From Hyphomonadaceae bacterium (GTDB lineage: Bacteria; Pseudomonadota; Alphaproteobacteria; Caulobacterales; Aquidulcibacteraceae), in contig JAEUMQ010000001.1 of the NCBI GenBank assembly GCA_016791425.1, forward strand, positions 313,138 through 377,137: 64,000 nt of DNA, given 5' to 3'. The notes under the pieces are model-generated. The model was not told the origin of the DNA. It ran no database searches and saw only the letters and a program-made list of their open reading frames with translations. How positions within the stretch are numbered: position 1 is the first letter of the stretch; the number at the start of each line of letters is the position of its first letter. The translations under genes and the position numbers were made by a program. Of the stretch, positions 1 to 64,000 are shown in pieces.

Positions 1-1674
1 TATGTCGCGTGCGCCGAGGAACAAGGCGCAGATGTCGCGAAACTTCAGGGCACCACGCAGAACGACATCATCAAGGAATATCTTTCGCGCGGCACCTACA
101 TCTTCCCGCCGAAGCCGAGCCTGAAGCTCACAGCAGACACGATCTCCTGGTGCCTCGGCGCCATGCCGAAATGGAACCCGATCAATGTCTGCTCCTACCA
201 TCTGCAGGAAGCCGGCGCGACGCCGGAACAGGAGCTCGCCTATGCGCTCGCCGCGGCGATCGCGGTGCTCGATGAAGTGAAGGCGCGTGGCGCGGTGCCG
301 GAGAAGGACTTCCCCCTCGTATTCTCGCGTTTGTCGTTCTTCGTGAACGCCGGGATCCGCTTCGTCACCGAGCTCTGCAAGATGCGCGCGTTCACCGAGC
401 TCTGGGACGAGCTGGGCCGCGATCGCTACAACGTGCTCGACGAGAAGGCGCGCCGCTTCCGCTACGGCGTGCAGGTGAACTCGCTCGGCCTCACCGAACC
501 GCAGGCTGAGAACAACGTCTATCGCATCCTGATCGAGATGCTCGCCGTAACGCTTTCGAAGGGCGCCCGCGCGCGCGCCGTGCAATTGCCCGCCTGGAAC
601 GAAGCGCTCGGGCTGCCGCGTCCCTGGGATCAGCAATGGTCGCTGAGGATGCAGCAGGTCCTCGCCTACGAAACCGACCTCCTCGAATACGAAGACCTGT
701 TCGAAGGCTCGCACGTCGTCGCGGCGAAAGTCGCGGAATTGAAAGCCGGCGTGATGACCGAGCTGGCGCGCATCGAAGCGCTCGGCGGCGCGATCGCGGC
801 GGTCGAAAGCGGCGACCTCAAGGAGCGCCTGGTCGATTCCAATCGCAAGCGCGCCCGCGCCGTCGAAACCGGCGAATTGCCCGTGGTCGGCGTCAACCGC
901 TTCACCCAGGGCGAGCCTTCGCCGCTTTCGGCCGGTGAATCGAGCGTCATGAGCGTCGAGTTCCGCGTCGAGGCCGAAGCCGTCGGGCGCCTGAAGGCCT
1001 GGCGCGCGCAACGCAACGATGCCGACGTGAAGAAAGCTCTCGCCGCACTGGAAAGCGATGCGCGCGCGGACGCCAACATCATGCCCGCCACGCTCGCCTG
1101 CGCGAAGGCCGGGATCACGACCGGCGAATGGGCGCAAGCTTTGCGCAATGTGTTCGGCGAATACCGCGCGCCGACCGGCGTGGCGCTGGTCATCGAAGCG
1201 AGCGAAGCCGAAGACGACGAGAAAGTCCGCAAGGATGTCGTGCGCGTCTCGGAAAAACTCGGCCGCACGCTGACGATCCTGGTCGGCAAGCCGGGCCTCG
1301 ATGGACATTCCAACGGCGCCGAGCAGATCGCCGCGCGCGCCCGCTCGCTCGGCATGAACGCGATCTATGAGGGCATCCGCCTGACGCCCGCGCAGATCGT
1401 CGCCGCCGCGAAAGAGCACAAAGTCCACGCCGTCGGCCTTTCCATCCTCTCCGGCTCGCACTTGGATCTCGTGCGCGACGTCGTGCAGATGCTGCGCGCC
1501 GAAGGCATTGGCGTTCCGGTGTTCGTCGGCGGCATCATCCCGCCGGCGGACGGCCAGGCCCTCACCCAGATGGGCGTCGCCGGCATCTACACGCCGAAGG
1601 ACTACAAGATCACCGAGATCATGGGCGACATCGTGAAGACCGTCGAAGCGCGCGCCGTTACACAGGCGCGATGA
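1..1674 (+). CDS. ecm: Ethylmalonyl-CoA mutase (MeaA/Ecm type), 3' part
   Basis: Adenosylcobalamin-dependent mutase of the methylmalonyl-CoA mutase family. The MeaA-type branch interconverts ethylmalonyl-CoA and methylsuccinyl-CoA in the ethylmalonyl-CoA pathway of acetate assimilation. The frame is open from the first base, so roughly 100 N-terminal residues lie outside the window; 557 codons are present. The front is the catalytic barrel (SYHLQEAGATPEQELAY near codons 65-81). The end is a B12-binding domain with DGHSNG (the DxHxxG cobalt-ligand motif, codons 434-439), then SILSGSH and a GG pair near codon 510. The stop overlaps the next start as ATGA. A plain methylmalonyl-CoA mutase is the main alternative; I judge it less likely because the sequence resembles MeaA proteins. 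That it draws cofactor from the adenosyltransferase at 48.1 kb is inference. Confidence 0.88.
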   Translation, partial: YVACAEEQGADVAKLQGTTQNDIIKEYLSRGTYIFPPKPSLKLTADTISWCLGAMPKWNPINVCSYHLQEAGATPEQELAYALAAAIAVLDEVKARGAVPEKDFPLVFSRLSFFVNAGIRFVTELCKMRAFTELWDELGRDRYNVLDEKARRFRYGVQVNSLGLTEPQAENNVYRILIEMLAVTLSKGARARAVQLPAWNEALGLPRPWDQQWSLRMQQVLAYETDLLEYEDLFEGSHVVAAKVAELKAGVMTELARIEALGGAIAAVESGDLKERLVDSNRKRARAVETGELPVVGVNRFTQGEPSPLSAGESSVMSVEFRVEAEAVGRLKAWRAQRNDADVKKALAALESDARADANIMPATLACAKAGITTGEWAQALRNVFGEYRAPTGVALVIEASEAEDDEKVRKDVVRVSEKLGRTLTILVGKPGLDGHSNGAEQIAARARSLGMNAIYEGIRLTPAQIVAAAKEHKVHAVGLSILSGSHLDLVRDVVQMLRAEGIGVPVFVGGIIPPADGQALTQMGVAGIYTPKDYKITEIMGDIVKTVEARAVTQAR

Positions 1675-2486
1675 GCCCGCTCGACATCGAGCGCGCCACG
1701 ATCCGCGCTTGGCCCGCTGCGGAAACCGAAGAGCGCTTCGGCTGGTTCCTGCTTGCGAGCGGCGGCGTGACGGGCCGCGTCAACGCCGCATGGCCGCTCG
1801 GTTGGACGAATGAAGCAAGCATCGATGATGCGATCGCATCGGTTGAAGCCTGGTACGCCGAAAGAAACCTGCCGCCGCGCTTCAAGCTGACAGACGCCGC
1901 CTTCACGCCGCCGGATTTGCCTGATGTGCTCGCGCGACGTGGATATGCAGGAAGCACGCACACGTTAGTCATGACCCGCGCTCTCTCCCGCTTCCCGGAC
2001 GCTCGCGCAGCGAGCGATCCAGGATCCAAGGTGCAGCTCGGATCTGTGTTGGGCCCCGGCTCGCTTGCTCTGCAATCGGCCGGGGAACGCGTCCAAATGT
2101 CGGAGGAGATGCCGAAGGCGTTCGACGATGCGCTCGTTGCATCCACGCCCGATCCGACCGAGCTCGACGAGCGCCGCTCCATCGCCGCGCGCATGCCCAA
2201 GCCACGCGCCTATGCCTGCATCGAGATGGACGGCCGCGCGGCCGCGGTGGGCGCGAGCGCGATTGCCGACGGCCTGGCGGGCGTCTTCCTCATGCGCACG
2301 ATCGCTGAAGCGAGGCGCAGGGGATGCGCGCGACGCATTCTCGACGCGTTGCTGGATTGGGCGGCGGCGCGCGATGCGCACGACGCGTTCCTGCAGGTGG
2401 AAGCTGACAATCACGGCGCCATCGAACTCTACAAGCGCGCCGGATTTACGACGCTGAGCTCGTATCGGTTTTGGAAGCAGCGATGA
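1671..2486 (+). CDS. GNAT-family N-acetyltransferase with embedded palindromic repeat
   Basis: A 271-residue acetyltransferase; the substrate is not predictable. The C-terminal half is a recognisable GNAT fold: the acetyl-CoA pyrophosphate loop region reads TIAEARRRGCARRI, and the end has the usual N-x-x-A-x-x-LY-x-x-x-GF pattern (NHGAIELYKRAGF). The N-terminal half is a degenerate GNAT-like domain. Residues about 107-141 (FPDARAASDPG and following, through LGPGSLALQSAGER) do not look like GNAT sequence; they are the translation of a palindromic repeat that also occurs at 5319-5430. The start ATG overlaps the stop of the mutase gene (ATGA), suggesting translational coupling. The 3' end overlaps the convergent membrane-protein gene by 41 bases. 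Confidence 0.8.
   Translation: MSPLDIERATIRAWPAAETEERFGWFLLASGGVTGRVNAAWPLGWTNEASIDDAIASVEAWYAERNLPPRFKLTDAAFTPPDLPDVLARRGYAGSTHTLVMTRALSRFPDARAASDPGSKVQLGSVLGPGSLALQSAGERVQMSEEMPKAFDDALVASTPDPTELDERRSIAARMPKPRAYACIEMDGRAAAVGASAIADGLAGVFLMRTIAEARRRGCARRILDALLDWAAARDAHDAFLQVEADNHGAIELYKRAGFTTLSSYRFWKQR
1991..2094 (+). repeat. Palindromic repeat (RPE-like) inside the GNAT gene, copy 1
   Basis: A ~104 bp imperfect palindrome beginning CTTCCCGGAC, with GATCCAGGATCCA in the left half and GGCCCCGGCTCG...CGGCCGGGGAACG forming a hairpin in the right half. The same landmarks in the same order occur at 5319-5430 in an intergenic region. Here the element stays in frame and adds about 35 residues to the acetyltransferase, as Rickettsia palindromic elements do in other alphaproteobacteria. 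Confidence 0.75.
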
Positions 2487-3117
2487 GCCGCGTCATCGCC
2501 GCAGCCCCGAAGAGCGGTGCGACGAACGGAAAGAGCGCCGCCGCCAGCCCGACGATCAGCACCGGCAGCGGATGCTTCTTCCGCAGGTCGCTCGCCTCTT
2601 TCCAGCTCATGCGCCGCACAGCCGCCAGCGAAAAGAACTCCCGCCCCATCAGCCCGCCATTGAGCAAGAGGAAGACGACGATGTTCGCAACCGGAACGAA
2701 CAGGATCGGCAATGCGAGCAAGTTCAGCCCGAGCGCCGGCAGCCCGATCCGCAAGCCGTTGGCGAGGCCCTCTCCGAGCGGGACCATCCGCCCCGGAGGA
2801 ACGCCGACCGCCTTCTCCACCCGCCCCGCCGCCACGTCGAACAGGGCCGAACCGATCATCATGGAGATGCCGGGCGAGAGCGCGATCGCCAGCACCACGA
2901 TCCCGGCCCCGGCCAGCCAATCGGCGAGATCGAGCATCGCGCCCCAGAACCCGGTCCCTTCCGGGATGAGCGGCAGGACGTAAGTGAAGGCGCCCCAGGC
3001 CGCCGCCCCTGTCGCCGCCGCCGCCCCGATCACGCAGAGAATCGCCATGAGCGCCAGCCGCCCGAAAACGTCTCCCAGGCCGCCCCGGATTGCGCTGAAC
3101 GCCGCGCCGATTTTCAT
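2446..3117 (-). CDS. EI24/CysZ-like integral membrane protein
   Basis: A 223-residue polytopic membrane protein resembling the EI24 (CysZ, DUF540) family, members of which act in sulfate uptake or have unknown roles. I see four or more hydrophobic segments (starting LALMAILCVIGAAAATGAAA, then GIVVLAIALSPGISMMIG, LNLLALPILFVPVANIVVFLLL and PVLIVGLAAALFPFVAPLFG) and the family-like patch LMGREFFSLAAVRRMSWKEA before the last one. I chose the internal start MKIGAAF; the frame extends 36 codons upstream, but that extension is low-complexity and runs into the divergent promoter region of nrdA. No substrate can be assigned, and no sulfate-assimilation genes are nearby. Confidence 0.7.
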   Translation of the reverse strand: MKIGAAFSAIRGGLGDVFGRLALMAILCVIGAAAATGAAAWGAFTYVLPLIPEGTGFWGAMLDLADWLAGAGIVVLAIALSPGISMMIGSALFDVAAGRVEKAVGVPPGRMVPLGEGLANGLRIGLPALGLNLLALPILFVPVANIVVFLLLNGGLMGREFFSLAAVRRMSWKEASDLRKKHPLPVLIVGLAAALFPFVAPLFGAAAMTRLIAASKTDTSSAS

Positions 3118-3196
3118 GGCTCCTCCCGTTCCGGCCCCTACATCTTGGCCGGGCCCTTGGAAATCCTGGGCCGACCGCCCGAATGCGGCCCGACCT

Positions 3197-3205
3197 TGTG
3201 GATAA
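3197..3205 (-). promoter_or_regulatory. DnaA box upstream of nrdA
   Basis: TGTGGATAA, the exact reverse complement of the DnaA consensus TTATCCACA, lies 168 bp before the chosen nrdA start, between divergent genes. DnaA control of ribonucleotide reductase is known in other bacteria; here it is inferred from the site alone. Confidence 0.5.
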
Positions 3206-3225
3206 GTGTCCGCCGAAGCCGTCAA

Positions 3226-3249
3226 AAAAGACCCCTCCGGAGGGTTTTC
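3226..3249. other. GC-rich hairpin flanked by A and T tracts
   Basis: CCCTCCGGAGGG is a perfect dyad preceded by AAAAAAGA and followed by TTTT, so it has the form of an intrinsic terminator. It sits between divergent genes, where no annotated transcript should end. It may attenuate the nrdA leader or end an unseen short transcript. Confidence 0.35.
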
Positions 3250-3274
3250 ATTATGAAGTTTTTAGGACCCTCAA

Positions 3275-3323
3275 TCCCTATATATAGCGGCACGGCATGT
3301 TCGGCACACACCACACATTGCGG
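3275..3323. promoter_or_regulatory. Pair of NrdR-like boxes upstream of nrdA
   Basis: Positions 3275-3290 (TCCCTATATATAGCGG) match 12 of 16 bases of the NrdR box consensus ACACWATATATWGTGT; positions 3308-3323 (ACACCACACATTGCGG) match 11 of 16. Their starts are 33 bp apart, about three helical turns, the usual spacing for NrdR. The first box overlaps a CTATAT -10-like element, so binding would block transcription. Confidence 0.6.
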
Positions 3324-3372
3324 TTTTGCCAGCGTCGAGTCGGGTTAAAGGCGAGTGAAGGGGGCGAGTGAA

Positions 3373-5232
3373 ATGGGAGCAGCGCAGCAACGGGCGAAGG
3401 CGGCGGTCCACCGGGGCAAGCCGAAGCCTTTGAGCCCGTTCAAAGTGGTCGAGCGGGTCAGGACCGACCCCGCGCGCGACGCGCTGCTGACCGACTTCGG
3501 CAAGAAGACGCTGGAGGACCGCTATGTCCTCCCCGGCGAGACCTTCCAGGACATGTTCGCGCGCGTGGCCTCCGCCTACGCTGACGACATCGACCACGCT
3601 CAGCGCATCTACGATTACATCTCCCGGCTCTGGTTCATGCCGGCGACCCCGGTGCTCTCCAATGGCGGCGCCGAGCGCGGCCTTCCCATCTCCTGCTTCC
3701 TGAACGCGGTCGGCGACAGCCTCGACTGCATCATGGACACCTGGAACGAGAACGTCTGGCTCGCCTCCAATGGCGGCGGCATCGGCACCTATTGGGGCGG
3801 CGTCCGTTCCATTGGCGAAAAGGTCGGCCAGAACGGCCAAACGAGCGGCATCATCCCGTTCATCCGCGTGATGGATTCTCTGACGCTGGCGATCAGCCAG
3901 GGCTCGCTCCGCCGCGGCTCGGCGGCGGTCTATCTCGACATCCACCACCCCGAGATCGAGGAATTCCTCGAGATCCGGAAGGCGGCCGGCGACTTCAACC
4001 GCAAGAGCCTCAACCTCCACCACGGCATCAACATCACCGACGAGTTCATGAACGCGGTGAAGGACGACCTGCCCTTCGCGCTGCGCTCGCCGAAGGACGG
4101 CTCGCCGCTGAAGTCGGTGAACGCGCGCAAGCTCTGGCAGAAGATCCTGGAGCTGCGCCTGCAGACGGGCGAGCCCTACATCATCTTCTCCGACACCGTG
4201 AACGCGCACCTCCCGAAGCACCAGCGCGACCTCGGCCTCAAGGTGCGCCAGTCCAATCTCTGCTCCGAGATCATGCTGCACACCGGCCTCGACCATCTCG
4301 GGCGCGAGCGCACGGCGGTCTGCTGCCTCTCCTCGGTCAACGCCGAGAAGTTCGAGGAATGGGTGGATGAGCCGCAATTCATCGAGGACATCTTCCGCTT
4401 CCTCGACAATGTGCTCGAAGACTTCATCAACCGTGCGCCGGACGAGATGGAGCGCGCCAAATACGCCGCCTATCGCGAGCGCAGCGTCGGCCTCGGGCTG
4501 ATGGGCTTCCATTCCTTCCTTCAGTCGAAGGGCATCCCGATGGAATCGGCGATGGCGAAGGTGTGGAACATGCGCATCTTCAAGCATCTGCGCCGCGGCG
4601 CCGACGCCGCCTCGGTGAAGCTGGCCAAAGAGCGCGGCCCCTGCCCCGACGCGGCCGAAACCGGCGTCATGGCGCGCTTCTCCCACAAGCTCGCGATCGC
4701 GCCCACCGCATCGATCTCGATCATCTGCGGCGGAACGAGCGCCGGCATCGAGCCGATCCCGGCGAACATCTACACCCACAAGACGCTCTCCGGCTCGTTC
4801 GCGGTGAAGAATCCGTACCTGGAAGGCATCCTCGACGCGAAGGGCAAGAACACGGAAGCGGTGTGGTCGTCGATCCTGAAGAACGAAGGCTCGGTGCAGC
4901 ACCTCGACTTCCTCACGCAGGATGAGAAGGACACCTTCAAGACCGCGTTCGAGATCGACCAGCGCTGGATCGTCGAGCTCGCGGCCGACCGCACGCCGTT
5001 CATCTGCCAATCGCACTCGCTCAACGTCTTCCTGCCGGGCGATGTCGATAAGTGGGACCTGCACATGCTGCACTGGATGGCGTGGGAGCGCGGCGTGAAG
5101 AGTCTCTATTATTGCCGCTCCAAGTCGGTGCAGCGCGCCGGCTTCGCCAACGGCGAGGAACCGGCCGAGGCGCTCGTTCCTTCCGCGCCGGCCGAGCGCA
5201 CGGATTACGAGGAATGCCTCGCCTGCCAGTGA
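3373..5232 (+). CDS. nrdA: Class Ia ribonucleoside-diphosphate reductase, alpha subunit
   Basis: Catalytic subunit reducing ribonucleoside diphosphates to deoxy forms for DNA synthesis; partner of the beta subunit at 11.3 kb. The protein has 619 residues. Visible catalytic features are the redox cysteine in ISCFLN (residue 108), the thiyl-radical motif NLCSEI (Cys 297), the second redox cysteine region VCCLSS (about 317) and a C-terminal ECLACQ tail (CxxC) that relays electrons from thioredoxin or glutaredoxin. There is no N-terminal ATP-cone, so the usual overall-activity site is absent; the first ~35 residues are a basic tail. I prefer ATG 3373 over GTG 3355 because AGGGGG lies 8 bases before it. 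NrdR-like boxes and a DnaA box lie upstream and a strong hairpin follows. Confidence 0.95.
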   Translation: MGAAQQRAKAAVHRGKPKPLSPFKVVERVRTDPARDALLTDFGKKTLEDRYVLPGETFQDMFARVASAYADDIDHAQRIYDYISRLWFMPATPVLSNGGAERGLPISCFLNAVGDSLDCIMDTWNENVWLASNGGGIGTYWGGVRSIGEKVGQNGQTSGIIPFIRVMDSLTLAISQGSLRRGSAAVYLDIHHPEIEEFLEIRKAAGDFNRKSLNLHHGINITDEFMNAVKDDLPFALRSPKDGSPLKSVNARKLWQKILELRLQTGEPYIIFSDTVNAHLPKHQRDLGLKVRQSNLCSEIMLHTGLDHLGRERTAVCCLSSVNAEKFEEWVDEPQFIEDIFRFLDNVLEDFINRAPDEMERAKYAAYRERSVGLGLMGFHSFLQSKGIPMESAMAKVWNMRIFKHLRRGADAASVKLAKERGPCPDAAETGVMARFSHKLAIAPTASISIICGGTSAGIEPIPANIYTHKTLSGSFAVKNPYLEGILDAKGKNTEAVWSSILKNEGSVQHLDFLTQDEKDTFKTAFEIDQRWIVELAADRTPFICQSHSLNVFLPGDVDKWDLHMLHWMAWERGVKSLYYCRSKSVQRAGFANGEEPAEALVPSAPAERTDYEECLACQ

Positions 5233-5256
5233 GGCGCTGAGTTTTCGGGTCGGAGT

Positions 5257-5290
5257 GAAACGCCCCTTTCCTTGCGGAAAGGGGCGTTTC
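5257..5290 (+). terminator. Hairpin terminator after nrdA
   Basis: A perfect 15 bp stem (GAAACGCCCCTTTCC at 5257-5271 and its complement at 5276-5290) with a TTGC loop begins 25 bases after the nrdA stop. There is no long T tract, so termination efficiency is uncertain. Confidence 0.7.
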
Positions 5291-5318
5291 CACGTTGCCG
5301 GCTCGACAAACGCGCACG

Positions 5319-5430
5319 CTTCCCGGACAAGCGCGCGATCCGAGATCCAACGTCGTGGAAACCTCTGCAGGGAAGCGCCAAGCTGAGCATTGGACCCCGG
5401 CCCTCGCGCTACCGCGCTCGGCCGGGGAGC
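5319..5430 (+). repeat. Palindromic repeat (RPE-like), copy 2, intergenic
   Basis: Begins CTTCCCGGAC, contains GATCCGAGATCCA, and ends in a CCCCGGCC...GGCCGGGG hairpin. These are the same ordered landmarks as the copy inside the GNAT gene at 1991-2094. The middle is about 10 bases longer here and the outer halves are the most alike. Confidence 0.7.
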
Positions 5431-5449
5431 GTGCTCTGGGACCACAACG

Positions 5450-6067
5450 TCAGCCGCTTTCGAAGCGGAAGCGGGCCGGCGCGGCGAGCGCCATGAACCC
5501 CGGCAAAGCATGCTCGAACGGACGCCCGAGCGGCGTTTCGAGATTGGCCGGACGGAAAAGACGCCGCGCCTGCTTGCGAGACAGCGGCCGCTTGGAAAGC
5601 CGGCGCGCGAGACGCTTCGCATAGGGCGCCGGATCGAGCGCGACGCGGATGAGCGCCTCGATGCGCGCCGCGAGCGGAACCGCATCATGGACCGTGGCGG
5701 CGAATGTGCGCCTTGCGGCGCGCGCGGCGCGCTTGCTGCGGCGCTTGGCGCCGGCCGCGGCCTTGAAGGCGACGCGCCATTCCTCCGATTCCTCCGGAAC
5801 CGGACGCAAGCGCGAACCTTTCACCTCCTTCCGCGGCCCGCGCCTGCGCGGCGCCGTGGGCGAGAGCGTGATAGCGGCGGCCTCGGCAAGGAGCAGCAGA
5901 CGCGCGAGGCGCTCAAGCGGCAACAGCCATAAGAGGATGTCGTTGCGCTGGTGCGCCTGCACATAGAGGCGCGCCGCCAGTTTCGCCGGCTCCTCCACGG
6001 TCGCGGCCATGCATCGGAGGAAGTAGCGGAAGGTCGTCCAGGCGTCGGAGAGTGTAATCGGAAGCAT
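5450..6067 (-). CDS. Basic hypothetical protein
   Basis: A 205-residue arginine- and alanine-rich protein that I do not recognise. The N-terminal 65 residues are helical and leucine-rich (LLWLLPLERLARLLLL near residue 45-60), but not clearly transmembrane because arginines interrupt them. The middle (about 70-120) is a highly basic linker with KRRSKRAARAARR. The C-terminus contains RPANLETPLGRPFEHALPGF, which looks like a conserved block rather than random translation. The gene stands alone between the nrdA terminator/repeat region and the divergent CDF transporter. Start taken at the first ATG. The coding call rests on length and codon-position bias; function unknown. Confidence 0.6.
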   Translation of the reverse strand: MLPITLSDAWTTFRYFLRCMAATVEEPAKLAARLYVQAHQRNDILLWLLPLERLARLLLLAEAAAITLSPTAPRRRGPRKEVKGSRLRPVPEESEEWRVAFKAAAGAKRRSKRAARAARRTFAATVHDAVPLAARIEALIRVALDPAPYAKRLARRLSKRPLSRKQARRLFRPANLETPLGRPFEHALPGFMALAAPARFRFESG

Positions 6068-6117
6068 CGCGGCGATTGTACCGCGCCTTGCGCTCGGTCG
6101 GATAAGATTGCGCCTAT

Positions 6118-6180
6118 CCCCCTATTCCGGCCGCCTGGCTCATTCTTCATGCGAACGAAAAGCCGCATGGAATAAGGGGA
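6118..6180. other. Nested inverted repeat between divergent genes
   Basis: CCCCTATTCC (6119-6128) pairs with GGAATAAGGGG (6169-6179) apart from one bulged A. Inside it CATGCG (6148-6153) pairs with CGCATG (6164-6169). It lies midway between two divergent genes and could be a transcribed hairpin or a regulator site. Confidence 0.35.
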
Positions 6181-6258
6181 ATGCGCACCCGGACGCCCGC
6201 GCCCCAGCCTTGAGACGCCGCACCCTATGCGTCGAACGCGGCGCCGTCCGTCCCCGGG

Positions 6259-6294
6259 TTTGGCGAAGCCCGCGACTTCCTATATCTAGCGGCC
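6259..6294 (+). promoter_or_regulatory. Putative promoter giving a leaderless CDF transcript
   Basis: TTTGGC (6259-6264), 16 bp, TATATC (6281-6286, within CCTATATCTAG), then only 8 bases to the ATG at 6295. No Shine-Dalgarno sequence fits between, so transcription probably starts at or next to the start codon. Confidence 0.45.
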
Positions 6295-7251
6295 ATGCAC
6301 GATGGGCGCGCGCACGATCATTCGCACGGTGACTCGCACGGCGGTCATGCGCACGGCGGTCATGCGCATGGCGGCCACGCCCACGCCCATGACGTCGGCC
6401 ACATCGGCCCGCAACGTTATTCCATCGCGCTTGGCATCAATCTCGCCTTCGTCGCGATCGAGGCGATCGCCGGCTTCTGGGCGAACTCCACCGCGCTCCT
6501 CTCCGACGCCGCGCACAATCTTTCCGACGTGCTCGGGCTCGCCATCGCGGGCGGCGCGGCCTGGCTGGCGACGAAGAAGCCGAACGCGCAGCGCACCTAT
6601 GGCTTCGGCAAGGCCAGCGTGCTCGCCGCGCTCGCCAACGCGCTGACCCTGGTCATCGCGTCGGGCGCGATCGGCTGGGAGGCGACCCGGCGCATGTTCG
6701 ATCCGCAGAGCATCGAGCCGGGCATCGTGATGGCCGTGGCGGCCGCCGGCGTCGTCGTGAACGGCGCGAGCGCCCTCCTCTTCATGGGAACGAAGGACCT
6801 CAACGCGAAGGCCGCGTTCGCGCACCTGGCGGCGGACGCGGCCGTGTCGCTCGGCGTCATCGTCGCGGGCTTTCTGGTGTGGCGCACGGGCGCGGCCTGG
6901 ATCGATCCGGCGACCAGCCTCGTCATCGTCGCCGTGATCGTGTGGGGAACCGCCGGACTGCTGAAGCAATCCTTCGACCTGGCGATGGATGCAGCGCCCG
7001 CGGGCGTCGATGTGAACGATGTGCGCGCGCATCTGGCGGCGCTGGAAGGCGTGCATTCGGTGCACGATCTGCATGTGTGGCCGATGAGCACGACGGAGAC
7101 CGCGCTCACCGCGCATCTGGTGCGGCCCGCCGGCGGCGACGACGCGTTTCTCGCCGATGTCGCCAGGGGCGTCGCGCAGCGCTTCGGCATCGGCCACGTG
7201 ACGCTGCAGATCGAGCGCGCCCGCCGCGACGATTGCGCCGATCATCACTGA
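6295..7251 (+). CDS. Cation diffusion facilitator (CzcD/ZitB-like) metal exporter
   Basis: A 318-residue inner-membrane proton-coupled exporter, probably for zinc, cobalt or cadmium. The first ~35 residues are a histidine-rich tail of HGGHA repeats that would bind metal in the cytoplasm. Six transmembrane segments follow, with the two metal-site motifs HNLSD (TM2) and HLAAD (TM5), both HxxxD as in zinc-type CDF proteins. The C-terminal ~80 residues form the cytoplasmic regulatory domain (VHDLHVWPMS is the typical strand). Transcription is probably leaderless from the promoter just upstream. The gene is alone; the repeat element follows directly. Metal specificity is inferred from the HxxxD pairs. 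Confidence 0.92.
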   Translation: MHDGRAHDHSHGDSHGGHAHGGHAHGGHAHAHDVGHIGPQRYSIALGINLAFVAIEAIAGFWANSTALLSDAAHNLSDVLGLAIAGGAAWLATKKPNAQRTYGFGKASVLAALANALTLVIASGAIGWEATRRMFDPQSIEPGIVMAVAAAGVVVNGASALLFMGTKDLNAKAAFAHLAADAAVSLGVIVAGFLVWRTGAAWIDPATSLVIVAVIVWGTAGLLKQSFDLAMDAAPAGVDVNDVRAHLAALEGVHSVHDLHVWPMSTTETALTAHLVRPAGGDDAFLADVARGVAQRFGIGHVTLQIERARRDDCADHH

Positions 7252-7262
7252 CGTCGAAGGAC

Positions 7263-7414
7263 GAGGCGCTTTCCTCCCCCGTTCACGGGGGAGGTGGTCG
7301 CGTAGCGACCGGAGGGGGCGCGTGCGACGATCGGCCGGGCGTTAGCTTATTTGCGCCCCCCTCAGTCACGCTTCGCGTGACAGCTCCCCCGTTCACGGGG
7401 GAGCAAAGCGCCTT
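7263..7414. repeat. Composite palindromic intergenic repeat, copy A
   Basis: About 150 bp bounded by GAGGCGCTTT and AAAGCGCCTT. Each end carries the hairpin CTCCCCCGTTCACGGGGGAG. One inner half reads GTGGTCGCGTAGCGACCGG, the other CAGTCACGCTTCGCGTGAC. The organisation matches copies B (10985-11134) and C (17282-17430). It fills the space between convergent genes and reaches the stop codon of the next one. Confidence 0.9.
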
Positions 7415-8546
7415 AGCTTGCCGTGTCTCGCGGGCGCGGCCATCTCATCGCGTCGAACACGGCCTGATGGCTGCGCACGATGCGGTCGATCGCGGCGGGA
7501 TCCGGCTCGAGGGACCATTCGCCGCGCTCGAAGGTGCCGCCGAGCACGATGCCGTCGGCGCGGCCGAACATGTAGCCGTGACTGGAGATGATGTTGTAAT
7601 CGACCTCCGCCTGCGGCAGCAGGATCGCGAGCTGGCCGCGCACGGGCGTGATCTCCGGATCGCCGAAAAGCGCGCCCGCGCCGAGGCCGGTGCAGTTGAA
7701 GATCGTCGTCTCCGGCAGCGCGGCGACCTCTTCGAAGGCGCGGAACTCGCGCACGACGATCTCGCCGCCGGCGAGGCGCACATCGGCCTCCATGCGCCGC
7801 AGATAGCGCGGCGTCTCGATCATCATCGTGTCGAAGCGGCGGACATAGGGAGCGGCGAACGGATGCTCCTGCGGCGCAAGGTCGTGCTGGTTGACCACGA
7901 GCGCGCGCATCGGGCTCGCTTCCGGCGCCGGATAGGTCGTGATCGGACGATCCGAGAGGTTGTAGTTCACCTCCCACCCGATCCCGTAATCGGGCCCGAC
8001 CATGGTCTGGCAGCGACGGAAGGCCGCTCGCGCGGCGGCGAAATGCTGCGCCAGATAGGCGTCGCTGACGCGATCATGGTCATAGACCGACGCCGGCCAC
8101 CATTGCGCGCCCGCGACGTTCGAGGTGGTGTTGGGCGGCAGCGCCTTGGCGTAGAGGCGGACCTTGGCGCCGCGCTCCTGCAGGAGGCGCGCGGTCGCCA
8201 GCCCCACCGCCCCGCAGCCGAGCACGGCGTAGTCGCGCTGCGCTGGATCGAAGCCTTCATCGAGCGCAAGCGCCGACGTGCCCCAGGAGAGCGTGAGCCC
8301 GCCCCCGCCATGGCCGTAATTGTGGATGATCGTCTTGGCCCCGCGCACCTCGCGCGCGACCCGGAAGCCGCTTGGTCGGAACGGGCGCAGGCCCACATCG
8401 ATGCGGATGATCCGCTCGCGCGCGGCGATGACGGGCGCGAAACGCGGATTGGTCGCAAAGGCGCCGGCCGCGCACGAGGCGACGCCGGCGGCCGACAGCG
8501 CGGCGCCGGAAAGCGTGAAGGAGCGTCGGGTATGCACCCCGCGCAT
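7413..8546 (-). CDS. Tat-exported D-amino-acid-oxidase-like FAD enzyme with permuted motifs
   Basis: A 377-residue FAD-dependent oxidoreductase of the D-amino-acid oxidase family. The N-terminus is a twin-arginine signal (TRRSFTLSG) ending in a possible lipobox (VASC, Cys 25), predicting a membrane-anchored periplasmic protein. The motif order is unusual. VGLRPFRP (residues 51-58) and HNYGHGG (75-81), which lie at the C-terminus of canonical enzymes, come first; the nucleotide-binding GCGAVG (110-115) follows; VRGQ and the HGY...GGTFERGEW block form the end. The C-terminus stops where canonical proteins would continue into VGLRP. This is a clean circular permutation. The arginine of VGLRP, which binds substrate carboxylate in the family, is kept, as is the strand-tyrosine region. 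The substrate is unknown. Confidence 0.85.
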   Translation of the reverse strand: MRGVHTRRSFTLSGAALSAAGVASCAAGAFATNPRFAPVIAARERIIRIDVGLRPFRPSGFRVAREVRGAKTIIHNYGHGGGGLTLSWGTSALALDEGFDPAQRDYAVLGCGAVGLATARLLQERGAKVRLYAKALPPNTTSNVAGAQWWPASVYDHDRVSDAYLAQHFAAARAAFRRCQTMVGPDYGIGWEVNYNLSDRPITTYPAPEASPMRALVVNQHDLAPQEHPFAAPYVRRFDTMMIETPRYLRRMEADVRLAGGEIVVREFRAFEEVAALPETTIFNCTGLGAGALFGDPEITPVRGQLAILLPQAEVDYNIISSHGYMFGRADGIVLGGTFERGEWSLEPDPAAIDRIVRSHQAVFDAMRWPRPRDTAS

Positions 8547-8698
8547 GAAGCCGGGCGACGTTGCGTCAAGTCAAGGCGATGCGCCCCTGTCGCTTCTTTG
8601 CCACGCCGCGCGGCCAGGGTGAGTCAAGCGCCTTCGCAAGCCCGCCAGAATCAGCGGACGGATGGTCCCGGGCAGATGGAAGACTGAGGGGGCGGCGC

Positions 8699-9145
8699 GT
8701 GGCGGATTCCAAGGACACGCCGGAAGAACCGAAGGCGGCCGAGGCCGCTGAGGCGGCCAAGGCGACGATCGCCGCCATCGAGGGCGGCGAGGCCGAATTC
8801 AGCGACGCGCGCCAGATCGTCGATGAGCAGATCAAGGCTCAGCTGGAAGTGAGCCGGCATTTCCGCCTCGCCTGCGGCAAGGTGTCGGAGAAGCTGTTCA
8901 GCGAGCTCAAGGTGCGTCTGACCGAGGCCCCCACGCCCGACGAGGACGGCCAGTTCGAGGCCAACGCCACGCTGGCCGCCGAGGACGGCAAGGCGATCGC
9001 CGAATGCCGGGTGTTCACCGGCCTCAACGGCGTGACCTATTTCGTCGCCGGCAAGGCGGCTCCCAAGGCGCTGGAAGCGACCACGCCCGAGCACCTGGAG
9101 CAGACCCTGGCGGAATTTTCCGAGCGGGCCCTGAAGCGCGCTTAG
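8699..9145 (+). CDS. Small acidic hypothetical protein
   Basis: A 148-residue acidic protein that I do not recognise. Residues 1-30 are rich in Glu/Ala/Lys and probably disordered or helical; from about 45 (QLEVSRHFRLACGKVSEKLFSELK) it looks like a compact alpha/beta fold with the strand CRVFTGLNGVTYFVAGKAA. I chose GTG 8699 because GAGGGGG lies about 8 bases upstream and homology-like sequence starts there; the frame is open further upstream but that part looks non-coding. It runs in the same direction as the acetyltransferase 56 bases downstream. No signal peptide and no catalytic motif are visible. Confidence 0.6.
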   Translation: MADSKDTPEEPKAAEAAEAAKATIAAIEGGEAEFSDARQIVDEQIKAQLEVSRHFRLACGKVSEKLFSELKVRLTEAPTPDEDGQFEANATLAAEDGKAIAECRVFTGLNGVTYFVAGKAAPKALEATTPEHLEQTLAEFSERALKRA

Positions 9146-9201
9146 TCCCGCGCACGTAAGCGATTGACGCGCCGCCCGGCGCTGCGCATCCCGAGGCGAC
9201 C

Positions 9202-9729
9202 ATGGAAATCGTCGTCCGCCCCTGCTTCCAGCAGGATCTGGAGCTCGTCCAGATCATCTACGCCCATCACGTGATGACCGGCACGGGCACGTTCGAGACG
9301 ACGCCCCCGACGCTCGAGGAAATGGCCGAGCGCTGGACCCGGGTGGTGGCGAAAGGCTGGCCGTATCTGGTGGCGTGCCCGACCACGGATCTGACCCGCG
9401 TGCTCGGCTTCGCATATGCACAACAATTCCGCGACCGCGAAGCCTACGCCAAATCCTTCGAGGATTCCGTCTATGTGGCGCCGACCTCGGTGCGCCAGGG
9501 CGTCGGCAAGGCGCTGCTCGGCCACCTGCTGCATCAATTGCACGAGGACGGCGCGCGCGAGGTGATCGCGGTGATCGGCGACGCCGACAATGCCGGATCG
9601 ATTCGCCTGCACGCCGGCTATGGCTTCGTCCAGGCCGGCCTGCTGCGACGTGTGGGCAACAAATTCGATCGCTGGCTGGACGTGGTGTTGATGCAACGCT
9701 CGCTGCCGGATTCGCCCGGAACCACTTAA
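9202..9729 (+). CDS. Phosphinothricin/methionine-sulfoximine-type GNAT acetyltransferase
   Basis: A 175-residue cytosolic N-acetyltransferase of the Pat/Bar/YncA group, which acetylates amino-acid analogues such as phosphinothricin or methionine sulfoximine. Typical blocks are IYAHHVMTGTGTFE near the N-terminus, where the family reads IYNHHV-TGTATFE, then DSVYVAP, the acetyl-CoA loop RQGVGKALL and AVIGDADNAGSIRLHAGYGF. Length and block order match the family. The true substrate cannot be told from sequence. The gene is preceded by the acidic hypothetical protein on the same strand and followed by a short AT-richer spacer. Confidence 0.85.
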   Translation: MEIVVRPCFQQDLELVQIIYAHHVMTGTGTFETTPPTLEEMAERWTRVVAKGWPYLVACPTTDLTRVLGFAYAQQFRDREAYAKSFEDSVYVAPTSVRQGVGKALLGHLLHQLHEDGAREVIAVIGDADNAGSIRLHAGYGFVQAGLLRRVGNKFDRWLDVVLMQRSLPDSPGTT

Positions 9730-9836
9730 ATCTTGGAGTGTTCTGCCGCTGGACGCTTGTCGAGGGACGGGCGCTCCTGCGATGGTTAATGTGCGACGTT
9801 ACGCTTCGTTAAGCTTAATGGCCGCATGCTGGCAGG

Positions 9837-10559
9837 ATGAGACTTCTCATGATCGCACGCTGCATCGTGCTCGCCGGGATGGTCGCACTGACTGGACTGG
9901 CCTTCGAGTCCGCTACGGCCCAAGATGAGGCCACGGGCGCGTTTCCCCAGCAATCAGCTCTTGAGGGCATAAGATTCAACGACATATCGGATCCACCTGG
10001 ATTCGAGATGAGCTGGGGCGAGTCCCGGGCCGCCCGCTATTCGCGGTTCCAGGTCGCCCAATCGCAATCGACGCTGGCCGAAACGCCCGAGGGCGGCGGC
10101 GCCCGGCGCTACGAAGCGACGCTCACGGTGCCGACCCCGGTGAACGGCCTGGACGTCTCGCTCTCGCACCGCACCGCGCTGACGGTGGACCGCGCTGGCG
10201 ACATCGGCGGGACGAGTTCCGGCGCCGAAGTCCGCGTCGGCCGCAACCTCGCCCGCCTTGTCCGCCCGTGGAACGTGTCCGCCAGCGAGCAATCTTCCTG
10301 GTATATCTTCCTGGCGTCGGATGGGCAGGCGCTGACCTGGACGCCGGAATCCGCAGCCCTCGTCGGGCAACGCGGCCTCCGGCTACAGGATCGCGTGACC
10401 ATCGGCGATACGCAGGTCGGCATCGGCTATGATTTCGGCATGATGCAGGCTTCGCTGGGCTACACGCAGCGCGAGATCACCTATGACCGCGCCCGCGGCC
10501 TGGACGGCATCGACCAGCGCGAAGACTTCGTCGGCGTGATGTTCTCGATCCGCCGCTGA
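9837..10559 (+). CDS. Secreted hypothetical protein, probably outer-membrane beta-rich
   Basis: A 240-residue exported protein. Residues 1-28 form a Sec signal peptide ending in SATAQ. The mature part alternates polar and hydrophobic residues (YEATLTVPTP, GLDVSLSHRTALTV, VGIGYDFGMMQASLGYTQREITYD) and ends in GVMFSIRR, which resembles the last strands of a small outer-membrane barrel. I do not recognise the family. The start ATG gives the signal peptide directly. An excellent rho-independent terminator follows 25 bases after the stop, so this is probably a single-gene transcript. Confidence 0.7.
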   Translation: MRLLMIARCIVLAGMVALTGLAFESATAQDEATGAFPQQSALEGIRFNDISDPPGFEMSWGESRAARYSRFQVAQSQSTLAETPEGGGARRYEATLTVPTPVNGLDVSLSHRTALTVDRAGDIGGTSSGAEVRVGRNLARLVRPWNVSASEQSSWYIFLASDGQALTWTPESAALVGQRGLRLQDRVTIGDTQVGIGYDFGMMQASLGYTQREITYDRARGLDGIDQREDFVGVMFSIRR

Positions 10560-10584
10560 TCGACGCCGCATTTCGGAATACGCA

Positions 10585-10615
10585 ACGCCCGCGGGTCTCC
10601 CGCGGGCGTTTTGCT
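10585..10615 (+). terminator. Rho-independent terminator
   Basis: An 11 bp perfect stem ACGCCCGCGGG / CCCGCGGGCGT with a TCT loop (10585-10609) followed by TTTGCTTTG. It ends the upstream rightward gene and may also serve the convergent lipoprotein gene. Confidence 0.88.
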
Positions 10616-10625
10616 TTGCAGGAAA

Positions 10626-10961
10626 TCACTGCGTCGGCGCGGGCGCGGATTGGCGATCCTGGAACCAGCCCTTGGTGACGTTGCATTGCGCGGCGGCGGC
10701 CGCGATCTTCAGGCCGCCATCGAGCCCGATGGTGCGACGCGCGGCCTCCCGCTCGTCCTGGTTGTCGGTCTGGGGATCCACGGTCTGCAGCCGCGCGAAG
10801 GCCGCCAGCTGCGGCTCCGACAGCCCCGCCTGCAACACGCCCGCGAAACACGTGCAGTCCTGCTGGGTGTTGCCGTCCTGCTCGCAGCGCTGCTGGATGC
10901 CGATCGAGGGCGAGCAGCCGGCGATGAGGGCGAGAGCGGCGGCGGCGACGAGAATGCGCAT
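10626..10961 (-). CDS. Small lipoprotein, hypothetical
   Basis: A 111-residue lipoprotein: signal peptide with lipobox LIAGC (Cys 16), then a mature region with six further cysteines (RCEQD, DCTCFAG, QCNV) that may form disulfides. No family recognised. It is convergent with the secreted protein upstream and shares its terminator region; repeat element B lies directly before its start. The cluster of cysteines suggests an envelope protein that needs oxidative folding (inference). Confidence 0.7.
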   Translation of the reverse strand: MRILVAAAALALIAGCSPSIGIQQRCEQDGNTQQDCTCFAGVLQAGLSEPQLAAFARLQTVDPQTDNQDEREAARRTIGLDGGLKIAAAAAQCNVTKGWFQDRQSAPAPTQ

Positions 10962-10984
10962 GGAGCCTCCTGACGCCCGAGGGT

Positions 10985-11134
10985 AAGGCGCTTTGCTCCC
11001 CCGTTCACGGGGGAGCTGTCAGCGAAGCTGACTGAGGGGGCGCAAATACGCAAACGCCCGACCGGAACGTCGCACGCGCCCCCTCCGGTCGCTGCGCGAC
11101 CACCTCCCCCGTGAACGGGGGAGGTAAGGGCCTC
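10985..11134. repeat. Composite palindromic intergenic repeat, copy B
   Basis: About 150 bp bounded by AAGGCGCTTT and AAGGGCCTC, with the hairpin CTCCCCCGTTCACGGGGGAG at one end and its inverted form at the other. The left half is the AGCGAAGCTGACTGAGGGGG variant and the right half the CCTCCGGTCGCTGCGCGACC variant, i.e. the halves of copy A in the opposite order. With the nrdB promoter it fills the 302-base gap before nrdB. Confidence 0.9.
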
Positions 11135-11192
11135 ATTCCGTGGGGTGAAAAAGAACCCCGGTAACACTCCTTAAAGGCAGACTCGTCTCAAA

Positions 11193-11239
11193 TGCCTATA
11201 TCTAGTGCTTGGCGGCTCAAGCGGCGCTAGATTTGGTAA
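11193..11239. promoter_or_regulatory. NrdR-like boxes upstream of nrdB
   Basis: Positions 11193-11208 (TGCCTATATCTAGTGC) match 11 of 16 bases of the NrdR consensus and contain a CTATAT -10-like element. A weaker partner at 11224-11239 starts exactly 31 bp later (9 of 16). Similarity to the nrdA boxes suggests shared control of the separated subunits. Confidence 0.5.
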
Positions 11240-11263
11240 AGCTCGACGGTGGGAGTTCAGGGA

Positions 11264-12295
11264 ATGGCGTTTGGCGCGAACGGCGAGAAGCTTCCGGGGC
11301 TGATGGTCCCGTCCAAGGCCTACAAGCCCTTCCGCTATCCGTGGGCCTACGATTTCTGGCGCCGCCAGCAGCAGGTCCATTGGATGCCCGAGGAGGTCCC
11401 GCTCGGCGAGGACGTGAAGGACTGGGCCTCCAAGCTCAACGACCAGGAACGCAATCTGCTGACGCAGATCTTCCGCTTCTTCACCCAGTCCGACATCGAG
11501 GTGAACGACAATTACATGGAGCGCTACGCGCGCGTGTTCAAACCGACCGAGATCAAGATGATGCTCGCGTCGTTCTCGAACATCGAGACGATCCATGTCG
11601 CGGCGTACGCGCTGCTGCTCGAAACCATCGGCATGCCGGAGACCGAGTTCGCCGCCTTCCTCGAATACGAGGAGATGAAGGCCAAGCACGATTACATGGC
11701 CGAGTTCGGCGTGGACTCGCTGGAGGACATTCTCCGCACCGTCGCGATGTTCGGCGCTTTCACCGAAGGCCTGCAGCTCTTCGCGTCGTTCGCGATGCTG
11801 ATGAACTTCCCGCGCTTCAACAAGATGAAGGGCATGGGCCAGATCGTGACATGGTCCGTGCGCGACGAGAGCCTGCACTGCGAAGGCATGATCCGGCTGT
11901 TCCATTCGTTCGCGACCGAGACCGGCGCGCTCACGCAGGCCGTGAAGGACGATATCGTGGAGAATTGCCGCACCGTGGTTGCGATGGAGGACAAGTTCAT
12001 CGACCTCGCCTTCGAGATGGGCCCGGTCGAGGGCATGACCCCGCACGACATCAAGCAATACATCCGCTACATCGCCGATTGGCGCTTGGGACAATTGCAT
12101 CTGCCGAAGCTCTACGGCGTGACCGAGCACCCGATCCCGTGGCTGACCGCGATCCTCAACGGCGTGGAGCACGCCAACTTCTTCGAGGCGCGCGCGACCG
12201 AATACTCAAAGGCCGCCACCAAGGGCGACTGGCACGGAAATTCCGGCGTCTGGACCGAGTTCGACCGCCTCATGGACAAGCGCAAGGCCGGGTGA
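11264..12295 (+). CDS. nrdB: Class Ia ribonucleoside-diphosphate reductase, beta subunit
   Basis: The 343-residue radical-generating subunit that pairs with NrdA from 3.4 kb. It holds the di-iron/tyrosyl cofactor: ExxHxxxY is present as Glu 108, His 111 and radical Tyr 115 (IETIHVAAY), with further ligand helices around DIEVNDNY and VRDESLHCEG. The intact tyrosine argues for a standard class Ia centre. No ATP-cone is fused at the N-terminus, so neither subunit carries an activity-regulating cone. I chose ATG 11264 because GGGAG lies 8 bases before it; a GTG at 11249 is the alternative. Both subunits look intact although six kilobases of unrelated genes separate them. Confidence 0.95.
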   Translation: MAFGANGEKLPGLMVPSKAYKPFRYPWAYDFWRRQQQVHWMPEEVPLGEDVKDWASKLNDQERNLLTQIFRFFTQSDIEVNDNYMERYARVFKPTEIKMMLASFSNIETIHVAAYALLLETIGMPETEFAAFLEYEEMKAKHDYMAEFGVDSLEDILRTVAMFGAFTEGLQLFASFAMLMNFPRFNKMKGMGQIVTWSVRDESLHCEGMIRLFHSFATETGALTQAVKDDIVENCRTVVAMEDKFIDLAFEMGPVEGMTPHDIKQYIRYIADWRLGQLHLPKLYGVTEHPIPWLTAILNGVEHANFFEARATEYSKAATKGDWHGNSGVWTEFDRLMDKRKAG

Positions 12296-12424
12296 GCCCT
12301 CGCCTGCCGCGCCCGCCTCCTCCGCGCAGCGGTCAAGGTCGGCGGGCGCGAACATGGGCCTCTGCTCCGTGCTGGCGCACGCGCCGAGCAGGACCAGAGG
12401 GAGAACGGCGAGAAGTGCGCGCAT
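12206..12424 (-). CDS. Putative small lipoprotein
   Basis: A 72-residue frame with a convincing lipoprotein signal (MRALLAVLPLVLLGAC, Cys 16) followed by a short hydrophilic tail. The 3' ~90 bases overlap the end of nrdB on the other strand, so the last 30 residues have no independent support. It may be a genuine short lipoprotein or the remnant of a longer one. No family is recognised. Confidence 0.4.
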   Translation of the reverse strand: MRALLAVLPLVLLGACASTEQRPMFAPADLDRCAEEAGAAGEGSPGLALVHEAVELGPDAGISVPVALGGGL

Positions 12425-12591
12425 CGGAATGCTCCGGTGATTGCCTTTGAGAGATAAGGCCGCGCCAAATAGGCGCCATGACCGCGGGCACAATTTGCGT
12501 GCTGGAGCGTAAACTTCCCGGCAGGAAAGCCGGTGAACGGGGCCTTCACCGTGCTGCGCTGCGGCCCTATCTCCTGCGTCGAGGAGCGACC

Positions 12592-13365
12592 ATGTCCCGC
12601 ATGCATGCCTTCGAGGGCATCCAGAACTTTCGCGATTTCGGCGACTATCCCGCCGCCGGCAAGCATGTGCGCAAGGGCCTGCTCTACCGCTCCGGCCATC
12701 ATGCGCGGGCGAGCGACGCGGACGTTGCGACGATGGCGGCCATGAAGCTCTCCGCCATCGTCGATCTCCGCCGCCCGCTCGAGCGCGCGCGCCATCCCAG
12801 CCGCCGCGCAGAAACGTGCGGCGCGACGCTGATCGCCAACGACGATACGACGCCCGACGCTGAAAGCTGGAGCGAGTTCGTGAAGACGTCGGACCTTTCC
12901 GCCGACTCCTTCCGCGACCATTCGCTGCGCTTCTACCGGCGCGCGCTCTTCGAGCCGCACTACGCCGACGTGTTCGCGCGCTACTTCGCGGCTCTGTCCG
13001 AAGGCGAAGGGCCCATCCTCGTGCATTGCATGGGTGGCAAGGACCGCACCGGCATCCTCGCGGCGCTGACCCACACGATCCTCGGCGTGCACCGCGACGA
13101 CATCATCGAGGACTTCCTCTTGACCAACAACGAGGCGCGCTTCGAGCGCGAGGCCCCGAGCTTCATCGCCGCGTTCGAGGAGCTGCTTGGCCGCGCGCCG
13201 GCGCCCGCAGCGCTGCGCGTGGCGATGGGCGTGGAGCCGGCCTGGCTGGAGGCGGCGCTTGGCGCCGCGACGGAAGCGTGCGGCTCGGTGGAAGGCTATC
13301 TTGAGACGGCGCTGGGCGTCGATGCGAAACGGCGCGACGCGATCGAGGCGCGCCTCTTCGTCTGA
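12592..13365 (+). CDS. Tyrosine/dual-specificity protein phosphatase, paralogue 1
   Basis: A 257-residue phosphatase of the Y_phosphatase3 type. The catalytic P-loop is HCMGGKDRTG (Cys-x5-Arg), and the N-terminal block FEGIQNFRDFGDY is the family's usual opening. These enzymes remove phosphate from phosphotyrosine or phosphoinositides; the bacterial substrate is unknown. I started at the ATG giving MSRMHAFEG, preceded by GAGGAG; ATG 12601 is also possible. It converges tail-to-tail with a paralogue only 4 bases away, so the two enzymes form an inverted pair. Confidence 0.85.
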   Translation: MSRMHAFEGIQNFRDFGDYPAAGKHVRKGLLYRSGHHARASDADVATMAAMKLSAIVDLRRPLERARHPSRRAETCGATLIANDDTTPDAESWSEFVKTSDLSADSFRDHSLRFYRRALFEPHYADVFARYFAALSEGEGPILVHCMGGKDRTGILAALTHTILGVHRDDIIEDFLLTNNEARFEREAPSFIAAFEELLGRAPAPAALRVAMGVEPAWLEAALGAATEACGSVEGYLETALGVDAKRRDAIEARLFV

Positions 13366-13369
13366 ACTT

Positions 13370-14146
13370 TCATTTCACCAGGCGCGCGCGCAGACGATCC
13401 AGCGTGGTCCAGTCGAGCTCCAGCACGTCGCGCAGGTAGGTCTTCACGTCGCCGCTCTTCTGCTCGATCGAGTCCATGGCGGCGGCGAGATAGCTCTCCT
13501 CCACGCCGAGCAGCGGCAACACCGATTCCCGCTTGAGCTGCGTCCCCACCTGCTGCGAGAAGCGCTCCAGCACCTTCGGCAGGCGCCCTTCCAGATCGAC
13601 CGCCTCGTTGGTGAGGATGTAGTCCTCGACCACGGTCTCTTTCGGCACTTCGAGCGCAAGCAGCACCATGGCGCAGACGATGCCGGTGCGGTCCTTGCCG
13701 GCCGCGCAATGCACCAGCGCCGGGGTCTCCCCTTCGCTCAGCGCACGGATGAAATCCGCGAACATCGTCACGTAACGCTGATCGTACGGGATCTCGCGAT
13801 ACATGCCGCGCATGTAGCCGCTGACCGCGGCGGGCGCGAGATTGCCGGTGCGCAGGAACGCCAAGTGCGGCGGCTCGGCCTTGGCGCCGTCGTCGGAGAG
13901 GATGGTGCGGCCCGGGTCGCAGAGCCAGCGCGAGGGATATTGCGTGCGCTCTTCCGGGCGCCGGAGGTCGCAGACGAGCCGGATCCCGAGCCCGTTAAGC
14001 GCGGCAATGTCGCTCTCGCTCGCTTCGAAGAAGTGCGCCGAGCGGAAGAGCGTGCGCGTGACCACGCGGCCGCCCCAACGCGTCTCGTAGCCGCCGAAAT
14101 CGCGCAGGTTCCGTACGCCCTGCAGAGCAATGAGCCGGTCCATCAA
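13370..14146 (-). CDS. Tyrosine/dual-specificity protein phosphatase, paralogue 2
   Basis: A 258-residue relative of the convergent gene at 12592, with P-loop HCAAGKDRTG and the opening block LQGVRNLRDFGGY. Both proteins share layout, including the aspartate-rich loop before the P-loop and a C-terminal helical part, but they are clearly diverged. It follows the FkbM methyltransferase gene with a 4-base ATGA-type overlap, so the two are translationally coupled. No signal peptide is visible, so both phosphatases are predicted cytosolic. Confidence 0.85.
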   Translation of the reverse strand: MMDRLIALQGVRNLRDFGGYETRWGGRVVTRTLFRSAHFFEASESDIAALNGLGIRLVCDLRRPEERTQYPSRWLCDPGRTILSDDGAKAEPPHLAFLRTGNLAPAAVSGYMRGMYREIPYDQRYVTMFADFIRALSEGETPALVHCAAGKDRTGIVCAMVLLALEVPKETVVEDYILTNEAVDLEGRLPKVLERFSQQVGTQLKRESVLPLLGVEESYLAAAMDSIEQKSGDVKTYLRDVLELDWTTLDRLRARLVK

Positions 14147-14865
14147 TCCCGCCGCGGAATGAAAAGGTAATCGCTCGGCCCCGCATAGGCCGGCGCCGAC
14201 GCCGCACCGTGCAGCGACTCGCCGCGATAGCCGAGCGGCGCGAGCATGTCCCAGGCCTCCTGCGCTCTTGTGTCCGCCCGCGCGCAGAGCGGATCGTCGA
14301 GCTCGAGCGCGATCGCCGGCTTGAACCGCTGGATGGCGTGGCGCGCGCCGCGCAGCATGCGGATCTCCCAGCCTTCGATATCGGCCTTGATGAAATCGAG
14401 CCGCGTGAGCCCAAGCTCATCCACCAGCGCATCGAGCGTCTTGATCGGCGTCGTCTGGGTCGCCTCCCCCGCCTGCGGCGCGCCGAAATGCGCGAGCCCG
14501 AAGCGCAGGCCGCCATGTCCCTTCACCGGCGTGCTGAGCGTGAGCTCGCCCGGCGCATCGGAAAGCCCCGCCGCCACGATGGTGGCGCGCTTAAGACCGT
14601 GCACGGCCACGACCTGCGCAAGGATGCTGCGCGCATAGGCGGAGGGCTCCAGCGCGACGACCCGGCCGCGCGGCGCCATCCCGGCGAAGAGCTTGGTGAA
14701 CTGCCCCGCATGCGCGCCGACATCGACGATGACGCCATCGTCCGGGATGAGCGGCTTGAGGCGCGGGATGAGCTCGCGGTGATGCTGCTGCGTCACCGCC
14801 TTCCAGGTGTGCGCCAGCTGCGTGGCGCGCGCGCGAAATGATAGTCCGTCCACGGCCGCGTTCAT
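14143..14865 (-). CDS. FkbM-family SAM-dependent methyltransferase
   Basis: A 240-residue methyltransferase. The SAM-binding motif I is VIVDVGAHAGQFT (about residues 45-57), followed by VALEPS for the acidic ribose contact and a late FIKADIEGWE motif typical of the FkbM family, which O-methylates sugars, polyketides or small molecules. The acceptor is not predictable. It is the first gene of a leftward two-gene unit with phosphatase paralogue 2 (stop and start overlap). This pairing suggests, without proving, that the two enzymes act on a common envelope or signalling substrate. Confidence 0.82.
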   Translation of the reverse strand: MNAAVDGLSFRARATQLAHTWKAVTQQHHRELIPRLKPLIPDDGVIVDVGAHAGQFTKLFAGMAPRGRVVALEPSAYARSILAQVVAVHGLKRATIVAAGLSDAPGELTLSTPVKGHGGLRFGLAHFGAPQAGEATQTTPIKTLDALVDELGLTRLDFIKADIEGWEIRMLRGARHAIQRFKPAIALELDDPLCARADTRAQEAWDMLAPLGYRGESLHGAASAPAYAGPSDYLFIPRRD

Positions 14866-14946
14866 GGCCGCACGCGGACGCTTCGTAAAGCCCTGCGACC
14901 CTGCCTTGCGCAGGGACGTCGATGGCGCCCCCGCCCTGCAGCGGCG

Positions 14947-17199
14947 TCAGATGTGTTGCGGCGCGCGATGCCTGCTGAAGAGCCGTCCCAGGAGCGGCTC
15001 AAGGATGTTGGAATAGCCGTCCGTCCAGACGCGGCCGGGCTTGGGATGGGCCGGGCGCCATTCGGCCTCCGCCGCGAGCGGCGCGAGCGCTTCAGGGGTG
15101 TTGGCGATGGCGAGGACTTCAGATCCCACATTCGCCATGTCGAAGCCCTGCGGCATGTACGAGCGGTGCAGCACCGTCGCGCCGGCGGCCTCCGCCGCGC
15201 GCGCTGCGACGTCCGCGAGCGCCAGATTGCGGTTCGAGACATGGATGAGCGCTACGCCGTTGCTCGTGAGGCGCGACAGATAGAGCGCCATCGCCTCCTC
15301 GGTGATGAGATGCGTCGGCACCGCATCAGAGGAGAACGCGTCCGCGACGATGAGATCGAACTTGCCGGCCGGCTGACGTTGCATCTCAAGCCGCGCATCG
15401 CCGACGATGACCGGCGCGTTGGGCGTGCACCGCGACAAGAATGTGAAATAGCGCGGGTCTTCCGCCACGCGCACGACGAGCGGATCGATCTCCACGAACA
15501 TCCAGCTCTGCCCTGCCCGCGCATGACACGCCATCGCGCCGGCCCCGAGCCCGAGCACGGCCACTTCATGCAGGCGGTCGGCGCCGTTGAGCACGCGGAA
15601 GGCCGAACCGATCGGCGTCAGCGGGCCGTAATAGCCGGCTGGAACGAGCGCGGTCTCCGGCCTGCGGCTCTGCACGCCATGGTTCGTCGTACCGTGCGCG
15701 AACATGCGCCACTTGCCGTCCGGAGAATCCACCACGCGCACCACGCCGTAGAAGCTGCGCCCCACGAAGGGCGCGCTCACGTGCGGCAAACTCGCCGCGA
15801 CGAACGCGACCCCCGCGCACGCAACGGCAAGCAGCTTGCGCGAGCGGCCGGCCGCAATGGCCGGACAGATGCATGCGAGCACGGCCGCCGAAGTGGCGTT
15901 GCCGATCCAGGCCGGCCCGAACGCCAGCGCGCCGATCGTGCCGAGCACCGCGAGCGCAAGACACACGCCGAACACGATGAGCATCGGCCGCGTCAGCTTC
16001 GCGGCCGCGAGCGGAACCGCGAACAGGCAAAGCGCGAGCGTCAGCTGCCATTCGAGCGTGGTGTCGAAGACGACCGGCGCCAGAAGCGCGGTCGATGCGC
16101 CCCCGACGACGCCCCCGAGCGACATCCACAAATAGAATTCCGTGAGCCCGCCGTTCAACGGACGTGAATCATAGAGCGCGCGGCAACCGACATAGACCCC
16201 CATGCCGAGCGCCGAGAGCGTGATCAGCGCCTGCAGCCGCCAATCGCCGCCGACCCAGCTCGACACGAGCGCAAGCACGACGGCCGCCGGCAGGATCAGC
16301 GCTGCGATGCGCGGCGAGAGCGGCGCCTGCTTGGAAAAGGCCGCGATGAACGCCGCGAGATAGAGCGCCAGCGGGATGACCCAGAGGAGCGGCGCGGAAG
16401 CCACGTCCGTGGTGATGTGCGTCGTCGCCGCGACGAGCAGCGCCGACGGCATCGCGCTCATGCCGAGCCAAAGGAGGCGCTGGCGCCAGCTCGCGCGCGT
16501 GGCGTCGTGCGCGACGACCACCTTCTCCCCGCCGGCGGCCAGAGTCAGCGATCCGCACGCCATGAGCGCGAAGCCGAGCGCACAGAATCCGATCGCCCAG
16601 GAAAGTGATTGCGCTTGCGTGCCGAGCATCGGCTCGATGAGGATCGGAAACGCCAGAAGCGCGAGCAGCGAGCCGGCGTTGCTGGCGCCATAGAGGTGAT
16701 AGGGATCGGTCGCGTCGGCCTGCCCGGTGCGCGAGTACCAGGCCTGCAGCAAAGGCGCGGTCGCCGACGCCGCAGCGAAGGGCGCGCCGACCGAAACCGC
16801 GAAGAGCGCCAAGAGCCAGAGCGCCTGCCCGCTCGCCGGCGGATCGGTGAAGAGCGGCGAGGCGGCGATCGGCAGGAAGAAGCTCGCCAGCACGAGTACG
16901 CCGGCATGGATGGCGATCTGTGTACGGAAGGTAAAGCGCGTGGTCAGCAGATGCGCATAGACATAGCCCGCCAGGAGGGCCGCCTGGAAGAAGACGAGCG
17001 CGACAGTCCAGACCGCCGCGCCGCCGCCGACGCGCGGCAGCACCATCTTCGCGAACATCGGCTGCACGGAGAAGACGAGCGCCGCGGAAAGGAACATCGT
17101 CCCGGTGAACGCCCAGGGCAGGCGCTTCAGCGCGTGCTGGAGACCGACGCCCAGGGACGCGCGGATCGGAGCGAGAAGGGCTGCGGCGGTCGCTTGCAT
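14947..17199 (-). CDS. Membrane-fused spermidine synthase-like protein
   Basis: A 750-residue fusion. About the first 470 residues are a polytopic membrane domain with a dozen or more hydrophobic helices (for example GTMFLSAALVFSVQPMFAKM, a motif typical of this fused family). The C-terminal ~230 residues form a spermidine-synthase-like SAM/dcSAM-binding domain with VAVLGLGAGAMACH, FVEIDP and VADAFSSDAVP. Such fused proteins are widespread but mostly uncharacterised; polyamine synthesis is assumed, not shown, for them. The start ATG gives a basic N-terminus before the first helix. It stands alone, with repeat element C upstream. Confidence 0.85.
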   Translation of the reverse strand: MQATAAALLAPIRASLGVGLQHALKRLPWAFTGTMFLSAALVFSVQPMFAKMVLPRVGGGAAVWTVALVFFQAALLAGYVYAHLLTTRFTFRTQIAIHAGVLVLASFFLPIAASPLFTDPPASGQALWLLALFAVSVGAPFAAASATAPLLQAWYSRTGQADATDPYHLYGASNAGSLLALLAFPILIEPMLGTQAQSLSWAIGFCALGFALMACGSLTLAAGGEKVVVAHDATRASWRQRLLWLGMSAMPSALLVAATTHITTDVASAPLLWVIPLALYLAAFIAAFSKQAPLSPRIAALILPAAVVLALVSSWVGGDWRLQALITLSALGMGVYVGCRALYDSRPLNGGLTEFYLWMSLGGVVGGASTALLAPVVFDTTLEWQLTLALCLFAVPLAAAKLTRPMLIVFGVCLALAVLGTIGALAFGPAWIGNATSAAVLACICPAIAAGRSRKLLAVACAGVAFVAASLPHVSAPFVGRSFYGVVRVVDSPDGKWRMFAHGTTNHGVQSRRPETALVPAGYYGPLTPIGSAFRVLNGADRLHEVAVLGLGAGAMACHARAGQSWMFVEIDPLVVRVAEDPRYFTFLSRCTPNAPVIVGDARLEMQRQPAGKFDLIVADAFSSDAVPTHLITEEAMALYLSRLTSNGVALIHVSNRNLALADVAARAAEAAGATVLHRSYMPQGFDMANVGSEVLAIANTPEALAPLAAEAEWRPAHPKPGRVWTDGYSNILEPLLGRLFSRHRAPQHI

Positions 17200-17281
17200 G
17201 GGGACTTCCTGATCGAAGCCCTGCCCTACGCCCTCGTCCTTAATTTCACGCGAAGGAGAAATATACTTAACGCTTCAAGAA

Positions 17282-17430
17282 GAGGCGCCTTCCTCCCCCG
17301 TTCACGGGGGAGGTGTCGGGCGAAGCCCGACGGTGGGGGCGCAAACACGCAAACGTTCGAACGTTCATCGCACGCGCCCCCTCCGGTCGCTGCGCGACCA
17401 CCTCCCCCGTGAACGGGGGAGGAATGCGCA
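17282..17430. repeat. Composite palindromic intergenic repeat, copy C
   Basis: About 149 bp. Left half: CTCCCCCGTTCACGGGGGAG followed by a third inner variant GTCGGGCGAAGCCCGAC. Right half: the same GGTCGCTGCGCGACC variant as copy B, ending in the inverted CCCCCGTGAACGGGGG hairpin. The central stretch ACGCAAACG...CGCACG is also shared with B. It lies between two leftward genes. Confidence 0.9.
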
Positions 17431-17443
17431 CTGCCTTGCAGCG

Positions 17444-18886
17444 TCAACGGAACGGCGGCTCGTCGAAAGAGCGCAGCTTGCGCGAATGGAGCGCGTTCAC
17501 GTCGCGCTTCAGGAGCTCGATCGTCTTGATCGCGATGCGCAGATGCTCGCCGATGGCGCGCTCGTAGAATTTGTCGGCCGTGCCCGGCAGCTTGATCTCG
17601 CCGTGCAGCGGCTTGTCCGAGACGCAGAGCAGCACGCCGTAGGGCACGCGCATGCGGAACCCTTGCGCGGCGATGGCGCAGCTTTCCATATCGACCGCGA
17701 CGGCGCGCGATTGCGAGAGGAGCCCGCGCTCGGCCGCGAAATTGAGCTCCCAATTGCGGTCGGCATAGGAAACGACGGTGCCGGTGCGCAAGCGGCGCCT
17801 GAGCGCCTCCCGGTCCTCGCCCGAGACGATGAGCGCCGCCTGCTGCATCGCCACCTGCACTTCCGCGATCGCCGGCAGCGGCACCTCGAGCGGCACCCGG
17901 TCGTCGAGCACCTTGTCGCGCCGCAGATAGGCATGCGCGAGCACGTAATCGCCGATGCGCTGCGTGTGCCTGAGCCCGCCGCAATGGCCGATCATCAGCC
18001 AGCAATGCGGCCGCAGGACCGCGAGGTGGTCGGTGATCGTCTTCGCGTTGGAGGGCCCCACGCCGATGTTCACCAGCGTGACGCCGTTCCGATCCGGCGT
18101 TGCGAGGTGATAGGCCGGCATCTGGTGTTTCTGCCAGGGCGCGGCGAGCGCGGCGGCGGCCGCATCCGGCGTGCGCGCATCCACCCGCACCCTGCCCGGA
18201 CAGGAGAGATAATAATCGCTGTTCTGCGCCACCTCGTTCGCCGCCCAGCGCACGAATTCCTCCACATAGCGCTGATAGTTCGTGAACAGGATCCATGGCT
18301 GCGCATCGCGCCACGAGGCGCCGGTGTAGTGCTCCAGCCGCTTCAGCGAATAATCGACCCGCGGCGCCTCGAAGAGCGCCAGCGGCCGGCCCAAATCGAG
18401 CCGCTCGCGCCGCTCCCCATCGACGATGCCGTCGCCCACCTGCGCGAGGCGCGGATGTGGAAAGACGCGCGCGAGCTCGGCGGCGGCCACCTTGTCGAGA
18501 TCGATGTCGGACGCCGCGTCGAGCCCGAACGAATAAGGAATCTCCGCATCGCTGGGCGCCACGGAGATCTCGACGCCGTAATCGTTTTTCAGCAGCGTCA
18601 ATTGATCGAGCAGATAGGGCCGGAAGAAATCCGGCTGCGTCACCGAGGTGACGTAATCCCCCGCCCACATGAGCTGCGCATAGGCGCGCGCCAGCCGCGG
18701 CGGGGCGACGTCCGCCGCATAGGTCACGCGCAGTTCGGGATAGCGGAATTTGCGCCGTTCCTCGGCGCTCGGCGTCGCGCCCGTGTCCACGAAGCGGCGC
18801 ACCGCGCCCGCGAGCGCGGCGACGGCCGTGGAATGCGCCTTCTCCAGAGCGTCGACCGCGGCTTCAGGCTCGAGCGATTTTCCCAT
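17444..18886 (-). CDS. amn: AMP nucleosidase
   Basis: A 480-residue enzyme hydrolysing AMP to adenine and ribose 5-phosphate, a purine salvage and adenylate-balance step in the cytosol. The N-terminal half is the Amn-specific domain (RYPELRVTY, QPDFFRPYLLDQL). The C-terminal half is the nucleoside-phosphorylase-like catalytic fold with LMIGHCGGLR, the VDMESCAIAAQGFR block (acidic catalytic residue and ribose contact) and LCVSDKPLHGEIKLPG. Length and block order match the family. The start ATG gives the expected N-terminus. The neighbouring TadE genes are on the same strand 48 bases upstream, but a functional link is unlikely. Confidence 0.93.
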   Translation of the reverse strand: MGKSLEPEAAVDALEKAHSTAVAALAGAVRRFVDTGATPSAEERRKFRYPELRVTYAADVAPPRLARAYAQLMWAGDYVTSVTQPDFFRPYLLDQLTLLKNDYGVEISVAPSDAEIPYSFGLDAASDIDLDKVAAAELARVFPHPRLAQVGDGIVDGERRERLDLGRPLALFEAPRVDYSLKRLEHYTGASWRDAQPWILFTNYQRYVEEFVRWAANEVAQNSDYYLSCPGRVRVDARTPDAAAAALAAPWQKHQMPAYHLATPDRNGVTLVNIGVGPSNAKTITDHLAVLRPHCWLMIGHCGGLRHTQRIGDYVLAHAYLRRDKVLDDRVPLEVPLPAIAEVQVAMQQAALIVSGEDREALRRRLRTGTVVSYADRNWELNFAAERGLLSQSRAVAVDMESCAIAAQGFRMRVPYGVLLCVSDKPLHGEIKLPGTADKFYERAIGEHLRIAIKTIELLKRDVNALHSRKLRSFDEPPFR

Positions 18887-18934
18887 CCGCGCATCAGAAG
18901 CGCGCGCGCGTTCCCGTCAAGTAGGCATCGCCGG

Positions 18935-19537
18935 TCAATTGAGGATACGCGGCACCGGATCGAGGATGCGCGCGCGCCGCACCGCCTGATGCGAGATGTT
19001 GAACGTGCCGCCGGACTGCGAACTGTGATTGAGCAGCGAATGCAGCCCGCCCTGCCCGAACACGAAGCCGATCGCCGGGCGGTAGGGATAGATGACCTCG
19101 CCCATGATGAAGCTGGAGCCTTGGATCATCATCCCGGCCGGCAGCGACACGGTGGAGGCGACCGCGCGCGGCGCGTAGCCGCCATGGCCTTCGCTCCACA
19201 CCACCGCCGCGCGGCTGGGCGTCTCCACCAGCACGCTCGACACGCGCACCTGGATGCCGGCGGGGCGGTTGGGCCACATGAGCGGCGACACCGCGTTCCA
19301 GAGATCGTTGAGCTCCGGCGTGGTGAGGCCGTTGTCCTCGCGCGAGATGACGTCCGCGAGCGAGCTTGCGACGTTCTCCACGCGCTTGTTCGCCTGCAGC
19401 GCGTAGGTGATCTCCACCGTGCCGAAGGCGATGAACAGCATCGTCGGCGCGATGAGCGCGAACTCGAGCGCCGCCGCAGCGCGCTCGTCGCGCACAAAGC
19501 GCCGCAGAAGCGTCTTGAAGAGGCGGGCGGCGCGCAT
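18935..19537 (-). CDS. TadE/TadG-family minor pilin
   Basis: A 200-residue Tad pseudopilin. After a short basic leader it has the prepilin-like junction and hydrophobic helix RAAAALEFALIAPTMLFIAFG (about residues 20-40), the TadE signature ending in a glutamate at position +5 of the helix. The mature periplasmic part (about 150 residues) is beta-rich and has no named domain. It is the last gene of a leftward unit with another TadE-type gene 9 bases upstream, next to the main Tad operon. It probably joins the pilus tip or base after cleavage by the CpaA-type peptidase. Confidence 0.85.
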   Translation of the reverse strand: MRAARLFKTLLRRFVRDERAAAALEFALIAPTMLFIAFGTVEITYALQANKRVENVASSLADVISREDNGLTTPELNDLWNAVSPLMWPNRPAGIQVRVSSVLVETPSRAAVVWSEGHGGYAPRAVASTVSLPAGMMIQGSSFIMGEVIYPYRPAIGFVFGQGGLHSLLNHSSQSGGTFNISHQAVRRARILDPVPRILN

Positions 19538-19546
19538 CGGGCTCTC

Positions 19547-20077
19547 TTAGAAGGGTTCGTTGCGGAAGAGGACGGACGAGGCCAACAGCCGGCGCCCGTT
19601 GCTCAGATTGCCGAGGATCGGCTGGAACATCGGGGTCAGGAACTTCCACTCGTAATAGCCGCGCACGAGCACGATCTCGTTGCGCAGCGTGGGCGTGTAG
19701 CCGATGCCGGCCTGGTTGAAATTGCCGTTGACGATCGGCGCGCCGCCGCCGGCGGAATTGAAGTCGGCGTAGCGATCGACGTCGATATAGAGGTTGGCGC
19801 AGTTCATCGGCATGATGCGACGGAGATTTGCGCACACCTCGTCCCGGATGGCGCTTGCCCCGAGGCCTTGCGCCTGCACCTGGCCGGTGCGGATGCGCCG
19901 CGCCGTCTCGTCCACCGCATAGTCGAGATTGGTCTGCCCGAACGCGACGAGCGCGATCTCCAGCATGCCGAAGAGCGTCATGAAGAACCAAGGCGCGATG
20001 AGCGCGAACTCGAGCGCCGTCGCGCCGTCCTTGCGGCGCGCGAAGCGTTTGAGACGTCCAAGACGCAGAAGCAGCAT
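19547..20077 (-). CDS. tadE: TadE-family minor pilin
   Basis: A 176-residue pseudopilin with the TadE junction KDGATALEFALIAPWFFMTL following a basic leader (RLKRFARR). I start at MLLLRLGRL; the frame is open for 25 further codons, but that extension is poor in coding features. The periplasmic domain contains two cysteines (VCANL and MNCANL) that may pair. It overlaps no neighbour and is 9 bases before the second TadE-type gene, so the two minor pilins are probably co-expressed. Likely cleaved by the prepilin peptidase encoded at 21.4 kb. Confidence 0.88.
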   Translation of the reverse strand: MLLLRLGRLKRFARRKDGATALEFALIAPWFFMTLFGMLEIALVAFGQTNLDYAVDETARRIRTGQVQAQGLGASAIRDEVCANLRRIMPMNCANLYIDVDRYADFNSAGGGAPIVNGNFNQAGIGYTPTLRNEIVLVRGYYEWKFLTPMFQPILGNLSNGRRLLASSVLFRNEPF

Positions 20078-20246
20078 CGACGCGAGATCCGGCTCGGCGC
20101 GCGAACGCGCCGCCGCGCCGCATGGAGGGCGCGTGCCTGAATTGCACCACAAAACAATTGGCGCGCCGTCAACGGAAATGATGAACGCGGGCGTTAACTA
20201 TGAGGCGATCGTCCGCTCTCGGAGCGCCTGCCCTGCGCCCGCGGCC

Positions 20247-20723
20247 TTACCGGTTGGCCGGGCCCGAAGTCTGCGCCGCTGTGGCGCGACGGTTCACCTG
20301 CTCGTCCACCGCCGCGAACGAGGTGACGGAATCGCCGATATCGGGCCGCGGCCGGCAGATCGGATTGCAGGAGAGGCGCTCGGTGGCGACCCCGCGCGTG
20401 ACGGTCACCTGGCCGGACTCGTCCGGCGTCACCATCACCCGGCCATTGAAGAGCGTGCGCCCGCCCCGGCCGATGACGACGAGATTGGTTTGCCCATAGG
20501 CGCGCCCGGTCACGAAGATGAGCCGCTCGTTCTGCACCGACACGCCGATGATCGAGGGATTGCCCACCGCGATGCCTTCGGCCGGGGCCGAGAGCCGCAC
20601 GGGCGCAGCCATGTCGAGCGGGACCTGGATGTCCTCCGCCCAAGCGTCCGCCATCATGGCGCTTCCCATGAACGACGCGGCGATAACCGATGCCGCGATC
20701 CAGCGCCGAAGCGGGTTGGCCAT
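20247..20723 (-). CDS. Pilus/secretin N-terminal-domain protein (RcpN-like)
   Basis: A 158-residue periplasmic protein. After a signal peptide (MANPLRRWIAASVIAASFMG...DAWA) the core is one copy of the domain found at the N-terminus of CpaC: VPLDMAAPVRLSAP, GNPSIIGVSVQNERLIFVTGRAYGQTNLVVIG. The CpaC at 22.9 kb contains the parallel block NPQIADAVVRSSRRVYLVGRALGQTN. It lacks the secretin pore, so it is a free-standing copy, perhaps a secretin partner or pilotin-like factor. The start at ATG 20723 gives the signal peptide; an upstream extension is possible. Transcribed leftward, divergent from pilA, and upstream of the TadE genes. Confidence 0.8.
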   Translation of the reverse strand: MANPLRRWIAASVIAASFMGSAMMADAWAEDIQVPLDMAAPVRLSAPAEGIAVGNPSIIGVSVQNERLIFVTGRAYGQTNLVVIGRGGRTLFNGRVMVTPDESGQVTVTRGVATERLSCNPICRPRPDIGDSVTSFAAVDEQVNRRATAAQTSGPANR

Positions 20724-21009
20724 GGGACGGAAGCTCCTCGATGCCAGCTCAGCTAGCCCCGAATTGGTTTCCAAAGAGCTAATCAAGCTCGCCCAACTAT
20801 CGTCACAAGCATATGTAAGAATACATGCGTCGATGAGCTTTATAGTTTATTAGAATTCACCACGAATATTTGAATTGGGGCGGAATTCTGAAACGGTTTA
20901 TTAGGCGCGCTTAGCTAATTTCCGTCGTGTCTGGTTTGGTCGTCGGGTGCGGCGGTCTGGCTAGGCGGGTTAGAGCACCTGACACACACACATCTACGGA
21001 GCTAAGCAC
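20724..21009. promoter_or_regulatory. Divergent intergenic region upstream of pilA
   Basis: This 286-base spacer is markedly more AT-rich than its surroundings at 20757-20945 and must hold promoters for the leftward RcpN-like gene and rightward pilA. AGAATTC and GAATTCT form an inverted pair around 20850-20890. No convincing CtrA site (TTAA-N7-TTAA) or sigma-54 element could be read. ACGGAG ahead of the pilA ATG is a good ribosome binding site. Confidence 0.5.
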
Positions 21010-21186
21010 ATGATCATGACCATTCGCCGTTTTCTGAAGGCCAAGGACGGCGCGACGGCCATCGAGTACGGCCTCATCGCGGCCCTCATCGGCGTCGTCA
21101 TCATCTCGGCGGTGACCGCTCTCGGCACCTCGATCGAGAAGCAGTTCAACGCGATCAAGACCGCGATCGACGCCCCGACGCCGTAA
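21010..21186 (+). CDS. pilA: Flp/Tad major pilin
   Basis: A 58-residue Flp-type pilin, the main pilus subunit, too short for most gene callers. It starts at ATG 21010 with ACGGAG 8 bases upstream. A 13-residue basic leader (RRFLKAKDG) is followed by the cleavage and assembly motif ATAIEYGLIAALIGV, where Glu at +5 and Tyr at +6 are the Flp hallmark. The hydrophobic helix ends in a short polar tail (FNAIKTAIDAPTP). It is first in the Tad operon and is followed by two hairpins, so most transcripts probably stop here, giving more pilin than machinery. Confidence 0.95.
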   Translation: MIMTIRRFLKAKDGATAIEYGLIAALIGVVIISAVTALGTSIEKQFNAIKTAIDAPTP

Positions 21187-21204
21187 TAAGCACCCGCCTG
21201 CCAA

Positions 21205-21232
21205 GCCCGCCGGGCCAAGACGTCCGGCGGGC
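21205..21232 (+). terminator. Hairpin after pilA
   Basis: A perfect 9 bp stem GCCCGCCGG / CCGGCGGGC with a 10-base loop begins 18 bases after the pilA stop. It lacks a T tract and may act as an RNA-stabilising 3' hairpin. Confidence 0.55.
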
Positions 21233-21263
21233 CGAGGGGTGGTTTCAAATAAGAAGACCTAAG

Positions 21264-21293
21264 AAACGCCGCCCCTGGGCGGCGTTTTATTTT
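21264..21293 (+). terminator. Rho-independent terminator between pilA and cpaA
   Basis: CGCCGCCC / GGGCGGCG stem (21267-21284) followed by TTTTATTTT. Expected to separate abundant pilin message from the assembly genes. Confidence 0.85.
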
Positions 21294-21397
21294 GCGGCGT
21301 CTTATTTTGGGCGGCGCCGGACTGGGGCGGGGTTTTATTTCCCCCAAAGCCCTCTCCCTTCAGGGTTTTCTTACACAGAAGGCGGCATTTGGGCGGC

Positions 21398-21979
21398 ATG
21401 GACTATGTCATCCCCTTCGCGCTGGTGAGCATGGCGGCCGCCCTGCTCCTGCTCGCGGCCGTCTGGGATGTCGCGACGATGACCATCCCGAACTGGCTGT
21501 CGTCGCTGATGGCCGCCTCCTTCCCGGTCGCCGCGATCGCATTCGAGATGCCCTGGCACATCATCGCGCTCAATGTCGGCTTCGGCGCCGCGACGCTGCT
21601 CGGCTGCTTCTTCCTCTTCAACGCGCGCATCCTCGGCGGCGGCGACGCCAAGCTGATCCCGGCCGCAGCGGTGTGGACCGGCGCCGCCGGCTTCGCGCCG
21701 TTCGCGCTGATCATGGCGCTTGTCGGCGGCGCGCTCGCGCTCGTGCTGCTGGCGCTGCGCCGGCTCTTTAAGCCGCACACGAACAATCCCGCATTCCTCA
21801 ATCGCCTGCTCGATCGCCGCCGCGGCGCGCCGTATGGCGTTGCGATCGCAGCCGCCGGGCTCTTCGCGCTCGCGCAAACGCCGATCGGCGAGAGCGCCGC
21901 CCAAAACGTCCTCAAATCGGGCGCGCCGAAGGCTTCAGAGAGTTCGAACAAGGTGCAGGCGCTGTTAACCCTGCCTTAG
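21398..21979 (+). CDS. cpaA: Prepilin peptidase
   Basis: A 193-residue inner-membrane aspartic protease that cleaves the leader of PilA and the TadE pseudopilins. Six hydrophobic segments are visible. The catalytic aspartates are Asp in AAVWDVATM (first cytoplasmic edge) and Asp in the GGGDAKL motif (GxGD). It lacks the N-terminal methylase domain, as usual for Tad-type (TadV/CpaA) enzymes. I chose ATG 21398; an in-frame TTG lies 9 bases upstream. The last ~30 residues are a hydrophilic tail. It lies downstream of the pilA terminator and upstream of cpaB. Confidence 0.92.
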   Translation: MDYVIPFALVSMAAALLLLAAVWDVATMTIPNWLSSLMAASFPVAAIAFEMPWHIIALNVGFGAATLLGCFFLFNARILGGGDAKLIPAAAVWTGAAGFAPFALIMALVGGALALVLLALRRLFKPHTNNPAFLNRLLDRRRGAPYGVAIAAAGLFALAQTPIGESAAQNVLKSGAPKASESSNKVQALLTLP

Positions 21980-22050
21980 GCCGACGCATGGTCTCGTCCC
22001 CGCTGTATTGGCCCGAACACCATGCGGCCAGCGGCGAGGGGATAACGCGT

Positions 22051-22890
22051 ATGTCAGCCCGACAGCTGATTATTCTAGCCGTCGCATTCATCGCCGCAGC
22101 AGGCGCTCTCTTCCTCATTCGCGGCATGAGCAATGTGCGCCCCGCGCCCGCGGTGGCCGCCGATGTGCAGATGGGGCGCGTGCTTGTGGCCGCACGCGAG
22201 ATCCCGCAAGGGGCGGCGCTGGAATCCGGCGACCTGCAATGGCGTCCGTTTCCTCCCGAAACGATCAATGCGAATTTCGTCAAGGAATCCGACCAGCCAG
22301 CCGCGCTCACCGAGATGAACGGCTGGGTCGCGCGGCGCGCGTTCCTCGCCGGCGAGCCGATCGTTAAGGCGTCGGTCATTTCTCCGGACGGCCGCGGTTT
22401 TCTGGCCGCGCAGCTGCTGCCCGGCTATCGCGCGGTGTCCTTGAAGATCGACCGCGAGACCGCGGTCGGCGGCTACATCCAGCCCAATGACCGCGTCGAT
22501 GTCATGCTGACGACCGAGACCGACGTCGAGCGTGACGGCGGCGGCGGCGACAAGGAAGTCCGCACCGACGTCGTGCTCGAAAACGTGCGCATCATGGCCA
22601 TCGGCGAGCATACCCAGCCGCCGGAAGCTGGTCGCGCGCCCGAGCCGATCGACGGCGGCTACGCCATCATCGAGCTGAGCGCGGCCGACGCCCGGACGCT
22701 CGCTTACGCCGATGCGCTCGGCAACCTCTCTCTCACGCTGCGCGGCGTGGAAGTGGAGCCGCCCGGTCTGCGCGTGGCCTCGGCCGCGAAGCGCGGCGCC
22801 GGCGCGCTCGACCAGAATGTGCGCGAGCTGGGCTCCAGCGTCCGCGTGCATTCCTACGGCAACAGTTCGGTCGCGCGAGGGGGACGCTGA
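22051..22890 (+). CDS. cpaB: Tad pilus assembly protein CpaB (RcpC)
   Basis: A 279-residue protein anchored by an N-terminal hydrophobic helix (LIILAVAFIAAAGALFLI) and exposed to the periplasm, where it supports the outer-membrane secretin. The SAF domain covers about residues 45-110 (VLVAAREIPQGAALESGDLQWRP... read in parts) and is followed by a beta-rich RcpC region with YRAVSLKIDRETAVGGYIQP and ENVRIMAIGEH. Start ATG 22051 is preceded by GAGGGG. It ends 2 bases before cpaC. Confidence 0.92.
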   Translation: MSARQLIILAVAFIAAAGALFLIRGMSNVRPAPAVAADVQMGRVLVAAREIPQGAALESGDLQWRPFPPETINANFVKESDQPAALTEMNGWVARRAFLAGEPIVKASVISPDGRGFLAAQLLPGYRAVSLKIDRETAVGGYIQPNDRVDVMLTTETDVERDGGGGDKEVRTDVVLENVRIMAIGEHTQPPEAGRAPEPIDGGYAIIELSAADARTLAYADALGNLSLTLRGVEVEPPGLRVASAAKRGAGALDQNVRELGSSVRVHSYGNSSVARGGR

Positions 22891-22892
22891 CC

Positions 22893-24590
22893 ATGAAAAA
22901 CCCCTCCAAGATTTCCGCGGTGGCGCTGTCGGCGCTGATGGCGCTCGCGCCTGCAGCGATGGCGCAGGAGGCGGCCGGCGCCGCCGCCGTGCGCGTCACC
23001 AATGGCGGCCAGGGCGCAACGGCCCAGTCGCTGGTGCTGCCGTTCGGCAAGTCGGCGATCATCGATCTGCCGACTGACGTTCGCGACGTGCTGCTGTCCA
23101 ACCCGCAGATCGCCGATGCGGTGGTGCGCTCTTCCCGGCGCGTCTATCTCGTCGGGCGCGCGCTTGGCCAGACCAACGCCTTCTTTTTCGACACCGCCGG
23201 CCGCCAGGTGGCGAATGTCGAGATCCGCGTCGAGCCCGAGCTCGCCTCGCTCAACGAGATGTTCCGTCGCCACATGCCGAACTCGCAGGTGCGCGCCGAA
23301 GCCTTGAACGGGTCGGTGGTGCTCTCCGGAACGGTGCGCACGACGGCTGAGGCCGATCGCGCCGTGCAGATGTCCGAAACTTTCCTCGGCATCGCCGGCG
23401 GCACGGGCGCGGGCACAGGCGGCGCAGCAGGCGGCAACAACAGCCCCGGCACCTCCTCCCCCGGCGGCGCGGCGCTTCGCATCGTCAACCTCATCCAGGT
23501 CGATGAGAGCGAGCAGGTGCTGGTGCGCGTGCGCATCGTCGAGATGAGCCGCACTCTGGTGCGCCAACTCGGCGTCAATCTGAACGCCGAGGACATCCTC
23601 AACACGATGTTGCCGGACGACACGTTCGTGCGCGTCGCCACGCAGAACGGCTATTCGATCGCGGGCCGTCTGCTCGGCGGCTTGAACGGCCAGTACGGCG
23701 TCGCCCAGAACGTGCTCCAGCCCGGCAGCGTGACGTATCCTTCCGGCGGCGTCGGGAATTTCCCGGTCACGTCCGCCGGCGTCGGCGGCTACGCCTACGA
23801 CAACGCCGGCACGGCCGCGCTGATCGACGACACGGTCGAGTACGGCCCCGCCACCGCGCAGCCGGAAAATCGCATCGACGCATCGATCGAAGCGTTCGAG
23901 CGGGCCGGCGTGCTGCGCGTGCTCGCCGAGCCGAACCTGACGGCGATCTCCGGTGAGTCCGCCCGTTTCCTGGCGGGCGGCGAATACCCGATCCCGGTCG
24001 CGGCCGACGACGGCCGCATCGCGGTGGAGTTCAAGCCTTTCGGTGTCGGCTTGGCATTTACGCCGATCGTGATGTCGGGCGGCCGCATCTCGCTCAAGAT
24101 GTCGACCGAAGTGAGCGAGCTCACCTCCGAAGGCGCGATCTCCACCGGCGACACGCCGATCCGCAATCAGGACGGCTCCACGTCGATCATTCGCGGCGTC
24201 AGCATCCCGGCGCTGCAGGTGCGGCGCGCGGAGACCACCGTGGAAATGCCTTCCGGCGGCGCGCTGGTGCTTGCAGGCCTCATCCAGGAGCGCACGCGGC
24301 ACGCGATGGAAGGCATCCCCGGCATGATGAACACGCCGGTGCTGGGCGCCCTCTTCCGCTCGCGCGACTTCATCAACAACGAAACCGAGCTCGTCATCAT
24401 CGTGACCCCGTATCTGGTGAAGCCGACGAGCCCGGATCGTCTGCGCACGCCGGCCGACGGCTTCCGCAATCCAAGCGAGGCCGCCTCGCTGCTCACCGGC
24501 CGCCTGAACGCGATGTACCGGCCGCGCGACGAAGCCGGCGAGAACCGCCGCGAGTCTCTGCAAGGCCCGATGGGCCACGTGATCGAATAG
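22893..24590 (+). CDS. cpaC: Tad pilus secretin CpaC
   Basis: The 565-residue outer-membrane secretin through which the pilus leaves the cell. Signal peptide to about residue 25 (LMALAPAAMAQ); pilus N-domain about 40-120 (LPFGKSAIIDLPTDVRDVLL, VYLVGRALGQTN); a BON-like domain about 125-170 (NGSVVLSGTVRTTAEADRAV); then the secretin core with VRVRIVEMSRT, VLRVLAEPNLTAISGESARF and the late block FINNETELVIIVTPYLV. The order is standard for CpaC/RcpA. A Gly/Ala/Ser linker (about 175-195) separates the BON and core domains. It sits tightly between cpaB and cpaD. Confidence 0.95.
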   Translation: MKNPSKISAVALSALMALAPAAMAQEAAGAAAVRVTNGGQGATAQSLVLPFGKSAIIDLPTDVRDVLLSNPQIADAVVRSSRRVYLVGRALGQTNAFFFDTAGRQVANVEIRVEPELASLNEMFRRHMPNSQVRAEALNGSVVLSGTVRTTAEADRAVQMSETFLGIAGGTGAGTGGAAGGNNSPGTSSPGGAALRIVNLIQVDESEQVLVRVRIVEMSRTLVRQLGVNLNAEDILNTMLPDDTFVRVATQNGYSIAGRLLGGLNGQYGVAQNVLQPGSVTYPSGGVGNFPVTSAGVGGYAYDNAGTAALIDDTVEYGPATAQPENRIDASIEAFERAGVLRVLAEPNLTAISGESARFLAGGEYPIPVAADDGRIAVEFKPFGVGLAFTPIVMSGGRISLKMSTEVSELTSEGAISTGDTPIRNQDGSTSIIRGVSIPALQVRRAETTVEMPSGGALVLAGLIQERTRHAMEGIPGMMNTPVLGALFRSRDFINNETELVIIVTPYLVKPTSPDRLRTPADGFRNPSEAASLLTGRLNAMYRPRDEAGENRRESLQGPMGHVIE

Positions 24591-24621
24591 CCAAGCGACT
24601 AGAAAAGGAATGAGGCTCTAG

Positions 24622-25308
24622 ATGAACCGCCCGCTTTTCGCGCTGGTCGCCTTGACCGCCGGCATCGCCGGATGCGCGACCGCGCCGCCCAATGGGGCTG
24701 CGCCTGTCGGCCCTTCCGCGGCGGACAATCATCGCATCAAGGTATCGCAAGTCGGCGAGCGGCTCGAGCTGCCTGTCGCGGCCAACGACCTCACCTTGAG
24801 CGCCGCCGCGCAACAGGATCTCTCGCGGTTCGCGCGCAGCTACAATGACGGCGGCCACGGCGCCCTGATGCTGTCCATCCCATCCGGCGGCGCAAATGCG
24901 GCGGCAGCTTCGCGCATAGCGCAGCAGGCGCGGCTGATCCTCGCCGAGAACGGCGTGCCCTACGCCGCGATCGCCGGCAGCACGTATGACGCCGCCGGCG
25001 CCGACGCCTCGCCGATCCAGCTTTCCTACATGCGTTTCGAGGCGACCGCGCCTGAGTGCACGCCGATGTGGCGCCAGGACCTCGCGCATCCGGTCAACAA
25101 CGCCACCTACGAGAGCTTCGGCTGCGCCGCAGTGGCCAACCTGGCCGCGATGGTCGCCGACCCGCGCGATCTGGTGTCCCCGCGCGACGAGGCCCCGCGC
25201 GACGCGGGCCGGCGCGCGACGGTCATGAAGCATTATCGTGAAGGCGAGCAAACCCACGCGGTGCGTTCGCAAGACGAGCGCATCACGGTCAGCGACGCGG
25301 TGAACTGA
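24622..25308 (+). CDS. cpaD: Tad pilus lipoprotein CpaD
   Basis: A 228-residue outer-membrane lipoprotein, the secretin partner in Tad systems. The signal peptide ends in lipobox GIAGC (Cys 18). The mature part carries CpaD-family patches: LPVAANDLTLSAAAQQDLSRF and the late block FGCAAVANLAAMVADPRDLVSP, with a cysteine pair (ECTPMW and SFGCAAV) probably forming a disulfide. A TCTAG overlaps the bases just before ATG and GGAATGAGG provides a ribosome site. Ends 4 bases before cpaE. Confidence 0.9.
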   Translation: MNRPLFALVALTAGIAGCATAPPNGAAPVGPSAADNHRIKVSQVGERLELPVAANDLTLSAAAQQDLSRFARSYNDGGHGALMLSIPSGGANAAAASRIAQQARLILAENGVPYAAIAGSTYDAAGADASPIQLSYMRFEATAPECTPMWRQDLAHPVNNATYESFGCAAVANLAAMVADPRDLVSPRDEAPRDAGRRATVMKHYREGEQTHAVRSQDERITVSDAVN

Positions 25309-25312
25309 AGCG

Positions 25313-26770
25313 ATGAAGCACGATCCGGCAGAGGCTGAGGACGCCTGGAGCGTCGGGACCCCCGACGAAGTCCAATTCGTCCTCGAAGAAGATGACGCGT
25401 TCGGTCTCGGCGAGATCGAAACCGCCGAGGCGCCGCCCTTCGACGACGGCGAGGCCGCGGACGCCCTGCTCGCCGCCGAGCCGGCCGAGCCGCCCGCGCC
25501 CGAAGCGGCGAACGAGCACGGCTTGACGACGCCGATGCCCGCGATGCCGCCCGCGGCGAACGACGCATCCGCCGATCAGCCGCTGCCGCGCATCACCATC
25601 CATGCGTTCTGCGATCGCCCTGAGATCGCCCGCATGATCGATCAGGTTGCGCAGGATCGCCGCATGGCGAAGGCGCAGATCAAGGTCGAGATGGGCGGCA
25701 TCGAGGCCGGCATCGTGCGGCTTGCCTCGCAGGCGAGCCCGAACCTGCTGATCATCGACACCATCGCGCACGGCCCCGCCATGCTCGACGGCCTCGATCG
25801 CCTGGCCGAAGTGGTAGAGGAAGGCGCCAAGGTCGTCATCATCGGCGCGGTGAACGACATCGGCCTCTTCCGTGAGCTGATGAAGCGCGGCGCGAGCGAA
25901 TACATCGTGCCGCCGGTGAAGCCGCTGCAGCTCATCCGCGCGATCGCCTCGCTTTACGTCAATCCGCAGAAGCCGTTCGTCGGCCGCCTCATCTCTGTGG
26001 TCGGCGCGCGCGGCGGCGTGGGCGCCTCCACCCTGGCGCACAACATCGCCTGGTCGATCGCGGAGCGGCAGGAAGCCGGCGCCGCGCTCGTCGATCTCGA
26101 CCTCCCCTTCGGGACCGCCGCGCTCGACTTCAACCAGGACCCGGGTCAATCGATCGCCGATGCGCTGACCGCGCCCGACCGCGCCGACGAGAACTTCCTC
26201 GACCGCATCGTGACGCGCCAGACGCCGCGCCTGCAGGTGTTCACCGCTCCGGGCAAATTGGAGCGCGAATACGAGCTCGACGCCAGCGCGTTCGAGGTGG
26301 TGATCGACCGCATCCGCCGGAGCGGGCCCTATATCGTGCTCGACCTGCCGCACGTATGGACGAGCTGGGTGAAGCAGACGCTGCTCGCCTCCGACGACGT
26401 GGTGATCGTGGCCGCGCCCGATCTGGCTTCGCTGCGCAACGCGCGCAACATGGTCGATCTTCTGAAGTCCGCGCGTCCGTACGATCAGCCCCCGCGCGTG
26501 GTGTTGAACACGGTCGGCGTGCCCAAGCGCCCCGAAGTCCCGACCAAGGACTTCGCCGACGCGCTCGGCCTGGAGCCGCTCGCCGCGCTCGCCTTCGATC
26601 CCGCACTTTTCGGCGCAGCCGCCAACAACGGACAGATGTTGGCCGAAGTGGCGCCCGCCTCGAAGGCGGCCGTGTCGCTGGACGATCTCGCCGCCATCCT
26701 CACGGGCCGCAAACCAGTCGAGCAGAAACGCACGGCGCTGGTGTCGAAGCTGCCCTTCTTGAAGAAGTGA
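25313..26770 (+). CDS. cpaE: Tad pilus localisation ATPase CpaE (TadZ)
   Basis: A 485-residue MinD/ParA-like protein that places the Tad machine, at a cell pole in Caulobacter. The first ~80 residues are an acidic low-complexity leader. A receiver-like domain follows (about 95-200, ending KPLQLIRAIASLY), lacking an obvious phospho-acceptor set. The ATPase domain has a deviant Walker A GARGGVGAST near residue 231 (GGVGA, with no signature second lysine pattern KGG), then DLDLPFG as Walker A'. This departure is usual in CpaE. The gene ends 6 bases before cpaF. Confidence 0.92.
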   Translation: MKHDPAEAEDAWSVGTPDEVQFVLEEDDAFGLGEIETAEAPPFDDGEAADALLAAEPAEPPAPEAANEHGLTTPMPAMPPAANDASADQPLPRITIHAFCDRPEIARMIDQVAQDRRMAKAQIKVEMGGIEAGIVRLASQASPNLLIIDTIAHGPAMLDGLDRLAEVVEEGAKVVIIGAVNDIGLFRELMKRGASEYIVPPVKPLQLIRAIASLYVNPQKPFVGRLISVVGARGGVGASTLAHNIAWSIAERQEAGAALVDLDLPFGTAALDFNQDPGQSIADALTAPDRADENFLDRIVTRQTPRLQVFTAPGKLEREYELDASAFEVVIDRIRRSGPYIVLDLPHVWTSWVKQTLLASDDVVIVAAPDLASLRNARNMVDLLKSARPYDQPPRVVLNTVGVPKRPEVPTKDFADALGLEPLAALAFDPALFGAAANNGQMLAEVAPASKAAVSLDDLAAILTGRKPVEQKRTALVSKLPFLKK

Positions 26771-26776
26771 GCCTGA

Positions 26777-28234
26777 ATGTTCGGCAAGCGCAGTCTCAAT
26801 GAGCCGCCGGAGCCGGCGGCGTCTTCCGCGCCGGCGAAAAAGCCCTCACCGGCGCCTGCGCCGGCCGCCGCTGCGCCGGCGAGCCAGCCGCGTCCGAAGA
26901 GCTCCGCGCCCGCGAACGACATCGCCGCGCCGCAGGCGGACGCGCCGGAATTCCGCTCCGAAGCCTATTATCGCGTCAAATCGACGATCTTCAACGCGCT
27001 GATCGAGACGATCGATCTGGCGCAATTGGCGCAGCTCGATCCCGAAAGCGCGCGCGACGAGATCCGCGACATCGTCGCCGAGATCATCTCCATCAAGAAC
27101 GTCGTGATGTCGATCGCCGAGCAGGAGAGCCTGCTCGACGACATCTGCAACGACGTGCTGGGCTATGGCCCGTTGGAGCCCCTGCTCGCGCGCGACGACA
27201 TCGCCGACATCATGGTCAATGGCGCCGGCGCCGTGTTCATCGAAGTCTCCGGAAAGGTGCAGAAGACGGGCGTCCGCTTCCGCGACAACGGCCAGCTGAT
27301 GAATGTCTGCCAGCGGATCGTCAGCCAAGTCGGCCGCCGCGTCGATGAAGCCTCCCCGATCTGCGACGCGCGCCTGCCCGACGGCTCGCGCGTCAACGTC
27401 ATCGCCCCGCCGCTCGCCATCGACGGCCCCAGCCTCACCATCCGGAAGTTCAAGAAGGACAAGCTGCGCCTTCAGAACCTGGTCGATTTCGGCTCCATCT
27501 CGCCGGCCGGCGCGAAGATCCTGCAGATCATCGGCGCCTGCCGCTGCAACACGCTGATCTCCGGCGGCACCGGCTCGGGCAAGACGACGCTGCTCAACAC
27601 GCTGACTGCGTTTATCGATCCCTCCGAGCGCGTCATCACCTGCGAGGACGCCGCCGAGCTGCAATTGCAGCAGCCGCACGTGGTGCGCCTGGAAACCCGC
27701 CCGCCGAACCTGGAAGGCTCGGGCCAGGTCACCATGCGCGACCTCGTCAAGAACTGCCTGCGGATGCGCCCGGACCGGATCATCGTCGGCGAAGTCCGCG
27801 GCTCCGAAGCCTTCGACCTCCTGCAGGCGATGAACACCGGCCACGACGGCTCGATGGGCACGCTGCACGCGAATTCCCCGCGCGAAGCCCTCTCGCGCCT
27901 GGAAAGCATGATCACCATGGGCGGCTTCTCCCTGCCGCCGAAGACGATCCGCGAGATCGTCGTCGCCTCGGTGGACGTCGTCATCCAGGCCGCGCGCCTG
28001 CGCGACGGCTCGCGCCGCATCACGCAGATCTCCGAAGTCATGGGGCTGGAAGGCGACACCATCATCACGCAGGATCTGCTGCTCTTCGAGATCACCGGCG
28101 AGGATTCCAACGGCCGCATCATGGGCCGCCACCGTTCCACCGGAATCGGCCGTCCCCGCTTCTGGGAGCGCGCGCGCTATTTCGGCCTCGACAAGGAGCT
28201 GGCCCAAGCGCTCGATGAATCGGAGGCCGATTGA
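26777..28234 (+). CDS. cpaF: Tad pilus motor ATPase CpaF (TadA)
   Basis: The 485-residue hexameric secretion ATPase that powers pilus extension and, in Tad systems, retraction. The first ~60 residues are a Pro/Ala/Ser-rich tail. The N-domain includes DILVNGAG-like DIMVNGAGAVFIE; the P-loop is GGTGSGKTT (about residues 262-270); then ITCEDAAELQL (Asp/Glu box), ETRPPN, the Walker B region PDRIIVGEVRGSEA and GHDGSMGTLHANSPREAL (His box). All catalytic boxes are intact. The stop overlaps the tadB start (TGATG), so the motor and platform proteins are translationally coupled. Confidence 0.96.
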   Translation: MFGKRSLNEPPEPAASSAPAKKPSPAPAPAAAAPASQPRPKSSAPANDIAAPQADAPEFRSEAYYRVKSTIFNALIETIDLAQLAQLDPESARDEIRDIVAEIISIKNVVMSIAEQESLLDDICNDVLGYGPLEPLLARDDIADIMVNGAGAVFIEVSGKVQKTGVRFRDNGQLMNVCQRIVSQVGRRVDEASPICDARLPDGSRVNVIAPPLAIDGPSLTIRKFKKDKLRLQNLVDFGSISPAGAKILQIIGACRCNTLISGGTGSGKTTLLNTLTAFIDPSERVITCEDAAELQLQQPHVVRLETRPPNLEGSGQVTMRDLVKNCLRMRPDRIIVGEVRGSEAFDLLQAMNTGHDGSMGTLHANSPREALSRLESMITMGGFSLPPKTIREIVVASVDVVIQAARLRDGSRRITQISEVMGLEGDTIITQDLLLFEITGEDSNGRIMGRHRSTGIGRPRFWERARYFGLDKELAQALDESEAD

Positions 28235-29214
28235 TGGACCCCGCGCTCATCGCCTCGGCGCTCGCGTTCCTGGCCTTCGCCGGCATCGGCCTCGCCTTCT
28301 CGCAGCCGAGCGCGGACGCCGTGCGCGCCGCCAAGCGCGCCAAGGACATCAACGCCAAGCGCCCCTCCGCACGCAAGATCGAGATCGATCAGGGCGCCGC
28401 CAAGCGCAAGGCCGGCGCTCAGGAGGCGCTGAAGGAGCTCACCGCGAACGAGAAGAAATCGCGCAAGCGCCGGCTTTCGGTGAAGGGCCTCATCGAGCAG
28501 GCCGGGCTCAACATCACCGAGACGCACTTCTGGATCATCTCCGGCTGCACCGGCGTGGTGCTCGCCGGCATCGGCTTTTTCATCCAGCAATCCTGGATCG
28601 GCCCGCTCATCGGCCTGTTCATCGGCGGGCTCGGCCTGCCCCGCTGGGTGCTGAAATTCCTGATCGGCGCGCGCCAGAAGAAGTTCACCAACCAGCTCGC
28701 CGACGGCATCGACATCATCGTACGCGGCGTGAAGTCCGGCCTTCCGCTCAATCAATGCCTGCGGATGATCGCCGCGGAGAGCCCGCAGCCCCTGCGGCAG
28801 GAATTCGCCAACCTCGTCGACGCCAACGCGATGGGCGTGCCGCTCGAGCAATCCCTGACGCGCATGCATGAGCGGATGCCGCTGCCGGAAGTGAACTTCT
28901 TCGGCATCGTGCTGATGATCCAGCAGCGCACCGGCGGCAACCTCTCCGAAGCGCTCGCCAACCTGTCGAGCGTGCTGCGGTCGCGCAAGCTGATGCGTGC
29001 GAAGATCCAGGCGCTTTCTTCCGAGGCCAAGACCTCAGCCGGCATCATCGGCTCGCTGCCCTTCTTCGTCGTCGGGATCGTCTATCTCATTCAGCCCGAC
29101 TACATGACGCTGCTTTTCGTTACGCCCGTCGGCAACATCATCCTGATGGTCGCGTTCATCATGATGTCGATCGGCGTGTTGGTCATGCGCAACATGATCA
29201 ACTTCAAATTCTAG
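28234..29214 (+). CDS. tadB: Tad pilus inner-membrane platform protein TadB (CpaG)
   Basis: A 326-residue T2SF-type membrane protein that forms the pilus platform on the motor. A single N-terminal helix (LIASALAFLAFAGIGLAF) precedes a basic cytoplasmic segment (about 30-85). Two helices near 100-145 lead into the T2SF domain (GVKSGLPLNQCLRMIA... LPEVNFFGIVLMIQQRTGGNLSE), with two further helices at the C-terminus. The ATG 28234 shares its A with the cpaF stop. A 61-base gap precedes tadC. Confidence 0.93.
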   Translation: MDPALIASALAFLAFAGIGLAFSQPSADAVRAAKRAKDINAKRPSARKIEIDQGAAKRKAGAQEALKELTANEKKSRKRRLSVKGLIEQAGLNITETHFWIISGCTGVVLAGIGFFIQQSWIGPLIGLFIGGLGLPRWVLKFLIGARQKKFTNQLADGIDIIVRGVKSGLPLNQCLRMIAAESPQPLRQEFANLVDANAMGVPLEQSLTRMHERMPLPEVNFFGIVLMIQQRTGGNLSEALANLSSVLRSRKLMRAKIQALSSEAKTSAGIIGSLPFFVVGIVYLIQPDYMTLLFVTPVGNIILMVAFIMMSIGVLVMRNMINFKF

Positions 29215-29275
29215 GCGCGCGCTCGCAAGAGAACCGGGTTTCCGTGAACCGCGCGGCCCAACAGGGGATACGGAA

Positions 29276-30253
29276 ATGAGCCTGATCCAGACGCTCACCG
29301 ATCCGATGAACATCGCAGGCGCGGTCGCCGCCGGCGCGTGCTTCGCCACGATCGTGACGGTGGCCGCGCCCCTCCTCGCCGAGGACCGGCTCAATTCGCG
29401 CCTCAAGGAAGTCGTCAAGCGACGCGAGGAATTGCGCAAGAAGAGCCGCGCCGAGCTCAACAAGACCGGCGGCGGCCTCGTCCGGCCCGGCGCCAATCGC
29501 TGGGTGAACGACATCGTCGAGCGCCTGCAGCTGCAGCGCCGGCTCGCCGACGACACGCTCTCCGAGAAGCTGGTGCGCGCCGGCCTGCGCGGGCCCGCGG
29601 CGCAGACGCGCTTCTACTTCTACCGCGCCGCGCTGCCGATCGGCTTCGGCGTCGCGGCCTTCATCTACATGACGCTCTTCGGCGACCGCTTCCAGCTCTC
29701 CGGCCAGGTGCGTCTGCTGATCATCATGTGCGCCGTCGTGCTCGGCTTCTATGCGCCCTCGCTCTATCTGGCGAACCGCGCCCAGAACCGCAAAGACAAG
29801 ATCATGAGCGCATTTCCCGACTCGCTCGACATGCTGCTCATTTGCGTTGAATCCGGCATGTCGATCGAAGCCGCCCTGCAGCGCGTGGGGCGCGAGATCG
29901 CGCCCGCGTCGGTGGAGCTGGCGGAGGAATTCGCGCTCACCACCGCGGAGCTCTCCTATCTGCCCGAACGCCGCATGGCCTATGAGAACCTCGCACGCCG
30001 CACCAATCATCCGGGCGTGAAGTCGGTGGCGATGGCGCTGACCCAGGCGGAGAAGTACGGCACGCCGCTCGGCGGCGCGCTCCGCGTCATGGCCAAGGAG
30101 AACCGCGACCTGCGCTTGTCCGAAGCCGAGAAGAAGGCCGCCGCCCTCCCCGCCAAGCTCACCGTGCCGATGATCGTGTTCTTCCTGCCGGTGCTGTTCA
30201 TGGTGATCATGGGCCCGGCGCTCATCCGCATCTCGGAGATGATGAGCAAGTAA
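29276..30253 (+). CDS. tadC: Tad pilus inner-membrane platform protein TadC (CpaH)
   Basis: A 325-residue companion of TadB with the same T2SF architecture: an N-terminal helix (IAGAVAAGACFATIVTVAAP), a charged cytoplasmic segment (ELRKKSRAELNKTGGG), two central helices (YRAALPIGFGVAAFIYMTLF and LLIIMCAVVLGFYAPSLYLA), the T2SF signature SFPDSLDMLLICVESGMS-like AFPDSLDMLLICVESGM, and a final helix IVFFLPVLFMVIMGPALI. A ribosome site GGGGAT is 7 bases upstream. It ends the main rightward Tad run; tadD is 1.1 kb further on the other strand. Confidence 0.92.
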   Translation: MSLIQTLTDPMNIAGAVAAGACFATIVTVAAPLLAEDRLNSRLKEVVKRREELRKKSRAELNKTGGGLVRPGANRWVNDIVERLQLQRRLADDTLSEKLVRAGLRGPAAQTRFYFYRAALPIGFGVAAFIYMTLFGDRFQLSGQVRLLIIMCAVVLGFYAPSLYLANRAQNRKDKIMSAFPDSLDMLLICVESGMSIEAALQRVGREIAPASVELAEEFALTTAELSYLPERRMAYENLARRTNHPGVKSVAMALTQAEKYGTPLGGALRVMAKENRDLRLSEAEKKAAALPAKLTVPMIVFFLPVLFMVIMGPALIRISEMMSK

Positions 30254-30261
30254 GACCGCGT

Positions 30262-30289
30262 TTGGCTTCGCGAGCGGCGCTCCTATATT
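30262..30289 (+). promoter_or_regulatory. Putative promoter of the pirin gene
   Basis: TTGGCT (30262-30267), 16 bp, TATATT (30284-30289, within CCTATATTG) lies 24 bases before the pirin start and right after tadC. It suggests independent transcription of pirin from the pilus genes. Confidence 0.45.
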
Positions 30290-30312
30290 GGAGGCGCAAT
30301 CCGGAGCCTCAT

Positions 30313-31173
30313 ATGAAATCGATCGCGGAAGTGATGCGCCAGCCGCAAGGCCATTGGGTCGGCGACGGTTTTCCGGTCCGCTCGATCTTCTCCTATAACG
30401 GCGACACCGCGGCGATCAGCCCGTTCCTGCTGTTCGATTATGCCGGCCCCTACGTCTTCCAGCCGAACGGCGGCGCCCCGCGCGGCGTCGGCCAGCATCC
30501 CCATCGCGGCTTCGAGACCGTGACGATCGTCTATGACGGCGAAGTGAGCCATCGCGACTCCACCGGCGGCGGCGGAACCATCGGCCCCGGCGACGTGCAA
30601 TGGATGACCGCGGCCGGCGGCGTCATCCACGAGGAATTCCACTCCCCCGCCTATTCGAAGGCCGGCGGCCCGTTCCGCATGGTGCAGCTCTGGGTGAACC
30701 TGCCGGCGAGGGACAAGATGGCGCCCGCGAAATACCAGGCGATCACAAGCGCGGAGATTCCGGTCGTTGCGTTTCCCGGCGGCAAGGCGCGCATCATCGC
30801 CGGCGACTTCCGCGGAAGCAGAGGCCCGGCGAGCACGTTTTCGCCGATCAATCTCTGGGACGTTCGCCTGGACGCCGGCGCGAGCGTGACGCTCGATCTG
30901 CCGGAAGGACACAACGCGATGATCGCGGTGCTCGCAGGCGCCGTGACCGTCGAGGATAAGCCGGGCGGCGAAGCGGACATCGTGCGCCTGTCCGTCGAAG
31001 GCGCCGGCGCGCGCGTCGCCGCTTCGAGCGACGCGATGCTGCTTGTGCTGACCGGCGAGCCGCTGGGCGAGCCGGTGTTCGGCTACGGGCCCTTCGTGAT
31101 GACGAGCGAAGCCGAGATCCGCCAGGCGATCAACGACTTCAACAGCGGCCGCTTCGGCGTCGTGGCCGCTTGA
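30313..31173 (+). CDS. Pirin-family bicupin protein
   Basis: A 286-residue bicupin. The metal-binding N-terminal cupin has the pirin signature: GVGQHPHRGFETVT (two histidines), VSHRDS and IHEE, matching the His-His-His-Glu iron set. Pirins are described as quercetin 2,3-dioxygenases or redox-sensing regulators; the role here is unknown. I began at MKSIAEVM because GGAG lies 7 bases upstream, although the frame is open earlier. It overlaps the following short lipoprotein gene by 4 bases. No link to the pili is implied beyond position. Confidence 0.88.
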   Translation: MKSIAEVMRQPQGHWVGDGFPVRSIFSYNGDTAAISPFLLFDYAGPYVFQPNGGAPRGVGQHPHRGFETVTIVYDGEVSHRDSTGGGGTIGPGDVQWMTAAGGVIHEEFHSPAYSKAGGPFRMVQLWVNLPARDKMAPAKYQAITSAEIPVVAFPGGKARIIAGDFRGSRGPASTFSPINLWDVRLDAGASVTLDLPEGHNAMIAVLAGAVTVEDKPGGEADIVRLSVEGAGARVAASSDAMLLVLTGEPLGEPVFGYGPFVMTSEAEIRQAINDFNSGRFGVVAA

Positions 31174-31370
31174 GACCGCCCCTCCTCCCGCTGGCGGCCC
31201 TGCTACTGAGCGCCTGCGCAACGGAGCAGGAAGTCTACATGCCGACGGAAACCGAAATCCGGGACTGCGAGGCGCGCGGCGGCTCGATCGAGCCCGCGTT
31301 CGCGATCGACGCCTATGTGTGCCTGCTGCCCCCAGCTCCCGCGCCGAGCGAGCCGCAACCTTCGCCGTGA
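31170..31370 (+). CDS. Small lipoprotein, hypothetical
   Basis: A 66-residue lipoprotein starting at a TTG that overlaps the pirin stop (TTGA). The signal peptide RPPLLPLAALLLSAC has lipobox LLSAC (Cys 16). The mature part holds two more cysteines (RDCEARGG and YVCLLPP), likely one disulfide, and ends in a proline-rich tail. The CEARGG pattern recurs in small alphaproteobacterial lipoproteins, but I know no function. The overlap suggests reinitiation after pirin. Confidence 0.6.
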   Translation: MRPPLLPLAALLLSACATEQEVYMPTETEIRDCEARGGSIEPAFAIDAYVCLLPPAPAPSEPQPSP

Positions 31371-31373
31371 GTG

Positions 31374-32162
31374 TTATTGCGAGCTGGTGGTGCCGCGCAT
31401 TTCCGCCCAACGGCGCGGATCGGAGAAGAGCCCGCGCAGATAGCTCATGTTCGCCGCGACCACGGCCGGCGGCAAATCCACGCGCTGCAGACGTTCTGCT
31501 TCATCGAAGCGGCCCTGCAGCCCGATCGCGAGCGCCAGATTCTGGCGCGCTTCAGCTGTCGCGTTCGGCTGCTCGGCCGCCTGCCTGAGGATGCGCTCCG
31601 CTTCCGCCGGCTCGCCGGAATAGATATGCGACACGCCCATATTGACGAGCACGCTGGGCTCGTTCGGGCGGATCGCCAGCGCGTCCTGATAGGCGCGCCG
31701 CGCATCGGCGTTGCGGCCGGACTGATCGAGCGCCACGCCGAGCGCGTTGCGCGCGCGCCAGTCCTGCGCATCGTTCTCCGCCAGGAACGCCAGCGGCCTG
31801 AGCGCCTCGTTGGGACGCCCGGATTTGATGAGCGAGAGCCCGAGCGTGCGGGTGAGCTGGGCGTCCTGCGGATGTTTCTGCAGCGCCTCGGCCGACACCT
31901 GCACCGCGCGGTCGGCCCGGCCGCCCTCGCGGAGCGCCTCGGCGAATTGCTGCGCGGCTTCCAGATCATCGGGAAAGCGCTGATATTCCTGCGCCCAGAA
32001 GGTCATCTGGGCGAGCTTGTCCTGCCGTGCGACGGCGGCCCGCGCCTGATGATCGACCTGCGCCTGCGCAGGCGTCCCGCCGGTCGTTGCACAAGCGGCA
32101 AGCGCGCCGAGCGACAGCAGCGCAGCCATTCCCGCGGTCTTGGACTTCAATGTTCGCGACAT
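31374..32162 (-). CDS. tadD: Tetratricopeptide lipoprotein TadD (CpaI-like)
   Basis: A 262-residue outer-membrane lipoprotein. The signal peptide ends in lipobox ALAAC, followed by about five TPR units (for example AAQQFAEALREGGRADRAVQ, ARNALGVALDQSGRNADARR and AEARQNLALAIGLQGRFDEA). In Tad systems TadD assists secretin assembly; position next to tadC and the domain layout support that role. I start at MSRTLKSKTAG; an ATG 9 codons earlier is in frame. It is convergent with the pirin/lipoprotein unit, with stops 3 bases apart. Confidence 0.82.
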   Translation of the reverse strand: MSRTLKSKTAGMAALLSLGALAACATTGGTPAQAQVDHQARAAVARQDKLAQMTFWAQEYQRFPDDLEAAQQFAEALREGGRADRAVQVSAEALQKHPQDAQLTRTLGLSLIKSGRPNEALRPLAFLAENDAQDWRARNALGVALDQSGRNADARRAYQDALAIRPNEPSVLVNMGVSHIYSGEPAEAERILRQAAEQPNATAEARQNLALAIGLQGRFDEAERLQRVDLPPAVVAANMSYLRGLFSDPRRWAEMRGTTSSQ

Positions 32163-32277
32163 TGCCGGCGCCTCTTCGCAGCCGCGCACTTTTCCCGAAA
32201 GGCGCTCAACAAAGCTTTAATTCCGACCCCCTCCCTTCAAATTTTATTAAAGACGCAACTTCTCTATAAGGCCGTTC

Positions 32278-33672
32278 ATGCAAGACCTGCCCTTCATCCT
32301 CTCCCCGTCCCAGTCGGCCGCGCCGATCCACGCGCTGCGCGCCGGCGAGTGGGCGGGCTGGATCGAGACTCGCTCTGAGGCGATGAAGCGGCTGGCCGCC
32401 GCCTATGATTTCCGTGCGCAGGCGGGAAAGAGCCTGATTGTTCCCGGCACCGACGGCTCCATCGAGCGCGTGCTGTTCGGTCTCGGCGAGAAGCTGGATC
32501 CGATGCTGTTCGGCGCGCTCTCCATGCAGCTGCCGGCCGGCGAGTACGATCTCGCCGCCGCCCCGCGGGAGATCTCGCGCACGCTGATCGCGACGGCCTG
32601 GGGCATGGGCGCTTACGCCTTCGATCGCTACAAGCCGCGCAAGCGCCCCGCCCCCAAGCTCGTCATGCCCGACGATGCGCAGGCCGACGAGGTGCGTCGC
32701 GTTGTGTCGGCGGTCCATTTCGCGCGCGATCTCATCAACACCCCGGCCGGCGACATGGGTCCGGAGGCCCTGCACGCCGTCGTGGCGAGCCTGGCCAAGG
32801 AATGCGGCGCGGCCCTGGAGGCCGTCGTCGGCGCAGAATTGCTCGAGCAGCGCTATCCGCTCGTCCACGCTGTCGGCCGCGCAGCGGCCGAAGCCCCTCG
32901 CCTGCTGCACCTGAGCTGGAGCGCGCCGAACGCTCCCGCGGATGCGCCCATCGTGGCGATCGTCGGCAAGGGCGTGACCTTCGACACCGGCGGCCTCGAC
33001 CTGAAAACCGATTCCGGCATGCGCCTGATGAAGAAGGACATGGGCGGCGCCGCCCATGCACTCGCGCTCGCGCGGCTCGCCATGCAGGCCGGGCTGCCGG
33101 TGCGGTTGGAGCTTTTCCTGCCGATCGTGGAGAACGCCGTCTCCGCCGCCTCCTTCCGCCCCGGCGACATCATCAAGAGCCGCAAGGGCCTTACCGTCGA
33201 AGTCGATAACACCGACGCCGAAGGCCGCCTCATCCTGGCCGACGCCCTCACCAGGGCCTGCGAAGAGAAGCCGGTTCTCATCCTCGACTTCGCCACCCTG
33301 ACCGGCGCGGCGCGCGTGGCGCTCGGCCCCGAGCTGCCGCCGCTCTTCACCGACGACGAGGCGCTCGCCGCCGACCTCCTCAAGGCGTCCTCCGAGAGCT
33401 TCGACCCGATGTGGCGGCTGCCGCTCTGGGCGCCCTACGAGGACAACATGGACAGCGCCGCCGCCGACCTGAAGAACACCGGCGACGCCGGCATGGCCGG
33501 CGCGATCTACGGCGCGCTCTTCCTCAAGAAATTCGTGGACGTGAAGGCCTGGGCGCATTTCGACGTCTACGCCTGGAACGGCAAGGACAAGCCGGCCCGT
33601 CCCGCCGGCGCCGACGCCCATGCCTTGCGAGCCTGCTGGCAGGTGCTGAAGCAGCGCTTCGGCAAGGCCTGA
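32278..33672 (+). CDS. M17 leucyl aminopeptidase-family protein
   Basis: A 464-residue cytosolic metallo-aminopeptidase, probably hexameric, releasing N-terminal residues from peptides. The catalytic core has KGVTFDTGGLDLKT (Lys and Asp metal ligands), the family signature NTDAEGRLILADAL and a C-terminal GALFLKKFVD helix. The first ~140 residues form the non-catalytic N-domain. A TATAAG lies 7 bases before ATG 32278 and no Shine-Dalgarno sequence is visible, so the mRNA may be leaderless. It is divergent from tadD. Divergence from PepA is enough that I give no symbol. Confidence 0.9.
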   Translation: MQDLPFILSPSQSAAPIHALRAGEWAGWIETRSEAMKRLAAAYDFRAQAGKSLIVPGTDGSIERVLFGLGEKLDPMLFGALSMQLPAGEYDLAAAPREISRTLIATAWGMGAYAFDRYKPRKRPAPKLVMPDDAQADEVRRVVSAVHFARDLINTPAGDMGPEALHAVVASLAKECGAALEAVVGAELLEQRYPLVHAVGRAAAEAPRLLHLSWSAPNAPADAPIVAIVGKGVTFDTGGLDLKTDSGMRLMKKDMGGAAHALALARLAMQAGLPVRLELFLPIVENAVSAASFRPGDIIKSRKGLTVEVDNTDAEGRLILADALTRACEEKPVLILDFATLTGAARVALGPELPPLFTDDEALAADLLKASSESFDPMWRLPLWAPYEDNMDSAAADLKNTGDAGMAGAIYGALFLKKFVDVKAWAHFDVYAWNGKDKPARPAGADAHALRACWQVLKQRFGKA

Positions 33673-33683
33673 GCGGCCCTTCG

Positions 33684-33714
33684 TTGAATTCTAGCCAGAA
33701 GTTGGCTAGAATTC
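33684..33714 (+). promoter_or_regulatory. Toxin-antitoxin promoter fused to a palindromic operator
   Basis: GAATTCTAGCCA (33686-33697) and TGGCTAGAATTC (33703-33714) form a perfect 12 bp inverted repeat with a 5 bp spacer. The same bases supply -35 TTGAAT (33684-33689) and -10 TAGAAT (33707-33712) 17 bp apart. The antitoxin ATG at 33719 is 7 bases past the -10. Confidence 0.85.
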
Positions 33715-33718
33715 CGGG

Positions 33719-33973
33719 ATGAAGGAAGTCGGCCTCTACGACGCCCGCAATTCCCTTTCCGCCCTGGTGGAGGAAGTGGAGCGCACTGGCGCGGAAATCC
33801 TCATCACGCGCCACGGCAAGCCCGTGGCGCGGCTTGCGCCAGCGAAGAAGCCGCTGACCCAGGCGGAGCGTGAACGGCTCTTCGAGGAGATGTTCGCCCG
33901 GCGCGACGCCCGCACCGAGCCCGACGAACCCTTCGACTGGAAGGGCGCAATCCGCGAGGGCCGTGAGGAGTGA
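33719..33973 (+). CDS. Phd/YefM-family antitoxin (VapB role)
   Basis: An 84-residue antitoxin. The N-terminal ~50 residues match the Phd/YefM DNA-binding fold: YDARNSLSALVEEVERTG followed by ILITRHGKPVARLAP. The acidic C-terminal tail (about 55-84) would wrap and inhibit the toxin. It is likely to repress its own operon through the 12 bp inverted repeat that overlaps the promoter. Its stop overlaps the toxin start (GTGA), the usual coupling. The ATG sits at the predicted transcription start, so the message appears leaderless. Confidence 0.9.
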   Translation: MKEVGLYDARNSLSALVEEVERTGAEILITRHGKPVARLAPAKKPLTQAERERLFEEMFARRDARTEPDEPFDWKGAIREGREE

Positions 33974-34368
33974 GCGTCGTCATCGACGCGTCCGTCGCGT
34001 TCGCATGGATCCTTCCAAGCCAGCGGACTCAGACGGCGCAATCCTTCAGAATGCGGCCCGATATCATTGCCCCCTTTCTATTCGAGTATGAGTTGCGCGC
34101 TGGGCTGCTCGCCGCCGAACGGCGACGCCGGATCAGCAGAGACGACGTTGATGCGGAGGTCTCCGCCGCGCTTGCGTTGATCGCGATTGAGCCCCCGCCT
34201 CACTCGTTCGATCCCGCGCTCGCTCTCGCACGAAGCACCGGCCTCACCTTCTACGATGCGACCTACCTTGAGCGGGCCCTCACGGCCGGTGCGGAGCTGG
34301 CGACTCGCGACCAGGCGCTGCTGGACGCCGCCGCCCGCATCGGCATCCAAATCGTTGACGCCCGTTAA
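33970..34368 (+). CDS. PIN-domain ribonuclease toxin (VapC-like)
   Basis: A 132-residue PIN-domain toxin, a magnesium-dependent ribonuclease that typically cuts tRNA or rRNA. The acidic residues are in place: Asp in VVIDASVAFAW (residue 6), Glu in FEYELRAG (about 40), Asp in FYDATYLERA (about 95) and Asp in TRDQALLDAA (about 113). The GTG start overlaps the antitoxin stop. The target RNA cannot be inferred. A stable addiction module next to core genes suggests acquisition, although base composition is not strikingly different. Confidence 0.9.
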   Translation: MSVVIDASVAFAWILPSQRTQTAQSFRMRPDIIAPFLFEYELRAGLLAAERRRRISRDDVDAEVSAALALIAIEPPPHSFDPALALARSTGLTFYDATYLERALTAGAELATRDQALLDAAARIGIQIVDAR

Positions 34369-34397
34369 CCAAGCGCCCACAGAAATCCGGGCTCAAA

Positions 34398-34440
34398 CCA
34401 CAATATCTAGCGCATCGCCGCTTGCTAGCACCACTAGATA
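34398..34440. promoter_or_regulatory. TATCTAG/CTAGATA inverted pair upstream of a MarR gene
   Basis: CCACAATATCTAGCGC (34398-34413) matches 12 of 16 NrdR-consensus bases, and TATCTAG (34404-34410) is mirrored by CTAGATA (34434-34440). It may be the MarR autoregulatory operator or, less likely, an NrdR site. Confidence 0.4.
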
Positions 34441-34478
34441 GGCCATTGTTTCACCACCGAAGAGACTCGGGGGGCGAA

Positions 34479-34832
34479 ATGATGAGTTTGGAGCTCGACC
34501 AAGCACGAGCGTTGGACCTGTGGCGCAACGTGACGGTCATGGCCGTCCGCGGCGAGGAACCGGACCTCACGGCCCGCCAGTTGGCGGTGCTGATGACGGT
34601 GCATCTGGGCCCCCCGCCCCATACGGTGCGGGGCCTCGCCCTGGCGCTGAAGGTCGGCAAGCCGGCCATCACGCGGGCGCTGGACACCCTCTCCCGCTAC
34701 GACCTGGTGCGGCGCCGCCGCGATCCCAGCGACGGCCGCAACGTGCTGGTGGAAAAGACCGTGCGCGGGGCTGAATTCCTGGTCGGCCTCGGCGACATGA
34801 TCACCAGCCGCGCCGCGGAATTGAACCGGTAA
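34479..34832 (+). CDS. MarR-type winged-helix regulator, short
   Basis: A 117-residue transcription factor. The winged helix covers about residues 25-95: DLTARQLAVLMTV (helix 2), PHTVRGLALALKVGKPAITRAL (helix-turn-helix, read as two pieces) and the wing RRRRDPSDGRNVLV. It is shorter than typical MarR proteins (140-150), lacking most of the first dimerisation helix. ATG 34479 has GGGGGG 4 bases ahead. The inverted TATCTAG pair lies 40-80 bases upstream. It converges with the cytochrome gene, 9 bases apart. The regulated genes are unknown. Confidence 0.8.
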   Translation: MMSLELDQARALDLWRNVTVMAVRGEEPDLTARQLAVLMTVHLGPPPHTVRGLALALKVGKPAITRALDTLSRYDLVRRRRDPSDGRNVLVEKTVRGAEFLVGLGDMITSRAAELNR

Positions 34833-34841
34833 CGAAACTGC

Positions 34842-35495
34842 TCAGTGCGGCGCCGGCGTAGCCGGCGTCGCCGGAGCGGGGCTCGCCGCGGCGCCTGCAG
34901 CCGCGCCTGCCGGGGCTGCCGCGGCCGGAGCGGCCTCGGGCAACGGGGCCGGCAAAGCTGGCGGGCTGGGCGCGATCGAGCGGAGATACGCCAGCACCGC
35001 CACGCGGTCATTGGTGTTGCGGATGCCGGCGAACGCCATCCGCGTGCCGCGCACGACCTGTGACGGCGACCTCAGATACTCGTTCAGCGTGTCGTAGCTC
35101 CAGACCACCGTGTGCTCGTGCATCGCCTGCGAGAACGAGAACCCCGGATGGGTCGCGGCGCGACGGCCGAACACGTCATGCAGGTTAGGACCTATGCCGT
35201 CCGCGCCGCCCGCTTGGAACGTGTGGCAGCTCTTGCAGACGCCGACCCCCCGCTCGCCGCGCGCGACGAGCTCAGCATATTGCACCGGATCCGCGAACAG
35301 ACGCCCGAAATCAGGCGGCCCTTCCTGCGCAGGTCCGGAAGGCCCGCCGCCCGCTTCGGCGATCTCCGGCATGAACCCGGCCTTCTCCGGCCAATGCGGA
35401 TGGAACACCGCGTCCGCCGCCGTCCCAACGCCCATCACGCCGAGCACCGACGCCAGCAGCACGCCCGCGATGGAATTGACCTTGAGATCGCTCAT
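34842..35495 (-). CDS. Membrane-anchored class I cytochrome c
   Basis: A 217-residue c-type cytochrome with one haem. An uncleaved N-terminal helix (SIAGVLLASVLGVMGVGTAAD) anchors it to the inner membrane, as in CycM/cytochrome c552 proteins that feed oxidases. The haem motif is VCKSCH (about residue 87-92), and GTRMAFAGI holds the distal methionine. The last ~45 residues are an Ala/Pro-rich tail (APAAAAPAGAAAGAAASPAP in part), longer than usual and probably flexible. Start at MSDLKVNS; earlier in-frame ATGs give implausible sequence. Confidence 0.88.
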   Translation of the reverse strand: MSDLKVNSIAGVLLASVLGVMGVGTAADAVFHPHWPEKAGFMPEIAEAGGGPSGPAQEGPPDFGRLFADPVQYAELVARGERGVGVCKSCHTFQAGGADGIGPNLHDVFGRRAATHPGFSFSQAMHEHTVVWSYDTLNEYLRSPSQVVRGTRMAFAGIRNTNDRVAVLAYLRSIAPSPPALPAPLPEAAPAAAAPAGAAAGAAASPAPATPATPAPH

Positions 35496-35649
35496 GCCTC
35501 TCCCCGACTCGGGCCAGAACCGCCCCAGAATCGCCGGCGCTTGGCCGCGCGGCTTTATACGCGACCCGGCCGGTGCGCCAAGCCGCCGAAAGCGCGGCCG
35601 TTGGGCGCGGCTTCTTTCCTTCTCGCGCGCCGGACGATAGAGCGCGTGG

Positions 35650-36375
35650 ATGCCGCTGGTCGTCATCCCCGCCCGCATGGCCTCCCAACGGCTGCCGGGC
35701 AAACCGCTCGCCGACATCGCGGGCAAGCCGATGATCGCCTGGATGATCGAACGCGCGCGCGAGGCCGACGTAGGGCCGGTCTTGGTCGCGGCCGCCGAAG
35801 CTGAGATCGCCGACGCCGCCCGCGTCGCCGGCGCCGAGACGATCCTGACCGACCCGGCCCTCCCCTCCGGCACCGACCGTGTGCACGCCGCGGCGGAAGC
35901 CTTCGACCCAGGCCGCGCGCACGGCATCGTCGTGAACCTGCAGGGCGACATGCCCACCATCCGCCCAGCCGACATCGCGCGCGGCGTCGCGCTGCTCTCC
36001 GAAACGCCTGCCGCCGACATCGCCACGCTCGCTTCGCCCTCGGGCGATCCCGCCGACCGCGAGAACCCCAACGTCGTGAAGGCGATCGTCGCCTGGCAAG
36101 GTGGGCAAGGCCGCGCGCTCTATTTCACGCGCGCCCCCGCCCCGAGCGGCGAAGGCCCGGTCTGGCGCCATGTGGGCTTGTACGTCTTCCGCCGCGAGCC
36201 GCTGGCGCGGTTCGTGGCGACGCCGCCCTCCGCGCTGGAAGCGCGCGAGAAGCTTGAGCAATTGCGCGCGCTGGAGATGGGCCTGCGCATCGAAGTGGGG
36301 CTCACGGACGATTTCCCGAAGGGCGTCGATAGCCCCGCCGACCTGGAAGCCGCGCGCGCCGTTTTGAAAGGCTGA
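35650..36375 (+). CDS. kdsB: 3-deoxy-manno-octulosonate cytidylyltransferase
   Basis: A 241-residue cytosolic enzyme making CMP-KDO for the inner core of lipopolysaccharide. It opens with the nucleotide-binding motif VVIPARMASQRLPGKPL and continues with PMIAWMIERA, NLQGDMP (metal/CMP contact) and the late block LEQLRALEMGLRIEV. Length and order are standard. No Shine-Dalgarno sequence is evident before ATG. It is followed 3 bases later by a flavin-oxidase-like gene, probably in the same transcript, then by pheA. Confidence 0.95.
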   Translation: MPLVVIPARMASQRLPGKPLADIAGKPMIAWMIERAREADVGPVLVAAAEAEIADAARVAGAETILTDPALPSGTDRVHAAAEAFDPGRAHGIVVNLQGDMPTIRPADIARGVALLSETPAADIATLASPSGDPADRENPNVVKAIVAWQGGQGRALYFTRAPAPSGEGPVWRHVGLYVFRREPLARFVATPPSALEAREKLEQLRALEMGLRIEVGLTDDFPKGVDSPADLEAARAVLKG

Positions 36376-36378
36376 GGC

Positions 36379-36936
36379 ATGGCCGAACGTTTTCCCGCGC
36401 TGACCGCCGAGCATCGCGATTTCATCGCCCGCCAGCACATCTTCTTCACCGCCACCGCCGCGGATGATTCTCGGATCAATCTCTCGCCGAAGGGCCTTGG
36501 CGGCTTCCGGGTGCTCTCCGACAATGCCGTCGCCTATCTCGACCTCACCGGCAGCGGCGCCGAGGCCGCCGCGCATCTCCGCGCCGACGGGCGCATGACG
36601 ATCATGTTCTGCGCGTTCGAGGGCCCTGCGCTGATCCTGCGCCTTTACGGCCGCGGCCGGGCCCTGCCGCGCGGCGGTGCGGACTACGCAGCGCTGCTCG
36701 GCGCCCATTTCGCCGGCGAAGAGCCGATGGGCGCACGCCAGATCGTGGCGCTCGATATCGATCTCGTGCAGACCTCCTGCGGCTGGGGCGTGCCCAATTA
36801 CGAGTTCAAGCACGAGCGCGCGGCGCTGACGCGGTGGGCGCAGAAGCTGGGCGAGGACGGGCTCGACGAGTATCGCGCCAAGAAGAATGCAAGGAGCCTC
36901 GACGGCCTTCCCACCGGGCTTGTGGACGCAGGCTAG
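36379..36936 (+). CDS. Pyridoxamine 5'-phosphate oxidase-family protein
   Basis: A 185-residue split-barrel flavoprotein of the PNPOx-like group; members reduce or oxidise varied substrates and most are uncharacterised. Recognisable parts are FIARQHIFFTATA, INLSPKGLGGFRVLSDN and GRMTIMFCAFEGPALILRLYG, followed by VQTSCGWGVPNYEF. It lies immediately downstream of kdsB with 3 bases between them, so it is probably co-transcribed. It lacks the C-terminal signature of PdxH, so I do not call it the vitamin B6 enzyme. Confidence 0.82.
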   Translation: MAERFPALTAEHRDFIARQHIFFTATAADDSRINLSPKGLGGFRVLSDNAVAYLDLTGSGAEAAAHLRADGRMTIMFCAFEGPALILRLYGRGRALPRGGADYAALLGAHFAGEEPMGARQIVALDIDLVQTSCGWGVPNYEFKHERAALTRWAQKLGEDGLDEYRAKKNARSLDGLPTGLVDAG

Positions 36937-36981
36937 CCGCGCGGGCTGTTTTCGCGCGGGCGCATGCGCTAACGCTGGCGC

Positions 36982-37842
36982 ATGAGCGGAAAGATCTCCT
37001 TCCAGGGCGAGCCGGGTGCGAACTCGCACATCGCCTGCGCCGAAGCCGCGCCGGACTACGAGCCGATGCCGTGCGCGACCTTTGAGGACGCCTTCGCCGC
37101 CGTGGACGAAGGCGAAGCCGCGCTGGCGATGATCCCGATGGAGAATTCCATCGCCGGCCGCGTCGCGGACATCCACCACCTCTTGCCGCATTCCGGGCTC
37201 GCCATCGTCGGCGAACACTTCCTGCCGATCCATTTCCAGCTCATGGGCCTGCACGGCGCGAAGCTGGAGAACATCACGAGCGTGCAGAGCCACATCCACG
37301 CGCTGGGGCAGTGCCGCAAGCTCATCCGCAGGCTGAAGCTGAAGGCGATCGTGTCGGGCGACACCGCCGGCGCCGCGCGCGAGATCGCCGAGCTCGCCGA
37401 TCCGACCAAGGCCGCGCTCGCCCCGCGCATGGCCGCCCCGATCTACGGTCTCGACATCCTCGCCGAGGACGTGGAGGACGAGCACAACAACACCACCCGC
37501 TTCATCATCCTGGCGAAGGAAGCAGCCTGGTCGAGCGTCGATAAGCCGGCTGTGACGAGCTTCGTCTTCCGTGTGCGGAACGTGCCGGCGGCCCTCTACA
37601 AGGCCATGGGCGGCTTCGCGACCAACGGCGTCAACATGACCAAGCTGGAGAGCTACCAGCTCGACGGCTCTTTCACCGCCACCCAATTCTACGCCGAGAT
37701 CGAGGGCCACCCGCACGAGCGCCTGGCGGCCTTAGCGCTGGAGGAGCTGCAATTCTTCTCCACCGAGTTCCGCATCCTGGGCGTCTACCCCGCCGCCCCC
37801 TTTCGCGCCGCCTCCGTAACCAAGGCGGGGGCGCCCGCGTAG
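36982..37842 (+). CDS. pheA: Prephenate dehydratase
   Basis: A 286-residue monofunctional enzyme converting prephenate to phenylpyruvate, the committed step to phenylalanine. The catalytic domain (about 5-180) has FQGEPGANSH, PMENSIAGRV and the active-site NNTTRF motif. The C-terminal ACT domain (about 195-275) carries MTKLESYQLDGSF, where the ESR-like element binds phenylalanine for feedback inhibition. There is no chorismate mutase domain. Its last codons contain the GTAACC element of the following sigma-factor promoter. Confidence 0.95.
   Translation: MSGKISFQGEPGANSHIACAEAAPDYEPMPCATFEDAFAAVDEGEAALAMIPMENSIAGRVADIHHLLPHSGLAIVGEHFLPIHFQLMGLHGAKLENITSVQSHIHALGQCRKLIRRLKLKAIVSGDTAGAAREIAELADPTKAALAPRMAAPIYGLDILAEDVEDEHNNTTRFIILAKEAAWSSVDKPAVTSFVFRVRNVPAALYKAMGGFATNGVNMTKLESYQLDGSFTATQFYAEIEGHPHERLAALALEELQFFSTEFRILGVYPAAPFRAASVTKAGAPA
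37816..37841 (+). promoter_or_regulatory. ECF sigma-factor promoter (autoregulatory)
   Basis: GTAACC (37816-37821), 16 bp, CGTA (37838-37841), lying in the last codons of pheA and 24 bases before the sigma gene. It resembles the GTAACC-N16-CGAA pattern described for Caulobacter SigF promoters. Confidence 0.6.
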
Positions 37843-37864
37843 CTCTCATGGCGGGAGCAGAAAC

Positions 37865-38416
37865 GTGGCCAGCGACGAGACACGGCTGAAGGAGCTTCTG
37901 CTCAAGGGCCTGGCCGGCGACGCCGCCGCGCATCGCGCCTTCCTGACCGAAGCGGCTTCGGCCCTGCGCGGTTATTTCCGCAACCGCCTGCGCTCCAGCC
38001 CCGAGGACGCCGAAGACCTGGTGCAGGAGACGATCATTGCCCTGCACACCAAGGCCCACACCTACGACCCGGCCTATCCGCTGACCGCCTGGCTTTACGC
38101 GATCGCCCGCTATCGCCTGATCGATCATCTCCGCCGCACGCGCCGGCGCGGCATCGCCATCCCGATCGACGATGCGCCTGAAGCGGTGCTGACCGAGCCC
38201 GAACAGGAAAGCTCCGACGCCAGGCACGACGTGGCCGCCCTCCTCGCGCTCCTCCCGGAGAAGCAGCGCCGCGCCATCGAGCTCATCAAGCTCGAACAGA
38301 AGTCCGTGCGCGAAGCCGCCGCGCTGACCGGCTGGAGTGAATCCGACGTCAAGGTTTCCGCCCATCGCGGCGTCAAGGCGCTCGCCAAGCTGATGGGCCG
38401 CGAGGCCGTCGCATGA
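37865..38416 (+). CDS. sigF: ECF RNA polymerase sigma factor (SigF/NrsF-linked type)
   Basis: A 183-residue group IV sigma factor. Region 2 is visible at about 30-95 (FRNRLRSSPEDAEDLVQETIIALH, in two parts, then AWLYAIARYRLIDHLRR) and region 4 at about 120-175 (LLPEKQRRAIELIKLEQKSVREAA and WSESDVKVSAHRGVKAL). The next gene encodes a DUF1109/NrsF membrane protein, the known anti-sigma partner of this type, so the factor should be held inactive at the membrane until an envelope or metal stress signal. Start is GTG 37865 with GGGAG upstream. An autoregulatory promoter-like site lies just before it. Confidence 0.88.
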   Translation: MASDETRLKELLLKGLAGDAAAHRAFLTEAASALRGYFRNRLRSSPEDAEDLVQETIIALHTKAHTYDPAYPLTAWLYAIARYRLIDHLRRTRRRGIAIPIDDAPEAVLTEPEQESSDARHDVAALLALLPEKQRRAIELIKLEQKSVREAAALTGWSESDVKVSAHRGVKALAKLMGREAVA

Positions 38417-39108
38417 AAATCAACGCACTGAAACCCCACACATCGAAATTCCAGACATTGAAGTTCGAGCCCATGAAAACCGACGACCTCATCGACTTCC
38501 TCTCCCGCGGCGAAACCCCGTTGGAGCGGCCGCACGTGTGGCGCACGCTGGCGATCGCGCTTGTCGCCGGGCTCGTGATCGCCATCGGCCTCGTCACGGC
38601 CGCACAGGCCGTGCGGCCCGACATCGGCGCGGCGATCACGCCGGTGATGCTGAAGGCCGGTTTCGCCGCCGCGCTTGCCGCCATCGCGCTGCCGCTGCTG
38701 TTGAGCGCGGCGCGTCCGGGCCGTCCGCTGCGCGCGCGCATGCTGGCGGCGCTGGGGTTCGTCATCGTCGCGCTGATCGTCGGCGGGGTCGCTCTCATGG
38801 GATTGGAGCCGCACCAGCGCATGCGCGCCTGGACGGGCGGCGGATTCCCGTGGTGCCTCGTCTTCATTCCAGTGCTCGCCGCGCCGACGGCCGCCGGCCT
38901 CGTCTGGCTCGTGCGCGGACTGGCGCCGACATCGCTCGCCAAGGCGGGCGCAGCGATCGGCGCGGTGGCTGGCGGGATCGGCGCAATGGCCTATGCGATG
39001 TATTGCCCGGTGGATTCACTCGCCTTCGTGACGACCTGGTATTCGCTCGCGATCGCCGCGTGCGCGGCGTTGGGCGCGATTCTAGGCGGACGCATTCTCC
39101 GCTGGTAG
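38413..39108 (+). CDS. nrsF: NrsF-family (DUF1109) membrane anti-sigma factor
   Basis: A protein of up to 231 residues with six transmembrane helices (first IALVAGLVIAIGLVTAA) that would sequester the sigma factor. Two cysteines, in FPWCLVFIP and MYCPVDSLAF, match the conserved pair needed for signal response in the family. ATG 38413 overlaps the sigma stop and has GAGG 7 bases upstream. However, the first 20 residues consist of 15-bp tandem repeats, and the recognisable family start is MKTDDLIDFL at 38473, so the true start is uncertain. Downstream genes have their own matching promoter. Confidence 0.85.
   Translation: MKINALKPHTSKFQTLKFEPMKTDDLIDFLSRGETPLERPHVWRTLAIALVAGLVIAIGLVTAAQAVRPDIGAAITPVMLKAGFAAALAAIALPLLLSAARPGRPLRARMLAALGFVIVALIVGGVALMGLEPHQRMRAWTGGGFPWCLVFIPVLAAPTAAGLVWLVRGLAPTSLAKAGAAIGAVAGGIGAMAYAMYCPVDSLAFVTTWYSLAIAACAALGAILGGRILRW
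38416..38475 (+). repeat. 15-bp imperfect tandem repeat at the nrsF 5' end
   Basis: Four units of 15 bases, each starting AAA or AAG (AAAATCAACGCACTG, AAACCCCACACATCG, AAATTCCAGACATTG, AAGTTCGAGCCCATG). They encode five-residue units starting with lysine and are clearly more AT-rich than the flanks. Confidence 0.6.
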
Positions 39109-39133
39109 TAACGCCGCCCGGGCGCGCAGCGAA
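39108..39133 (+). promoter_or_regulatory. ECF sigma-factor promoter upstream of the DoxX gene
   Basis: GTAACG (39108-39113), 16 bp, CGAA (39130-39133), 23 bases before the next start. Same spacing as the site before the sigma gene, so the DoxX/YHS pair is probably part of the regulon. Confidence 0.65.
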
Positions 39134-39156
39134 CGTCTCTGCGAAGGGATTTCCTC

Positions 39157-39687
39157 ATGCAGAAACTTCTACGTTACGCGCCCGCCGCGTTCTCGCTCTT
39201 CGCCAGCGCCGTCTTCCTCGACAGCCTGCGCTACAAATTTTCGAACGCCGTTCAGACGCAGGTCATCTTCGGCAAGCTCGACGCCTGGGCCGCGAGCTTC
39301 GGGGCCGCCGGCCTCTTCGCGCAGACCGGACTCTTCAGCCAATACGTGATCGGATCGGCCGAGCTCGTCGCATCTGGGCTCCTGCTGATCGGCCTCTTCC
39401 CGCGCTTCCGCCGCCTGCACGCCTTGGGCGCCCTGGTCGCGCTCGCGGTGATGTCGGGCGCGGTGAGCTTCCACCTCTTCACGCCGCTGGGCGTCGATCC
39501 CAACAATGACGGCGGCGGCCTCTTCGCGGCCGCGCTGACGATCTGGGCGACCTCGCTCGGGCTCACGATCTTCCGCTTCCGCGAGCTTGTCGCGCTCGGC
39601 GCCGACCTCGCACGCGTATTCGTTCCCGACCACGGCGCGGCCGCTGGCGCGCGCGCGCCCTCCCACGCTTCAGTCCGCATGCCTTGA
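39157..39687 (+). CDS. DoxX-like membrane protein
   Basis: A 176-residue protein with four to five hydrophobic helices (YAPAAFSLFASAVFLDSLRY, LVASGLLLIGLFP, HALGALVALAVMSGAVSF, GGGLFAAALTIWATSLGLTIF). The pattern resembles DoxX/DUF417-like proteins linked to oxidative or sulfur stress. A SigF-type promoter lies 23 bases upstream, and the YHS-domain gene follows after 14 bases, so the two probably form a stress-induced unit. DoxX proteins frequently sit beside NrsF-controlled sigma factors, which supports the assignment; function is otherwise unknown. Confidence 0.75.
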   Translation: MQKLLRYAPAAFSLFASAVFLDSLRYKFSNAVQTQVIFGKLDAWAASFGAAGLFAQTGLFSQYVIGSAELVASGLLLIGLFPRFRRLHALGALVALAVMSGAVSFHLFTPLGVDPNNDGGGLFAAALTIWATSLGLTIFRFRELVALGADLARVFVPDHGAAAGARAPSHASVRMP

Positions 39688-39701
39688 GAAGGAAGAGAAC
39701 C

Positions 39702-40157
39702 ATGATCCGCACACTGATCGCCGCATTCCTGCTCGCCGCCCTGCCGCTCGCTGCGCCGACCGCGTTCGCCGAGAAGCCGCCGGTCTATACCGGCGTCCTC
39801 TCCAACCTCGCGGTCGGCGGCTACGATCCGGTCGCGTATTTCCGCCAGGGCGCGCCGGTGCGTGGAAACCCGCAGCACCGCATCGTGCACCAGGGCTTCG
39901 AATACCGCTTCGCGAGCGCGGAAAACCTCGCCGCCTTCCGGCAAAACCCGAACGCGTACCTGCCGCAATATGGCGGCTATTGCGCATGGGCCGTCGCGCA
40001 TGGCTACACCGCGTCCGCCGATCCGAACGCCTGGCGCATCGTCGATGGCAAGCTCTATCTCAACTACAATGCCGAGATCCAAGGCCGCTGGGCGCAGGAT
40101 ATCCCGAACCTCATCCGCCAGGGCGACGCGAACTGGCCGAGCGTGCTCCAGCGTTAG
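39702..40157 (+). CDS. Secreted YHS-domain protein
   Basis: A 151-residue exported protein. Signal peptide MIRTLIAAFLLAALPLAAPTAFA, then a YHS-type domain with VGGYDPVAYFRQGAPVRGN and QHRIVHQGFEYRFASAENL, ending PQYGGYCAWAVAHGY with a single cysteine. YHS domains often bind metals such as copper; the classic cysteine pair is reduced here, so metal binding is uncertain. I chose MIRTLIA over an ATG-like start 6 codons earlier because GGAAGAG precedes it. Probably co-transcribed with the DoxX gene from the sigma-dependent promoter. Convergent with the GST gene, stops 1 base apart. Confidence 0.8.
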   Translation: MIRTLIAAFLLAALPLAAPTAFAEKPPVYTGVLSNLAVGGYDPVAYFRQGAPVRGNPQHRIVHQGFEYRFASAENLAAFRQNPNAYLPQYGGYCAWAVAHGYTASADPNAWRIVDGKLYLNYNAEIQGRWAQDIPNLIRQGDANWPSVLQR

Positions 40158-40158
40158 C

Positions 40159-40941
40159 CTATGAGGGCGCGCGCGCCGCGCGGAGAAGCTCCTCCATGCG
40201 CGGGCGCGCTTCCAGGCCTTTCTCCTTCATGAGCGCATGCAGCGCCTGCGGCGCCCAGTCGGAAATGCCGCGGAAGCCGGGCCGCGCTTTGCACGCAGCA
40301 TACCAGCGCGTGATCGAGGCGCGGTCCTTCGCTTCCTCCCACATCCAGGCGAGCGCCATGTCCTCTAGCCGGCGGACGTACGGAATGAGCGCCGCCTCCG
40401 CGAGCGAGAAGCTTCGCCCGGCGATCCAAGGCGATTGATCGAGCTGCCGCGCGAGGTCGGACAGGAATTGGTCGTATGCGAGCACCGCCTGCGGCGCGCC
40501 GGGATGCTCGAGCCCCTTCTCGATAAGCACGGCGCGGGCGGCGCGCTTCTCCGGCGCCTTCCAGGTCGGCGCCATGGTGTACTCGTGGCGAAACGCGATG
40601 GCGAAGCTGACCAGCCCGCACGCGCCCGAAAGGCCAGTGTCGGTAAGCATCACCCAGCGGCGCATATCCGTGCGCTCCAGGAGATCGGCGGGGCGCAGCG
40701 GATGCTCCGGATACGCCTCGTCGAGATACTCGTTGATGATCGTGGATTCCCCGATCGGGCGGCCGCGATCGACCAGCGTCGGCACCACGCCCTTCGGATT
40801 GAGCTTGAGATAGTCCGGCGAATGGGACTCGCCGATCTTGAGATCAAGATGCCGGCTTTCGAAGGCGAGGCCCTTTTCCGCCAGCGCCAGGCGGACCTTC
40901 TGCGCACAGATTGAAAGGTCGTTGTGATACAATTCCATCAT
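40159..40941 (-). CDS. Glutathione S-transferase-family protein
   Basis: A 260-residue cytosolic GST. The thioredoxin-like N-domain starts ELYHNDLSICAQKVRLAL and has the glutathione-binding cis-proline loop GVVPTLV and IGESTIINEYL. The C-terminal helical domain contains WIAGRSFSLAEAALIPYVRRLE. A serine (LSICAQ) rather than tyrosine probably stabilises the thiolate, and the adjacent cysteine could substitute. Substrate unknown. It follows nudC by 6 bases in the same direction, so both are probably one transcript with the methyltransferase lipoprotein gene further upstream. Confidence 0.88.
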   Translation of the reverse strand: MMELYHNDLSICAQKVRLALAEKGLAFESRHLDLKIGESHSPDYLKLNPKGVVPTLVDRGRPIGESTIINEYLDEAYPEHPLRPADLLERTDMRRWVMLTDTGLSGACGLVSFAIAFRHEYTMAPTWKAPEKRAARAVLIEKGLEHPGAPQAVLAYDQFLSDLARQLDQSPWIAGRSFSLAEAALIPYVRRLEDMALAWMWEEAKDRASITRWYAACKARPGFRGISDWAPQALHALMKEKGLEARPRMEELLRAARAPS

Positions 40942-40947
40942 GAGGTC

Positions 40948-41865
40948 TTAGTCCGCCTGACTTTCAAAAGCCCACGTCTTGATGAGCTGATGCGCAATGG
41001 CGATCGCCGGCGGACAGGAGCATTCCGGATGCCGCCCTTCGATCATCGCGCGCGCCTCTTCGCGCGTGAACCAGCGCGCGCCCTCCAGCTCGTAATGATC
41101 GATCGTCTCGCGATCGTCGCCGACCTCCGCAAGGGCGCCGATCATCAGCGATGAAGGAAACGGCCATGGCTGCGTGGAATGATAGCGCACGCGCGTCACG
41201 GTGAGCCCGGCCTCCTCCAGCGTTTCGCGTGCGACGGCCTCCTCGATCGATTCGCCCGGCTCGATGAAGCCTGCCAGCGCCGAATACATGCCTTTCGGAA
41301 AGCGCTTCTGGCGCCCGAGCAGGCACTTGTCGCCGATCGCCGGGACCATGATCACGACCGGATCCGTGCGCGGAAAGTGCTCTGCTTTGCACGCCGGGCA
41401 TTCGCGCTTCCACCCGGCCTCCGAAACGACCGACTGGCCGCCGCAATTGGCGCAGAAGCGATGCCGGCCATGCCAGTCGATCAGCGACTTCGCGCAGGCG
41501 AGGATCGCGAGATCGCCGCCGCCGCCGAGCTCCATCGCCAGCATGCGCAATTCGACGAACGCGCCGATCTCGGTGAACGGCGCGTCGCGATCCGCTGGCG
41601 CCTCGATCGCGAAGCAAGGCGCCCCGTCGCGGTCGAGGCCGAGGAAGATGACGAGATCGCTTCCGACCGCATCACGTGCTGCGGCGGCGAGCCAGCCGCA
41701 CTGCCGCCGTCCGTCCTGCTCGATCGCGAACACGAGCGTTCTGTGCAGAACGACAAGCCGCGCCTCCGGCCGCTCCAGAGCCTGTGCGATCCAGGCGCCG
41801 TCGCGCCTGTGATGCGCGGCCCGATCGAGCGGCGAATTGGCGAACGCGTTCGGATTGGCGAGCAT
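40948..41865 (-). CDS. nudC: NAD+ diphosphatase (NAD-cap decapping Nudix hydrolase)
   Basis: A 305-residue Nudix enzyme that splits NADH or NAD-capped RNA. An N-terminal domain leads to a zinc ribbon (FCANCGG and ECPACKAEH), the Nudix box GFIEPGESIEEAVARETLEEAGL (given here as its landmarks: Glu-rich REtLEEaG core) and the NudC-specific motif QPWPFPSSLMIG. All catalytic glutamates are present. The gene lies 38 bases downstream of the methyltransferase lipoprotein gene and 6 upstream of the GST gene, all leftward. Start at ATG 41865. Confidence 0.93.
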   Translation of the reverse strand: MLANPNAFANSPLDRAAHHRRDGAWIAQALERPEARLVVLHRTLVFAIEQDGRRQCGWLAAAARDAVGSDLVIFLGLDRDGAPCFAIEAPADRDAPFTEIGAFVELRMLAMELGGGGDLAILACAKSLIDWHGRHRFCANCGGQSVVSEAGWKRECPACKAEHFPRTDPVVIMVPAIGDKCLLGRQKRFPKGMYSALAGFIEPGESIEEAVARETLEEAGLTVTRVRYHSTQPWPFPSSLMIGALAEVGDDRETIDHYELEGARWFTREEARAMIEGRHPECSCPPAIAIAHQLIKTWAFESQAD

Positions 41866-41903
41866 CAGCCGACTCTGAACCGGCCGCCTTCCCGCTTCAA
41901 GTG

Positions 41904-42680
41904 TCAGCCGGGCCTGCGGAACCGGAGCGCGAATTGATCCGTGTGGCCGCGGATCGCCGCATCGAACACGTTCACCGTGCGCGCATCGGCCGGATTGCGC
42001 AGCAATTGCGTATCGGCTTCGTAGACGAACCCGGCCGCTTCCAGATCGCGCCGTACGATCGCCTCGTCGATGCGGTGGAGCGTGTCGGCGGTGGCGACCG
42101 CCGGGCTGCCGGCGATTGCCGAATGGTCAATGACAATGAGCGTGCCGCCGGGCTTGATCGCGTTGAAGATGGCGCGATTGCCGGCCGCGACGTCGAGGTT
42201 CGCGCGGGTCAGGTATTGATCATGATATTCCTGCGACATGAACATCGTATCGACCTGCTGCGGCAGCTGCACGGCGCCGTAGGGGCTCTGCACGACGGTG
42301 AGGTTCGCGTAGCCGGCCTCGGCGGCGACCGCGAGAATGGCCGGCTGGCGCTCCGCGTTCGGCGGAATCGGCCGGATGATCGCGAAGACCTTCCCTTCCG
42401 CGACGATGTTGCTGAAGAGCCGCGTGTAATAGCCTCCGCCTGGTCCCCAATCGCCGACGATCTCGCCGGGCTCGACCTGCGCAAAGGTGAGGATCTCGGC
42501 CGGGTGGCGATCGGCGTCGCGGTCGCGGTCGGCCTGCGGACGGCGGGGATCGGCCAGCGCGGCGCTGATATAGGACGCGGGGCCGGCCGCTGCGGGCGGG
42601 GCAGGCGCAGCGGTCTCGGCCGTCTTCGTGGCGCAGGCGGCGAGCAACAGCAACGCGGCCGCGGCGATGGAAATGCGCAT
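41904..42680 (-). CDS. Lipoprotein with SAM-methyltransferase-like domain
   Basis: A 258-residue protein with a lipoprotein signal (AAAALLLLAAC, Cys 15) followed by a class I methyltransferase-like fold: VGDWGPGGGYYTRLF resembles the SAM-binding glycine loop, and IKPGGTLIVIDHSA resembles the later strand motif. Similar exported methyltransferase-like proteins (COG4798 type) are widespread, but their activity is unclear because SAM is not expected in the periplasm. It heads the leftward run with nudC and the GST gene and is divergent from the nitronate monooxygenase gene 78 bases away. Confidence 0.8.
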   Translation of the reverse strand: MRISIAAAALLLLAACATKTAETAAPAPPAAAGPASYISAALADPRRPQADRDRDADRHPAEILTFAQVEPGEIVGDWGPGGGYYTRLFSNIVAEGKVFAIIRPIPPNAERQPAILAVAAEAGYANLTVVQSPYGAVQLPQQVDTMFMSQEYHDQYLTRANLDVAAGNRAIFNAIKPGGTLIVIDHSAIAGSPAVATADTLHRIDEAIVRRDLEAAGFVYEADTQLLRNPADARTVNVFDAAIRGHTDQFALRFRRPG

Positions 42681-42758
42681 GATCCCCCCTCATATTCTCG
42701 TCTGGCGACGCCTTACGCCTCCCGCGCACGCTCGCGCAATCACCAAACGGCGGACGAC

Positions 42759-43805
42759 ATGCAAAACCTCCTTTCGCGGCTTGGCGTCGAGATCCCGATC
42801 ATTCAGGCGCCGATGGCCGGCGCGCAGGGGGTGGAGCTCGCGATCGCGGTCGCCGAGGCCGGCGGGTTGGGCTCGCTTCCCTGCGCGATGATCTCGCCGG
42901 AGGAGATCGGACGCCAGGTCGCCCTCTTCCGTGAACGGACGAAGGCGCCGCTGAACCTGAACTTCTTCGCCCATCGCGCCTCCGCGCCGGACGCCGCGCG
43001 CGACGCACGTTGGATGGCGCGGCTCGCGCCGTATTACGCCGAGCTCGGCCTTGAACCGGTTCCTTCGGGCGTCGGCCGCCGGCCTTTCGATGACGAGATG
43101 TGCGCGCTCGTGGAGGGGCTGCGGCCCGAGATCGTGAGCTTCCATTTCGGCCTGCCGGAGGATGCGCTGCTGGAGCGCGTGCGGGCGGCGGACGCGCAGG
43201 TCTGGTCGTCCGCGACAACTATCGAGGAAGCGCGCTGGCTCGACGCGGCAGGCGTTGACGCGATCATTGCACAGGGCGCCGAGGCCGGCGGGCATCGCGG
43301 CATGTTCCTGACCGAGGATGTATCGACGCAGATCGGACTCTTCTCGCTGCTGCCGCAGATCGTGGACGCGGTGAAGGTTCCGGTGATCGCCGCGGGCGGC
43401 GTCGCCGACGCGCGCGGCGTCGCCGCCGCATTCGGATTGGGCGCATCGGCGATGCAGATCGGCACGGCCTATCTCTTCTGTCCCGAAGCGAAGATCTCGC
43501 CCGTCCATCGCGCCGCGCTGCGCCAAGGCGGCGAGACAGCGATCACCAATCTCATGACCGGACGCCCCGCGCGCGGCCTGATGAACCGCATCATGAGAGA
43601 GCTTGGCCCAATGAACGCCGAGGCGCCCGCCTTCCCCAACATCGCGCCGATGATTGCGCCGTTGCGCGCGAAGGCTGAAAGCCTGGGCCGCGGCGATTTC
43701 ACCTCGCTCTGGGCCGGACAGTCGTTTGCGCTGGGCCGCGAGATGGGCGCTGCGGAGCTTACCCGCACGCTTTGGGCCGATGCATTGGAAATGACGCGGC
43801 GTTGA
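42759..43805 (+). CDS. Nitronate monooxygenase / 2-nitropropane dioxygenase-family flavoprotein
   Basis: A 348-residue FMN-dependent TIM-barrel enzyme. Blocks seen are IIQAPMAGAQGVELA (N-terminus), LNLNFFAH, IIAQGAEAGGHRG (FMN phosphate/catalytic His region), PVIAAGGVADARGVAAAFGLGA and MQIGTAYLF. Members oxidise propionate 3-nitronate and other nitronates or act as enoyl reductases; the substrate is not fixed by sequence. I chose ATG 42759, since the long upstream open frame is antisense to the methyltransferase gene. Single gene. Confidence 0.9.
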   Translation: MQNLLSRLGVEIPIIQAPMAGAQGVELAIAVAEAGGLGSLPCAMISPEEIGRQVALFRERTKAPLNLNFFAHRASAPDAARDARWMARLAPYYAELGLEPVPSGVGRRPFDDEMCALVEGLRPEIVSFHFGLPEDALLERVRAADAQVWSSATTIEEARWLDAAGVDAIIAQGAEAGGHRGMFLTEDVSTQIGLFSLLPQIVDAVKVPVIAAGGVADARGVAAAFGLGASAMQIGTAYLFCPEAKISPVHRAALRQGGETAITNLMTGRPARGLMNRIMRELGPMNAEAPAFPNIAPMIAPLRAKAESLGRGDFTSLWAGQSFALGREMGAAELTRTLWADALEMTRR

Positions 43806-43858
43806 GCGTGATGGCCCCCTCTCCCCTGGAAGAGAGGAGGCGCCCTTCTCCGTAACGG

Positions 43859-45415
43859 TTAAGCCTTGCCGCCGTCGCGCCAGGTCATGCGGTAGAGATC
43901 GAAGCGGCGGTCTCGCAAGTTTCGCACCGTGCCCTCGCGGCGCGCCCAGGCGAGATCCGAGAGATCGAGATCGCTGACGGCGATCGTCTCCACGTTCTCG
44001 GTGGTCTCCGCCGCGATGCCGTCGCGCGCGAACGGGTAATCGCACGGCGTCAGGATGCACGATTGCGCGTATTGCACGTCCATGTTGTCGACGTTCGGCA
44101 GATTGCCGACATTGCCGCTCATCACGACATAGCACTGGTTCTCGATCGCGCGCGCCTGCGCGCAATAGCGGACGCGGAGATACCCCTGCCGGCTGTCGGT
44201 GCAGAACGGCACGAAGAGCACCTTGGCGCCCTCATCGACGAGCCGGCGCGCCAGCTCGGGGAATTCCGCGTCGTAGCAGACGAGCACGCCGATCGGGCCG
44301 CAATCGGTGTCGATGGCGCGGATCTCGTCGCCGCCCTTGATGTTCCACCAGGTGCGCTCGTTGGGCGTGGCGTGGATCTTCTCCTGCGCATGCACGCTGC
44401 CGTCCCGGAGAAACACATAGGCGACATTATGGATGTCGCCGTCCGGCATGCGCGTCGGGTGCGAGCCCCCGATGATGTTGATGTTGTAGCCGAGCGCCAT
44501 CTCGCGCATCGCCTCGATGAAGGGCTGCGTGTGCCGCGTGAGCGCCTCGATCGCCGCGACAGGCCCGAGCTTCTTCGTCTCGAACGCCAGCAATTGCAGC
44601 GTGAAGAGCTCCGGGAAGACGACGAAATCGGATTTGTAGTCGGAGACGACGTCCACGAAATATTCGACGTTGGCCAGGAATTCGGCGAAGTCCTTCACCG
44701 CGCGCTGCTGGAATTGGACGGTGGCGACGCGCACCCAATCCTTCGGGCGCATGGTCGCCGGCTGCGCCTGGGTGTTCTGATCGACATAAGGATTGCGCCA
44801 GACCATGTGCGAGGCGAACCCGAGGCTTTCCGCGTCGCTGGGGAGATAGCGCTCCAGGAGGCCGATCGGCTCGTAGCCGTTGTTGAGCTGGAACGTCATC
44901 ACCTGGTCGCGGATCTGCCGCGTCTTCACCGCCTCCAGATAGGCCTGCGCCGAGCCGTATTGCTTCATGCGCCGCGCAAGACCCGGCAGGCGCCCGCCGA
45001 ACACGATGCCCTTCAGCTCCAATTGCTCCGCGAGGCGCTTGCGCGCCTCATAGAGCCGCTGCCCGATCCGTTGCCCGCGCCATGCGGGATCAACGGACAC
45101 TTCCATGCCGTAGAGCCATGGCCCCTTCGGATCGTGCCGCGAGGCGTAGCCGGCGCCGGTGATCTCAGCCCAGGTGTGGGCCGAAAGCGCGCTCTCCTCG
45201 TCGATGCGGAAGGTCGCGGCGTAGCCGACGATGTCGTCGCCATATTGCGCGACGAGCTGCCCCTCCGGAAACGCGCTCATCTGCCCCTGCAGATTGCCGG
45301 CGGTATAGACCGGCATGTTCGGATAGGCGCGCTTCAACATCTCCACGATGGCGGGGATGTCGCGCGTGTGCGCCTGGCGGACGGCGAGCTTCTCGCGGGC
45401 TGCGGGGACCTTCAT
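43859..45415 (-). CDS. GNAT acetyltransferase-nitrilase fusion
   Basis: A 518-residue two-domain protein. Residues about 10-215 are GNAT (VRQAHTRDIPAIVEMLKRAYP, acetyl-CoA loop WRGQRIGQRLYEARKRL). Residues about 230-510 are a carbon-nitrogen hydrolase with the Glu-Lys-Cys triad: Glu in VVFPELFTL, Lys in HAQEKIHATPNE and Cys in GVLVCYDAEFPE. The fusion is a known arrangement, but its reaction is not established; an amidase that hydrolyses an acylated intermediate is conceivable. The triad is intact. It lies 51 bases after rmuC on the same strand. Confidence 0.9.
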   Translation of the reverse strand: MKVPAAREKLAVRQAHTRDIPAIVEMLKRAYPNMPVYTAGNLQGQMSAFPEGQLVAQYGDDIVGYAATFRIDEESALSAHTWAEITGAGYASRHDPKGPWLYGMEVSVDPAWRGQRIGQRLYEARKRLAEQLELKGIVFGGRLPGLARRMKQYGSAQAYLEAVKTRQIRDQVMTFQLNNGYEPIGLLERYLPSDAESLGFASHMVWRNPYVDQNTQAQPATMRPKDWVRVATVQFQQRAVKDFAEFLANVEYFVDVVSDYKSDFVVFPELFTLQLLAFETKKLGPVAAIEALTRHTQPFIEAMREMALGYNINIIGGSHPTRMPDGDIHNVAYVFLRDGSVHAQEKIHATPNERTWWNIKGGDEIRAIDTDCGPIGVLVCYDAEFPELARRLVDEGAKVLFVPFCTDSRQGYLRVRYCAQARAIENQCYVVMSGNVGNLPNVDNMDVQYAQSCILTPCDYPFARDGIAAETTENVETIAVSDLDLSDLAWARREGTVRNLRDRRFDLYRMTWRDGGKA

Positions 45416-45466
45416 GAGCGCAATGTAGGCGCTCGGCGGGGTTCACGGAACCGCGACGCCTCCCCT

Positions 45467-46867
45467 TCAGGCGGCGCCTTTGCGCTTGCCGGAAGCGGGC
45501 GCGGCGGGCAGCGCATCCTCCTGCGGCGCCGGCAGCCGCGGCGCGGTCTCGATGTGCGTCAGCTCCGGCAGCTCCACGCCCGCATCCGCCGAGCCAAGGT
45601 CCTTGAACCTGCGCGCCTGCGGCAGCACCCGCGATTCCACCGATGTGACGAGCGCGTTGTAGGTCTGCACCGATTTGCCGATCGCCTTGCCGACGTCCGT
45701 CATGTGCTCGGCCATCACGCCCATGCGCCGATAAAGCTCGCGCCCGAGATCGGCGATCTGCATCGCGTTCTTGGCGCTCTCTTCTTGCCGCCAGCCATAG
45801 GCGATGGACCGCGCCAGCGCCATCAGCGTCACCGGCGTCACGATGACGACGCGCGCGCGCATGGCGTCCTCGAAGAGCGAGGGATCGCGCTCCACCGCCG
45901 CGGCGAAGAAGTTCTCGCCTGGGATGAACAGCGCGACGAAGTCGGCGCTTTCATCGACGTGCTTCGAATAATCCTTCGCGGCGAGCGCCTTCACGTGCTG
46001 GCGCAGTTCCTGCGCGTGCTTCTTCAGGTGCTGCTCGCGCGCGGCCTCGTCGGTCGCTTCCATCGCGTCGAGATAGCCCGAGAGCGCCACCTTCGCATCG
46101 ACGATGATCGAGCGCCCGCCCGGCAGCCGGATGATCACGTCGGGGCGCAGCTGATTGCCCTCCCCGTCCTTGTGCGTCGTCTGCTCCAGGAAGTCCGCGT
46201 GCGGAGAAAGCCCGGAGAGCTCGAGCACGTTCTTCAGCGTCTCCTCGCCCCAGCGGCCGCGCGTCTTCGGCGCGGCGCGGAGCGCATTCACCAGCTTGCT
46301 TGTCGTGGTGTTCGTCGTGCCGACCATCTCGACGATCTGGCGCATCTGCTCGGCGAGCGTGGAGCGGTCCTTGAGGCTTTCCTCGGTGATCTTGTTCACC
46401 GACACCGCGAAGCGCGCGAGGCTCTCCTGCACCGGCGTCAGGATCTCCTTCACGCCGCTTTGCGCCGTCTCCTTGTGCTTGAGGAACGTTTCGTTCGCGA
46501 ACTGGAAGAAGCGTTGCTGGCTGGCGTCCATCGCCTGCGTGGCCGCGGCGTGGAAGCTCTTCTCCAGCTCCGCGCGCAGCGCCGTCAGCGCCCGCTCGCG
46601 CTCCTCGAACTGCGCCGCACGCGCCGCCGACGCGCTCTTTTCCGCGGAGAGCTCGGCGGCGACGTCGCTCGCCTGTCTCAGCGCCGCGTCGCGCTCGGCC
46701 TTGATCGTTTCGATTTGTTCGAGCCTGGCGCGGGCGACCGCGACGTCCTGGTCGCCGGCCGCCTTCGCCGCGAGCGCCTTGCGCCATTCCCAGAAGAAAT
46801 AACCGCACCCGGCGAGCGCGGCGAGCAGCGCCACGAGCATCGGCCAATCGATCGCTGAATCATTCAT
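45467..46867 (-). CDS. rmuC: DNA recombination protein RmuC
   Basis: A 466-residue protein of the RmuC family, implicated in limiting inversions at repeats. An N-terminal transmembrane helix (MLVALLAALAGCGYFFW) anchors a coiled-coil stretch (about 40-170, heptad-rich with many Glu/Arg/Ala). A PD-(D/E)XK-like nuclease domain follows, with GRWGEETLKNVLELSGL, RPDVIIRLPGGRSIIVDAKVAL (typical D-x-K core) and FIPGENFFAAA. Start ATG 46867; divergent from the methyltransferase gene. The C-terminus is a Pro/Ala/Lys tail. Confidence 0.93.
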   Translation of the reverse strand: MNDSAIDWPMLVALLAALAGCGYFFWEWRKALAAKAAGDQDVAVARARLEQIETIKAERDAALRQASDVAAELSAEKSASAARAAQFEERERALTALRAELEKSFHAAATQAMDASQQRFFQFANETFLKHKETAQSGVKEILTPVQESLARFAVSVNKITEESLKDRSTLAEQMRQIVEMVGTTNTTTSKLVNALRAAPKTRGRWGEETLKNVLELSGLSPHADFLEQTTHKDGEGNQLRPDVIIRLPGGRSIIVDAKVALSGYLDAMEATDEAAREQHLKKHAQELRQHVKALAAKDYSKHVDESADFVALFIPGENFFAAAVERDPSLFEDAMRARVVIVTPVTLMALARSIAYGWRQEESAKNAMQIADLGRELYRRMGVMAEHMTDVGKAIGKSVQTYNALVTSVESRVLPQARRFKDLGSADAGVELPELTHIETAPRLPAPQEDALPAAPASGKRKGAA

Positions 46868-47031
46868 GCTGCGAATCTAGCACGTTTCGGCCGCCGCGCG
46901 TGGTCCTCCGGTCTGCGCCCAATGCTTAACGCCGCCGCAGCGCCGTGGCGCGTTTCGTGCGGGATGCGGCCGTCCCGGGCGCAACGCCCGCGGCGCAGCG
47001 TGCCATTTTGGTTAGAGAGCGGGCGAACGAC

Positions 47032-47760
47032 GTGAGCGCTTTGGTTCAGACCGACCCGATTGCCGTCCAGCAGCGCTTCTGGAGCGATTGGAACACGACC
47101 ACCCGCGAAAAGACGCTGAACCGGATTTCGCTCGACCAGCGCAAGTTCGTGCTCGACTGGCTGAAGCGCCAGGGCCGCACCGATCTCAAGATGATCGAGG
47201 TCGGCTGCGGCGCGGGCTGGCTCTGTTCCGATCTGACTCCGTTCGGCGCCCTGACCGCGACCGATTTCTGCGCTGAGGTTCTGGAGCGCGCCCAGGCGCG
47301 CCTGCCGCAGGTGAATTTCGTCGCCGGCGATTTCATGGAGCTCGATTTCGGCGAAGCGCAGTACGATGTCGTGATCTGCCTGGAAGTGCTCGCGCACGTC
47401 GCGGACCAGCCGGCGTTCATGGCAAGGCTGGCGCGCCTGTTGCGCCCCGGCGGGGTGCTGATGCTCGCCACGCAGAACGCGCCGGTGCTGCAGCGCTGGA
47501 ACAAGGTGCCGCCGCCCAAGCCGGGCAATCTCCGCACCTGGGTGGACCGCCATCAATTGCGCGCCCTGCTGGAGCCGCAATTCGAGGTGGACGAGATTTC
47601 CTCGCTGACCCCGCTCGCCAATCAAGGGATCATGCGACTGGTCAATTCCGAGAAGCTCAACCGCCCGATCCGCCTCCTCTTCGGCGACGCGCTGGAGCGG
47701 CTGAAGGAGCGCGCCTGGCTCGGCTGGACGCTCATGACCTTGGCCCGCAAGCCGGCCTGA
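47032..47760 (+). CDS. Class I SAM-dependent methyltransferase (UbiG-like)
   Basis: A 242-residue cytosolic methyltransferase with motif I MIEVGCGAGWLCSDL (about residue 52-66), an acidic second strand TATDFCAEVL, motif II FDVVICLEVLAHV-like YDVVICLEVLAHVADQ and motif III LLRPGGVLMLAT. The layout resembles UbiG and related O-methyltransferases, but diagnostic ubiquinone residues cannot be judged. I chose GTG 47032 because the coding pattern starts there; an upstream frame extension is unlikely. A 109 bp repeat element follows. Confidence 0.82.
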   Translation: MSALVQTDPIAVQQRFWSDWNTTTREKTLNRISLDQRKFVLDWLKRQGRTDLKMIEVGCGAGWLCSDLTPFGALTATDFCAEVLERAQARLPQVNFVAGDFMELDFGEAQYDVVICLEVLAHVADQPAFMARLARLLRPGGVLMLATQNAPVLQRWNKVPPPKPGNLRTWVDRHQLRALLEPQFEVDEISSLTPLANQGIMRLVNSEKLNRPIRLLFGDALERLKERAWLGWTLMTLARKPA

Positions 47761-47795
47761 GACCGATCGCCCGCTGGATTCCCCGCGCCAACCGA

Positions 47796-47904
47796 CCTAG
47801 ACCAGATCCCGATTTGAAAAAATCGGGTGAATCTGGTCTGCACTTTGAATCCAGACCATTTCTCGCTCGAAAACCGCGCAACACTTTTCGGGAAATGGTC
47901 TAGG
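47796..47904. repeat. 109 bp palindromic element with terminal inverted repeats
   Basis: The ends CCTAGACCA (47796-47804) and TGGTCTAGG (47896-47904) are perfect 9 bp inverted repeats. Two hairpins lie inside: GACCAGAT...ATCTGGTC around CGATTTG/AAATCG, and AGACCATTT...AAATGGTCT around CGAAAA/TTTTCG. Looks like a small non-coding repeat family or MITE; the element ends 8 bases before the next start. Confidence 0.7.
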
Positions 47905-47912
47905 TTTCGCGC

Positions 47913-48122
47913 ATGAACCCGTTCAACTACCTGATCCCGATCGCGCTCGGGGTGGTGTTCCTGACGCTCTGCTTCGGGATCTACACGCTTTTCCGCGGCG
48001 GCGATTTCGGACGTTCCTGGTCGAACAAGGCGATGCGCTTCCGCGTTGTCGCGCAATTCATCGCCATCCTCGTGCTGGTCGCGGCCATGTGGATCAAGGC
48101 GCAATCGGGCGCGCCGCACTAG
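47913..48122 (+). CDS. Twin-transmembrane (HIG1-like) protein
   Basis: A 69-residue inner-membrane protein with two helices (LIPIALGVVFLTLCFGIYTLF and VVAQFIAILVLVAAMWIKA) separated by a loop with SNKAMRFRVVAQ, the pattern seen in alphaproteobacterial twin-TM/HIG1-domain proteins. HIG1 proteins bind respiratory complexes in mitochondria and some bacteria; a role here is inference. It lies directly after the repeat element and 23 bases before the adenosyltransferase gene, an association common in this group. Confidence 0.8.
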   Translation: MNPFNYLIPIALGVVFLTLCFGIYTLFRGGDFGRSWSNKAMRFRVVAQFIAILVLVAAMWIKAQSGAPH

Positions 48123-48145
48123 CTCGCGCGCCAAAGGAAAACTTG

Positions 48146-48739
48146 ATGGTGACGCTCAACAAGATCGTGACCAAGGCCGGCGACGGCGGCAAGACGCGCC
48201 TCGCCAGCGGCGAGGAAGTGCCGAAGCATTCGCCCCGCGTCGAAGCCTATGGCGCGGTGGACGAGACGAACGCCGCGATCGGCGTCGCGCGCCTGCACAC
48301 GGGCGCGCTGCCGGCGCTCGATGCGATCCTTGCGCGCGTGCAGAACGATCTCTTCGACCTCGGCGCCGACCTGGCGACGCCGGCCAAGAGCGAAGATGGG
48401 CGCGGCGCGCCGCTCGGATACGAGCCGTTGCGCATCCTCGATGCGCAGGTCGATCGTCTCGAGCGCGAGGTGGATGAGGTGAACGCCAGACTCTCGCCGC
48501 TCAATTCCTTCATCCTTCCGGCGGGCGCACCCGCCGCCGCGCATCTGCACCTCGCGCGCACCATCGCGCGCCGCGCCGAGCGCCAGGTGTCGCTCCTGAT
48601 GGAGGATGCGTCCGAGCGCGTGTCGCCCGCGACCCTGAAATACCTGAACCGCCTGTCCGATCTTCTGTTCGTGTGCGCCCGCGCCGCAAACGACGACGGC
48701 GCCGTCGATGTGCTCTGGAAGCCCGGCGCGACGCGCTGA
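48146..48739 (+). CDS. pduO: Cob(I)alamin adenosyltransferase, PduO type
   Basis: A 197-residue enzyme that transfers the adenosyl group of ATP to cob(I)alamin, giving the cofactor of the mutase at the left edge. The N-terminal ATP motif is TKAGDGGKTRLASGEEV (TxxGDxGxT pattern), followed by VEAYGAVDETNAAIG; the C-terminus has RTIARRAERQVSLL and KYLNRLSDLLFVCAR. These blocks define the PduO/MMAB family. I start at MVTLNKIVTKAG with AAAGG upstream. It is probably co-transcribed with the twin-TM gene. An RNA-like structured region follows. Confidence 0.93.
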   Translation: MVTLNKIVTKAGDGGKTRLASGEEVPKHSPRVEAYGAVDETNAAIGVARLHTGALPALDAILARVQNDLFDLGADLATPAKSEDGRGAPLGYEPLRILDAQVDRLEREVDEVNARLSPLNSFILPAGAPAAAHLHLARTIARRAERQVSLLMEDASERVSPATLKYLNRLSDLLFVCARAANDDGAVDVLWKPGATR

Positions 48740-48764
48740 TCGCGTGAGCGGTTATCCGAGAACC

Positions 48765-48915
48765 ACGCGATCCACCGAAGCGGAACAGCCTTCAACACCT
48801 TTGGAGCCCGCCGTCGCGCGCTTGCTGTGCAAGTCCGCACCTCACCCAGCAGGGCGGAGCGCGCGGTCCTCGTGGGGCCTCTGAGGTGCGTTGTAGGCAA
48901 GCGCCGCGCCCCTTG
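48765..48915. ncRNA. Unclassified structured RNA candidate
   Basis: In the 258-base gap two helices nest coaxially: GCGCTTGC (48818-48825) pairs with GCAAGCGC (48897-48904), and inside it GCACCTCA (48837-48844) pairs with TGAGGTGC (48882-48889). Both are perfect 8 bp stems separated by an asymmetric internal loop. I could not match it to SRP RNA, 6S, tmRNA or a cobalamin riboswitch. Strand unknown. A small open frame (63 codons, other strand) covers part of it but has no coding features. Confidence 0.4.
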
Positions 48916-48997
48916 CTAAATCTGACGCCCCAGTCATCGATGGGCCGCGCGCCCGTCATCGACGGGACGGTTCCACGGGTCATTGAGGGGTGACGGC

Positions 48998-49885
48998 ATG
49001 CGGATAGTCTTGGCCATGGCGTTGATCGCGCCGCTGGCGGCGTGCGCGAGTTCCGGCGGCGGCTCCGGACTGTTGATCGAGAGCGATCCGGTCGGCGCCT
49101 CGGTCAGCTCCAGCGCCGGCGCTTCCTGCCCGAGCACGCCCTGCACGCTCTCGCTCGGCGAGGGCGGAGACTTCACCGTTACTGTCGCGAAGGAAGGCTT
49201 CGAGCCTGCCACGCAGAGCATCGTGCGCCAGATCGTCGGCGGCGGCTCCAACGCGACGGTCGCGGGCATGTTCGCCGGCGGGGGGGAGACGCGCTTCAGC
49301 CCGAACCCGGTGCACATCACGCTCCGCCCCGCGACGCAGGGCTATTCCGCCTATCCCGCGCCGCAGACCTACGCCGCCCCAAGCGGCTACCCTGCGCCGA
49401 GCGGCTACCCTGCGCCGGGCGCCCCTCCCGGCGGGGGCGCGCCTCTGAGCAGCCCCTCGCCCGCCTACACCGCTCCGTTGACTCAGGGCGCACCGCTGCA
49501 AACGCCGCCCTATCCCGGGCCCAACGCGCGCGGCCCCACGCCGCAGACATACGCCACCCCGCCCGCCTACGCCGCGCCGCCGCAGGCCTACGCACCGCCG
49601 ACGGCCCCAGCCTATGCGCCGCCCGCGCCGTCCGCCTACGCGCCCCCGGCGCCGCAGGCCTATGCGCCGCCCGCGCCAGGCGCCTACGCCTCGCCGCAGC
49701 AATCCTACGCGCCGACGCCTTATCCGGCGCCGGCTCAGGCCGCGGGTGGCGCAAGCTGCCGGCTCACCGCCGAGAACGTCGCGGGCGGCGCCAAGACGTG
49801 CCTCTACACGTGCAACGGCCAGCCGCACGCCGTGGCCGTGGCGCCGAACGGCGCCTGCGCCTTCAACGTCCCGCCCCCCAATTAA
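48998..49885 (+). CDS. PEGA-domain lipoprotein with tyrosine/proline repeats
   Basis: A 295-residue lipoprotein. Signal peptide with lipobox PLAAC (Cys 15). Residues about 25-110 resemble a PEGA-type surface domain (LLIESDPVGASVSSS, CTLSLGEGGDFTVTVAKEGFEP). Residues about 115-245 are a low-complexity stretch dominated by AYAPP and GYPAP units. A small C-terminal domain holds four cysteines (CRLTAEN, TCLYTCNGQP, ACAF). Start at MRIVLAM with GAGGGG upstream. The repeats could span peptidoglycan or bind a partner; no function is known. Confidence 0.72.
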   Translation: MRIVLAMALIAPLAACASSGGGSGLLIESDPVGASVSSSAGASCPSTPCTLSLGEGGDFTVTVAKEGFEPATQSIVRQIVGGGSNATVAGMFAGGGETRFSPNPVHITLRPATQGYSAYPAPQTYAAPSGYPAPSGYPAPGAPPGGGAPLSSPSPAYTAPLTQGAPLQTPPYPGPNARGPTPQTYATPPAYAAPPQAYAPPTAPAYAPPAPSAYAPPAPQAYAPPAPGAYASPQQSYAPTPYPAPAQAAGGASCRLTAENVAGGAKTCLYTCNGQPHAVAVAPNGACAFNVPPPN

Positions 49886-49956
49886 CGCTGTCGCGCTTTA
49901 GGGTCGCCTGACGGCACGTCCCTTGCGTCGCCGCTCAGGCGAACCAAGGGGCGGCC

Positions 49957-51651
49957 ATGTTCTCGATCACCGCAGCGCCTGCAGCGCCGGCGTCCCGCGC
50001 GGGGGCGCGCCGCCTTGCCGGCGCGCGAGCCCGCGTCGATGCCTGGATGGTCGCCGCCGCGCTCGGCGTCGCCGCGCTCGCCTGCTTCGTCGTCTGGATG
50101 GGCCCCACAACCGTCGCCGCCGCGCCCTGGGACATCTTCGTCCTGCTCGATGGCGGCTGGCGCATGCTGCAGGGGCAAACGCCGAGCACGGACTTCTACA
50201 GCCCCACCGGTCCGCTGATCTATTGGCTCATCGAGCAGGGCATGCGGATCGTCGGTCCGTCCTTCCGGGCCGGCATGGTCGCGAGCCTCATCTTCCTCGC
50301 CGCGATCGCACCGCTCGCCATCTTCGTCTTCTTCCGCAAGTTCGCCTCCCCGCTCGCCTTCCTGCTGACGATCGCGTTCGCCGTGCTTGCGGTCGCCACC
50401 CGCCCGCTCGGCTACGAGCCCGAGCACATGAGCTATCTCATGCCGTACAACCGCATGGGCTGGATCGTGTTCGCCATCCTGTGCGCGCATCTGTTCATGG
50501 GCGATCGCGCACCGGCGAAGCCGCGTGCGGGCGCAGCGGCGCTCTTCTCCGGCGCGCTCGTCGCGCTTCTCTTCCTTGATAAGATCACATTCGCGCTCGG
50601 CGGCCTCGCCGCGCTCGCGTTTGCGCTTGTTCTGCGCCCGCAATTGCGCGCCAAGGCGTGGCTTGCGATCGTCGGCTTCGCAGCGGTGTGCGCCCTTGCC
50701 TGGACCGCGTTCGGCTTTGACATTCCCGCTTACCTCAGCGATCTCGGCATCGCGGCGGCCGCACAGACCTACGACAACCGCATCGAATGCCTGAAGCGCG
50801 TGATCAAGTTCAACGCGCTGCAGGGCGCAGTGCTGACCGCCGCCTGGGTCGCCCTCATCGCCTGGCCGGTGCGTCGCGGCTGGCTCGCTTTCGCCGATGC
50901 GGCGCGCACGACCCTGGCTGTCGGTTTCGTCTTCGGGATGTCGCTGCTCATCTCGATCTTCAACACCACCGAGCTCACGGACATCCCGCACTATCTCGCG
51001 GCGGCGATGCTGGTCGATACCTGGCTCCGCCGCGGGACGGCCGGGCGCCGGCGCACGCGTCTCTCCTATGCCGCCGCGATCGGCGTGCTCATCGCCCTCT
51101 TCACCGCCTTCCCCCGCGACCTCATCGGGTTCGCCAACACCTACGCGGCGATGCCCTATCGCAACGGCGCCGCGCCCGAGAGCCAGCGCTTCGCGTCGCG
51201 CACGTATGGCGATCTCGTCATCCTGCACACGACGAAGAAGGAAGCCGCCTACAGCCGCGCCCACCGGACGCCCGACCAGATCAATGACGGCCTGGCGCTG
51301 CTGCGGGCGCACCTCTCGCCGGACAGCCGCCTCGTCTCGCTGACCCTCGGCAATCCCTTCTCGCTGGCGCTGGAGCTGCCGCCGGCCCGCGGCGCGCCGC
51401 TCTGGCTCGACATCGACACCAACTTCACCCGCGAGAGCCTGCCGCCGCCGGAGCGCATCTTCGGGGACGCGGATTTCGTGATCCATCCGCGGCCCGAGCT
51501 GACCGGCTGCTGCATGGAGACCGTCCACGTCCTGCTCGAGCTCAACGGGCCCTATCTGGAGCGCCGCTTCCTCGAGGTCGGACGCTCCCGCGACTGGATC
51601 CTCCTGAAGCGCCGGCCCGACGCCGGAGCGGCCGTCCTCCAGCCGCATTGA
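49957..51651 (+). CDS. Polytopic membrane protein, glycosyltransferase-like
   Basis: A 564-residue protein with about ten hydrophobic helices in residues 28-370 and a periplasmic C-terminal domain (about 375-560). Early DGGWRMLQGQTPSTDFYSPTGP resembles the acidic first loop of GT-C/ArnT-like glycosyltransferases that use polyprenyl-linked sugars, where Asp/Glu residues are catalytic. That is similarity of layout only; no family is certain. Two adjacent cysteines occur late (TGCCMETV). Likely acts on envelope glycans if the call is right. Stands alone; etfB follows after 90 bases. Confidence 0.6.
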   Translation: MFSITAAPAAPASRAGARRLAGARARVDAWMVAAALGVAALACFVVWMGPTTVAAAPWDIFVLLDGGWRMLQGQTPSTDFYSPTGPLIYWLIEQGMRIVGPSFRAGMVASLIFLAAIAPLAIFVFFRKFASPLAFLLTIAFAVLAVATRPLGYEPEHMSYLMPYNRMGWIVFAILCAHLFMGDRAPAKPRAGAAALFSGALVALLFLDKITFALGGLAALAFALVLRPQLRAKAWLAIVGFAAVCALAWTAFGFDIPAYLSDLGIAAAAQTYDNRIECLKRVIKFNALQGAVLTAAWVALIAWPVRRGWLAFADAARTTLAVGFVFGMSLLISIFNTTELTDIPHYLAAAMLVDTWLRRGTAGRRRTRLSYAAAIGVLIALFTAFPRDLIGFANTYAAMPYRNGAAPESQRFASRTYGDLVILHTTKKEAAYSRAHRTPDQINDGLALLRAHLSPDSRLVSLTLGNPFSLALELPPARGAPLWLDIDTNFTRESLPPPERIFGDADFVIHPRPELTGCCMETVHVLLELNGPYLERRFLEVGRSRDWILLKRRPDAGAAVLQPH

Positions 51652-51741
51652 CGCGGCCGACGACGCGGCTAGTGTCCGCCCCGCTCCTTTAGAAGCGCTT
51701 TGTTTCCGTCGCGGCAGCCGCGGTTGAGGATAAAAATCGCC

Positions 51742-52506
51742 ATGAAGATCATCGTGCCCGTGAAGCGGGTGCTCGATTACAATTTGAAGGTTCGGGTGAA
51801 GGGCGACGGCTCGGGCGTCGATCTCGCGAACATGAAGATGTCGATGAACCCGTTCGATGAGATCGCGGTCGAAGAAGCGGTGCGGATGAAGGAAGGCGGC
51901 GGCGGGCACAGCCCTGGGTCCGCGACCGAGATCATCGCGGTCTCCATCGGCCCTGACCAGGCGCAGGAGACGCTGCGCACCGCGCTCGCGATGGGCGCCG
52001 ATCGCGGCATCCTGGTGAAGGCCGAAGGCGAAGTGGAGCCGCTGGCCGTCGCCAAGCTCCTGAAGGCGATCTGCGACGCCGAGAAGCCCGGCCTCGTCAT
52101 CCTCGGCAAGCAGGCCATCGACGACGATTCCAGCCAGACCGGCCAGATGCTCGCCGCGCTGCTCGATTGGCCGCAGGCCACGTTCGCCTCCAAGATCGCG
52201 CTCAACGGCGCCAAGGCGAACGTGACGCGCGAGGTCGATGGCGGCTTGCAGACGATCGCTGTCGATCTGCCGGCCATCGTCACCACGGACCTGCGCCTGA
52301 ACGAGCCGCGCTACGCGTCGCTGCCGAACATCATGAAGGCGAAGAAGAAGCCGATCGACGTGAAGACCCCGGCCGATCTCGGCGTCGATGTGAGCCCGCG
52401 CCTCGCAGTGGTGAAGGTGGCCGATCCGCCGAAGCGCAAAGGCGGCGTGAAGGTCAAGACGGCCGCGGAATTGGTTGCGGGCCTGAAAGCGGCGGGGGTG
52501 ATCTAA
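51742..52506 (+). CDS. etfB: Electron transfer flavoprotein, beta subunit
   Basis: A 254-residue AMP-binding subunit of ETF, which carries electrons from acyl-CoA dehydrogenases to ETF:ubiquinone oxidoreductase. It begins [19 protein letters not shown] and contains [14 protein letters not shown], the AMP-site region [16 protein letters not shown] and the beta-subunit signature [13 protein letters not shown] start at MKIIVPV, as in homologues. It runs into etfA with one base between the stop and start, so the two subunits are made together. Confidence 0.96.
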
Positions 52507-52507
52507 G

Positions 52508-53452
52508 ATGGCAGTTCTCGTCGTCGCCGAACACGACAACGCGTCCGTGAAGGACGCCACCAACAAGGTCGTCGCCGCCGCCGCCGCGATTGGCGGCGAT
52601 GTGGATGTGCTCGTCGCGGGCTCGAACGCGGGCGGCGCGGCCGCCGCAGCCGCCAAGATCGCCGGCGTCCGCAAGGTGCTGCATGCCGACGGCGCGCCGT
52701 TCGCCGCCCAGCTGGCCGAAGCGCTTGAAGCGCTGATCGTGCCGCTGATGGCCAATTACGACGCCGTGCTCTTTCCTGCCTCCACCACCGGCAAGAACGC
52801 AGCGCCGCGCGTCGCCGCCAAGCTCGACGTGATGCAGATCTCCGGCGTCTCCGCGATCGAAGCGCCCGACACGTTCGTGCGCCCGATCTATGCCGGCAAC
52901 GCGATGCTGACGGTGAAGTCGAAGGACGCCAAGAAGGTGCTGACCGTGCTGCCGACCGCGTTCAAGGCGGCGGCCGACACCGGCTCGGCGCAGGTCGAGG
53001 CCGTTGCCGCTCCTGCCGGCCCGTTCAAGTCGGCGTTCGTCTCCGACGAGATCGCCGCGCTGGAGCGCCCCGAGCTCACCGCCGCCAAGCGCGTCGTGTC
53101 CGGCGGCCGCGCGCTGGGCTCCTCCGAGGAGTTCCACCGCGTGCTCGAACCGCTCGCCGACAAGCTGGGCGCTGCGATCGGCGCCTCGCGCGCGGCGGTG
53201 GACGCCGGCTACGCCCCGAACGATTTCCAGGTCGGCCAGACCGGCAAGATGGTCGCCCCCGAGCTCTATGTCGCGATCGGCATCTCCGGCGCGATCCAGC
53301 ACCTCGCCGGCATGAAGGATTCCAAGGTCATCGTCGCCATCAACAAGGACGAGGAGGCGCCGATCTTCCAGATCGCCGATTTCGGCCTCGTCGGCGATTA
53401 CCGGGTCCTGGTGCCGCAGCTGCTGGAGGAGCTGGGCAAGGCCGGCGTCTGA
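52508..53452 (+). CDS. etfA: Electron transfer flavoprotein, alpha subunit
   Basis: A 314-residue FAD-binding subunit. The C-terminal domain carries the ETF-alpha signature: [43 protein letters not shown] and [22 protein letters not shown]. The N-terminal half matches the ETF fold ([16 protein letters not shown]). Preceded by etfB with ribosome signal AAGATG region overlapping its end. The downstream hydroxybutyryl-CoA dehydrogenase gene completes an acyl-CoA metabolism cluster, 135 bases away. Confidence 0.96.
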
Positions 53453-53587
53453 GCGAACCAAGCCCCCTTTGAGAATCCGGCTTTGCTGCACTGCACCATC
53501 AGTGTTATATGATCTTAATGTGCCGGCCCGCCGGCAGAGCCATGCCGGCTGAACCGGCCACGAACCCGCCTGGGAGAGCGCCCGCTG

Positions 53588-54475
53588 GTGAGCATCCCCA
53601 ATGAAATCAAGACGATCGGCATCGTCGGCGCCGGTCAGATGGGCAATGGGATCGCCCATGTGTGCGCCGTAGCCGGTTACGATGTCCTGCTGAACGACCA
53701 AGATCCCACCCGCATCGACGCCGCCCTGGGAATCATCGAGCGCAACATGGCCCGCCAGGCCGCCAAGGGCGCGCTCGCCGACCGCGACATGAAGGACGCC
53801 CTCGGCCGGATCGCCAAGGCGCCCAGGCTCGCCGACTTCGCCGCCTGCGACCTGGCCATCGAATCCGCGGCCGAAGACGAGAGCGTAAAGCGCAAGATCT
53901 TCGCCGACCTCAACGGGATCATGCGCACCGAGGCGATGCTGGCCACCAACACCTCGTCGATCTCGATCACGCGCCTCGCCGCCGCGACCGAACGGCCCGA
54001 CAGGTTCATCGGCCTGCATTTCATGAATCCGGCGCCTCTGATGAAGCTCGTCGAGCTCATCCGCGGCCTCGCCACGAGCCAGGAAACCTACGAGACCGCG
54101 CTGCGCTTCGTGGAGAGCCTGGGCAAGACCGCCGCGAACGCGGAGGATTTCCCCGCCTTCATCGTCAACCGCGTGCTCATCCCGATGATCAACGAAGCCG
54201 TCTACACCCTCTATGAGGGCGTGGGCTCGGTGGAGGCGATCGATAAGGCGATGCGCCTCGGCGCCAATCATCCGATGGGGCCGCTGGAGCTTGCCGACTT
54301 CATCGGCTTGGACACCTGCCTTGCGATCATGCAGGTGCTGAACGAGGGGCTTGCCGACACCAAGTACCGCCCCTGCCCGCTGCTGGTGAAATACGTCGAG
54401 GCCGGCTGGCTCGGGAAGAAGTCGCAGCGCGGCTTCTACGATTATCGCGGCGACAAGCCGATGCCGACGCGCTGA
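53588..54475 (+). CDS. hbd: 3-hydroxybutyryl-CoA dehydrogenase
   Basis: A 295-residue NAD(P)-dependent enzyme that interconverts 3-hydroxybutyryl-CoA and acetoacetyl-CoA. The Rossmann motif GIVGAGQMGNGIAHVCA opens it; the catalytic His is in IGLHFMNPAPLMKLVE; the C-terminal domain has FIVNRVLIPMINEA and GANHPMGPLELADFIG. GTG 53588 starts the frame. The product would feed polyhydroxybutyrate, beta-oxidation or the ethylmalonyl-CoA pathway, consistent with the mutase and ETF in this window. A GC-rich hairpin with TTCTTC follows. Confidence 0.93.
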   Translation: MSIPNEIKTIGIVGAGQMGNGIAHVCAVAGYDVLLNDQDPTRIDAALGIIERNMARQAAKGALADRDMKDALGRIAKAPRLADFAACDLAIESAAEDESVKRKIFADLNGIMRTEAMLATNTSSISITRLAAATERPDRFIGLHFMNPAPLMKLVELIRGLATSQETYETALRFVESLGKTAANAEDFPAFIVNRVLIPMINEAVYTLYEGVGSVEAIDKAMRLGANHPMGPLELADFIGLDTCLAIMQVLNEGLADTKYRPCPLLVKYVEAGWLGKKSQRGFYDYRGDKPMPTR

Positions 54476-54536
54476 TTTCAGCTGCAGCACGGAGCGCCCC
54501 ATGGGCGGCTTCTTCAATTTGATGCGTCAAACGCGC

Positions 54537-54547
54537 TATATCGCGCC
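54537..54547 (+). promoter_or_regulatory. CTATAT-type -10 directly before a leaderless start
   Basis: TATATC (54537-54542, within GCTATATCGCG) ends 5 bases before the ATG at 54548, so the transcript should begin at the start codon. No clear -35 partner or Shine-Dalgarno sequence is present. Confidence 0.35.
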
Positions 54548-55198
54548 ATGAGCATCGTCTGTTATGTGCTGCGCGCGCCATCCGCTGTCATCGCGCAGGT
54601 GCGCGCCGACCACGATCTTCTCGCCGGCGTGACGCAACACGCGTCGCAATCCATCTGGAACGCGCACTTCGAAGCGACGCTGAAACGCCTCGCGCCGGAG
54701 GAAGCCGCGACGATGCGCAAAGAGCGCGATGACGCCATGAAGAAAATGCGCGCCATGCCCGACCTCGCCGCCGAGTTCGAACGCCTCGCCGCAGCACAGA
54801 AACGCGCCGCAGCGCTGAACGTCGCCGAGGCGCTCTGCCTCGATAAGCAATGGCACATCCTGCACTTCGCGCTCACCGGCAGCTCCGGCCTCACCGGCGA
54901 ACCGGCCGATGCGCTGATGTCCGGCGAAGAGGTCGGCGCCGACGCCGGTTACGGTCCGCCGCGCGTGCACGACCCGGATGCTGCGCGCGCGTTCGCAGAC
55001 TTTCTCGCAGCGCAGGATTTCGCCGCGCTGCTCGCGCGCGCCGGACCGGACGCAATGAAAGAAGCCCGTCTCTATGGCGCTCCCGGCGCCATTGATGAAC
55101 TTCTTGCAACGATGCTTTCGGACGATTTCGTCCGTCTTCGCGATTATACTGCGCATGCGCGCGATCGCGGCGAAGGCATGATCACGTGGCTTGCCTGA
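54548..55198 (+). CDS. DUF1877/YfbM-family protein
   Basis: A 216-residue protein of the YfbM/DUF1877 family, of unknown function. The family block LDKQWHILHFALTG (residues about 97-110), with the conserved Trp-His pair, is clear, and the C-terminal part (EARLYGAPGAIDELLATML) also fits. No transmembrane helix or signal peptide, so presumably cytosolic. Transcription may be leaderless from the -10 directly before the ATG. Single gene between hbd and the TPR lipoprotein. Confidence 0.8.
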   Translation: MSIVCYVLRAPSAVIAQVRADHDLLAGVTQHASQSIWNAHFEATLKRLAPEEAATMRKERDDAMKKMRAMPDLAAEFERLAAAQKRAAALNVAEALCLDKQWHILHFALTGSSGLTGEPADALMSGEEVGADAGYGPPRVHDPDAARAFADFLAAQDFAALLARAGPDAMKEARLYGAPGAIDELLATMLSDDFVRLRDYTAHARDRGEGMITWLA

Positions 55199-55405
55199 CT
55201 GTCTGGCGCGAGCACGGAGCATTCTCCACAGCTTCGTGCAATCGAGGAAACGTCGCGAAACCAGCCTGATAGCGCGCGGCGCGTCGCAAGCCCGCGACCG
55301 ATTAGCGACGAGCGACTCTCTCTTCCGCATGCGAAGTGCTATGCCGCCGCCCAACGACGGCCGTGCGCGAGGCGCGACGGCTGAGCTTCCTTGGGAGGTG
55401 GACTA

Positions 55406-56968
55406 ATGCGCACACAATTACTCGCAGCCGCAGCAATCGCGTGCTTCGCGCTGGCCGGATGCCAATCGACGCAAACCGCCGCTGTGGCGCCGCCGGTTGC
55501 TGAAGCGCCCGCGCCGATCGCCTATCTCGACTTTCCCGTGAACACCGCTTCGGCTGAAGCGCGCACGCACTTCAATGCCGGGCTCGCCAAGCTCGATCTG
55601 CAGGACAATCTGGCCGCCAACCGCGAATTCAAGGCCGCAGTCGCCGCCGATCCGAACTTCGCGCTTGCGCATCTTTATGTCGGCTTCTCCGGCAATTCGA
55701 CGGAGGAATTCGCCTCCAACCTGGCCGCCGCGCGTCAGCATGAAGCGACCGCCTCGCGGGCCGAGCAGCTGGTGATCCAGAACGCGCAGAACACGTTCGA
55801 CAACAATTTCGACGCCGCGCTCGCCAACACCCAGGCGCTGGTCAGCGAGAACCCGCAGAGCGGACGCGCGCTTATCCTGCACGCGCTCAACCTCGAAGGC
55901 CTCAACCGCGTCGCCGACGCGCGTGCGACCTGGGAGAGCGCCCTGCGTGTCGCACCGCGCGTGACCGGCGTCGCGATCCTCGCCGGCAACGATTACCTGA
56001 CTCTCGCGCCGAAGGACTTCAACCGGGCCGAAAGCCTCTTCCAGCAGGCCGTCGCGCTCTCGCCTGAAGCAGGCGCGCCTTATGATTTCCTCGGCGATGC
56101 GCACCGCGCGCAGAACAAGCTGGAGGACGCCCGCCGCGACTACACGATGGCCGCCGAGCGCGATCCGCAGAACGGCCTCATGCTGCAGCAGCGCGGCCAC
56201 GTGAACTCCTTCCTCGGCAATTACGCCGAGGCGCGCGCCGATTACGATCGCGCGGTCGCGTTGGAGGATGCGCGCGGCTCGAACCTGGGGCCGACCTACG
56301 CGGTCTATCGGTCGTATGTGAGCATCTACGAAGGCAAGCCGGACGACGCGATCACCGAGCTTCGCGCGCTCATCGCGCGGGTCGATGCCACGAACATGGA
56401 AGGCAAGGCCGACCTGAAGAACTTCGCGCTCACCAACATCGCGCAGATCGCGACCAATTACGGTCGCTATCGCATCGCCCAGACGGCGATCGACGAATTG
56501 GCCGCCAATTCGAGCGCGCAGGCGCAGGCCACCGGCAACCAGAACTTCGTCCGCACGCAGCAGGCGAACGTGGTGTTCCAGCGCGGCATGCTGGCGGCCC
56601 GTCGCGGCCAGCAGGCGACCGCCCGCCGGCTCGCGGCGCAGTATGCGACGCTGGTCGCGCCCGACGCCAATCCGCGCAAGCTGGAGCCGATGCACGAAGT
56701 GCTCGGGCTCGCGGCCTTCCAGCGCCGCGACTATCGCACGGCCGAAGCCGAGCTCGCGCAGGCGAACCCGAACGACATCTATGTTCGCTATCACCGTGCG
56801 GTGGCGCAGGCCGAGCTTGGCCAGAGCGAGGCTAACGCGACCTTCGCCGCGCTCGCAGTGCACAATTTCAACGATCCGAACTGGGCGATGGTCCGCCCCG
56901 ACGTGCTCGCGCGCGTGCACCCCGAGCAGCGCCAGACGCTGACCCAGCCGGCGCCTGCGCCGCGCTGA
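55406..56968 (+). CDS. Large TPR-repeat lipoprotein
   Basis: A 520-residue lipoprotein with signal MRTQLLAAAAIACFALAGC (lipobox ALAGC). The mature part is almost entirely TPR-like helical repeats (ARTHFNAGLAKLDLQDNLAANREF; APYDFLGDAHRAQNKLEDARRDY; MLQQRGHVNSFLGNYAEARADY, each quoted in part), ending in a Pro/Ala tail. Such proteins act as scaffolds at the outer membrane. I started at ATG 55406, with TGGGAGG ahead; the frame is open five codons earlier. It is followed by strong hairpins. Confidence 0.75.
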   Translation: MRTQLLAAAAIACFALAGCQSTQTAAVAPPVAEAPAPIAYLDFPVNTASAEARTHFNAGLAKLDLQDNLAANREFKAAVAADPNFALAHLYVGFSGNSTEEFASNLAAARQHEATASRAEQLVIQNAQNTFDNNFDAALANTQALVSENPQSGRALILHALNLEGLNRVADARATWESALRVAPRVTGVAILAGNDYLTLAPKDFNRAESLFQQAVALSPEAGAPYDFLGDAHRAQNKLEDARRDYTMAAERDPQNGLMLQQRGHVNSFLGNYAEARADYDRAVALEDARGSNLGPTYAVYRSYVSIYEGKPDDAITELRALIARVDATNMEGKADLKNFALTNIAQIATNYGRYRIAQTAIDELAANSSAQAQATGNQNFVRTQQANVVFQRGMLAARRGQQATARRLAAQYATLVAPDANPRKLEPMHEVLGLAAFQRRDYRTAEAELAQANPNDIYVRYHRAVAQAELGQSEANATFAALAVHNFNDPNWAMVRPDVLARVHPEQRQTLTQPAPAPR

Positions 56969-56982
56969 TCGGGACTTGGATA

Positions 56983-57003
56983 CTGCCGGCTTCCGGCCGG
57001 CAG
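56983..57003 (+). terminator. Hairpin after the TPR lipoprotein gene
   Basis: CTGCCGGC / GCCGGCAG stem with a TTCCG loop, 15 bases after the stop. It has no T tract and lies just before a stronger terminator. Confidence 0.5.
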
Positions 57004-57009
57004 CATTTC

Positions 57010-57038
57010 GGGCGCGGCTTCGGCCGCGCCCTTTCTTT
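57010..57038. terminator. Strong terminator, possibly bidirectional
   Basis: GGGCGCGGC-TTCG-GCCGCGCCC (57010-57031) with a UUCG tetraloop, followed by TTTCTTTTC. It serves the rightward lipoprotein gene and lies 20 bases beyond the stop of the leftward dioxygenase gene. Confidence 0.85.
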
Positions 57039-57057
57039 TCCGACGACGCGGCGTGTC

Positions 57058-57972
57058 CTAGTTCAAGCTTTCGGCTTGCCGAAGGCGGCTTTCCGTCCCC
57101 GTTGGCCCGATCGGTCGAGAAAGTCCGGCGATGGTCAGGCGCTCGAGATAGCGGGGAGCGTTGTAGTCCGGCACCGCGCGATGCTGAACAAGAATGTTGT
57201 CCCAGACGGCAATGGTGTCCGGCGCCCATGTGAGGCGCATCTGGTATTCCGGACGAGTGAACTCGTACGCGAGACGACGCAGCAACCGCTCGCCGTCCGG
57301 CCCCTCCACGCCGACGAGCTGCGATGCGGTTTCACTGACGAACAGGACGCGCTGCCCGGTGTCGGGATGGATGCGCACCGCCGGGTGTTCGATCGGCGGC
57401 AGGCTCAACAATCCGGTTTGCTGCGCATTCTTCGAATCCTTGCGGTCGTTCGCGAGGTGTTTGGAGTAAAGGACAGTCAGGCCCTCGATCTGGCGCTTCG
57501 TTTCTTCATCGAGCCCCTCATATGCCGCGACCGCGCTTGAGAACGCCGTATCGCCGCCGAACGTGGGGCCGTAGTGCAAGCGGTTGATTGTGACGACGGA
57601 AGGGATTTCCCGCATCACCTCGTCGGTGTGCCACGTATCCGCTGGCGCATGGATCTTCCCGTCCTTGAACTCGGTCTTCAGCGTCAGCATTTGCGGATAG
57701 TCGGGAATGGGCTCCGGCTGCTTCGGGTAGAGCACGAAGGGCTGCGACATCGACTTCGCGAAGATCCGCGCAAAATCGAGATACTGATCGCGCGTGAGCT
57801 TCTGATCGCGAAAGAAAATGATCCCGTGCGCGTGCAGCGCATTGCGGATGGCTGCCGCGGCCCGGGGCGGCAGCGGCTGGGAGAGATCGACGCCGCTGAT
57901 CTCTGCGCCCAGCGCAGGCTGCGTCCGTCGCACTGCGACGCCCTCGCTGGAATAGGTGACCGGCGTCTCCAT
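57058..57972 (-). CDS. TauD/TfdA-family Fe(II)/2-oxoglutarate dioxygenase
   Basis: A 304-residue dioxygenase related to taurine and 2,4-D dioxygenases. The iron ligands are His and Asp of WHTDEVM and the distal His in VQHRAVPDY; the 2-oxoglutarate-binding arginine is in RYLERLTI. The N-terminus has GAEISGVDLSQPLP, usual in the family. The substrate (a sulfonate, herbicide-like acid, carnitine or peptide precursor) cannot be told. I start at METPVTYSS; the frame is open 14 codons earlier. Single gene ending near the shared terminator. Confidence 0.88.
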   Translation of the reverse strand: METPVTYSSEGVAVRRTQPALGAEISGVDLSQPLPPRAAAAIRNALHAHGIIFFRDQKLTRDQYLDFARIFAKSMSQPFVLYPKQPEPIPDYPQMLTLKTEFKDGKIHAPADTWHTDEVMREIPSVVTINRLHYGPTFGGDTAFSSAVAAYEGLDEETKRQIEGLTVLYSKHLANDRKDSKNAQQTGLLSLPPIEHPAVRIHPDTGQRVLFVSETASQLVGVEGPDGERLLRRLAYEFTRPEYQMRLTWAPDTIAVWDNILVQHRAVPDYNAPRYLERLTIAGLSRPIGPTGTESRLRQAESLN

Positions 57973-58175
57973 ATGGCGCCCCCAACTGGCTTGGCTCGCT
58001 CTCTCTCGACGCAAGGCATGGCGCTCGCCGGAGCGACGCGATCCCGCCGGGGCCCGCCCGGCGGCGGACCACGATCAGACAAAATCATATTCAGACGTGG
58101 CTACCAATCAAGGGGACCCCACCGGAAGTCGGGCTTCCGGCCCTCCCGTTTCTCCGCTACATTGGCCGGCGCGAA

Positions 58176-58249
58176 GCGGGCGTGATGTAGTGGTAGCCTG
58201 GAAGCTTCCCAAGCTTCTCGTGCGGGTTCGATTCCCGCCGCCCGCTCCA
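58176..58249 (+). tRNA. tRNA-Gly (anticodon CCC)
   Basis: A full cloverleaf. The acceptor stem GCGGGCG pairs with CGCCCGC; the anticodon stem GAAGC/GCTTC encloses TTCCCAA, with anticodon CCC at 58208-58210; the T arm is GCGGG-TTCGATT-CCCGC. Discriminator T and CCA are encoded. A TACATT -10-like element lies at 58158-58163. The phage genes begin just beyond the 3' end, which is a common integration point. Confidence 0.95.
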
Positions 58250-58287
58250 GTAAAAACAATGACTTAGCGAGGCGGTCGGCGGGCCGT

Positions 58288-58314
58288 GTAACTTCGAAGT
58301 AACTTCTTCGAAAA
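58288..58314. repeat. Direct repeat beside the tRNA
   Basis: GTAACTTCGAA (58288-58298) is repeated as GTAACTTC (58299-58306) with TTCGAAAA after it, at an 11 bp period, i.e. one helical turn. It lies 39 bases from the tRNA end and is a candidate arm-type recombinase or repressor site. Confidence 0.4.
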
Positions 58315-58327
58315 TTGCGCCAAAGAG

Positions 58328-58355
58328 AAAGGCCCGCCGGTTAGGCGGGCCTTTT
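58328..58355. terminator. Terminator at the left end of the phage segment
   Basis: AAAGGCCCGCC / GGCGGGCCTTT stem with GGTTA loop, followed by a further T. The A and T tracts let it work for the leftward phage genes and for rightward read-through from the tRNA. Confidence 0.8.
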
Positions 58356-58377
58356 GAGGACGAGGCTTTTGCGAGGA

Positions 58378-58725
58378 TCAGCCGCCGACGCTGAGCGCCC
58401 CGCTGAGCGCCGCGACCACCTTGAGCCGGGCCAGCTCGATGTCCTCGGCGCCCTCGCCGTCGAGCCCCTGAAGCCACGCGATCGCCCGAAGGCGCTTCCC
58501 GTTGCGCTCGAAGCTCGGAAGGCCGCGCGCCTGAAGGAGCACGACCGCCAGCGCGGCGAGCTCGACCCGCATGCTCCGGAAGTCCTCCGGCGTCTGCAGG
58601 TCGCGCTCAACGACCATGCGCATGAGATCGAGGACGATCCCGGCGCGCATCTTCAGCGTCGAAGCCTTATGCGAAAGAGAGAGGAAGTCGGTTGCGTTTA
58701 CGGCCGCCGCCGCACTGTGGTCCAT
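58378..58725 (-). CDS. Phage-segment hypothetical protein
   Basis: A 115-residue helical protein I do not recognise. I start at MDHSAAAAVNATDF because GGAGGG is 7 bases upstream; the frame is open 10 codons earlier. Residues about 30-75 (MRAGIVLDLMRMVVERDLQTPEDFRSM, in part) suggest a helical bundle. It is the last leftward gene before the terminator and the tRNA. No DNA-binding motif is evident. Confidence 0.55.
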   Translation of the reverse strand: MDHSAAAAVNATDFLSLSHKASTLKMRAGIVLDLMRMVVERDLQTPEDFRSMRVELAALAVVLLQARGLPSFERNGKRLRAIAWLQGLDGEGAEDIELARLKVVAALSGALSVGG

Positions 58726-58876
58726 CGGACCCTCCGTTGCGCGCGCCCGGACCAAGAACGGGCCGGTCTCAACGCGAGCGGCTCGTAAGGAACGCGTTCT
58801 CGGAATTTCTGGGAAAGCATTTCAAGCGCGGCGCGCGCTCGCGCGCCCGGCGATCCAGCACGCGCGAAAACTCCTC

Positions 58877-58917
58877 TATGGGGTTCTACTGGGCTTTACG
58901 AGACGTAGAACTCCATA
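58877..58917. promoter_or_regulatory. Inverted repeat upstream of the lone rightward phage gene
   Basis: TATGGGGTTCTAC (58877-58889) and GTAGAACTCCATA (58905-58917) match at 12 of 13 positions with a 15 bp spacer. They end 9 bases before the start of the rightward gene: an operator or an RNA hairpin that would cover the start. Confidence 0.55.
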
Positions 58918-58926
58918 GGACTCATC

Positions 58927-59595
58927 ATGCCAAAGAGCCCCTCGGACATTGCGATTGGGATCGCGCTTGCGGCGTTCTTCGTCGTCAGTCTCCTGCTCGC
59001 TGTCCTATCGGCTCTCGACATTCACGGGACGGACGCCGAAGTCGCGGCGGCTTGGGCAGCCTGGGCGCAGCTTCCACTCACTGGGCTAGGCGTATGGTAT
59101 GTGGCTCGAACCATGGGTCTCACCCGCGAGATCGCGCTCGCCGACAAGCGTCCGTGGATGCAGGTGCAGGGCAAGAGGAACGGCGATCCGCGGGAAGACG
59201 ACGGCAAGATCGTTCAGTCATTCGACCTGCAAATTACGAATCTCGGAAGCGTGCCGGCATACGGCATGAAGCCCACGGTGCTGTACACGACCGCGAAGGC
59301 CCAGGACATCGATTCATCCGCCTTCAGCAACCACGTCGAGGAGAATAGAAACTCTTACGCGGGGCGAGGATCGGTGGTCGTGCCGCAAGAGCTTGTCGTA
59401 GCACATAGAGACATCGCGTTCGTAGCCGGCGCTGAAGAGTACGTACTCTACGGCTGCGTCGTCTATCGCTTTCCGGGCAGCGGCAGGAAGCACGTCACGC
59501 CCTTTTCGTTCTGGGTCACTTTTCGCAGGCACACCGGCGAAGCCATCACGCGTGTCACCATGGGACCGCATGACGTCTCCTTGCCGCCGGACTGA
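58927..59595 (+). CDS. Membrane-anchored phage-segment protein (moron candidate)
   Basis: A 222-residue protein that is the only rightward gene of the phage segment. Two N-terminal transmembrane helices (IAIGIALAAFFVVSLLLAVL and AWAQLPLTGLGVWYVARTM) are followed by a ~150-residue cytosolic beta-rich domain (QSFDLQITNLGSVPAYGM, FVAGAEEYVLYGCVVYRFP). I know no family for it, though many single-domain proteins of this layout exist in prophages and genomic islands. The opposite orientation, its own upstream inverted repeat and the membrane location suit a lysogenic-conversion or superinfection-exclusion gene (inference). Confidence 0.6.
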   Translation: MPKSPSDIAIGIALAAFFVVSLLLAVLSALDIHGTDAEVAAAWAAWAQLPLTGLGVWYVARTMGLTREIALADKRPWMQVQGKRNGDPREDDGKIVQSFDLQITNLGSVPAYGMKPTVLYTTAKAQDIDSSAFSNHVEENRNSYAGRGSVVVPQELVVAHRDIAFVAGAEEYVLYGCVVYRFPGSGRKHVTPFSFWVTFRRHTGEAITRVTMGPHDVSLPPD

Positions 59596-59611
59596 GGAGT
59601 ACCCTGGTGAC

Positions 59612-59851
59612 TCAGTCCTTTGTCCCTCGATGCTGGTCCAGGAACAAACGAATTTTCATTGCCTCGTAGCCCATCCAGCGCTTTCGCCACGCCTGGATCA
59701 GCTCGCCGCTGTGGCCGCCGGTCTCGTCCTCTTCGTCCACGAGCGCGGCGGCTTGGTCCAAGCCCTCGTCGAGCGCCAAGTCGAAAACGTAGTCCAAGAA
59801 CTCGCGGAACCGCTTGGGCTCGTCTGGGTCGTAGCGAAGGTCTTCGTCCAT
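59612..59851 (-). CDS. Small acidic phage-segment protein
   Basis: A 79-residue acidic protein (MDEDLRYDPDEPKRF...) with a helical C-terminus (IQAWRKRWMGYEAMKIRLFL). No family recognised. Its stop faces the end of the membrane-protein gene 16 bases away. No good Shine-Dalgarno sequence is visible, so the start is provisional. Confidence 0.5.
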   Translation of the reverse strand: MDEDLRYDPDEPKRFREFLDYVFDLALDEGLDQAAALVDEEDETGGHSGELIQAWRKRWMGYEAMKIRLFLDQHRGTKD

Positions 59852-59909
59852 GCGCGCACCCTACCGCACGAAGCTCAACGCTCGGTTCACATCCAATGGA
59901 GACTGGGAA

Positions 59910-59936
59910 ACAGGCCCGCAGCTGGGGCGGGCCTGT
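59910..59936 (-). terminator. Terminator after the leftward membrane/RHH gene
   Basis: ACAGGCCCGC / GCGGGCCTGT stem (7-base loop). Read on the minus strand it is followed by TTTCCC. It lies 18 bases after the stop of the 59954 gene. Confidence 0.65.
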
Positions 59937-59953
59937 TAGGGCTACAGCCCTCT

Positions 59954-60313
59954 TCAGGTCAGCGTGAAGATGTAGCCGCAGAGCGCCGTCACTCCGACAG
60001 TGAGGCCGATCAGAATTCCAAGCCTCAAGGCTTCTTGGACCATAAGGTCCGTCGCGCTTGTTGGCTTAAAGACGATTTTGAGCAGCGCCTTCCAGTTGCT
60101 CAGAACGTTCACGTCGCCGTGCGTGATATTCTTAACGGTGATGTTTCCGCTGTTGCCGCTGATCCGAGTAATCCGGCCCGGCGCATCGCCGAGGCTGTGC
60201 GCCTTCGCATAATATCCGTCGAACGAAAGCGCGATGAGTTGCTCCGGGCTAAGGCCGTGCGCCTTTGCGTACGCCAACAGCCGCGCCGGAACGTCAATGG
60301 TGATCTTCGCCAT
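59954..60313 (-). CDS. Small membrane protein with RHH-like N-terminus
   Basis: A 119-residue protein. The N-terminal 45 residues (KITIDVPARLLAYAKAHGLSPEQLIALSF, in part) resemble a ribbon-helix-helix strand and helix, followed by a beta-like stretch (ITRISGNSGNITVKNITHG) and a C-terminal helix LRLGILIGLTVGVTALCGYIF that is clearly transmembrane. I start at MAKITIDV, where GGAGAGAAT precedes. A membrane-tethered DNA-binding protein is possible but unproven. Possible alternative: a holin-like phage protein. Confidence 0.5.
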   Translation of the reverse strand: MAKITIDVPARLLAYAKAHGLSPEQLIALSFDGYYAKAHSLGDAPGRITRISGNSGNITVKNITHGDVNVLSNWKALLKIVFKPTSATDLMVQEALRLGILIGLTVGVTALCGYIFTLT

Positions 60314-60401
60314 GGGATTCTCTCCTATGTGCGCCCCCGCCACCTCAGCGACTCCACATTGTTCCGCATCCGTTCGGACAGTCAAGCGTCCGATACCGCT
60401 C

Positions 60402-60812
60402 CTACTCGTCGTACCCCGTCGCGCCGCGCGCGAACTCCGCGCACGACACGCAGAAGCGATGCCCCGCGTGGTCGCTTAGGAACATCGTCCCGCATCTAAT
60501 GCACTTGCGCTGCTTCTGCGTCTTCGGCGGCGGGTTGTCGTAGATGGAGCCGGGGACGCGCGCCTGCGCTGCGCGAGACTCCCAGGGATCAATCCTTCCG
60601 AACGGCCTCGAAGGCATGTCCGCCGGTCTCTCTGCGACCACGACGCCGTCGCGCATAACCTCGATGCGGCCCTTCGTGATCATCGACACGATGTTCTTGC
60701 GGGGAAAGTCGCCAACGCGCGCGCCGTCGGTGTAGAGAGTGTCCTTGTCCGCCGGGACGAGCACGCGGATCACGTCGTCGTCTCGCAGATCGTAGTCGCG
60801 GCGCGCCGCCAT
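60402..60812 (-). CDS. Zinc-ribbon phage protein
   Basis: A 136-residue protein. The C-terminus holds a four-cysteine zinc ribbon: CIRCG, then HRFCVSC (Cys-x2-Cys, about 15 residues, Cys-x2-Cys), suggesting nucleic-acid or protein binding. The middle has beta-like strands (DVIRVLVPADKDTLY and GRIEVMRDGVVVAE). I prefer ATG 60812, which overlaps the preceding tiny gene's stop as TGATG; the frame is open 15 codons earlier. Phage late-gene regulators often have this layout, but none is clearly matched. Confidence 0.6.
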   Translation of the reverse strand: MAARRDYDLRDDDVIRVLVPADKDTLYTDGARVGDFPRKNIVSMITKGRIEVMRDGVVVAERPADMPSRPFGRIDPWESRAAQARVPGSIYDNPPPKTQKQRKCIRCGTMFLSDHAGHRFCVSCAEFARGATGYDE

Positions 60813-60913
60813 CACGCGCGCTTTCGAAATAGCAGCTGCAGAACCTGCACGATCCACGGCAGGCGCGGCGCTGGCCCAGGAGGACGGGCGCGGCGACGGC
60901 GTCCCCGCGTCAC
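60812..60913 (-). CDS. Possible 33-residue phage peptide
   Basis: A GTG at 60913 overlaps the stop of the preceding gene (GTGA), and its own stop overlaps the next start (TGATG). The product is arginine-rich (MTRGRRRRARPPG) followed by an amphipathic LPWIVQVLQLLF segment. The double overlap supports it; its tiny size and high arginine content weaken it. Confidence 0.3.
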   Translation of the reverse strand: MTRGRRRRARPPGPAPRLPWIVQVLQLLFRKRA

Positions 60914-61065
60914 GGCTGCTCCTCCTCGCCCTCTTCTTCCTCAGGTGGCGGCTCCGCGAGCGCGGCGAGTCGTCTGCGCTTCTGCGAGCGCAGCGCGATC
61001 ACCACGCGATCCAGCCAGGACAGGCGGGGGAGCGGATCGCTCGGCGCGGGAGGTCGGGGCAGCAC
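60910..61065 (-). CDS. Small phage protein, 51 residues
   Basis: GTG 61065 starts one base after the stop of the 61067 gene. The product begins MLPRPPAPSDPLPRL, has a helix SWLDRVVIALRSQKRRRLAALA and ends in a very acidic tail of Glu residues. The spacing and in-frame length support a real small gene; function unknown. Too short for most gene callers. Confidence 0.45.
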   Translation of the reverse strand: MLPRPPAPSDPLPRLSWLDRVVIALRSQKRRRLAALAEPPPEEEEGEEEQP

Positions 61066-61066
61066 G

Positions 61067-61897
61067 TCAGCGCTGCTCGGCCGCGAGGCGCAGCGCCTTC
61101 AGCGCGCCGCTCTCCCCGGCCCAGACGGCGAGCTTCGAGCCGATGGTCCTCTGCATGCGCTCGCGGCAACGCTTGAGCGTGTCGCGCGCTTTCTCCGCCT
61201 GATCGCGCTCCACGCACGTCTCCGGGCAGAGCACCTTTTCGGCGAACGTCTCCAGGCGCGTGCGTTCTTCGTTCGAGATGCCCGACAGGAAGGGCGGGGC
61301 GGAGAACACGGCCGACGCCACGAAGATGTCGCGCGTGTCGTTGAGCGCGCGCATGATCTCGGTCGCCGCGCTCTTTCCGTGCGAGCGGAAGTACGCGCGC
61401 ACCTCCGTCGCCTTCGCGTCGGGCTGCTTCGCGAAGAGGACGCCGTGAATTTCTGAGATCTGGCCCAGGAAACGCTCGTTCGCCTTCTGCTCCGCCGCCT
61501 CCAGACGCCGCACCGCGCGGTCGAACGCGGGCTTGGCGAAGCGCGACAGCGTGACGGTGTCGATGCTGAGGTCCGCCGCGCTCGCCTTGATGGTCTCCCA
61601 ATCCTTGTTGGCCGCGTCCAGCGCGTCGCGCGCGAAGCCCAGAGGGTCGATCGTGCCGACGAGCGTGCTCTCCAGCGCCCCGCCGGCGAAGTCGATCGGA
61701 GGCGTCTCCACGATGCGCGACGCCGGAACGACGGGCGGCTGCGGGATCTTCTGCCGGCCGCGCGCCAAGAGCGCCTGGTCGAGCGGGCTCGGTTGCGGAG
61801 GACGCAGCGGCGCGCGCGGCGCTTCCGTCGCTTCGTCCGGCTGCGGAGTGTCCTCCGGCTCGTCCGTGATGCTGTTGTCTTCTGTACTCATCTTCAC
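61067..61897 (-). CDS. Phage-segment protein, 276 residues, unknown
   Basis: A mostly alpha-helical protein directly after the large terminase gene (12 bases apart). The first ~50 residues are acidic and proline-rich; from about 95 it is long helices rich in Ala/Glu/Arg (DRAVRRLEAAEQKANERFL, TRLETFAEKVLCPETCVERD). The position after the terminase is where a portal gene would be expected, but the length and sequence do not look like a portal. A second ATG two codons in is equally good. It may be a scaffold or head-assembly factor, but this is a guess. Confidence 0.6.
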   Translation of the reverse strand: MKMSTEDNSITDEPEDTPQPDEATEAPRAPLRPPQPSPLDQALLARGRQKIPQPPVVPASRIVETPPIDFAGGALESTLVGTIDPLGFARDALDAANKDWETIKASAADLSIDTVTLSRFAKPAFDRAVRRLEAAEQKANERFLGQISEIHGVLFAKQPDAKATEVRAYFRSHGKSAATEIMRALNDTRDIFVASAVFSAPPFLSGISNEERTRLETFAEKVLCPETCVERDQAEKARDTLKRCRERMQRTIGSKLAVWAGESGALKALRLAAEQR

Positions 61898-61909
61898 TTC
61901 TCCTTCTGA

Positions 61910-63271
61910 TTACTGCATGCCGGTGTGGGTTCCGGAGCCGCCGCGTTCCTTGTGCAGAGCGGTGACTCCGTAGACGAGCGCGTCGAGCCAGTGATCGCGA
62001 TCCCACTTCGGATCGAGGTCTTCGGCTCTGAGCGTTCCTCTGGGCGCTTCGCAGAGCGTCTCGACGAGATGCGGGCACTCTCTGGGAGATATCCAAAGCG
62101 CCGGCCGGCCGTCGAAAACGGACGCGCTGCTCAACAGGGATCTGAGAAGAATCCAGCCGGCGACGCGGTTCTTCGCGTAGGGCTTCCGCGCGGGAAGCCC
62201 GCACGCCTGCATCTCCTTGACGACGGTGTCTCCGCTCAGGCCCCGCGCGTCGTCGGTGACCACCTGCGCGCGGCGCACGCCGGTCTTGCGCAGCATCTCG
62301 CTGATCTGCGACGCCCACGACGCGATGCTGCTTCCGTCGCCCGACGAGAGGTCGTTCGGCAGCGCCGTGTCCGTCTCCTTGATCGCGAAGATGTCGCCGG
62401 TCCGATAGCTTCCGTAGTCGCTCTTCAGTCGGCCCAGGAGGATGGCGGCGCTCGGGCTGGCACTCCCATAGTCAGCGCCCACTAGAAACTGATACTCCGC
62501 CGCGCGCGGCGCTTCGCGCAGATGCGTCTTCGTGTCGAAGCAGTCGAACATCTGTCCGCCGAGGACGTTCCAATCGCCGTCGAGCCACGCGCGCAGCAAC
62601 GCCTCGTCTCCGCCGCACGACGCGCGCAGCTGTTTCTCGTAGGCGACGCGGTCGATGTGCGGATTGTCGCGATACGTGCTGTGCGCAATTATCCAGAAGA
62701 CGCCTTGGTCATCTTGGAATGGAGTGAACGCGGGGGCCTTGCTGACGTAGTTCTTGAAGATGACGGTGTGACTGCGTCCATGCGGATTGCACGTCATGTG
62801 AATGTGCGCGCGACGCCCCGGAGCGACGCGAAGATTGCTCCGGATGCGCTGCATGAAGCGGAATGTCTGCGGAGGATAGTTGCCCGCCTCGTCCGCGAAG
62901 AGTGCGGAGAAGGAGCGTCCGACGACCTTCCCGAAGCTCTCCTCGTCTGCGATATTGCTGAGCGTGATGATCGCGCCGTTCGGCAGCGCGATCGTTCCGT
63001 CGGCCTTGTTGCGCGAGCATCGCGGGCCGAACGCGATGATGCAGATCGCCAGAAGCTTCTCGCCGATCTCCTGAAGACCGGCCCAAGATTCGCGGACCAC
63101 CAACGGGCGAGCGTCCGCGCCGAAGTCGCGGCAGTGATCCACGATGTCGAGCAGGAAGCCGAAGCTCTTGCCCGATCCGCGACCGCCCGCGTTGAGAATG
63201 TTGCAGTGCTGGCGGAACGCGAGCGTCTTGGCCTGCATCGGAGTCGGTGCGAGGCCTTCGTCAGTCCGCAT
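61910..63271 (-). CDS. terL: Phage terminase large subunit
   Basis: A 453-residue DNA-packaging motor. The ATPase domain has Walker A GGRGSGKS (about residues 28-37) and Walker B SALFADEAG. The C-terminal RNase H-like nuclease has DYGSASPSAAILLG and the late acidic residues near DHWLDALVYG. I start at MRTDEGLAP; this ATG overlaps the small subunit by about 10 bases, so it is translationally coupled. Both catalytic parts look intact, which argues against decay of this gene. Confidence 0.9.
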   Translation of the reverse strand: MRTDEGLAPTPMQAKTLAFRQHCNILNAGGRGSGKSFGFLLDIVDHCRDFGADARPLVVRESWAGLQEIGEKLLAICIIAFGPRCSRNKADGTIALPNGAIITLSNIADEESFGKVVGRSFSALFADEAGNYPPQTFRFMQRIRSNLRVAPGRRAHIHMTCNPHGRSHTVIFKNYVSKAPAFTPFQDDQGVFWIIAHSTYRDNPHIDRVAYEKQLRASCGGDEALLRAWLDGDWNVLGGQMFDCFDTKTHLREAPRAAEYQFLVGADYGSASPSAAILLGRLKSDYGSYRTGDIFAIKETDTALPNDLSSGDGSSIASWASQISEMLRKTGVRRAQVVTDDARGLSGDTVVKEMQACGLPARKPYAKNRVAGWILLRSLLSSASVFDGRPALWISPRECPHLVETLCEAPRGTLRAEDLDPKWDRDHWLDALVYGVTALHKERGGSGTHTGMQ

Positions 63272-63956
63272 CGATCGCCTCCGTCTGCAAGCCCGGAGGG
63301 AGAAGGGCGCGGAACTGTGCGTCGGACATCGCCGGCGGCAGGACGATGTTGATCGTCTGATTGTTGTTGATCTGCTGCACGCTCGGCGGCGGCGTGCCGT
63401 CTTCCCGCCATCCGAGACGGGTCTTGGCGAGAAAGAAAGCCGCGATGGTGACGCCCTTGCGCGCCTGCGCGAGCAGGATGTCGGTGATCTCGCTCTCAAG
63501 CACGCTGCGGCCGGCGGCCAGCGCCTCGTCGATGCGCTCGTCGGACTGGCGCATGGCCTTGAACGCGGCGCGCGTGCGCACGCCGATCATGCCTGCGATG
63601 CGCGTGTCCGTGTGTCCTTCGGACGCGAGGCGTTCGACCATGTCGAGCCCGGCGTCGGTGATGGCGATGGTGGAGCCGCCCTGCGCTTTGTTTCCGCGCT
63701 CGATGTATGGAGTGAGTGGGGCGAGGTACTTGCCTTTTTGTTCGTCGTCTTCGGGAATGGGCTTTTGTGTCTCTTCTCCTCGAGGAGGGTTCTCGGGGTG
63801 ACCCTTAGCCGGAGTGTGCCAAAGTGAATCACCTGATTGACCACCCCCTTCGAAAGCAGGGTCGTTGTCGGTAACGTTAAGAATTAACGTTACTCCGGTC
63901 GGTGGCATAGTATGGCACATGCGAAAGGACGGTTGGAGCGTAGCTCGGCCGCCCAT
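63261..63956 (-). CDS. terS: Phage terminase small subunit-like protein
   Basis: A protein of up to 231 residues with a helix-turn-helix (ITDAGLDMVERLASEGHTDTRIAGMIGVR, in part) typical of TerS DNA-recognition domains, a helical middle (ESEITDILLAQARKGVTIAAFFLAKTRLGW) and a C-terminal INNNQTINIVLPPAMSD block. It overlaps terL. The start is uncertain: GAGGG lies 12 bases before ATG 63956, and ATGs at 63920 and 63908 are alternatives. Residues about 22-30 lie over a perfect DNA palindrome. Confidence 0.75.
   Translation of the reverse strand: MGGRATLQPSFRMCHTMPPTGVTLILNVTDNDPAFEGGGQSGDSLWHTPAKGHPENPPRGEETQKPIPEDDEQKGKYLAPLTPYIERGNKAQGGSTIAITDAGLDMVERLASEGHTDTRIAGMIGVRTRAAFKAMRQSDERIDEALAAGRSVLESEITDILLAQARKGVTIAAFFLAKTRLGWREDGTPPPSVQQINNNQTINIVLPPAMSDAQFRALLPPGLQTEAIDAD
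63871..63893. promoter_or_regulatory. Perfect palindrome in the terS 5' region
   Basis: GTAACGTTAA and TTAACGTTAC are perfect 10 bp inverted repeats around a GAA spacer. A probable dimer-binding operator, or part of the packaging signal recognised by the small terminase. Confidence 0.6.
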
Positions 63957-63972
63957 TCTTGACGTGACCCTC

Positions 63973-63989
63973 GCGCGAGTTACTCGCGC
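63973..63989. promoter_or_regulatory. Palindrome upstream of terS
   Basis: GCGCGAGT-T-ACTCGCGC is a perfect 8+1+8 palindrome 17 bp before the terS start. A GTTACTCC follows at 63991 and recurs at 63890, sharing the GTTAC core with the palindrome at 63871. Candidate operator array. Confidence 0.5.
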
Positions 63990-64000
63990 AGTTACTCCAT

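Follow-up and report, generated by a model that had tools for sequence, protein, structure and literature searches.

D-Amino-acid oxidase (DAAO; EC 1.4.3.3) and D-aspartate oxidase (DASPO; EC 1.4.3.1) are cytosolic or peroxisomal enzymes of the DAO superfamily, whose members act on varied substrates; DAAO breaks down D-amino acids in animals and yeast. In mammalian DAAO the carboxylate of the substrate is bound by Arg283 and Tyr228. Bacterial DAAOs are recognized by the fingerprints GxRPxR and YGHGGxG, and when they were mined in 2022 slightly more than 10 bacterial genes were known, all of them actinobacterial (PMC9844085). Within the window (the whole stretch of 64,000 nucleotides of a Hyphomonadaceae genome analyzed here), a gene on the minus strand encodes a 377-residue protein whose best matches by both sequence and structure were DAAO and DASPO (PDB 6rkf, 2du8, 1kif, 7ct4, and 1c0i). 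The window protein has in common with these enzymes the fold, the GxGxxG, TTSxVA, and HNYGHGG motifs and the equivalents of Arg283 and Tyr228, but it is cyclically shifted by about 55 residues, has a short lid without Tyr224 and carries a Tat-lipoprotein signal. Canonical bacterial DAAOs (Actinomycetota; Rubrobacter, Streptomyces, and Arthrobacter type) share both fingerprints with the permuted family, at about 31% identity in the core, whereas they present the normal order, form a separate clade and displayed no signal peptide in those examined here. The DAO superfamily fold is also common to glycine oxidase ThiO (NCBIfam, 6.9e-13), but the window protein obtained only 48.4 bits with the ThiO model (TIGR02352) against a cut-off of 250.8, and the Foldseek matches of ThiO were weaker than those of DAAO. 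D-Amino-acid dehydrogenase DadA, involved in D-amino-acid catabolism in Gram-negatives, shares the reaction type; it matched only a short stretch of the window protein (5.5e-4, residues 51–94) and differs in subfamily and order. No NCBIfam model reached its cut-off on the window protein, and no description of a permuted DAAO was found in the open-licence literature.

The gene and its parts are located as follows:

7413–8546, minus strand: whole gene of the permuted DAAO-like lipoprotein (ORF and translation; PF01266, 2.5e-29; homologues of the same architecture)
8472–8546, minus strand: twin-arginine signal peptide and lipobox, residues 1–25, TRRSF..VASC, with predicted acylated Cys25 (conserved in homologues; TatC in the genome)
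8268–8414, minus strand: moved module, about residues 45–93, comprising the GLRPFRP strand with R54 (Arg283 equivalent) and then HNYGHGG..WG (phmmer and PF01266)
8232–8267, minus strand: new junction, about residues 94–105, including EGFDPAQRDY (spacing from the H of the module to GxGxxG; AlphaFold2 model)
7449–8234, minus strand: core, residues 105–366, with GCGAVG (110–115), TTSNVAG, NCTGLGAG, the substrate domain with Y325 and the terminal helix (PF01266 profile 1–299; alignment with human DAAO)

The moved module corresponds to the C-terminal part of canonical DAAO, and the new junction links the helix that used to end the chain with Rossmann strand 1, with a spacing between H and GxGxxG of 33–36 residues in two subgroups of the family (A and B, see below) and of 39 in the third (C). 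The Rossmann FAD-binding motif of the core is GCGAVG, and Y325 is the equivalent of Tyr228. As for the start codon, homologues begin with M-H-T-R-R, which matches a GTG codon at residue 4 of the window gene; the true start may therefore be at 8537 (GTG) and not at 8546.

A sequence-only reading of this DNA had described a clean cyclic shift, with VGLRP and HNYGHGG ahead of the dinucleotide-binding motif, and the translation placed these motifs exactly so (VGLRP at 51–55, HNYGHGG at 75–81, GCGAVG at 110–115). In phmmer searches against PDB sequences, query residues 106–352 aligned with residues 15–259 of human DASPO and query residues 47–92 with residues 280–328, both significantly and in swapped order; DAAO and DASPO chains were the only ones matched, most of them as two order-swapped stretches. 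The Pfam DAO profile (PF01266), searched in the window genome with HMMER, behaved in the same way, with profile positions 298–349 on the N-terminal part and 1–300 on the C-terminal part, no portion of the profile being absent or duplicated. When the sequence was rotated, a single match to profile positions 1–349 was obtained (115.6 bits vs. 103.3 bits in the native order), as well as a single collinear match to most of the same DAAO and DASPO chains. The shift proposed from the motifs was thus borne out by searches, profile splitting and rotation, and phylogeny and the structural model agree with it; the protein has the DAAO/DASPO fold in a genuine cyclic permutation. The last ~55 residues of the ancestral chain (the strand with the carboxylate-binding Arg, the GHGG flavin motif and the final helix) now stand ahead of Rossmann strand 1, and the C-terminus falls at the loop preceding the Arg strand, just past the helix that comes before VGLRP in canonical DAAO. 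No second copy of GHGG was present at the C-terminus of the window protein or in any of 36 homologues, nor was there any overlooked canonical VGLRP at the C-terminus, and no duplicated intermediate with the moved module at both ends appeared among the 36. In DAAO and DASPO, HNYGHGGxG comes after the core and closes the chain; in the window protein it still follows the Arg strand but precedes GxGxxG, so that, judging from motif order, the protein is a permuted sister group of DAAO/DASPO and not a canonical member. Chance matches to the motifs were discarded as an explanation by the two significant ordered stretches and by phylogenetic conservation.

The possible existence of homologues with this order, left open when the gene was first read, was confirmed, since all 36 distinct homologues examined were permuted. 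Their hosts were Caulobacterales, sphingomonad-like bacteria, Acetobacteraceae, rhizobia, Acidobacteriota, Verrucomicrobiota, and one actinomycete, and the family spans at least four bacterial phyla. A homologue search retrieved 18 proteins with 48–72% identity from Caulobacterales/Hyphomonadaceae, Acetobacteraceae, Acidobacteriota (Bryobacterales), and Verrucomicrobiota, all permuted. Among 398 sampled Pseudomonadota genomes, around 20, counting the window genome, presented long matches; all the readable ones were permuted, in full-length frames save for one interrupted homologue (L045). Outside Pseudomonadota the family was sampled as individual named matches and not as abundance. Permuted homologues were also found in plasmid records of Niveispirillum, Bradyrhizobium, Rhizobium, Mesorhizobium (frameshifted), Kozakia, and the actinomycete Nonomuraea, where annotations read "FAD-dependent oxidoreductase," whereas plasmid-borne matches in Streptomyces, Tsukamurella, and Nocardia were of canonical order. 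The two-ORF Mesorhizobium version (L084) was considered as a split-gene stage and rejected, the break falling in mid-codon inside the GxGxxG region, as in a frameshifted gene. With a canonical Streptomyces query against the same Pseudomonadota set, the best matches were again the permuted genes, and the GxRP/GHGG fingerprint was absent from the other matches checked. Burkholderia glumae has a diverged relative of canonical order with the motif HNYAHGG. Distribution is patchy: the gene is single copy in the window genome and was found in none of three other genomes of the same genus, and many genomes of another genus (g14) have it.

In a tree built from rotated sequences, the 36 permuted proteins formed one clade (ultrafast bootstrap 98, SH-aLRT 93; 98% of bootstrap trees) apart from a small canonical sample of eight DAAO/DASPO rows; the ThiO-like outgroups branched outside these two groups. 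The core alone, with the moved module removed, gave the same permuted clade (SH-aLRT 99), and the moved module alone agreed more weakly (85). Since the rotated permuted proteins form one clade separate from DAAOs of normal order, a single origin of the permutation is likely. The rearrangement probably began with a canonical gene that was duplicated in tandem or fused and then lost the outer parts, and the permuted gene, after what was most likely one origin, would have been inherited and spread. Three subgroups were distinguished. Subgroup A, to which the window protein belongs, presents TTSNVAG and a Tat-lipoprotein signal; subgroup B has CxRPFR and TRSxRATG, has lost Tyr228 and is mostly Tat-lipoprotein; subgroup C comprises rhizobia and Nonomuraea, mostly without signal. 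Two A rows (L033 and L035) sit beside B in the tree, and subgroup A is therefore a group defined by sequence features and not strictly a clade.

The AlphaFold2 model, obtained with 19 permuted sequences, reached a pLDDT of 88.3 and a pTM of 0.89. The N-terminal module, which the sequence-only reading had expected to complete the FAD/substrate domain, was modelled within this fold mostly at pLDDT >90, and the new junction was continuous and of high confidence. In Foldseek searches against the PDB, ranks 1–33 were all DAAO or DASPO, with alignments of 274–300 columns and TM values of 0.56–0.69; these scores are sequential and not topology-free, and such values are expected with ~55 residues at the other end of the chain. 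Alignment of the homologues showed the equivalents of Arg283 and Pro284, together with GHGG and GxGxxG, to be invariant (36/36), the carboxylate-binding Arg of GxRPxR (human 283) being R54 in the window protein. The Tyr228 equivalent was conserved in all 18 members of subgroup A and all five of C, and was absent in B. Compared with mammalian DAAO the substrate lid is short and has no Tyr224, a residue that most of the canonical bacterial members aligned here lack as well. Both Tyr228 and the TTS motif have been lost from subgroup B (e.g., L038, L043, and L094), which keeps Arg283; with Tyr228 missing there, not every member of the family need share a substrate, and that of subgroup B may be different.

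The twin-arginine signal and VASC lipobox first noticed in the letters are present and conserved among homologues: a Tat motif plus lipobox occurred in 26 of 36, whereas shuffled N-termini gave an expectation of 0.9 and a maximum of 5; the lipobox pattern overlooks a few more homologues with PAC or PGC boxes. The twin arginine, the hydrophobic stretch, the lipobox Cys and a TatC encoded in the window genome all correspond to a Tat lipoprotein. Export in a folded, FAD-loaded state would fit the Tat route, and lipidation and the side of the membrane on which the protein resides are predictions from these signals.

Around the window gene, a convergent CDF zinc transporter gene (6295–7251) and divergent genes at 8699–9145 and 9202–9729 were found, a small conserved protein being among the neighbors; no functional link with any of them was evident, and operon logic was rejected given that the gene stands alone. 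The product of 9202–9729 is a GNAT acetyltransferase resembling ArsN1 (arsinothricin) and phosphinothricin acetyltransferases, with scores below their cut-offs. Other members of the family lie in different settings. In four sphingomonad-like genomes (L095–L098) the permuted gene has hslV on one side and hslU on the other, all on one strand, and interrupts an otherwise compact protease operon. On rhizobial plasmids (L086:2363–6690, L087:2476–6702, L084, and L085) the permuted oxidase, here without signal, is encoded in an operon between a berberine-type FAD oxidase and a TPP enzyme that, among NCBIfam models, matches indolepyruvate/phenylpyruvate decarboxylase best; this operon is partial in Nonomuraea, where the TPP enzyme adjoins the permuted gene. 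The adjoining decarboxylase-like enzyme suggests that the rhizobial oxidase makes an aromatic keto acid, which that neighbor likely consumes, and the operon is possibly a small-molecule pathway. A Kozakia baliensis plasmid (L150:3329–15749) carries a DadA-like dehydrogenase, two beta-lactamase-family hydrolases (one resembling AmpH/D-aminopeptidase), S9 and S15 peptidases, the permuted oxidase, a cytochrome c immediately after it and a TonB receptor, which looks like a D-peptide utilization locus. The rhizobial and Kozakia settings favor oxidation of amino acids, probably D-amino acids, and neither of them occurs near the window gene.

All these factors taken together make it quite probable that the protein is a natural circular permutant of the DAAO family, likely of single origin, exported by Tat as a periplasmic lipoprotein and oxidizing free D-amino acids. 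Oxidation outside the cytoplasmic membrane, which we infer as the likely function, is supported by relatives adjoining genes for phenylpyruvate-decarboxylase-like and D-peptide-degrading enzymes. The protein would fold with FAD in the cytoplasm, leave it folded through Tat and, once lipidated at Cys25, act on the periplasmic side of the membrane. A free D-amino acid would be held through its carboxylate by Arg54 and Tyr325 as the flavin abstracts a hydride from the alpha carbon, giving an imino acid and then a keto acid and ammonia; the electrons would presumably pass to O2, some members using a respiratory carrier instead. A link of this D-amino-acid turnover to the cell wall (peptidoglycan), also raised in the sequence-only reading, may exist.

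The permuted order itself could in principle be an artefact of a frameshifted, truncated or mis-assembled tandem pair of DAAO genes, given that tandem duplication and loss is a usual route by which such genes originate and that one Mesorhizobium homologue (L084) is indeed frameshifted. The same order, in an open frame, recurs across phyla in homologues from many independent assemblies, complete genomes and plasmids included, the permuted proteins form a single clade and no leftover GHGG copy exists, so that an artefact is extremely improbable.

Accepting the permuted fold as genuine, its substrate might be something other than a free D-amino acid, for instance a secondary amine, whether glycine/sarcosine-like or not, a modified amino acid or an opine, with the DAAO scaffold reused. 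The diversity of substrates within the superfamily, the short lid without Tyr224, the loss of Tyr228 and TTS in subgroup B and the lack of D-amino-acid genes beside the window gene are in line with this possibility; against it, the nearest relatives by sequence and fold are DAAO and DASPO and not glycine or sarcosine oxidases, the subgroup of the window protein has the equivalents of Arg283 and Tyr228 without exception and the NCBIfam cut-offs of ThiO and DadA are not reached, which leaves a different substrate improbable. A variant compatible with the preferred explanation concerns the electron acceptor, the protein being then a periplasmic D-amino-acid dehydrogenase that delivers electrons to cytochrome c or quinone instead of O2. 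Predicted export and membrane anchoring are in its favor, and so is the cytochrome c gene of Kozakia, but that neighbor was seen in only one member of subgroup B and has no counterpart beside the window gene or beside genes closely related to it; we regard this variant as possible, if rather unlikely. For the family as a whole, a broader proposal is that of a widespread permuted DAAO family of single origin, anchored in the periplasm of Gram-negatives and coupled to respiration, which would provide an unrecognized route for reclaiming D-amino acids from peptidoglycan or from peptides containing them and account for most DAAO-like genes outside Actinomycetota; in this full form the proposal is tentative and on balance doubtful.

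A natural circular permutation within a catalytic flavin fold is unusual, and here the cut divides the flavin motif GHGG from the remainder of the FAD domain, with the active-site residues nonetheless fixed. Natural pairs of permuted and canonical enzymes, probably derived from one event, allow the effects of permutation on folding, lid dynamics and O2 reactivity to be compared, and biocatalysis and biosensors, in which this enzyme is employed, could draw on the family for alternative scaffolds. As the long matches in the 398 sampled Pseudomonadota genomes were permuted, and so were the best matches of a canonical query there, DAAO may look scarce in Gram-negatives partly through an artefact of searches that assume one gene order.

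The window also contains three copies of an element of ~130 bases bounded by CTCCCCCGTTCACGGGGGAG (7264–7413, 10996–11123, and 17293–17421), the first of them at the 3' end of the oxidase gene. The bounding sequence had 12 matches in the window, both strands counted, in contrast with 0.03 expected, and the element is a REP/MITE-like dispersed repeat.

Follow-up and report, generated by a model that had tools for sequence, protein, structure and literature searches.

A predicted self-repressed promoter for a leaderless antitoxin mRNA in a chromosomal Phd/YefM–PIN toxin-antitoxin operon

Results

The gene at positions 33719–33973 on the forward strand of the window (the whole 64 kb stretch of DNA that we analysed) encodes a protein of 84 residues that matches the Phd/YefM antitoxin models PF02604 (E = 2.4e-12, 46.9 bits against a cut-off of 29.8) and TIGR01552 (42.6 against a cut-off of 20.8). 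The initial annotation had called it a Phd-type antitoxin, and these matches bear the call out. Since the Pfam match begins at residue 1 and most homologues have an ATG at the aligned place, the ATG at 33719 is very probably the right start. The next gene on the same strand (33970–34368) starts with GTG and encodes a 132-residue PIN-domain (VapC-type) toxin (PF01850, E = 5.3e-10, 40.4 bits against a cut-off of 23.6), which no NCBIfam model matched. The TGA of the antitoxin gene overlaps this GTG by 4 nt (GTGA), and the same offset is seen at 20 of the 27 loci of the bacterial family where an ORF of 100–170 residues was found, a number in which the window's own locus is counted twice. Four acidic positions, three D and one E, line up in 11 toxins, the window's and 10 homologues, and we take them to be the catalytic residues. 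With a known-family antitoxin encoded upstream, a PIN toxin carrying these acidic residues and overlapping genes, the pair has the make-up of a type II toxin-antitoxin system. The nearest solved sequences are remote for both proteins: the RelB-named antitoxin 9g12 (E = 2.7e-4) and, for the toxin, PAE0151 and PAE2754, two PIN-like proteins (best E = 3.1e-5). A short gene for a MarR-family regulator (116 residues, 34482–34832) comes immediately after the toxin gene. At one homologous locus (L004, in genome G056) the toxin-antitoxin pair also follows an M17-like aminopeptidase gene, as judged by eye, and the chromosomal site may be the same in both genomes.

Between the M17 aminopeptidase gene of the window (32278–33672) and the antitoxin gene lies an inverted repeat, GAATTCTAGCCA-gaagt-TGGCTAGAATTC, whose 12-nt arms (33686–33697 and 33703–33714, forward strand) are 100% complementary with 5 nt between them. 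A sigma-70-like scan placed a predicted -35 box, TTGAAT, at 33684–33689 and a predicted -10 box, TAGAAT, at 33707–33712, both on the forward strand and separated by 17 bp; this is the sole such site in 33500–34500 (shuffles of the region gave a mean of 0.1) by the E. coli sigma-70 consensus. The initial annotation had the repeat supplying both boxes at this spacing. That holds for the spacing and for the -10 box, which lies wholly within the right arm, but only four of the six bases of the -35 box fall within the repeat. Likewise the ATG had been placed 7 bases past the -10 box: its A is indeed the seventh base after the box, and six bases separate the two. The predicted switch, the promoter and the first codon of the gene pair thus fit into 38 bases. 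The ATG is not preceded by a Shine-Dalgarno (SD) sequence, and from the position of the -10 box and the family-wide pattern described below we infer that transcription starts at the A of the ATG itself (33719, forward strand), which would give a leaderless mRNA beginning with AUG.

The site stands out from its surroundings, with 46% GC at 33684–33718 against 67% in the window. The window contains three places with a perfect repeat of this kind (arms of 12 bp or more, loops no longer than 10), which make 6 raw counts, the same total as in 20 first-order Markov sequences taken together. A search of the 4.36 Mb genome for both arms around any 5-nt centre finds one occurrence.

We compared the upstream region with those of related antitoxins. 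Sixty genomes of the same family were searched, of which 27 had a match, and 30 loci were taken; the best 80 of at least 341 named genomes encoding a relative formed a second set, and a profile search contributed further Phd/YefM antitoxins from the family, so that the loci come from best matches and do not comprise all antitoxins of the family. Removal of near-duplicates reduced the family set from 50 to 44 starts and the set from other genomes from 79 to 68. Nine loci that did not match a home-made N-terminal profile (L116, L118, L121–L124, L145, L147 and L150) were left out of the main count, and so was L009, whose aligned start codon is CTG; the excluded L116 carries the strict promoter pattern. 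A start was called leaderless-compatible if a -35/-10 pair with at least 8 of 12 matches and a spacer of 16–18 ended 4–8 nt before the start codon, a scan window and threshold set after the upstream sequences had been viewed.

By this measure 25 of the 44 family starts were leaderless-compatible, against a mean of 0.9 and a maximum of 3 in shuffled starts (shuffling here, as in the operator-repeat and RNA-pairing comparisons below, preserved single-base composition only). Ten of the 44 had an SD core, none had both and nine had neither; no SD core was thus found in any of the 25. The same scan in seven other 5-nt windows gave 0–7 of 44, and the mean promoter score of the family peaked at exactly 6 nt from the start codon (6.25, shuffle mean 3.67), the distance found in the window. 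A T at -35 from the start codon is present in 73% of the 44. The picture in the 68 starts from other genomes, again taken from best matches, was different: nine were leaderless-compatible (shuffles, mean 2.5, maximum 7), 36 had an SD core and none had both, and promoters scoring at least 8/12 were commonest at 29–33 nt from the start (17 of 68). Over both sets an SD core accompanied 0 of 34 leaderless-compatible starts and 46 of the 78 others, so that in these sequences the leaderless-type and SD signals are mutually exclusive. The scored sequences are related by descent, and p-values would be indicative only. The claim that operator, promoter and leaderless start coincide is a plausible one, and the antitoxins of the family maintain this spacing far above chance.

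Among the close homologues, 7 of 10 non-redundant loci (the window's included) were leaderless-compatible and none had an SD core. In L003, L007, L008, L010, L011 and L030, all of the same family, the -10 box lies 6–7 nt from the ATG with no SD sequence; many distant homologues have a GGAG-type leader. Neither the palindrome nor the spacing is invariant, because L004, L005 and L006 fall below the 8/12 threshold and L003 has no clear left half-site by eye. On an antitoxin tree of 104 rows, which has few columns, many unresolved forks and some near-copies, the leaderless label required 16 changes compared with 25.4 in shuffles, and none of 500 shuffles was as low. The group containing the window's protein (14 rows, weak support) holds 10 leaderless-compatible starts, three unclassified and one with an SD core.

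A palindrome with a related, TGGCTA-like core lies upstream of many of the homologous antitoxins, as judged by eye. Operator-like repeats (at least 9 of 15 pairs, centred within -36 to -12) accompany 27 of the 38 leaderless-compatible starts, 31 of the 56 with SD leaders and 24 of the 35 left unclassified, compared with 17–20% in shuffles; near-duplicates are included in these 129 starts. A palindrome over the promoter, accompanying homologous antitoxins with varying strength, is what an autorepressed operator would look like. Median distances from the centre of such repeats to the ATG were -22.0 for leaderless-compatible and -23.5 for SD-led starts, a similarity partly forced by the search range of -36 to -12. 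Because operators of the two kinds of gene are centred about equally far from the ATG, the genes seem to differ mainly in the position of the promoter and in the leader. We also considered whether the operator changes register relative to the -10 box, since in many loci the distance from the operator centre to this box seems to go opposite ways in the leaderless and the SD-led class. Part of this follows of necessity from an operator that sits about as far from the ATG in one class as in the other, and we claim only a shift of the promoter.

Cold-shock genes of the same genomes served as a control. None of 19 was leaderless-compatible and 17 had an SD core (3 of 30 loci were set aside and 8 near-duplicates removed); the family therefore does use SD leaders. 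Across the 60 genomes the pattern TTGA-N19-TANNNT-N6-ATG had 259 matches against 38 for the reversed pattern; leaving out genus g7 (five genomes) changes these to 221 and 21. With N12 in place of N6 the counts were 70 against 49, or 28 against 29 when g7 is left out. In all these figures an orthologous site shared by related genomes contributes several matches. From this excess over the reversed and N12 controls, promoters that start at the ATG look like a general feature of the family. The comparison does not support a design special to one gene: the strict pattern occurs at three places in the window's own genome, namely at the antitoxin at 33719, at a second Phd/YefM antitoxin and at an IS1595-type transposase gene, and it recurs widely in the family.

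The second antitoxin (L216:189–226; G000:C21:181588–181625) has the same succession of -35 box, 17, -10 box, 6 and ATG with a different palindrome, GACTAGTC. The IS1595-type transposase genes (L212:224–261, at G000:C2:92623–92660, L213 and L214; identified by Pfam for L212 and L213 and by eye for L214) have TTGACA-17-TAGTTT/TAGATT-6-ATG, and L213 and L214 also have a palindrome, CCCCAA..TTGGGG, across the -10 region, so that they too look like genes with a leaderless start under an operator-like repeat. A gene for a TetR-looking regulator, so judged by eye (L215; G005:C1:2333816–2333853), has TTGACA-17-TATTAT-6-ATG, and this type of promoter is nearly identical in several g2 genomes. One further loose match in the window, at 48983, is probably due to chance, because an upstream ATG in the same lipoprotein-like ORF is, by eye, the likelier start. 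We also asked whether AbrB/MazE-type antitoxins of the same genomes form a second leaderless class. They show a weak tendency, with 4 of 18 leaderless-compatible, one of the four also having an SD core (9 of 30 loci were set aside, 5 for contig ends or odd length and 4 because no start was found, and 3 near-duplicates were removed). The trend is therefore shown for the Phd/YefM type but not for antitoxins in general.

Discussion

We consider it likely that the 38 bases form the promoter-operator of an ordinary chromosomal type II Phd/YefM and PIN/VapC operon that represses itself, with a leaderless antitoxin mRNA as the predicted product. The palindrome would be the antitoxin's own operator. 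The antitoxin, or its complex with the toxin, would cover the -35/-10 region when bound and so block RNA polymerase; upon degradation of the antitoxin, polymerase would start at or beside the A of the ATG and produce the leaderless message, with the toxin probably made by translational coupling through the GTGA overlap.

Other explanations of the repeat have to be weighed against this one. It begins 13 nt past the stop codon of the M17 aminopeptidase gene and folds well as RNA (-26.2 kcal/mol, z -4.4), so it could be an intrinsic terminator or 3' hairpin of that gene with promoter boxes there by accident. We reject this as very improbable, because no run of T follows the repeat, because a scan for terminators (a G+C-rich hairpin with a T run behind it) detects none at this place, and because in the homologues operator-like repeats adjoin the antitoxin beside different upstream ORFs. 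Of 11 other loci compared, only L004 has an upstream gene that is visibly similar by eye (the longest ORF was taken at each, including some from the other strand that are perhaps not real genes). The promoter also keeps its spacing to the ATG far above chance. That some regulator other than the antitoxin binds the repeat is the least probable of the readings considered here. The small MarR-family gene downstream would be a candidate, but a repeat of related core, as judged by eye, accompanies the antitoxin in many other genomes, the exact arms occur only once in the window's own genome, and antitoxins of the Phd/YefM type are reported to bind palindromes over their own promoters (PMC7730913).

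The operator could also be real and the transcript not leaderless, if a promoter further upstream or read-through from the aminopeptidase gene supplied the mRNA. The SD cores and the promoters at 29–33 nt in many homologues of other genomes speak for such an arrangement; at the window's locus there is neither an SD core before the ATG nor another promoter-like site in 33500–34500, and the antitoxin AUG has a predicted probability of being unpaired of 0.00 in read-through RNA versus 0.86 in leaderless RNA. We regard this possibility as improbable. The operator hairpin in the window's read-through RNA (33678–33725) is predicted to extend and pair with the antitoxin AUG, and L011 is similar. Masking of the start codon in read-through RNA is not a conserved device: the predicted values were 0.00 for the window and 0.03 for L011 and ranged from 0.38 to 0.95 for the other nine of 11 close loci, and class means were not below those of shuffled upstream DNA except for leaderless-compatible starts of other genomes (0.45 vs 0.46).

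Leaderless toxin-antitoxin mRNAs, and operators at the -10 box, are already known elsewhere. The former have been described in Mycobacterium tuberculosis and in Methylosinus sporium 5, an alphaproteobacterium like the probable host of the window's operon. In M. tuberculosis, 32 of the 37 toxin-antitoxin pairs with a primary transcription start site are leaderless, a class defined there by a 5' end on the start codon or no more than 5 nt from it (PMC3898074). As proposed for the window, these pairs are transcribed from the start codon, and they are enriched among leaderless genes (PMC3898074), but their ends were mapped and the organism belongs to a distant phylum, while the start in the window is predicted. 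Not all toxin-antitoxin operons of M. tuberculosis are of this kind, because mbcAT starts 34 nt upstream and has a 34-nt leader (PMC7291234). The 88 leaderless transcripts reported for M. sporium are, similarly, linked above all to stress regulators and toxin-antitoxin systems (PMC12403871), and 171 leaderless starts were reported for Sinorhizobium (PMC3616915). As for operators, that of M. tuberculosis mazEF6 coincides with a TANNNT -10 motif just upstream of the transcription start, as predicted for the window, although its antitoxin is a MazE (PMC9477884). In Haemophilus influenzae vapBC-1 the inverted repeat to which the VapBC complex binds lies no more than 50 bases from the ATG of the antitoxin gene; a putative Fis site, also present there, sets that system apart (PMC3302801).

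The yefM-yoeB and axe-txe systems provide a comparison for the antitoxin itself; their toxin presumably belongs to another family than the toxin of the window. These antitoxins are of the Phd/YefM kind and their palindromes overlap the promoter, but they have two TGTACA-core palindromes 12 bp apart where the window has one long TAGCCA/TGGCTA palindrome (PMC7730913). Although homologous, these two systems place their operators differently with respect to the -10 box (PMC7730913).

The initial annotation went on to tie toxin release to ribosome stress through leaderless translation, for which we find no support. The 375 leaderless mRNAs of Caulobacter are reported to be translated about as efficiently as those with leaders, and the authors contrast leaderless translation there with stress-induced mechanisms (PMC4117421). 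The MazF model, with its leaderless mRNAs and specialised ribosomes, was not reproduced according to two reviews (PMC9031893, PMC7167474), while the authors of the M. sporium and M. tuberculosis studies suggest a link of leaderless genes to stress or growth arrest (PMC12403871, PMC3898074). In our preferred reading of a self-repressing operon, leaderlessness would be a standing promoter arrangement of the bacterial family, common to other antitoxins and some other genes, rather than a special stress switch.

What the comparison adds is that related operators appear to go with leaderless-type promoters in some lineages and with SD leaders in others. Among the open-licence papers that our searches listed, we recognised none, from titles and opening lines of abstracts, on an antitoxin operator family that exists in a leaderless and an SD-led register side by side. 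We think the chances are even that leaderless starts are the family default for Phd/YefM antitoxins whatever their operator, and that in other lineages, where relatives retain an operator close to the ATG, the promoter sits about 25 bases further upstream and makes an SD leader. If so, unrelated operators would repeatedly share the 38-base unit of -35 box, operator, -10 box and ATG, and a single repressor-operator system would exist in two promoter registers, in which repression and noise could be compared with and without a leader. That the compact unit of operator, promoter and start codon recurs in the family now rests on comparison and not on the eye alone, and the link between leaderless transcription and toxin-antitoxin systems seen in M. 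tuberculosis and M. sporium would extend to many Phd/YefM antitoxins of another family. Related operons with leaderless-type and SD-led starts in parallel would serve as a natural experiment on how the lack of a leader affects the supply of antitoxin.
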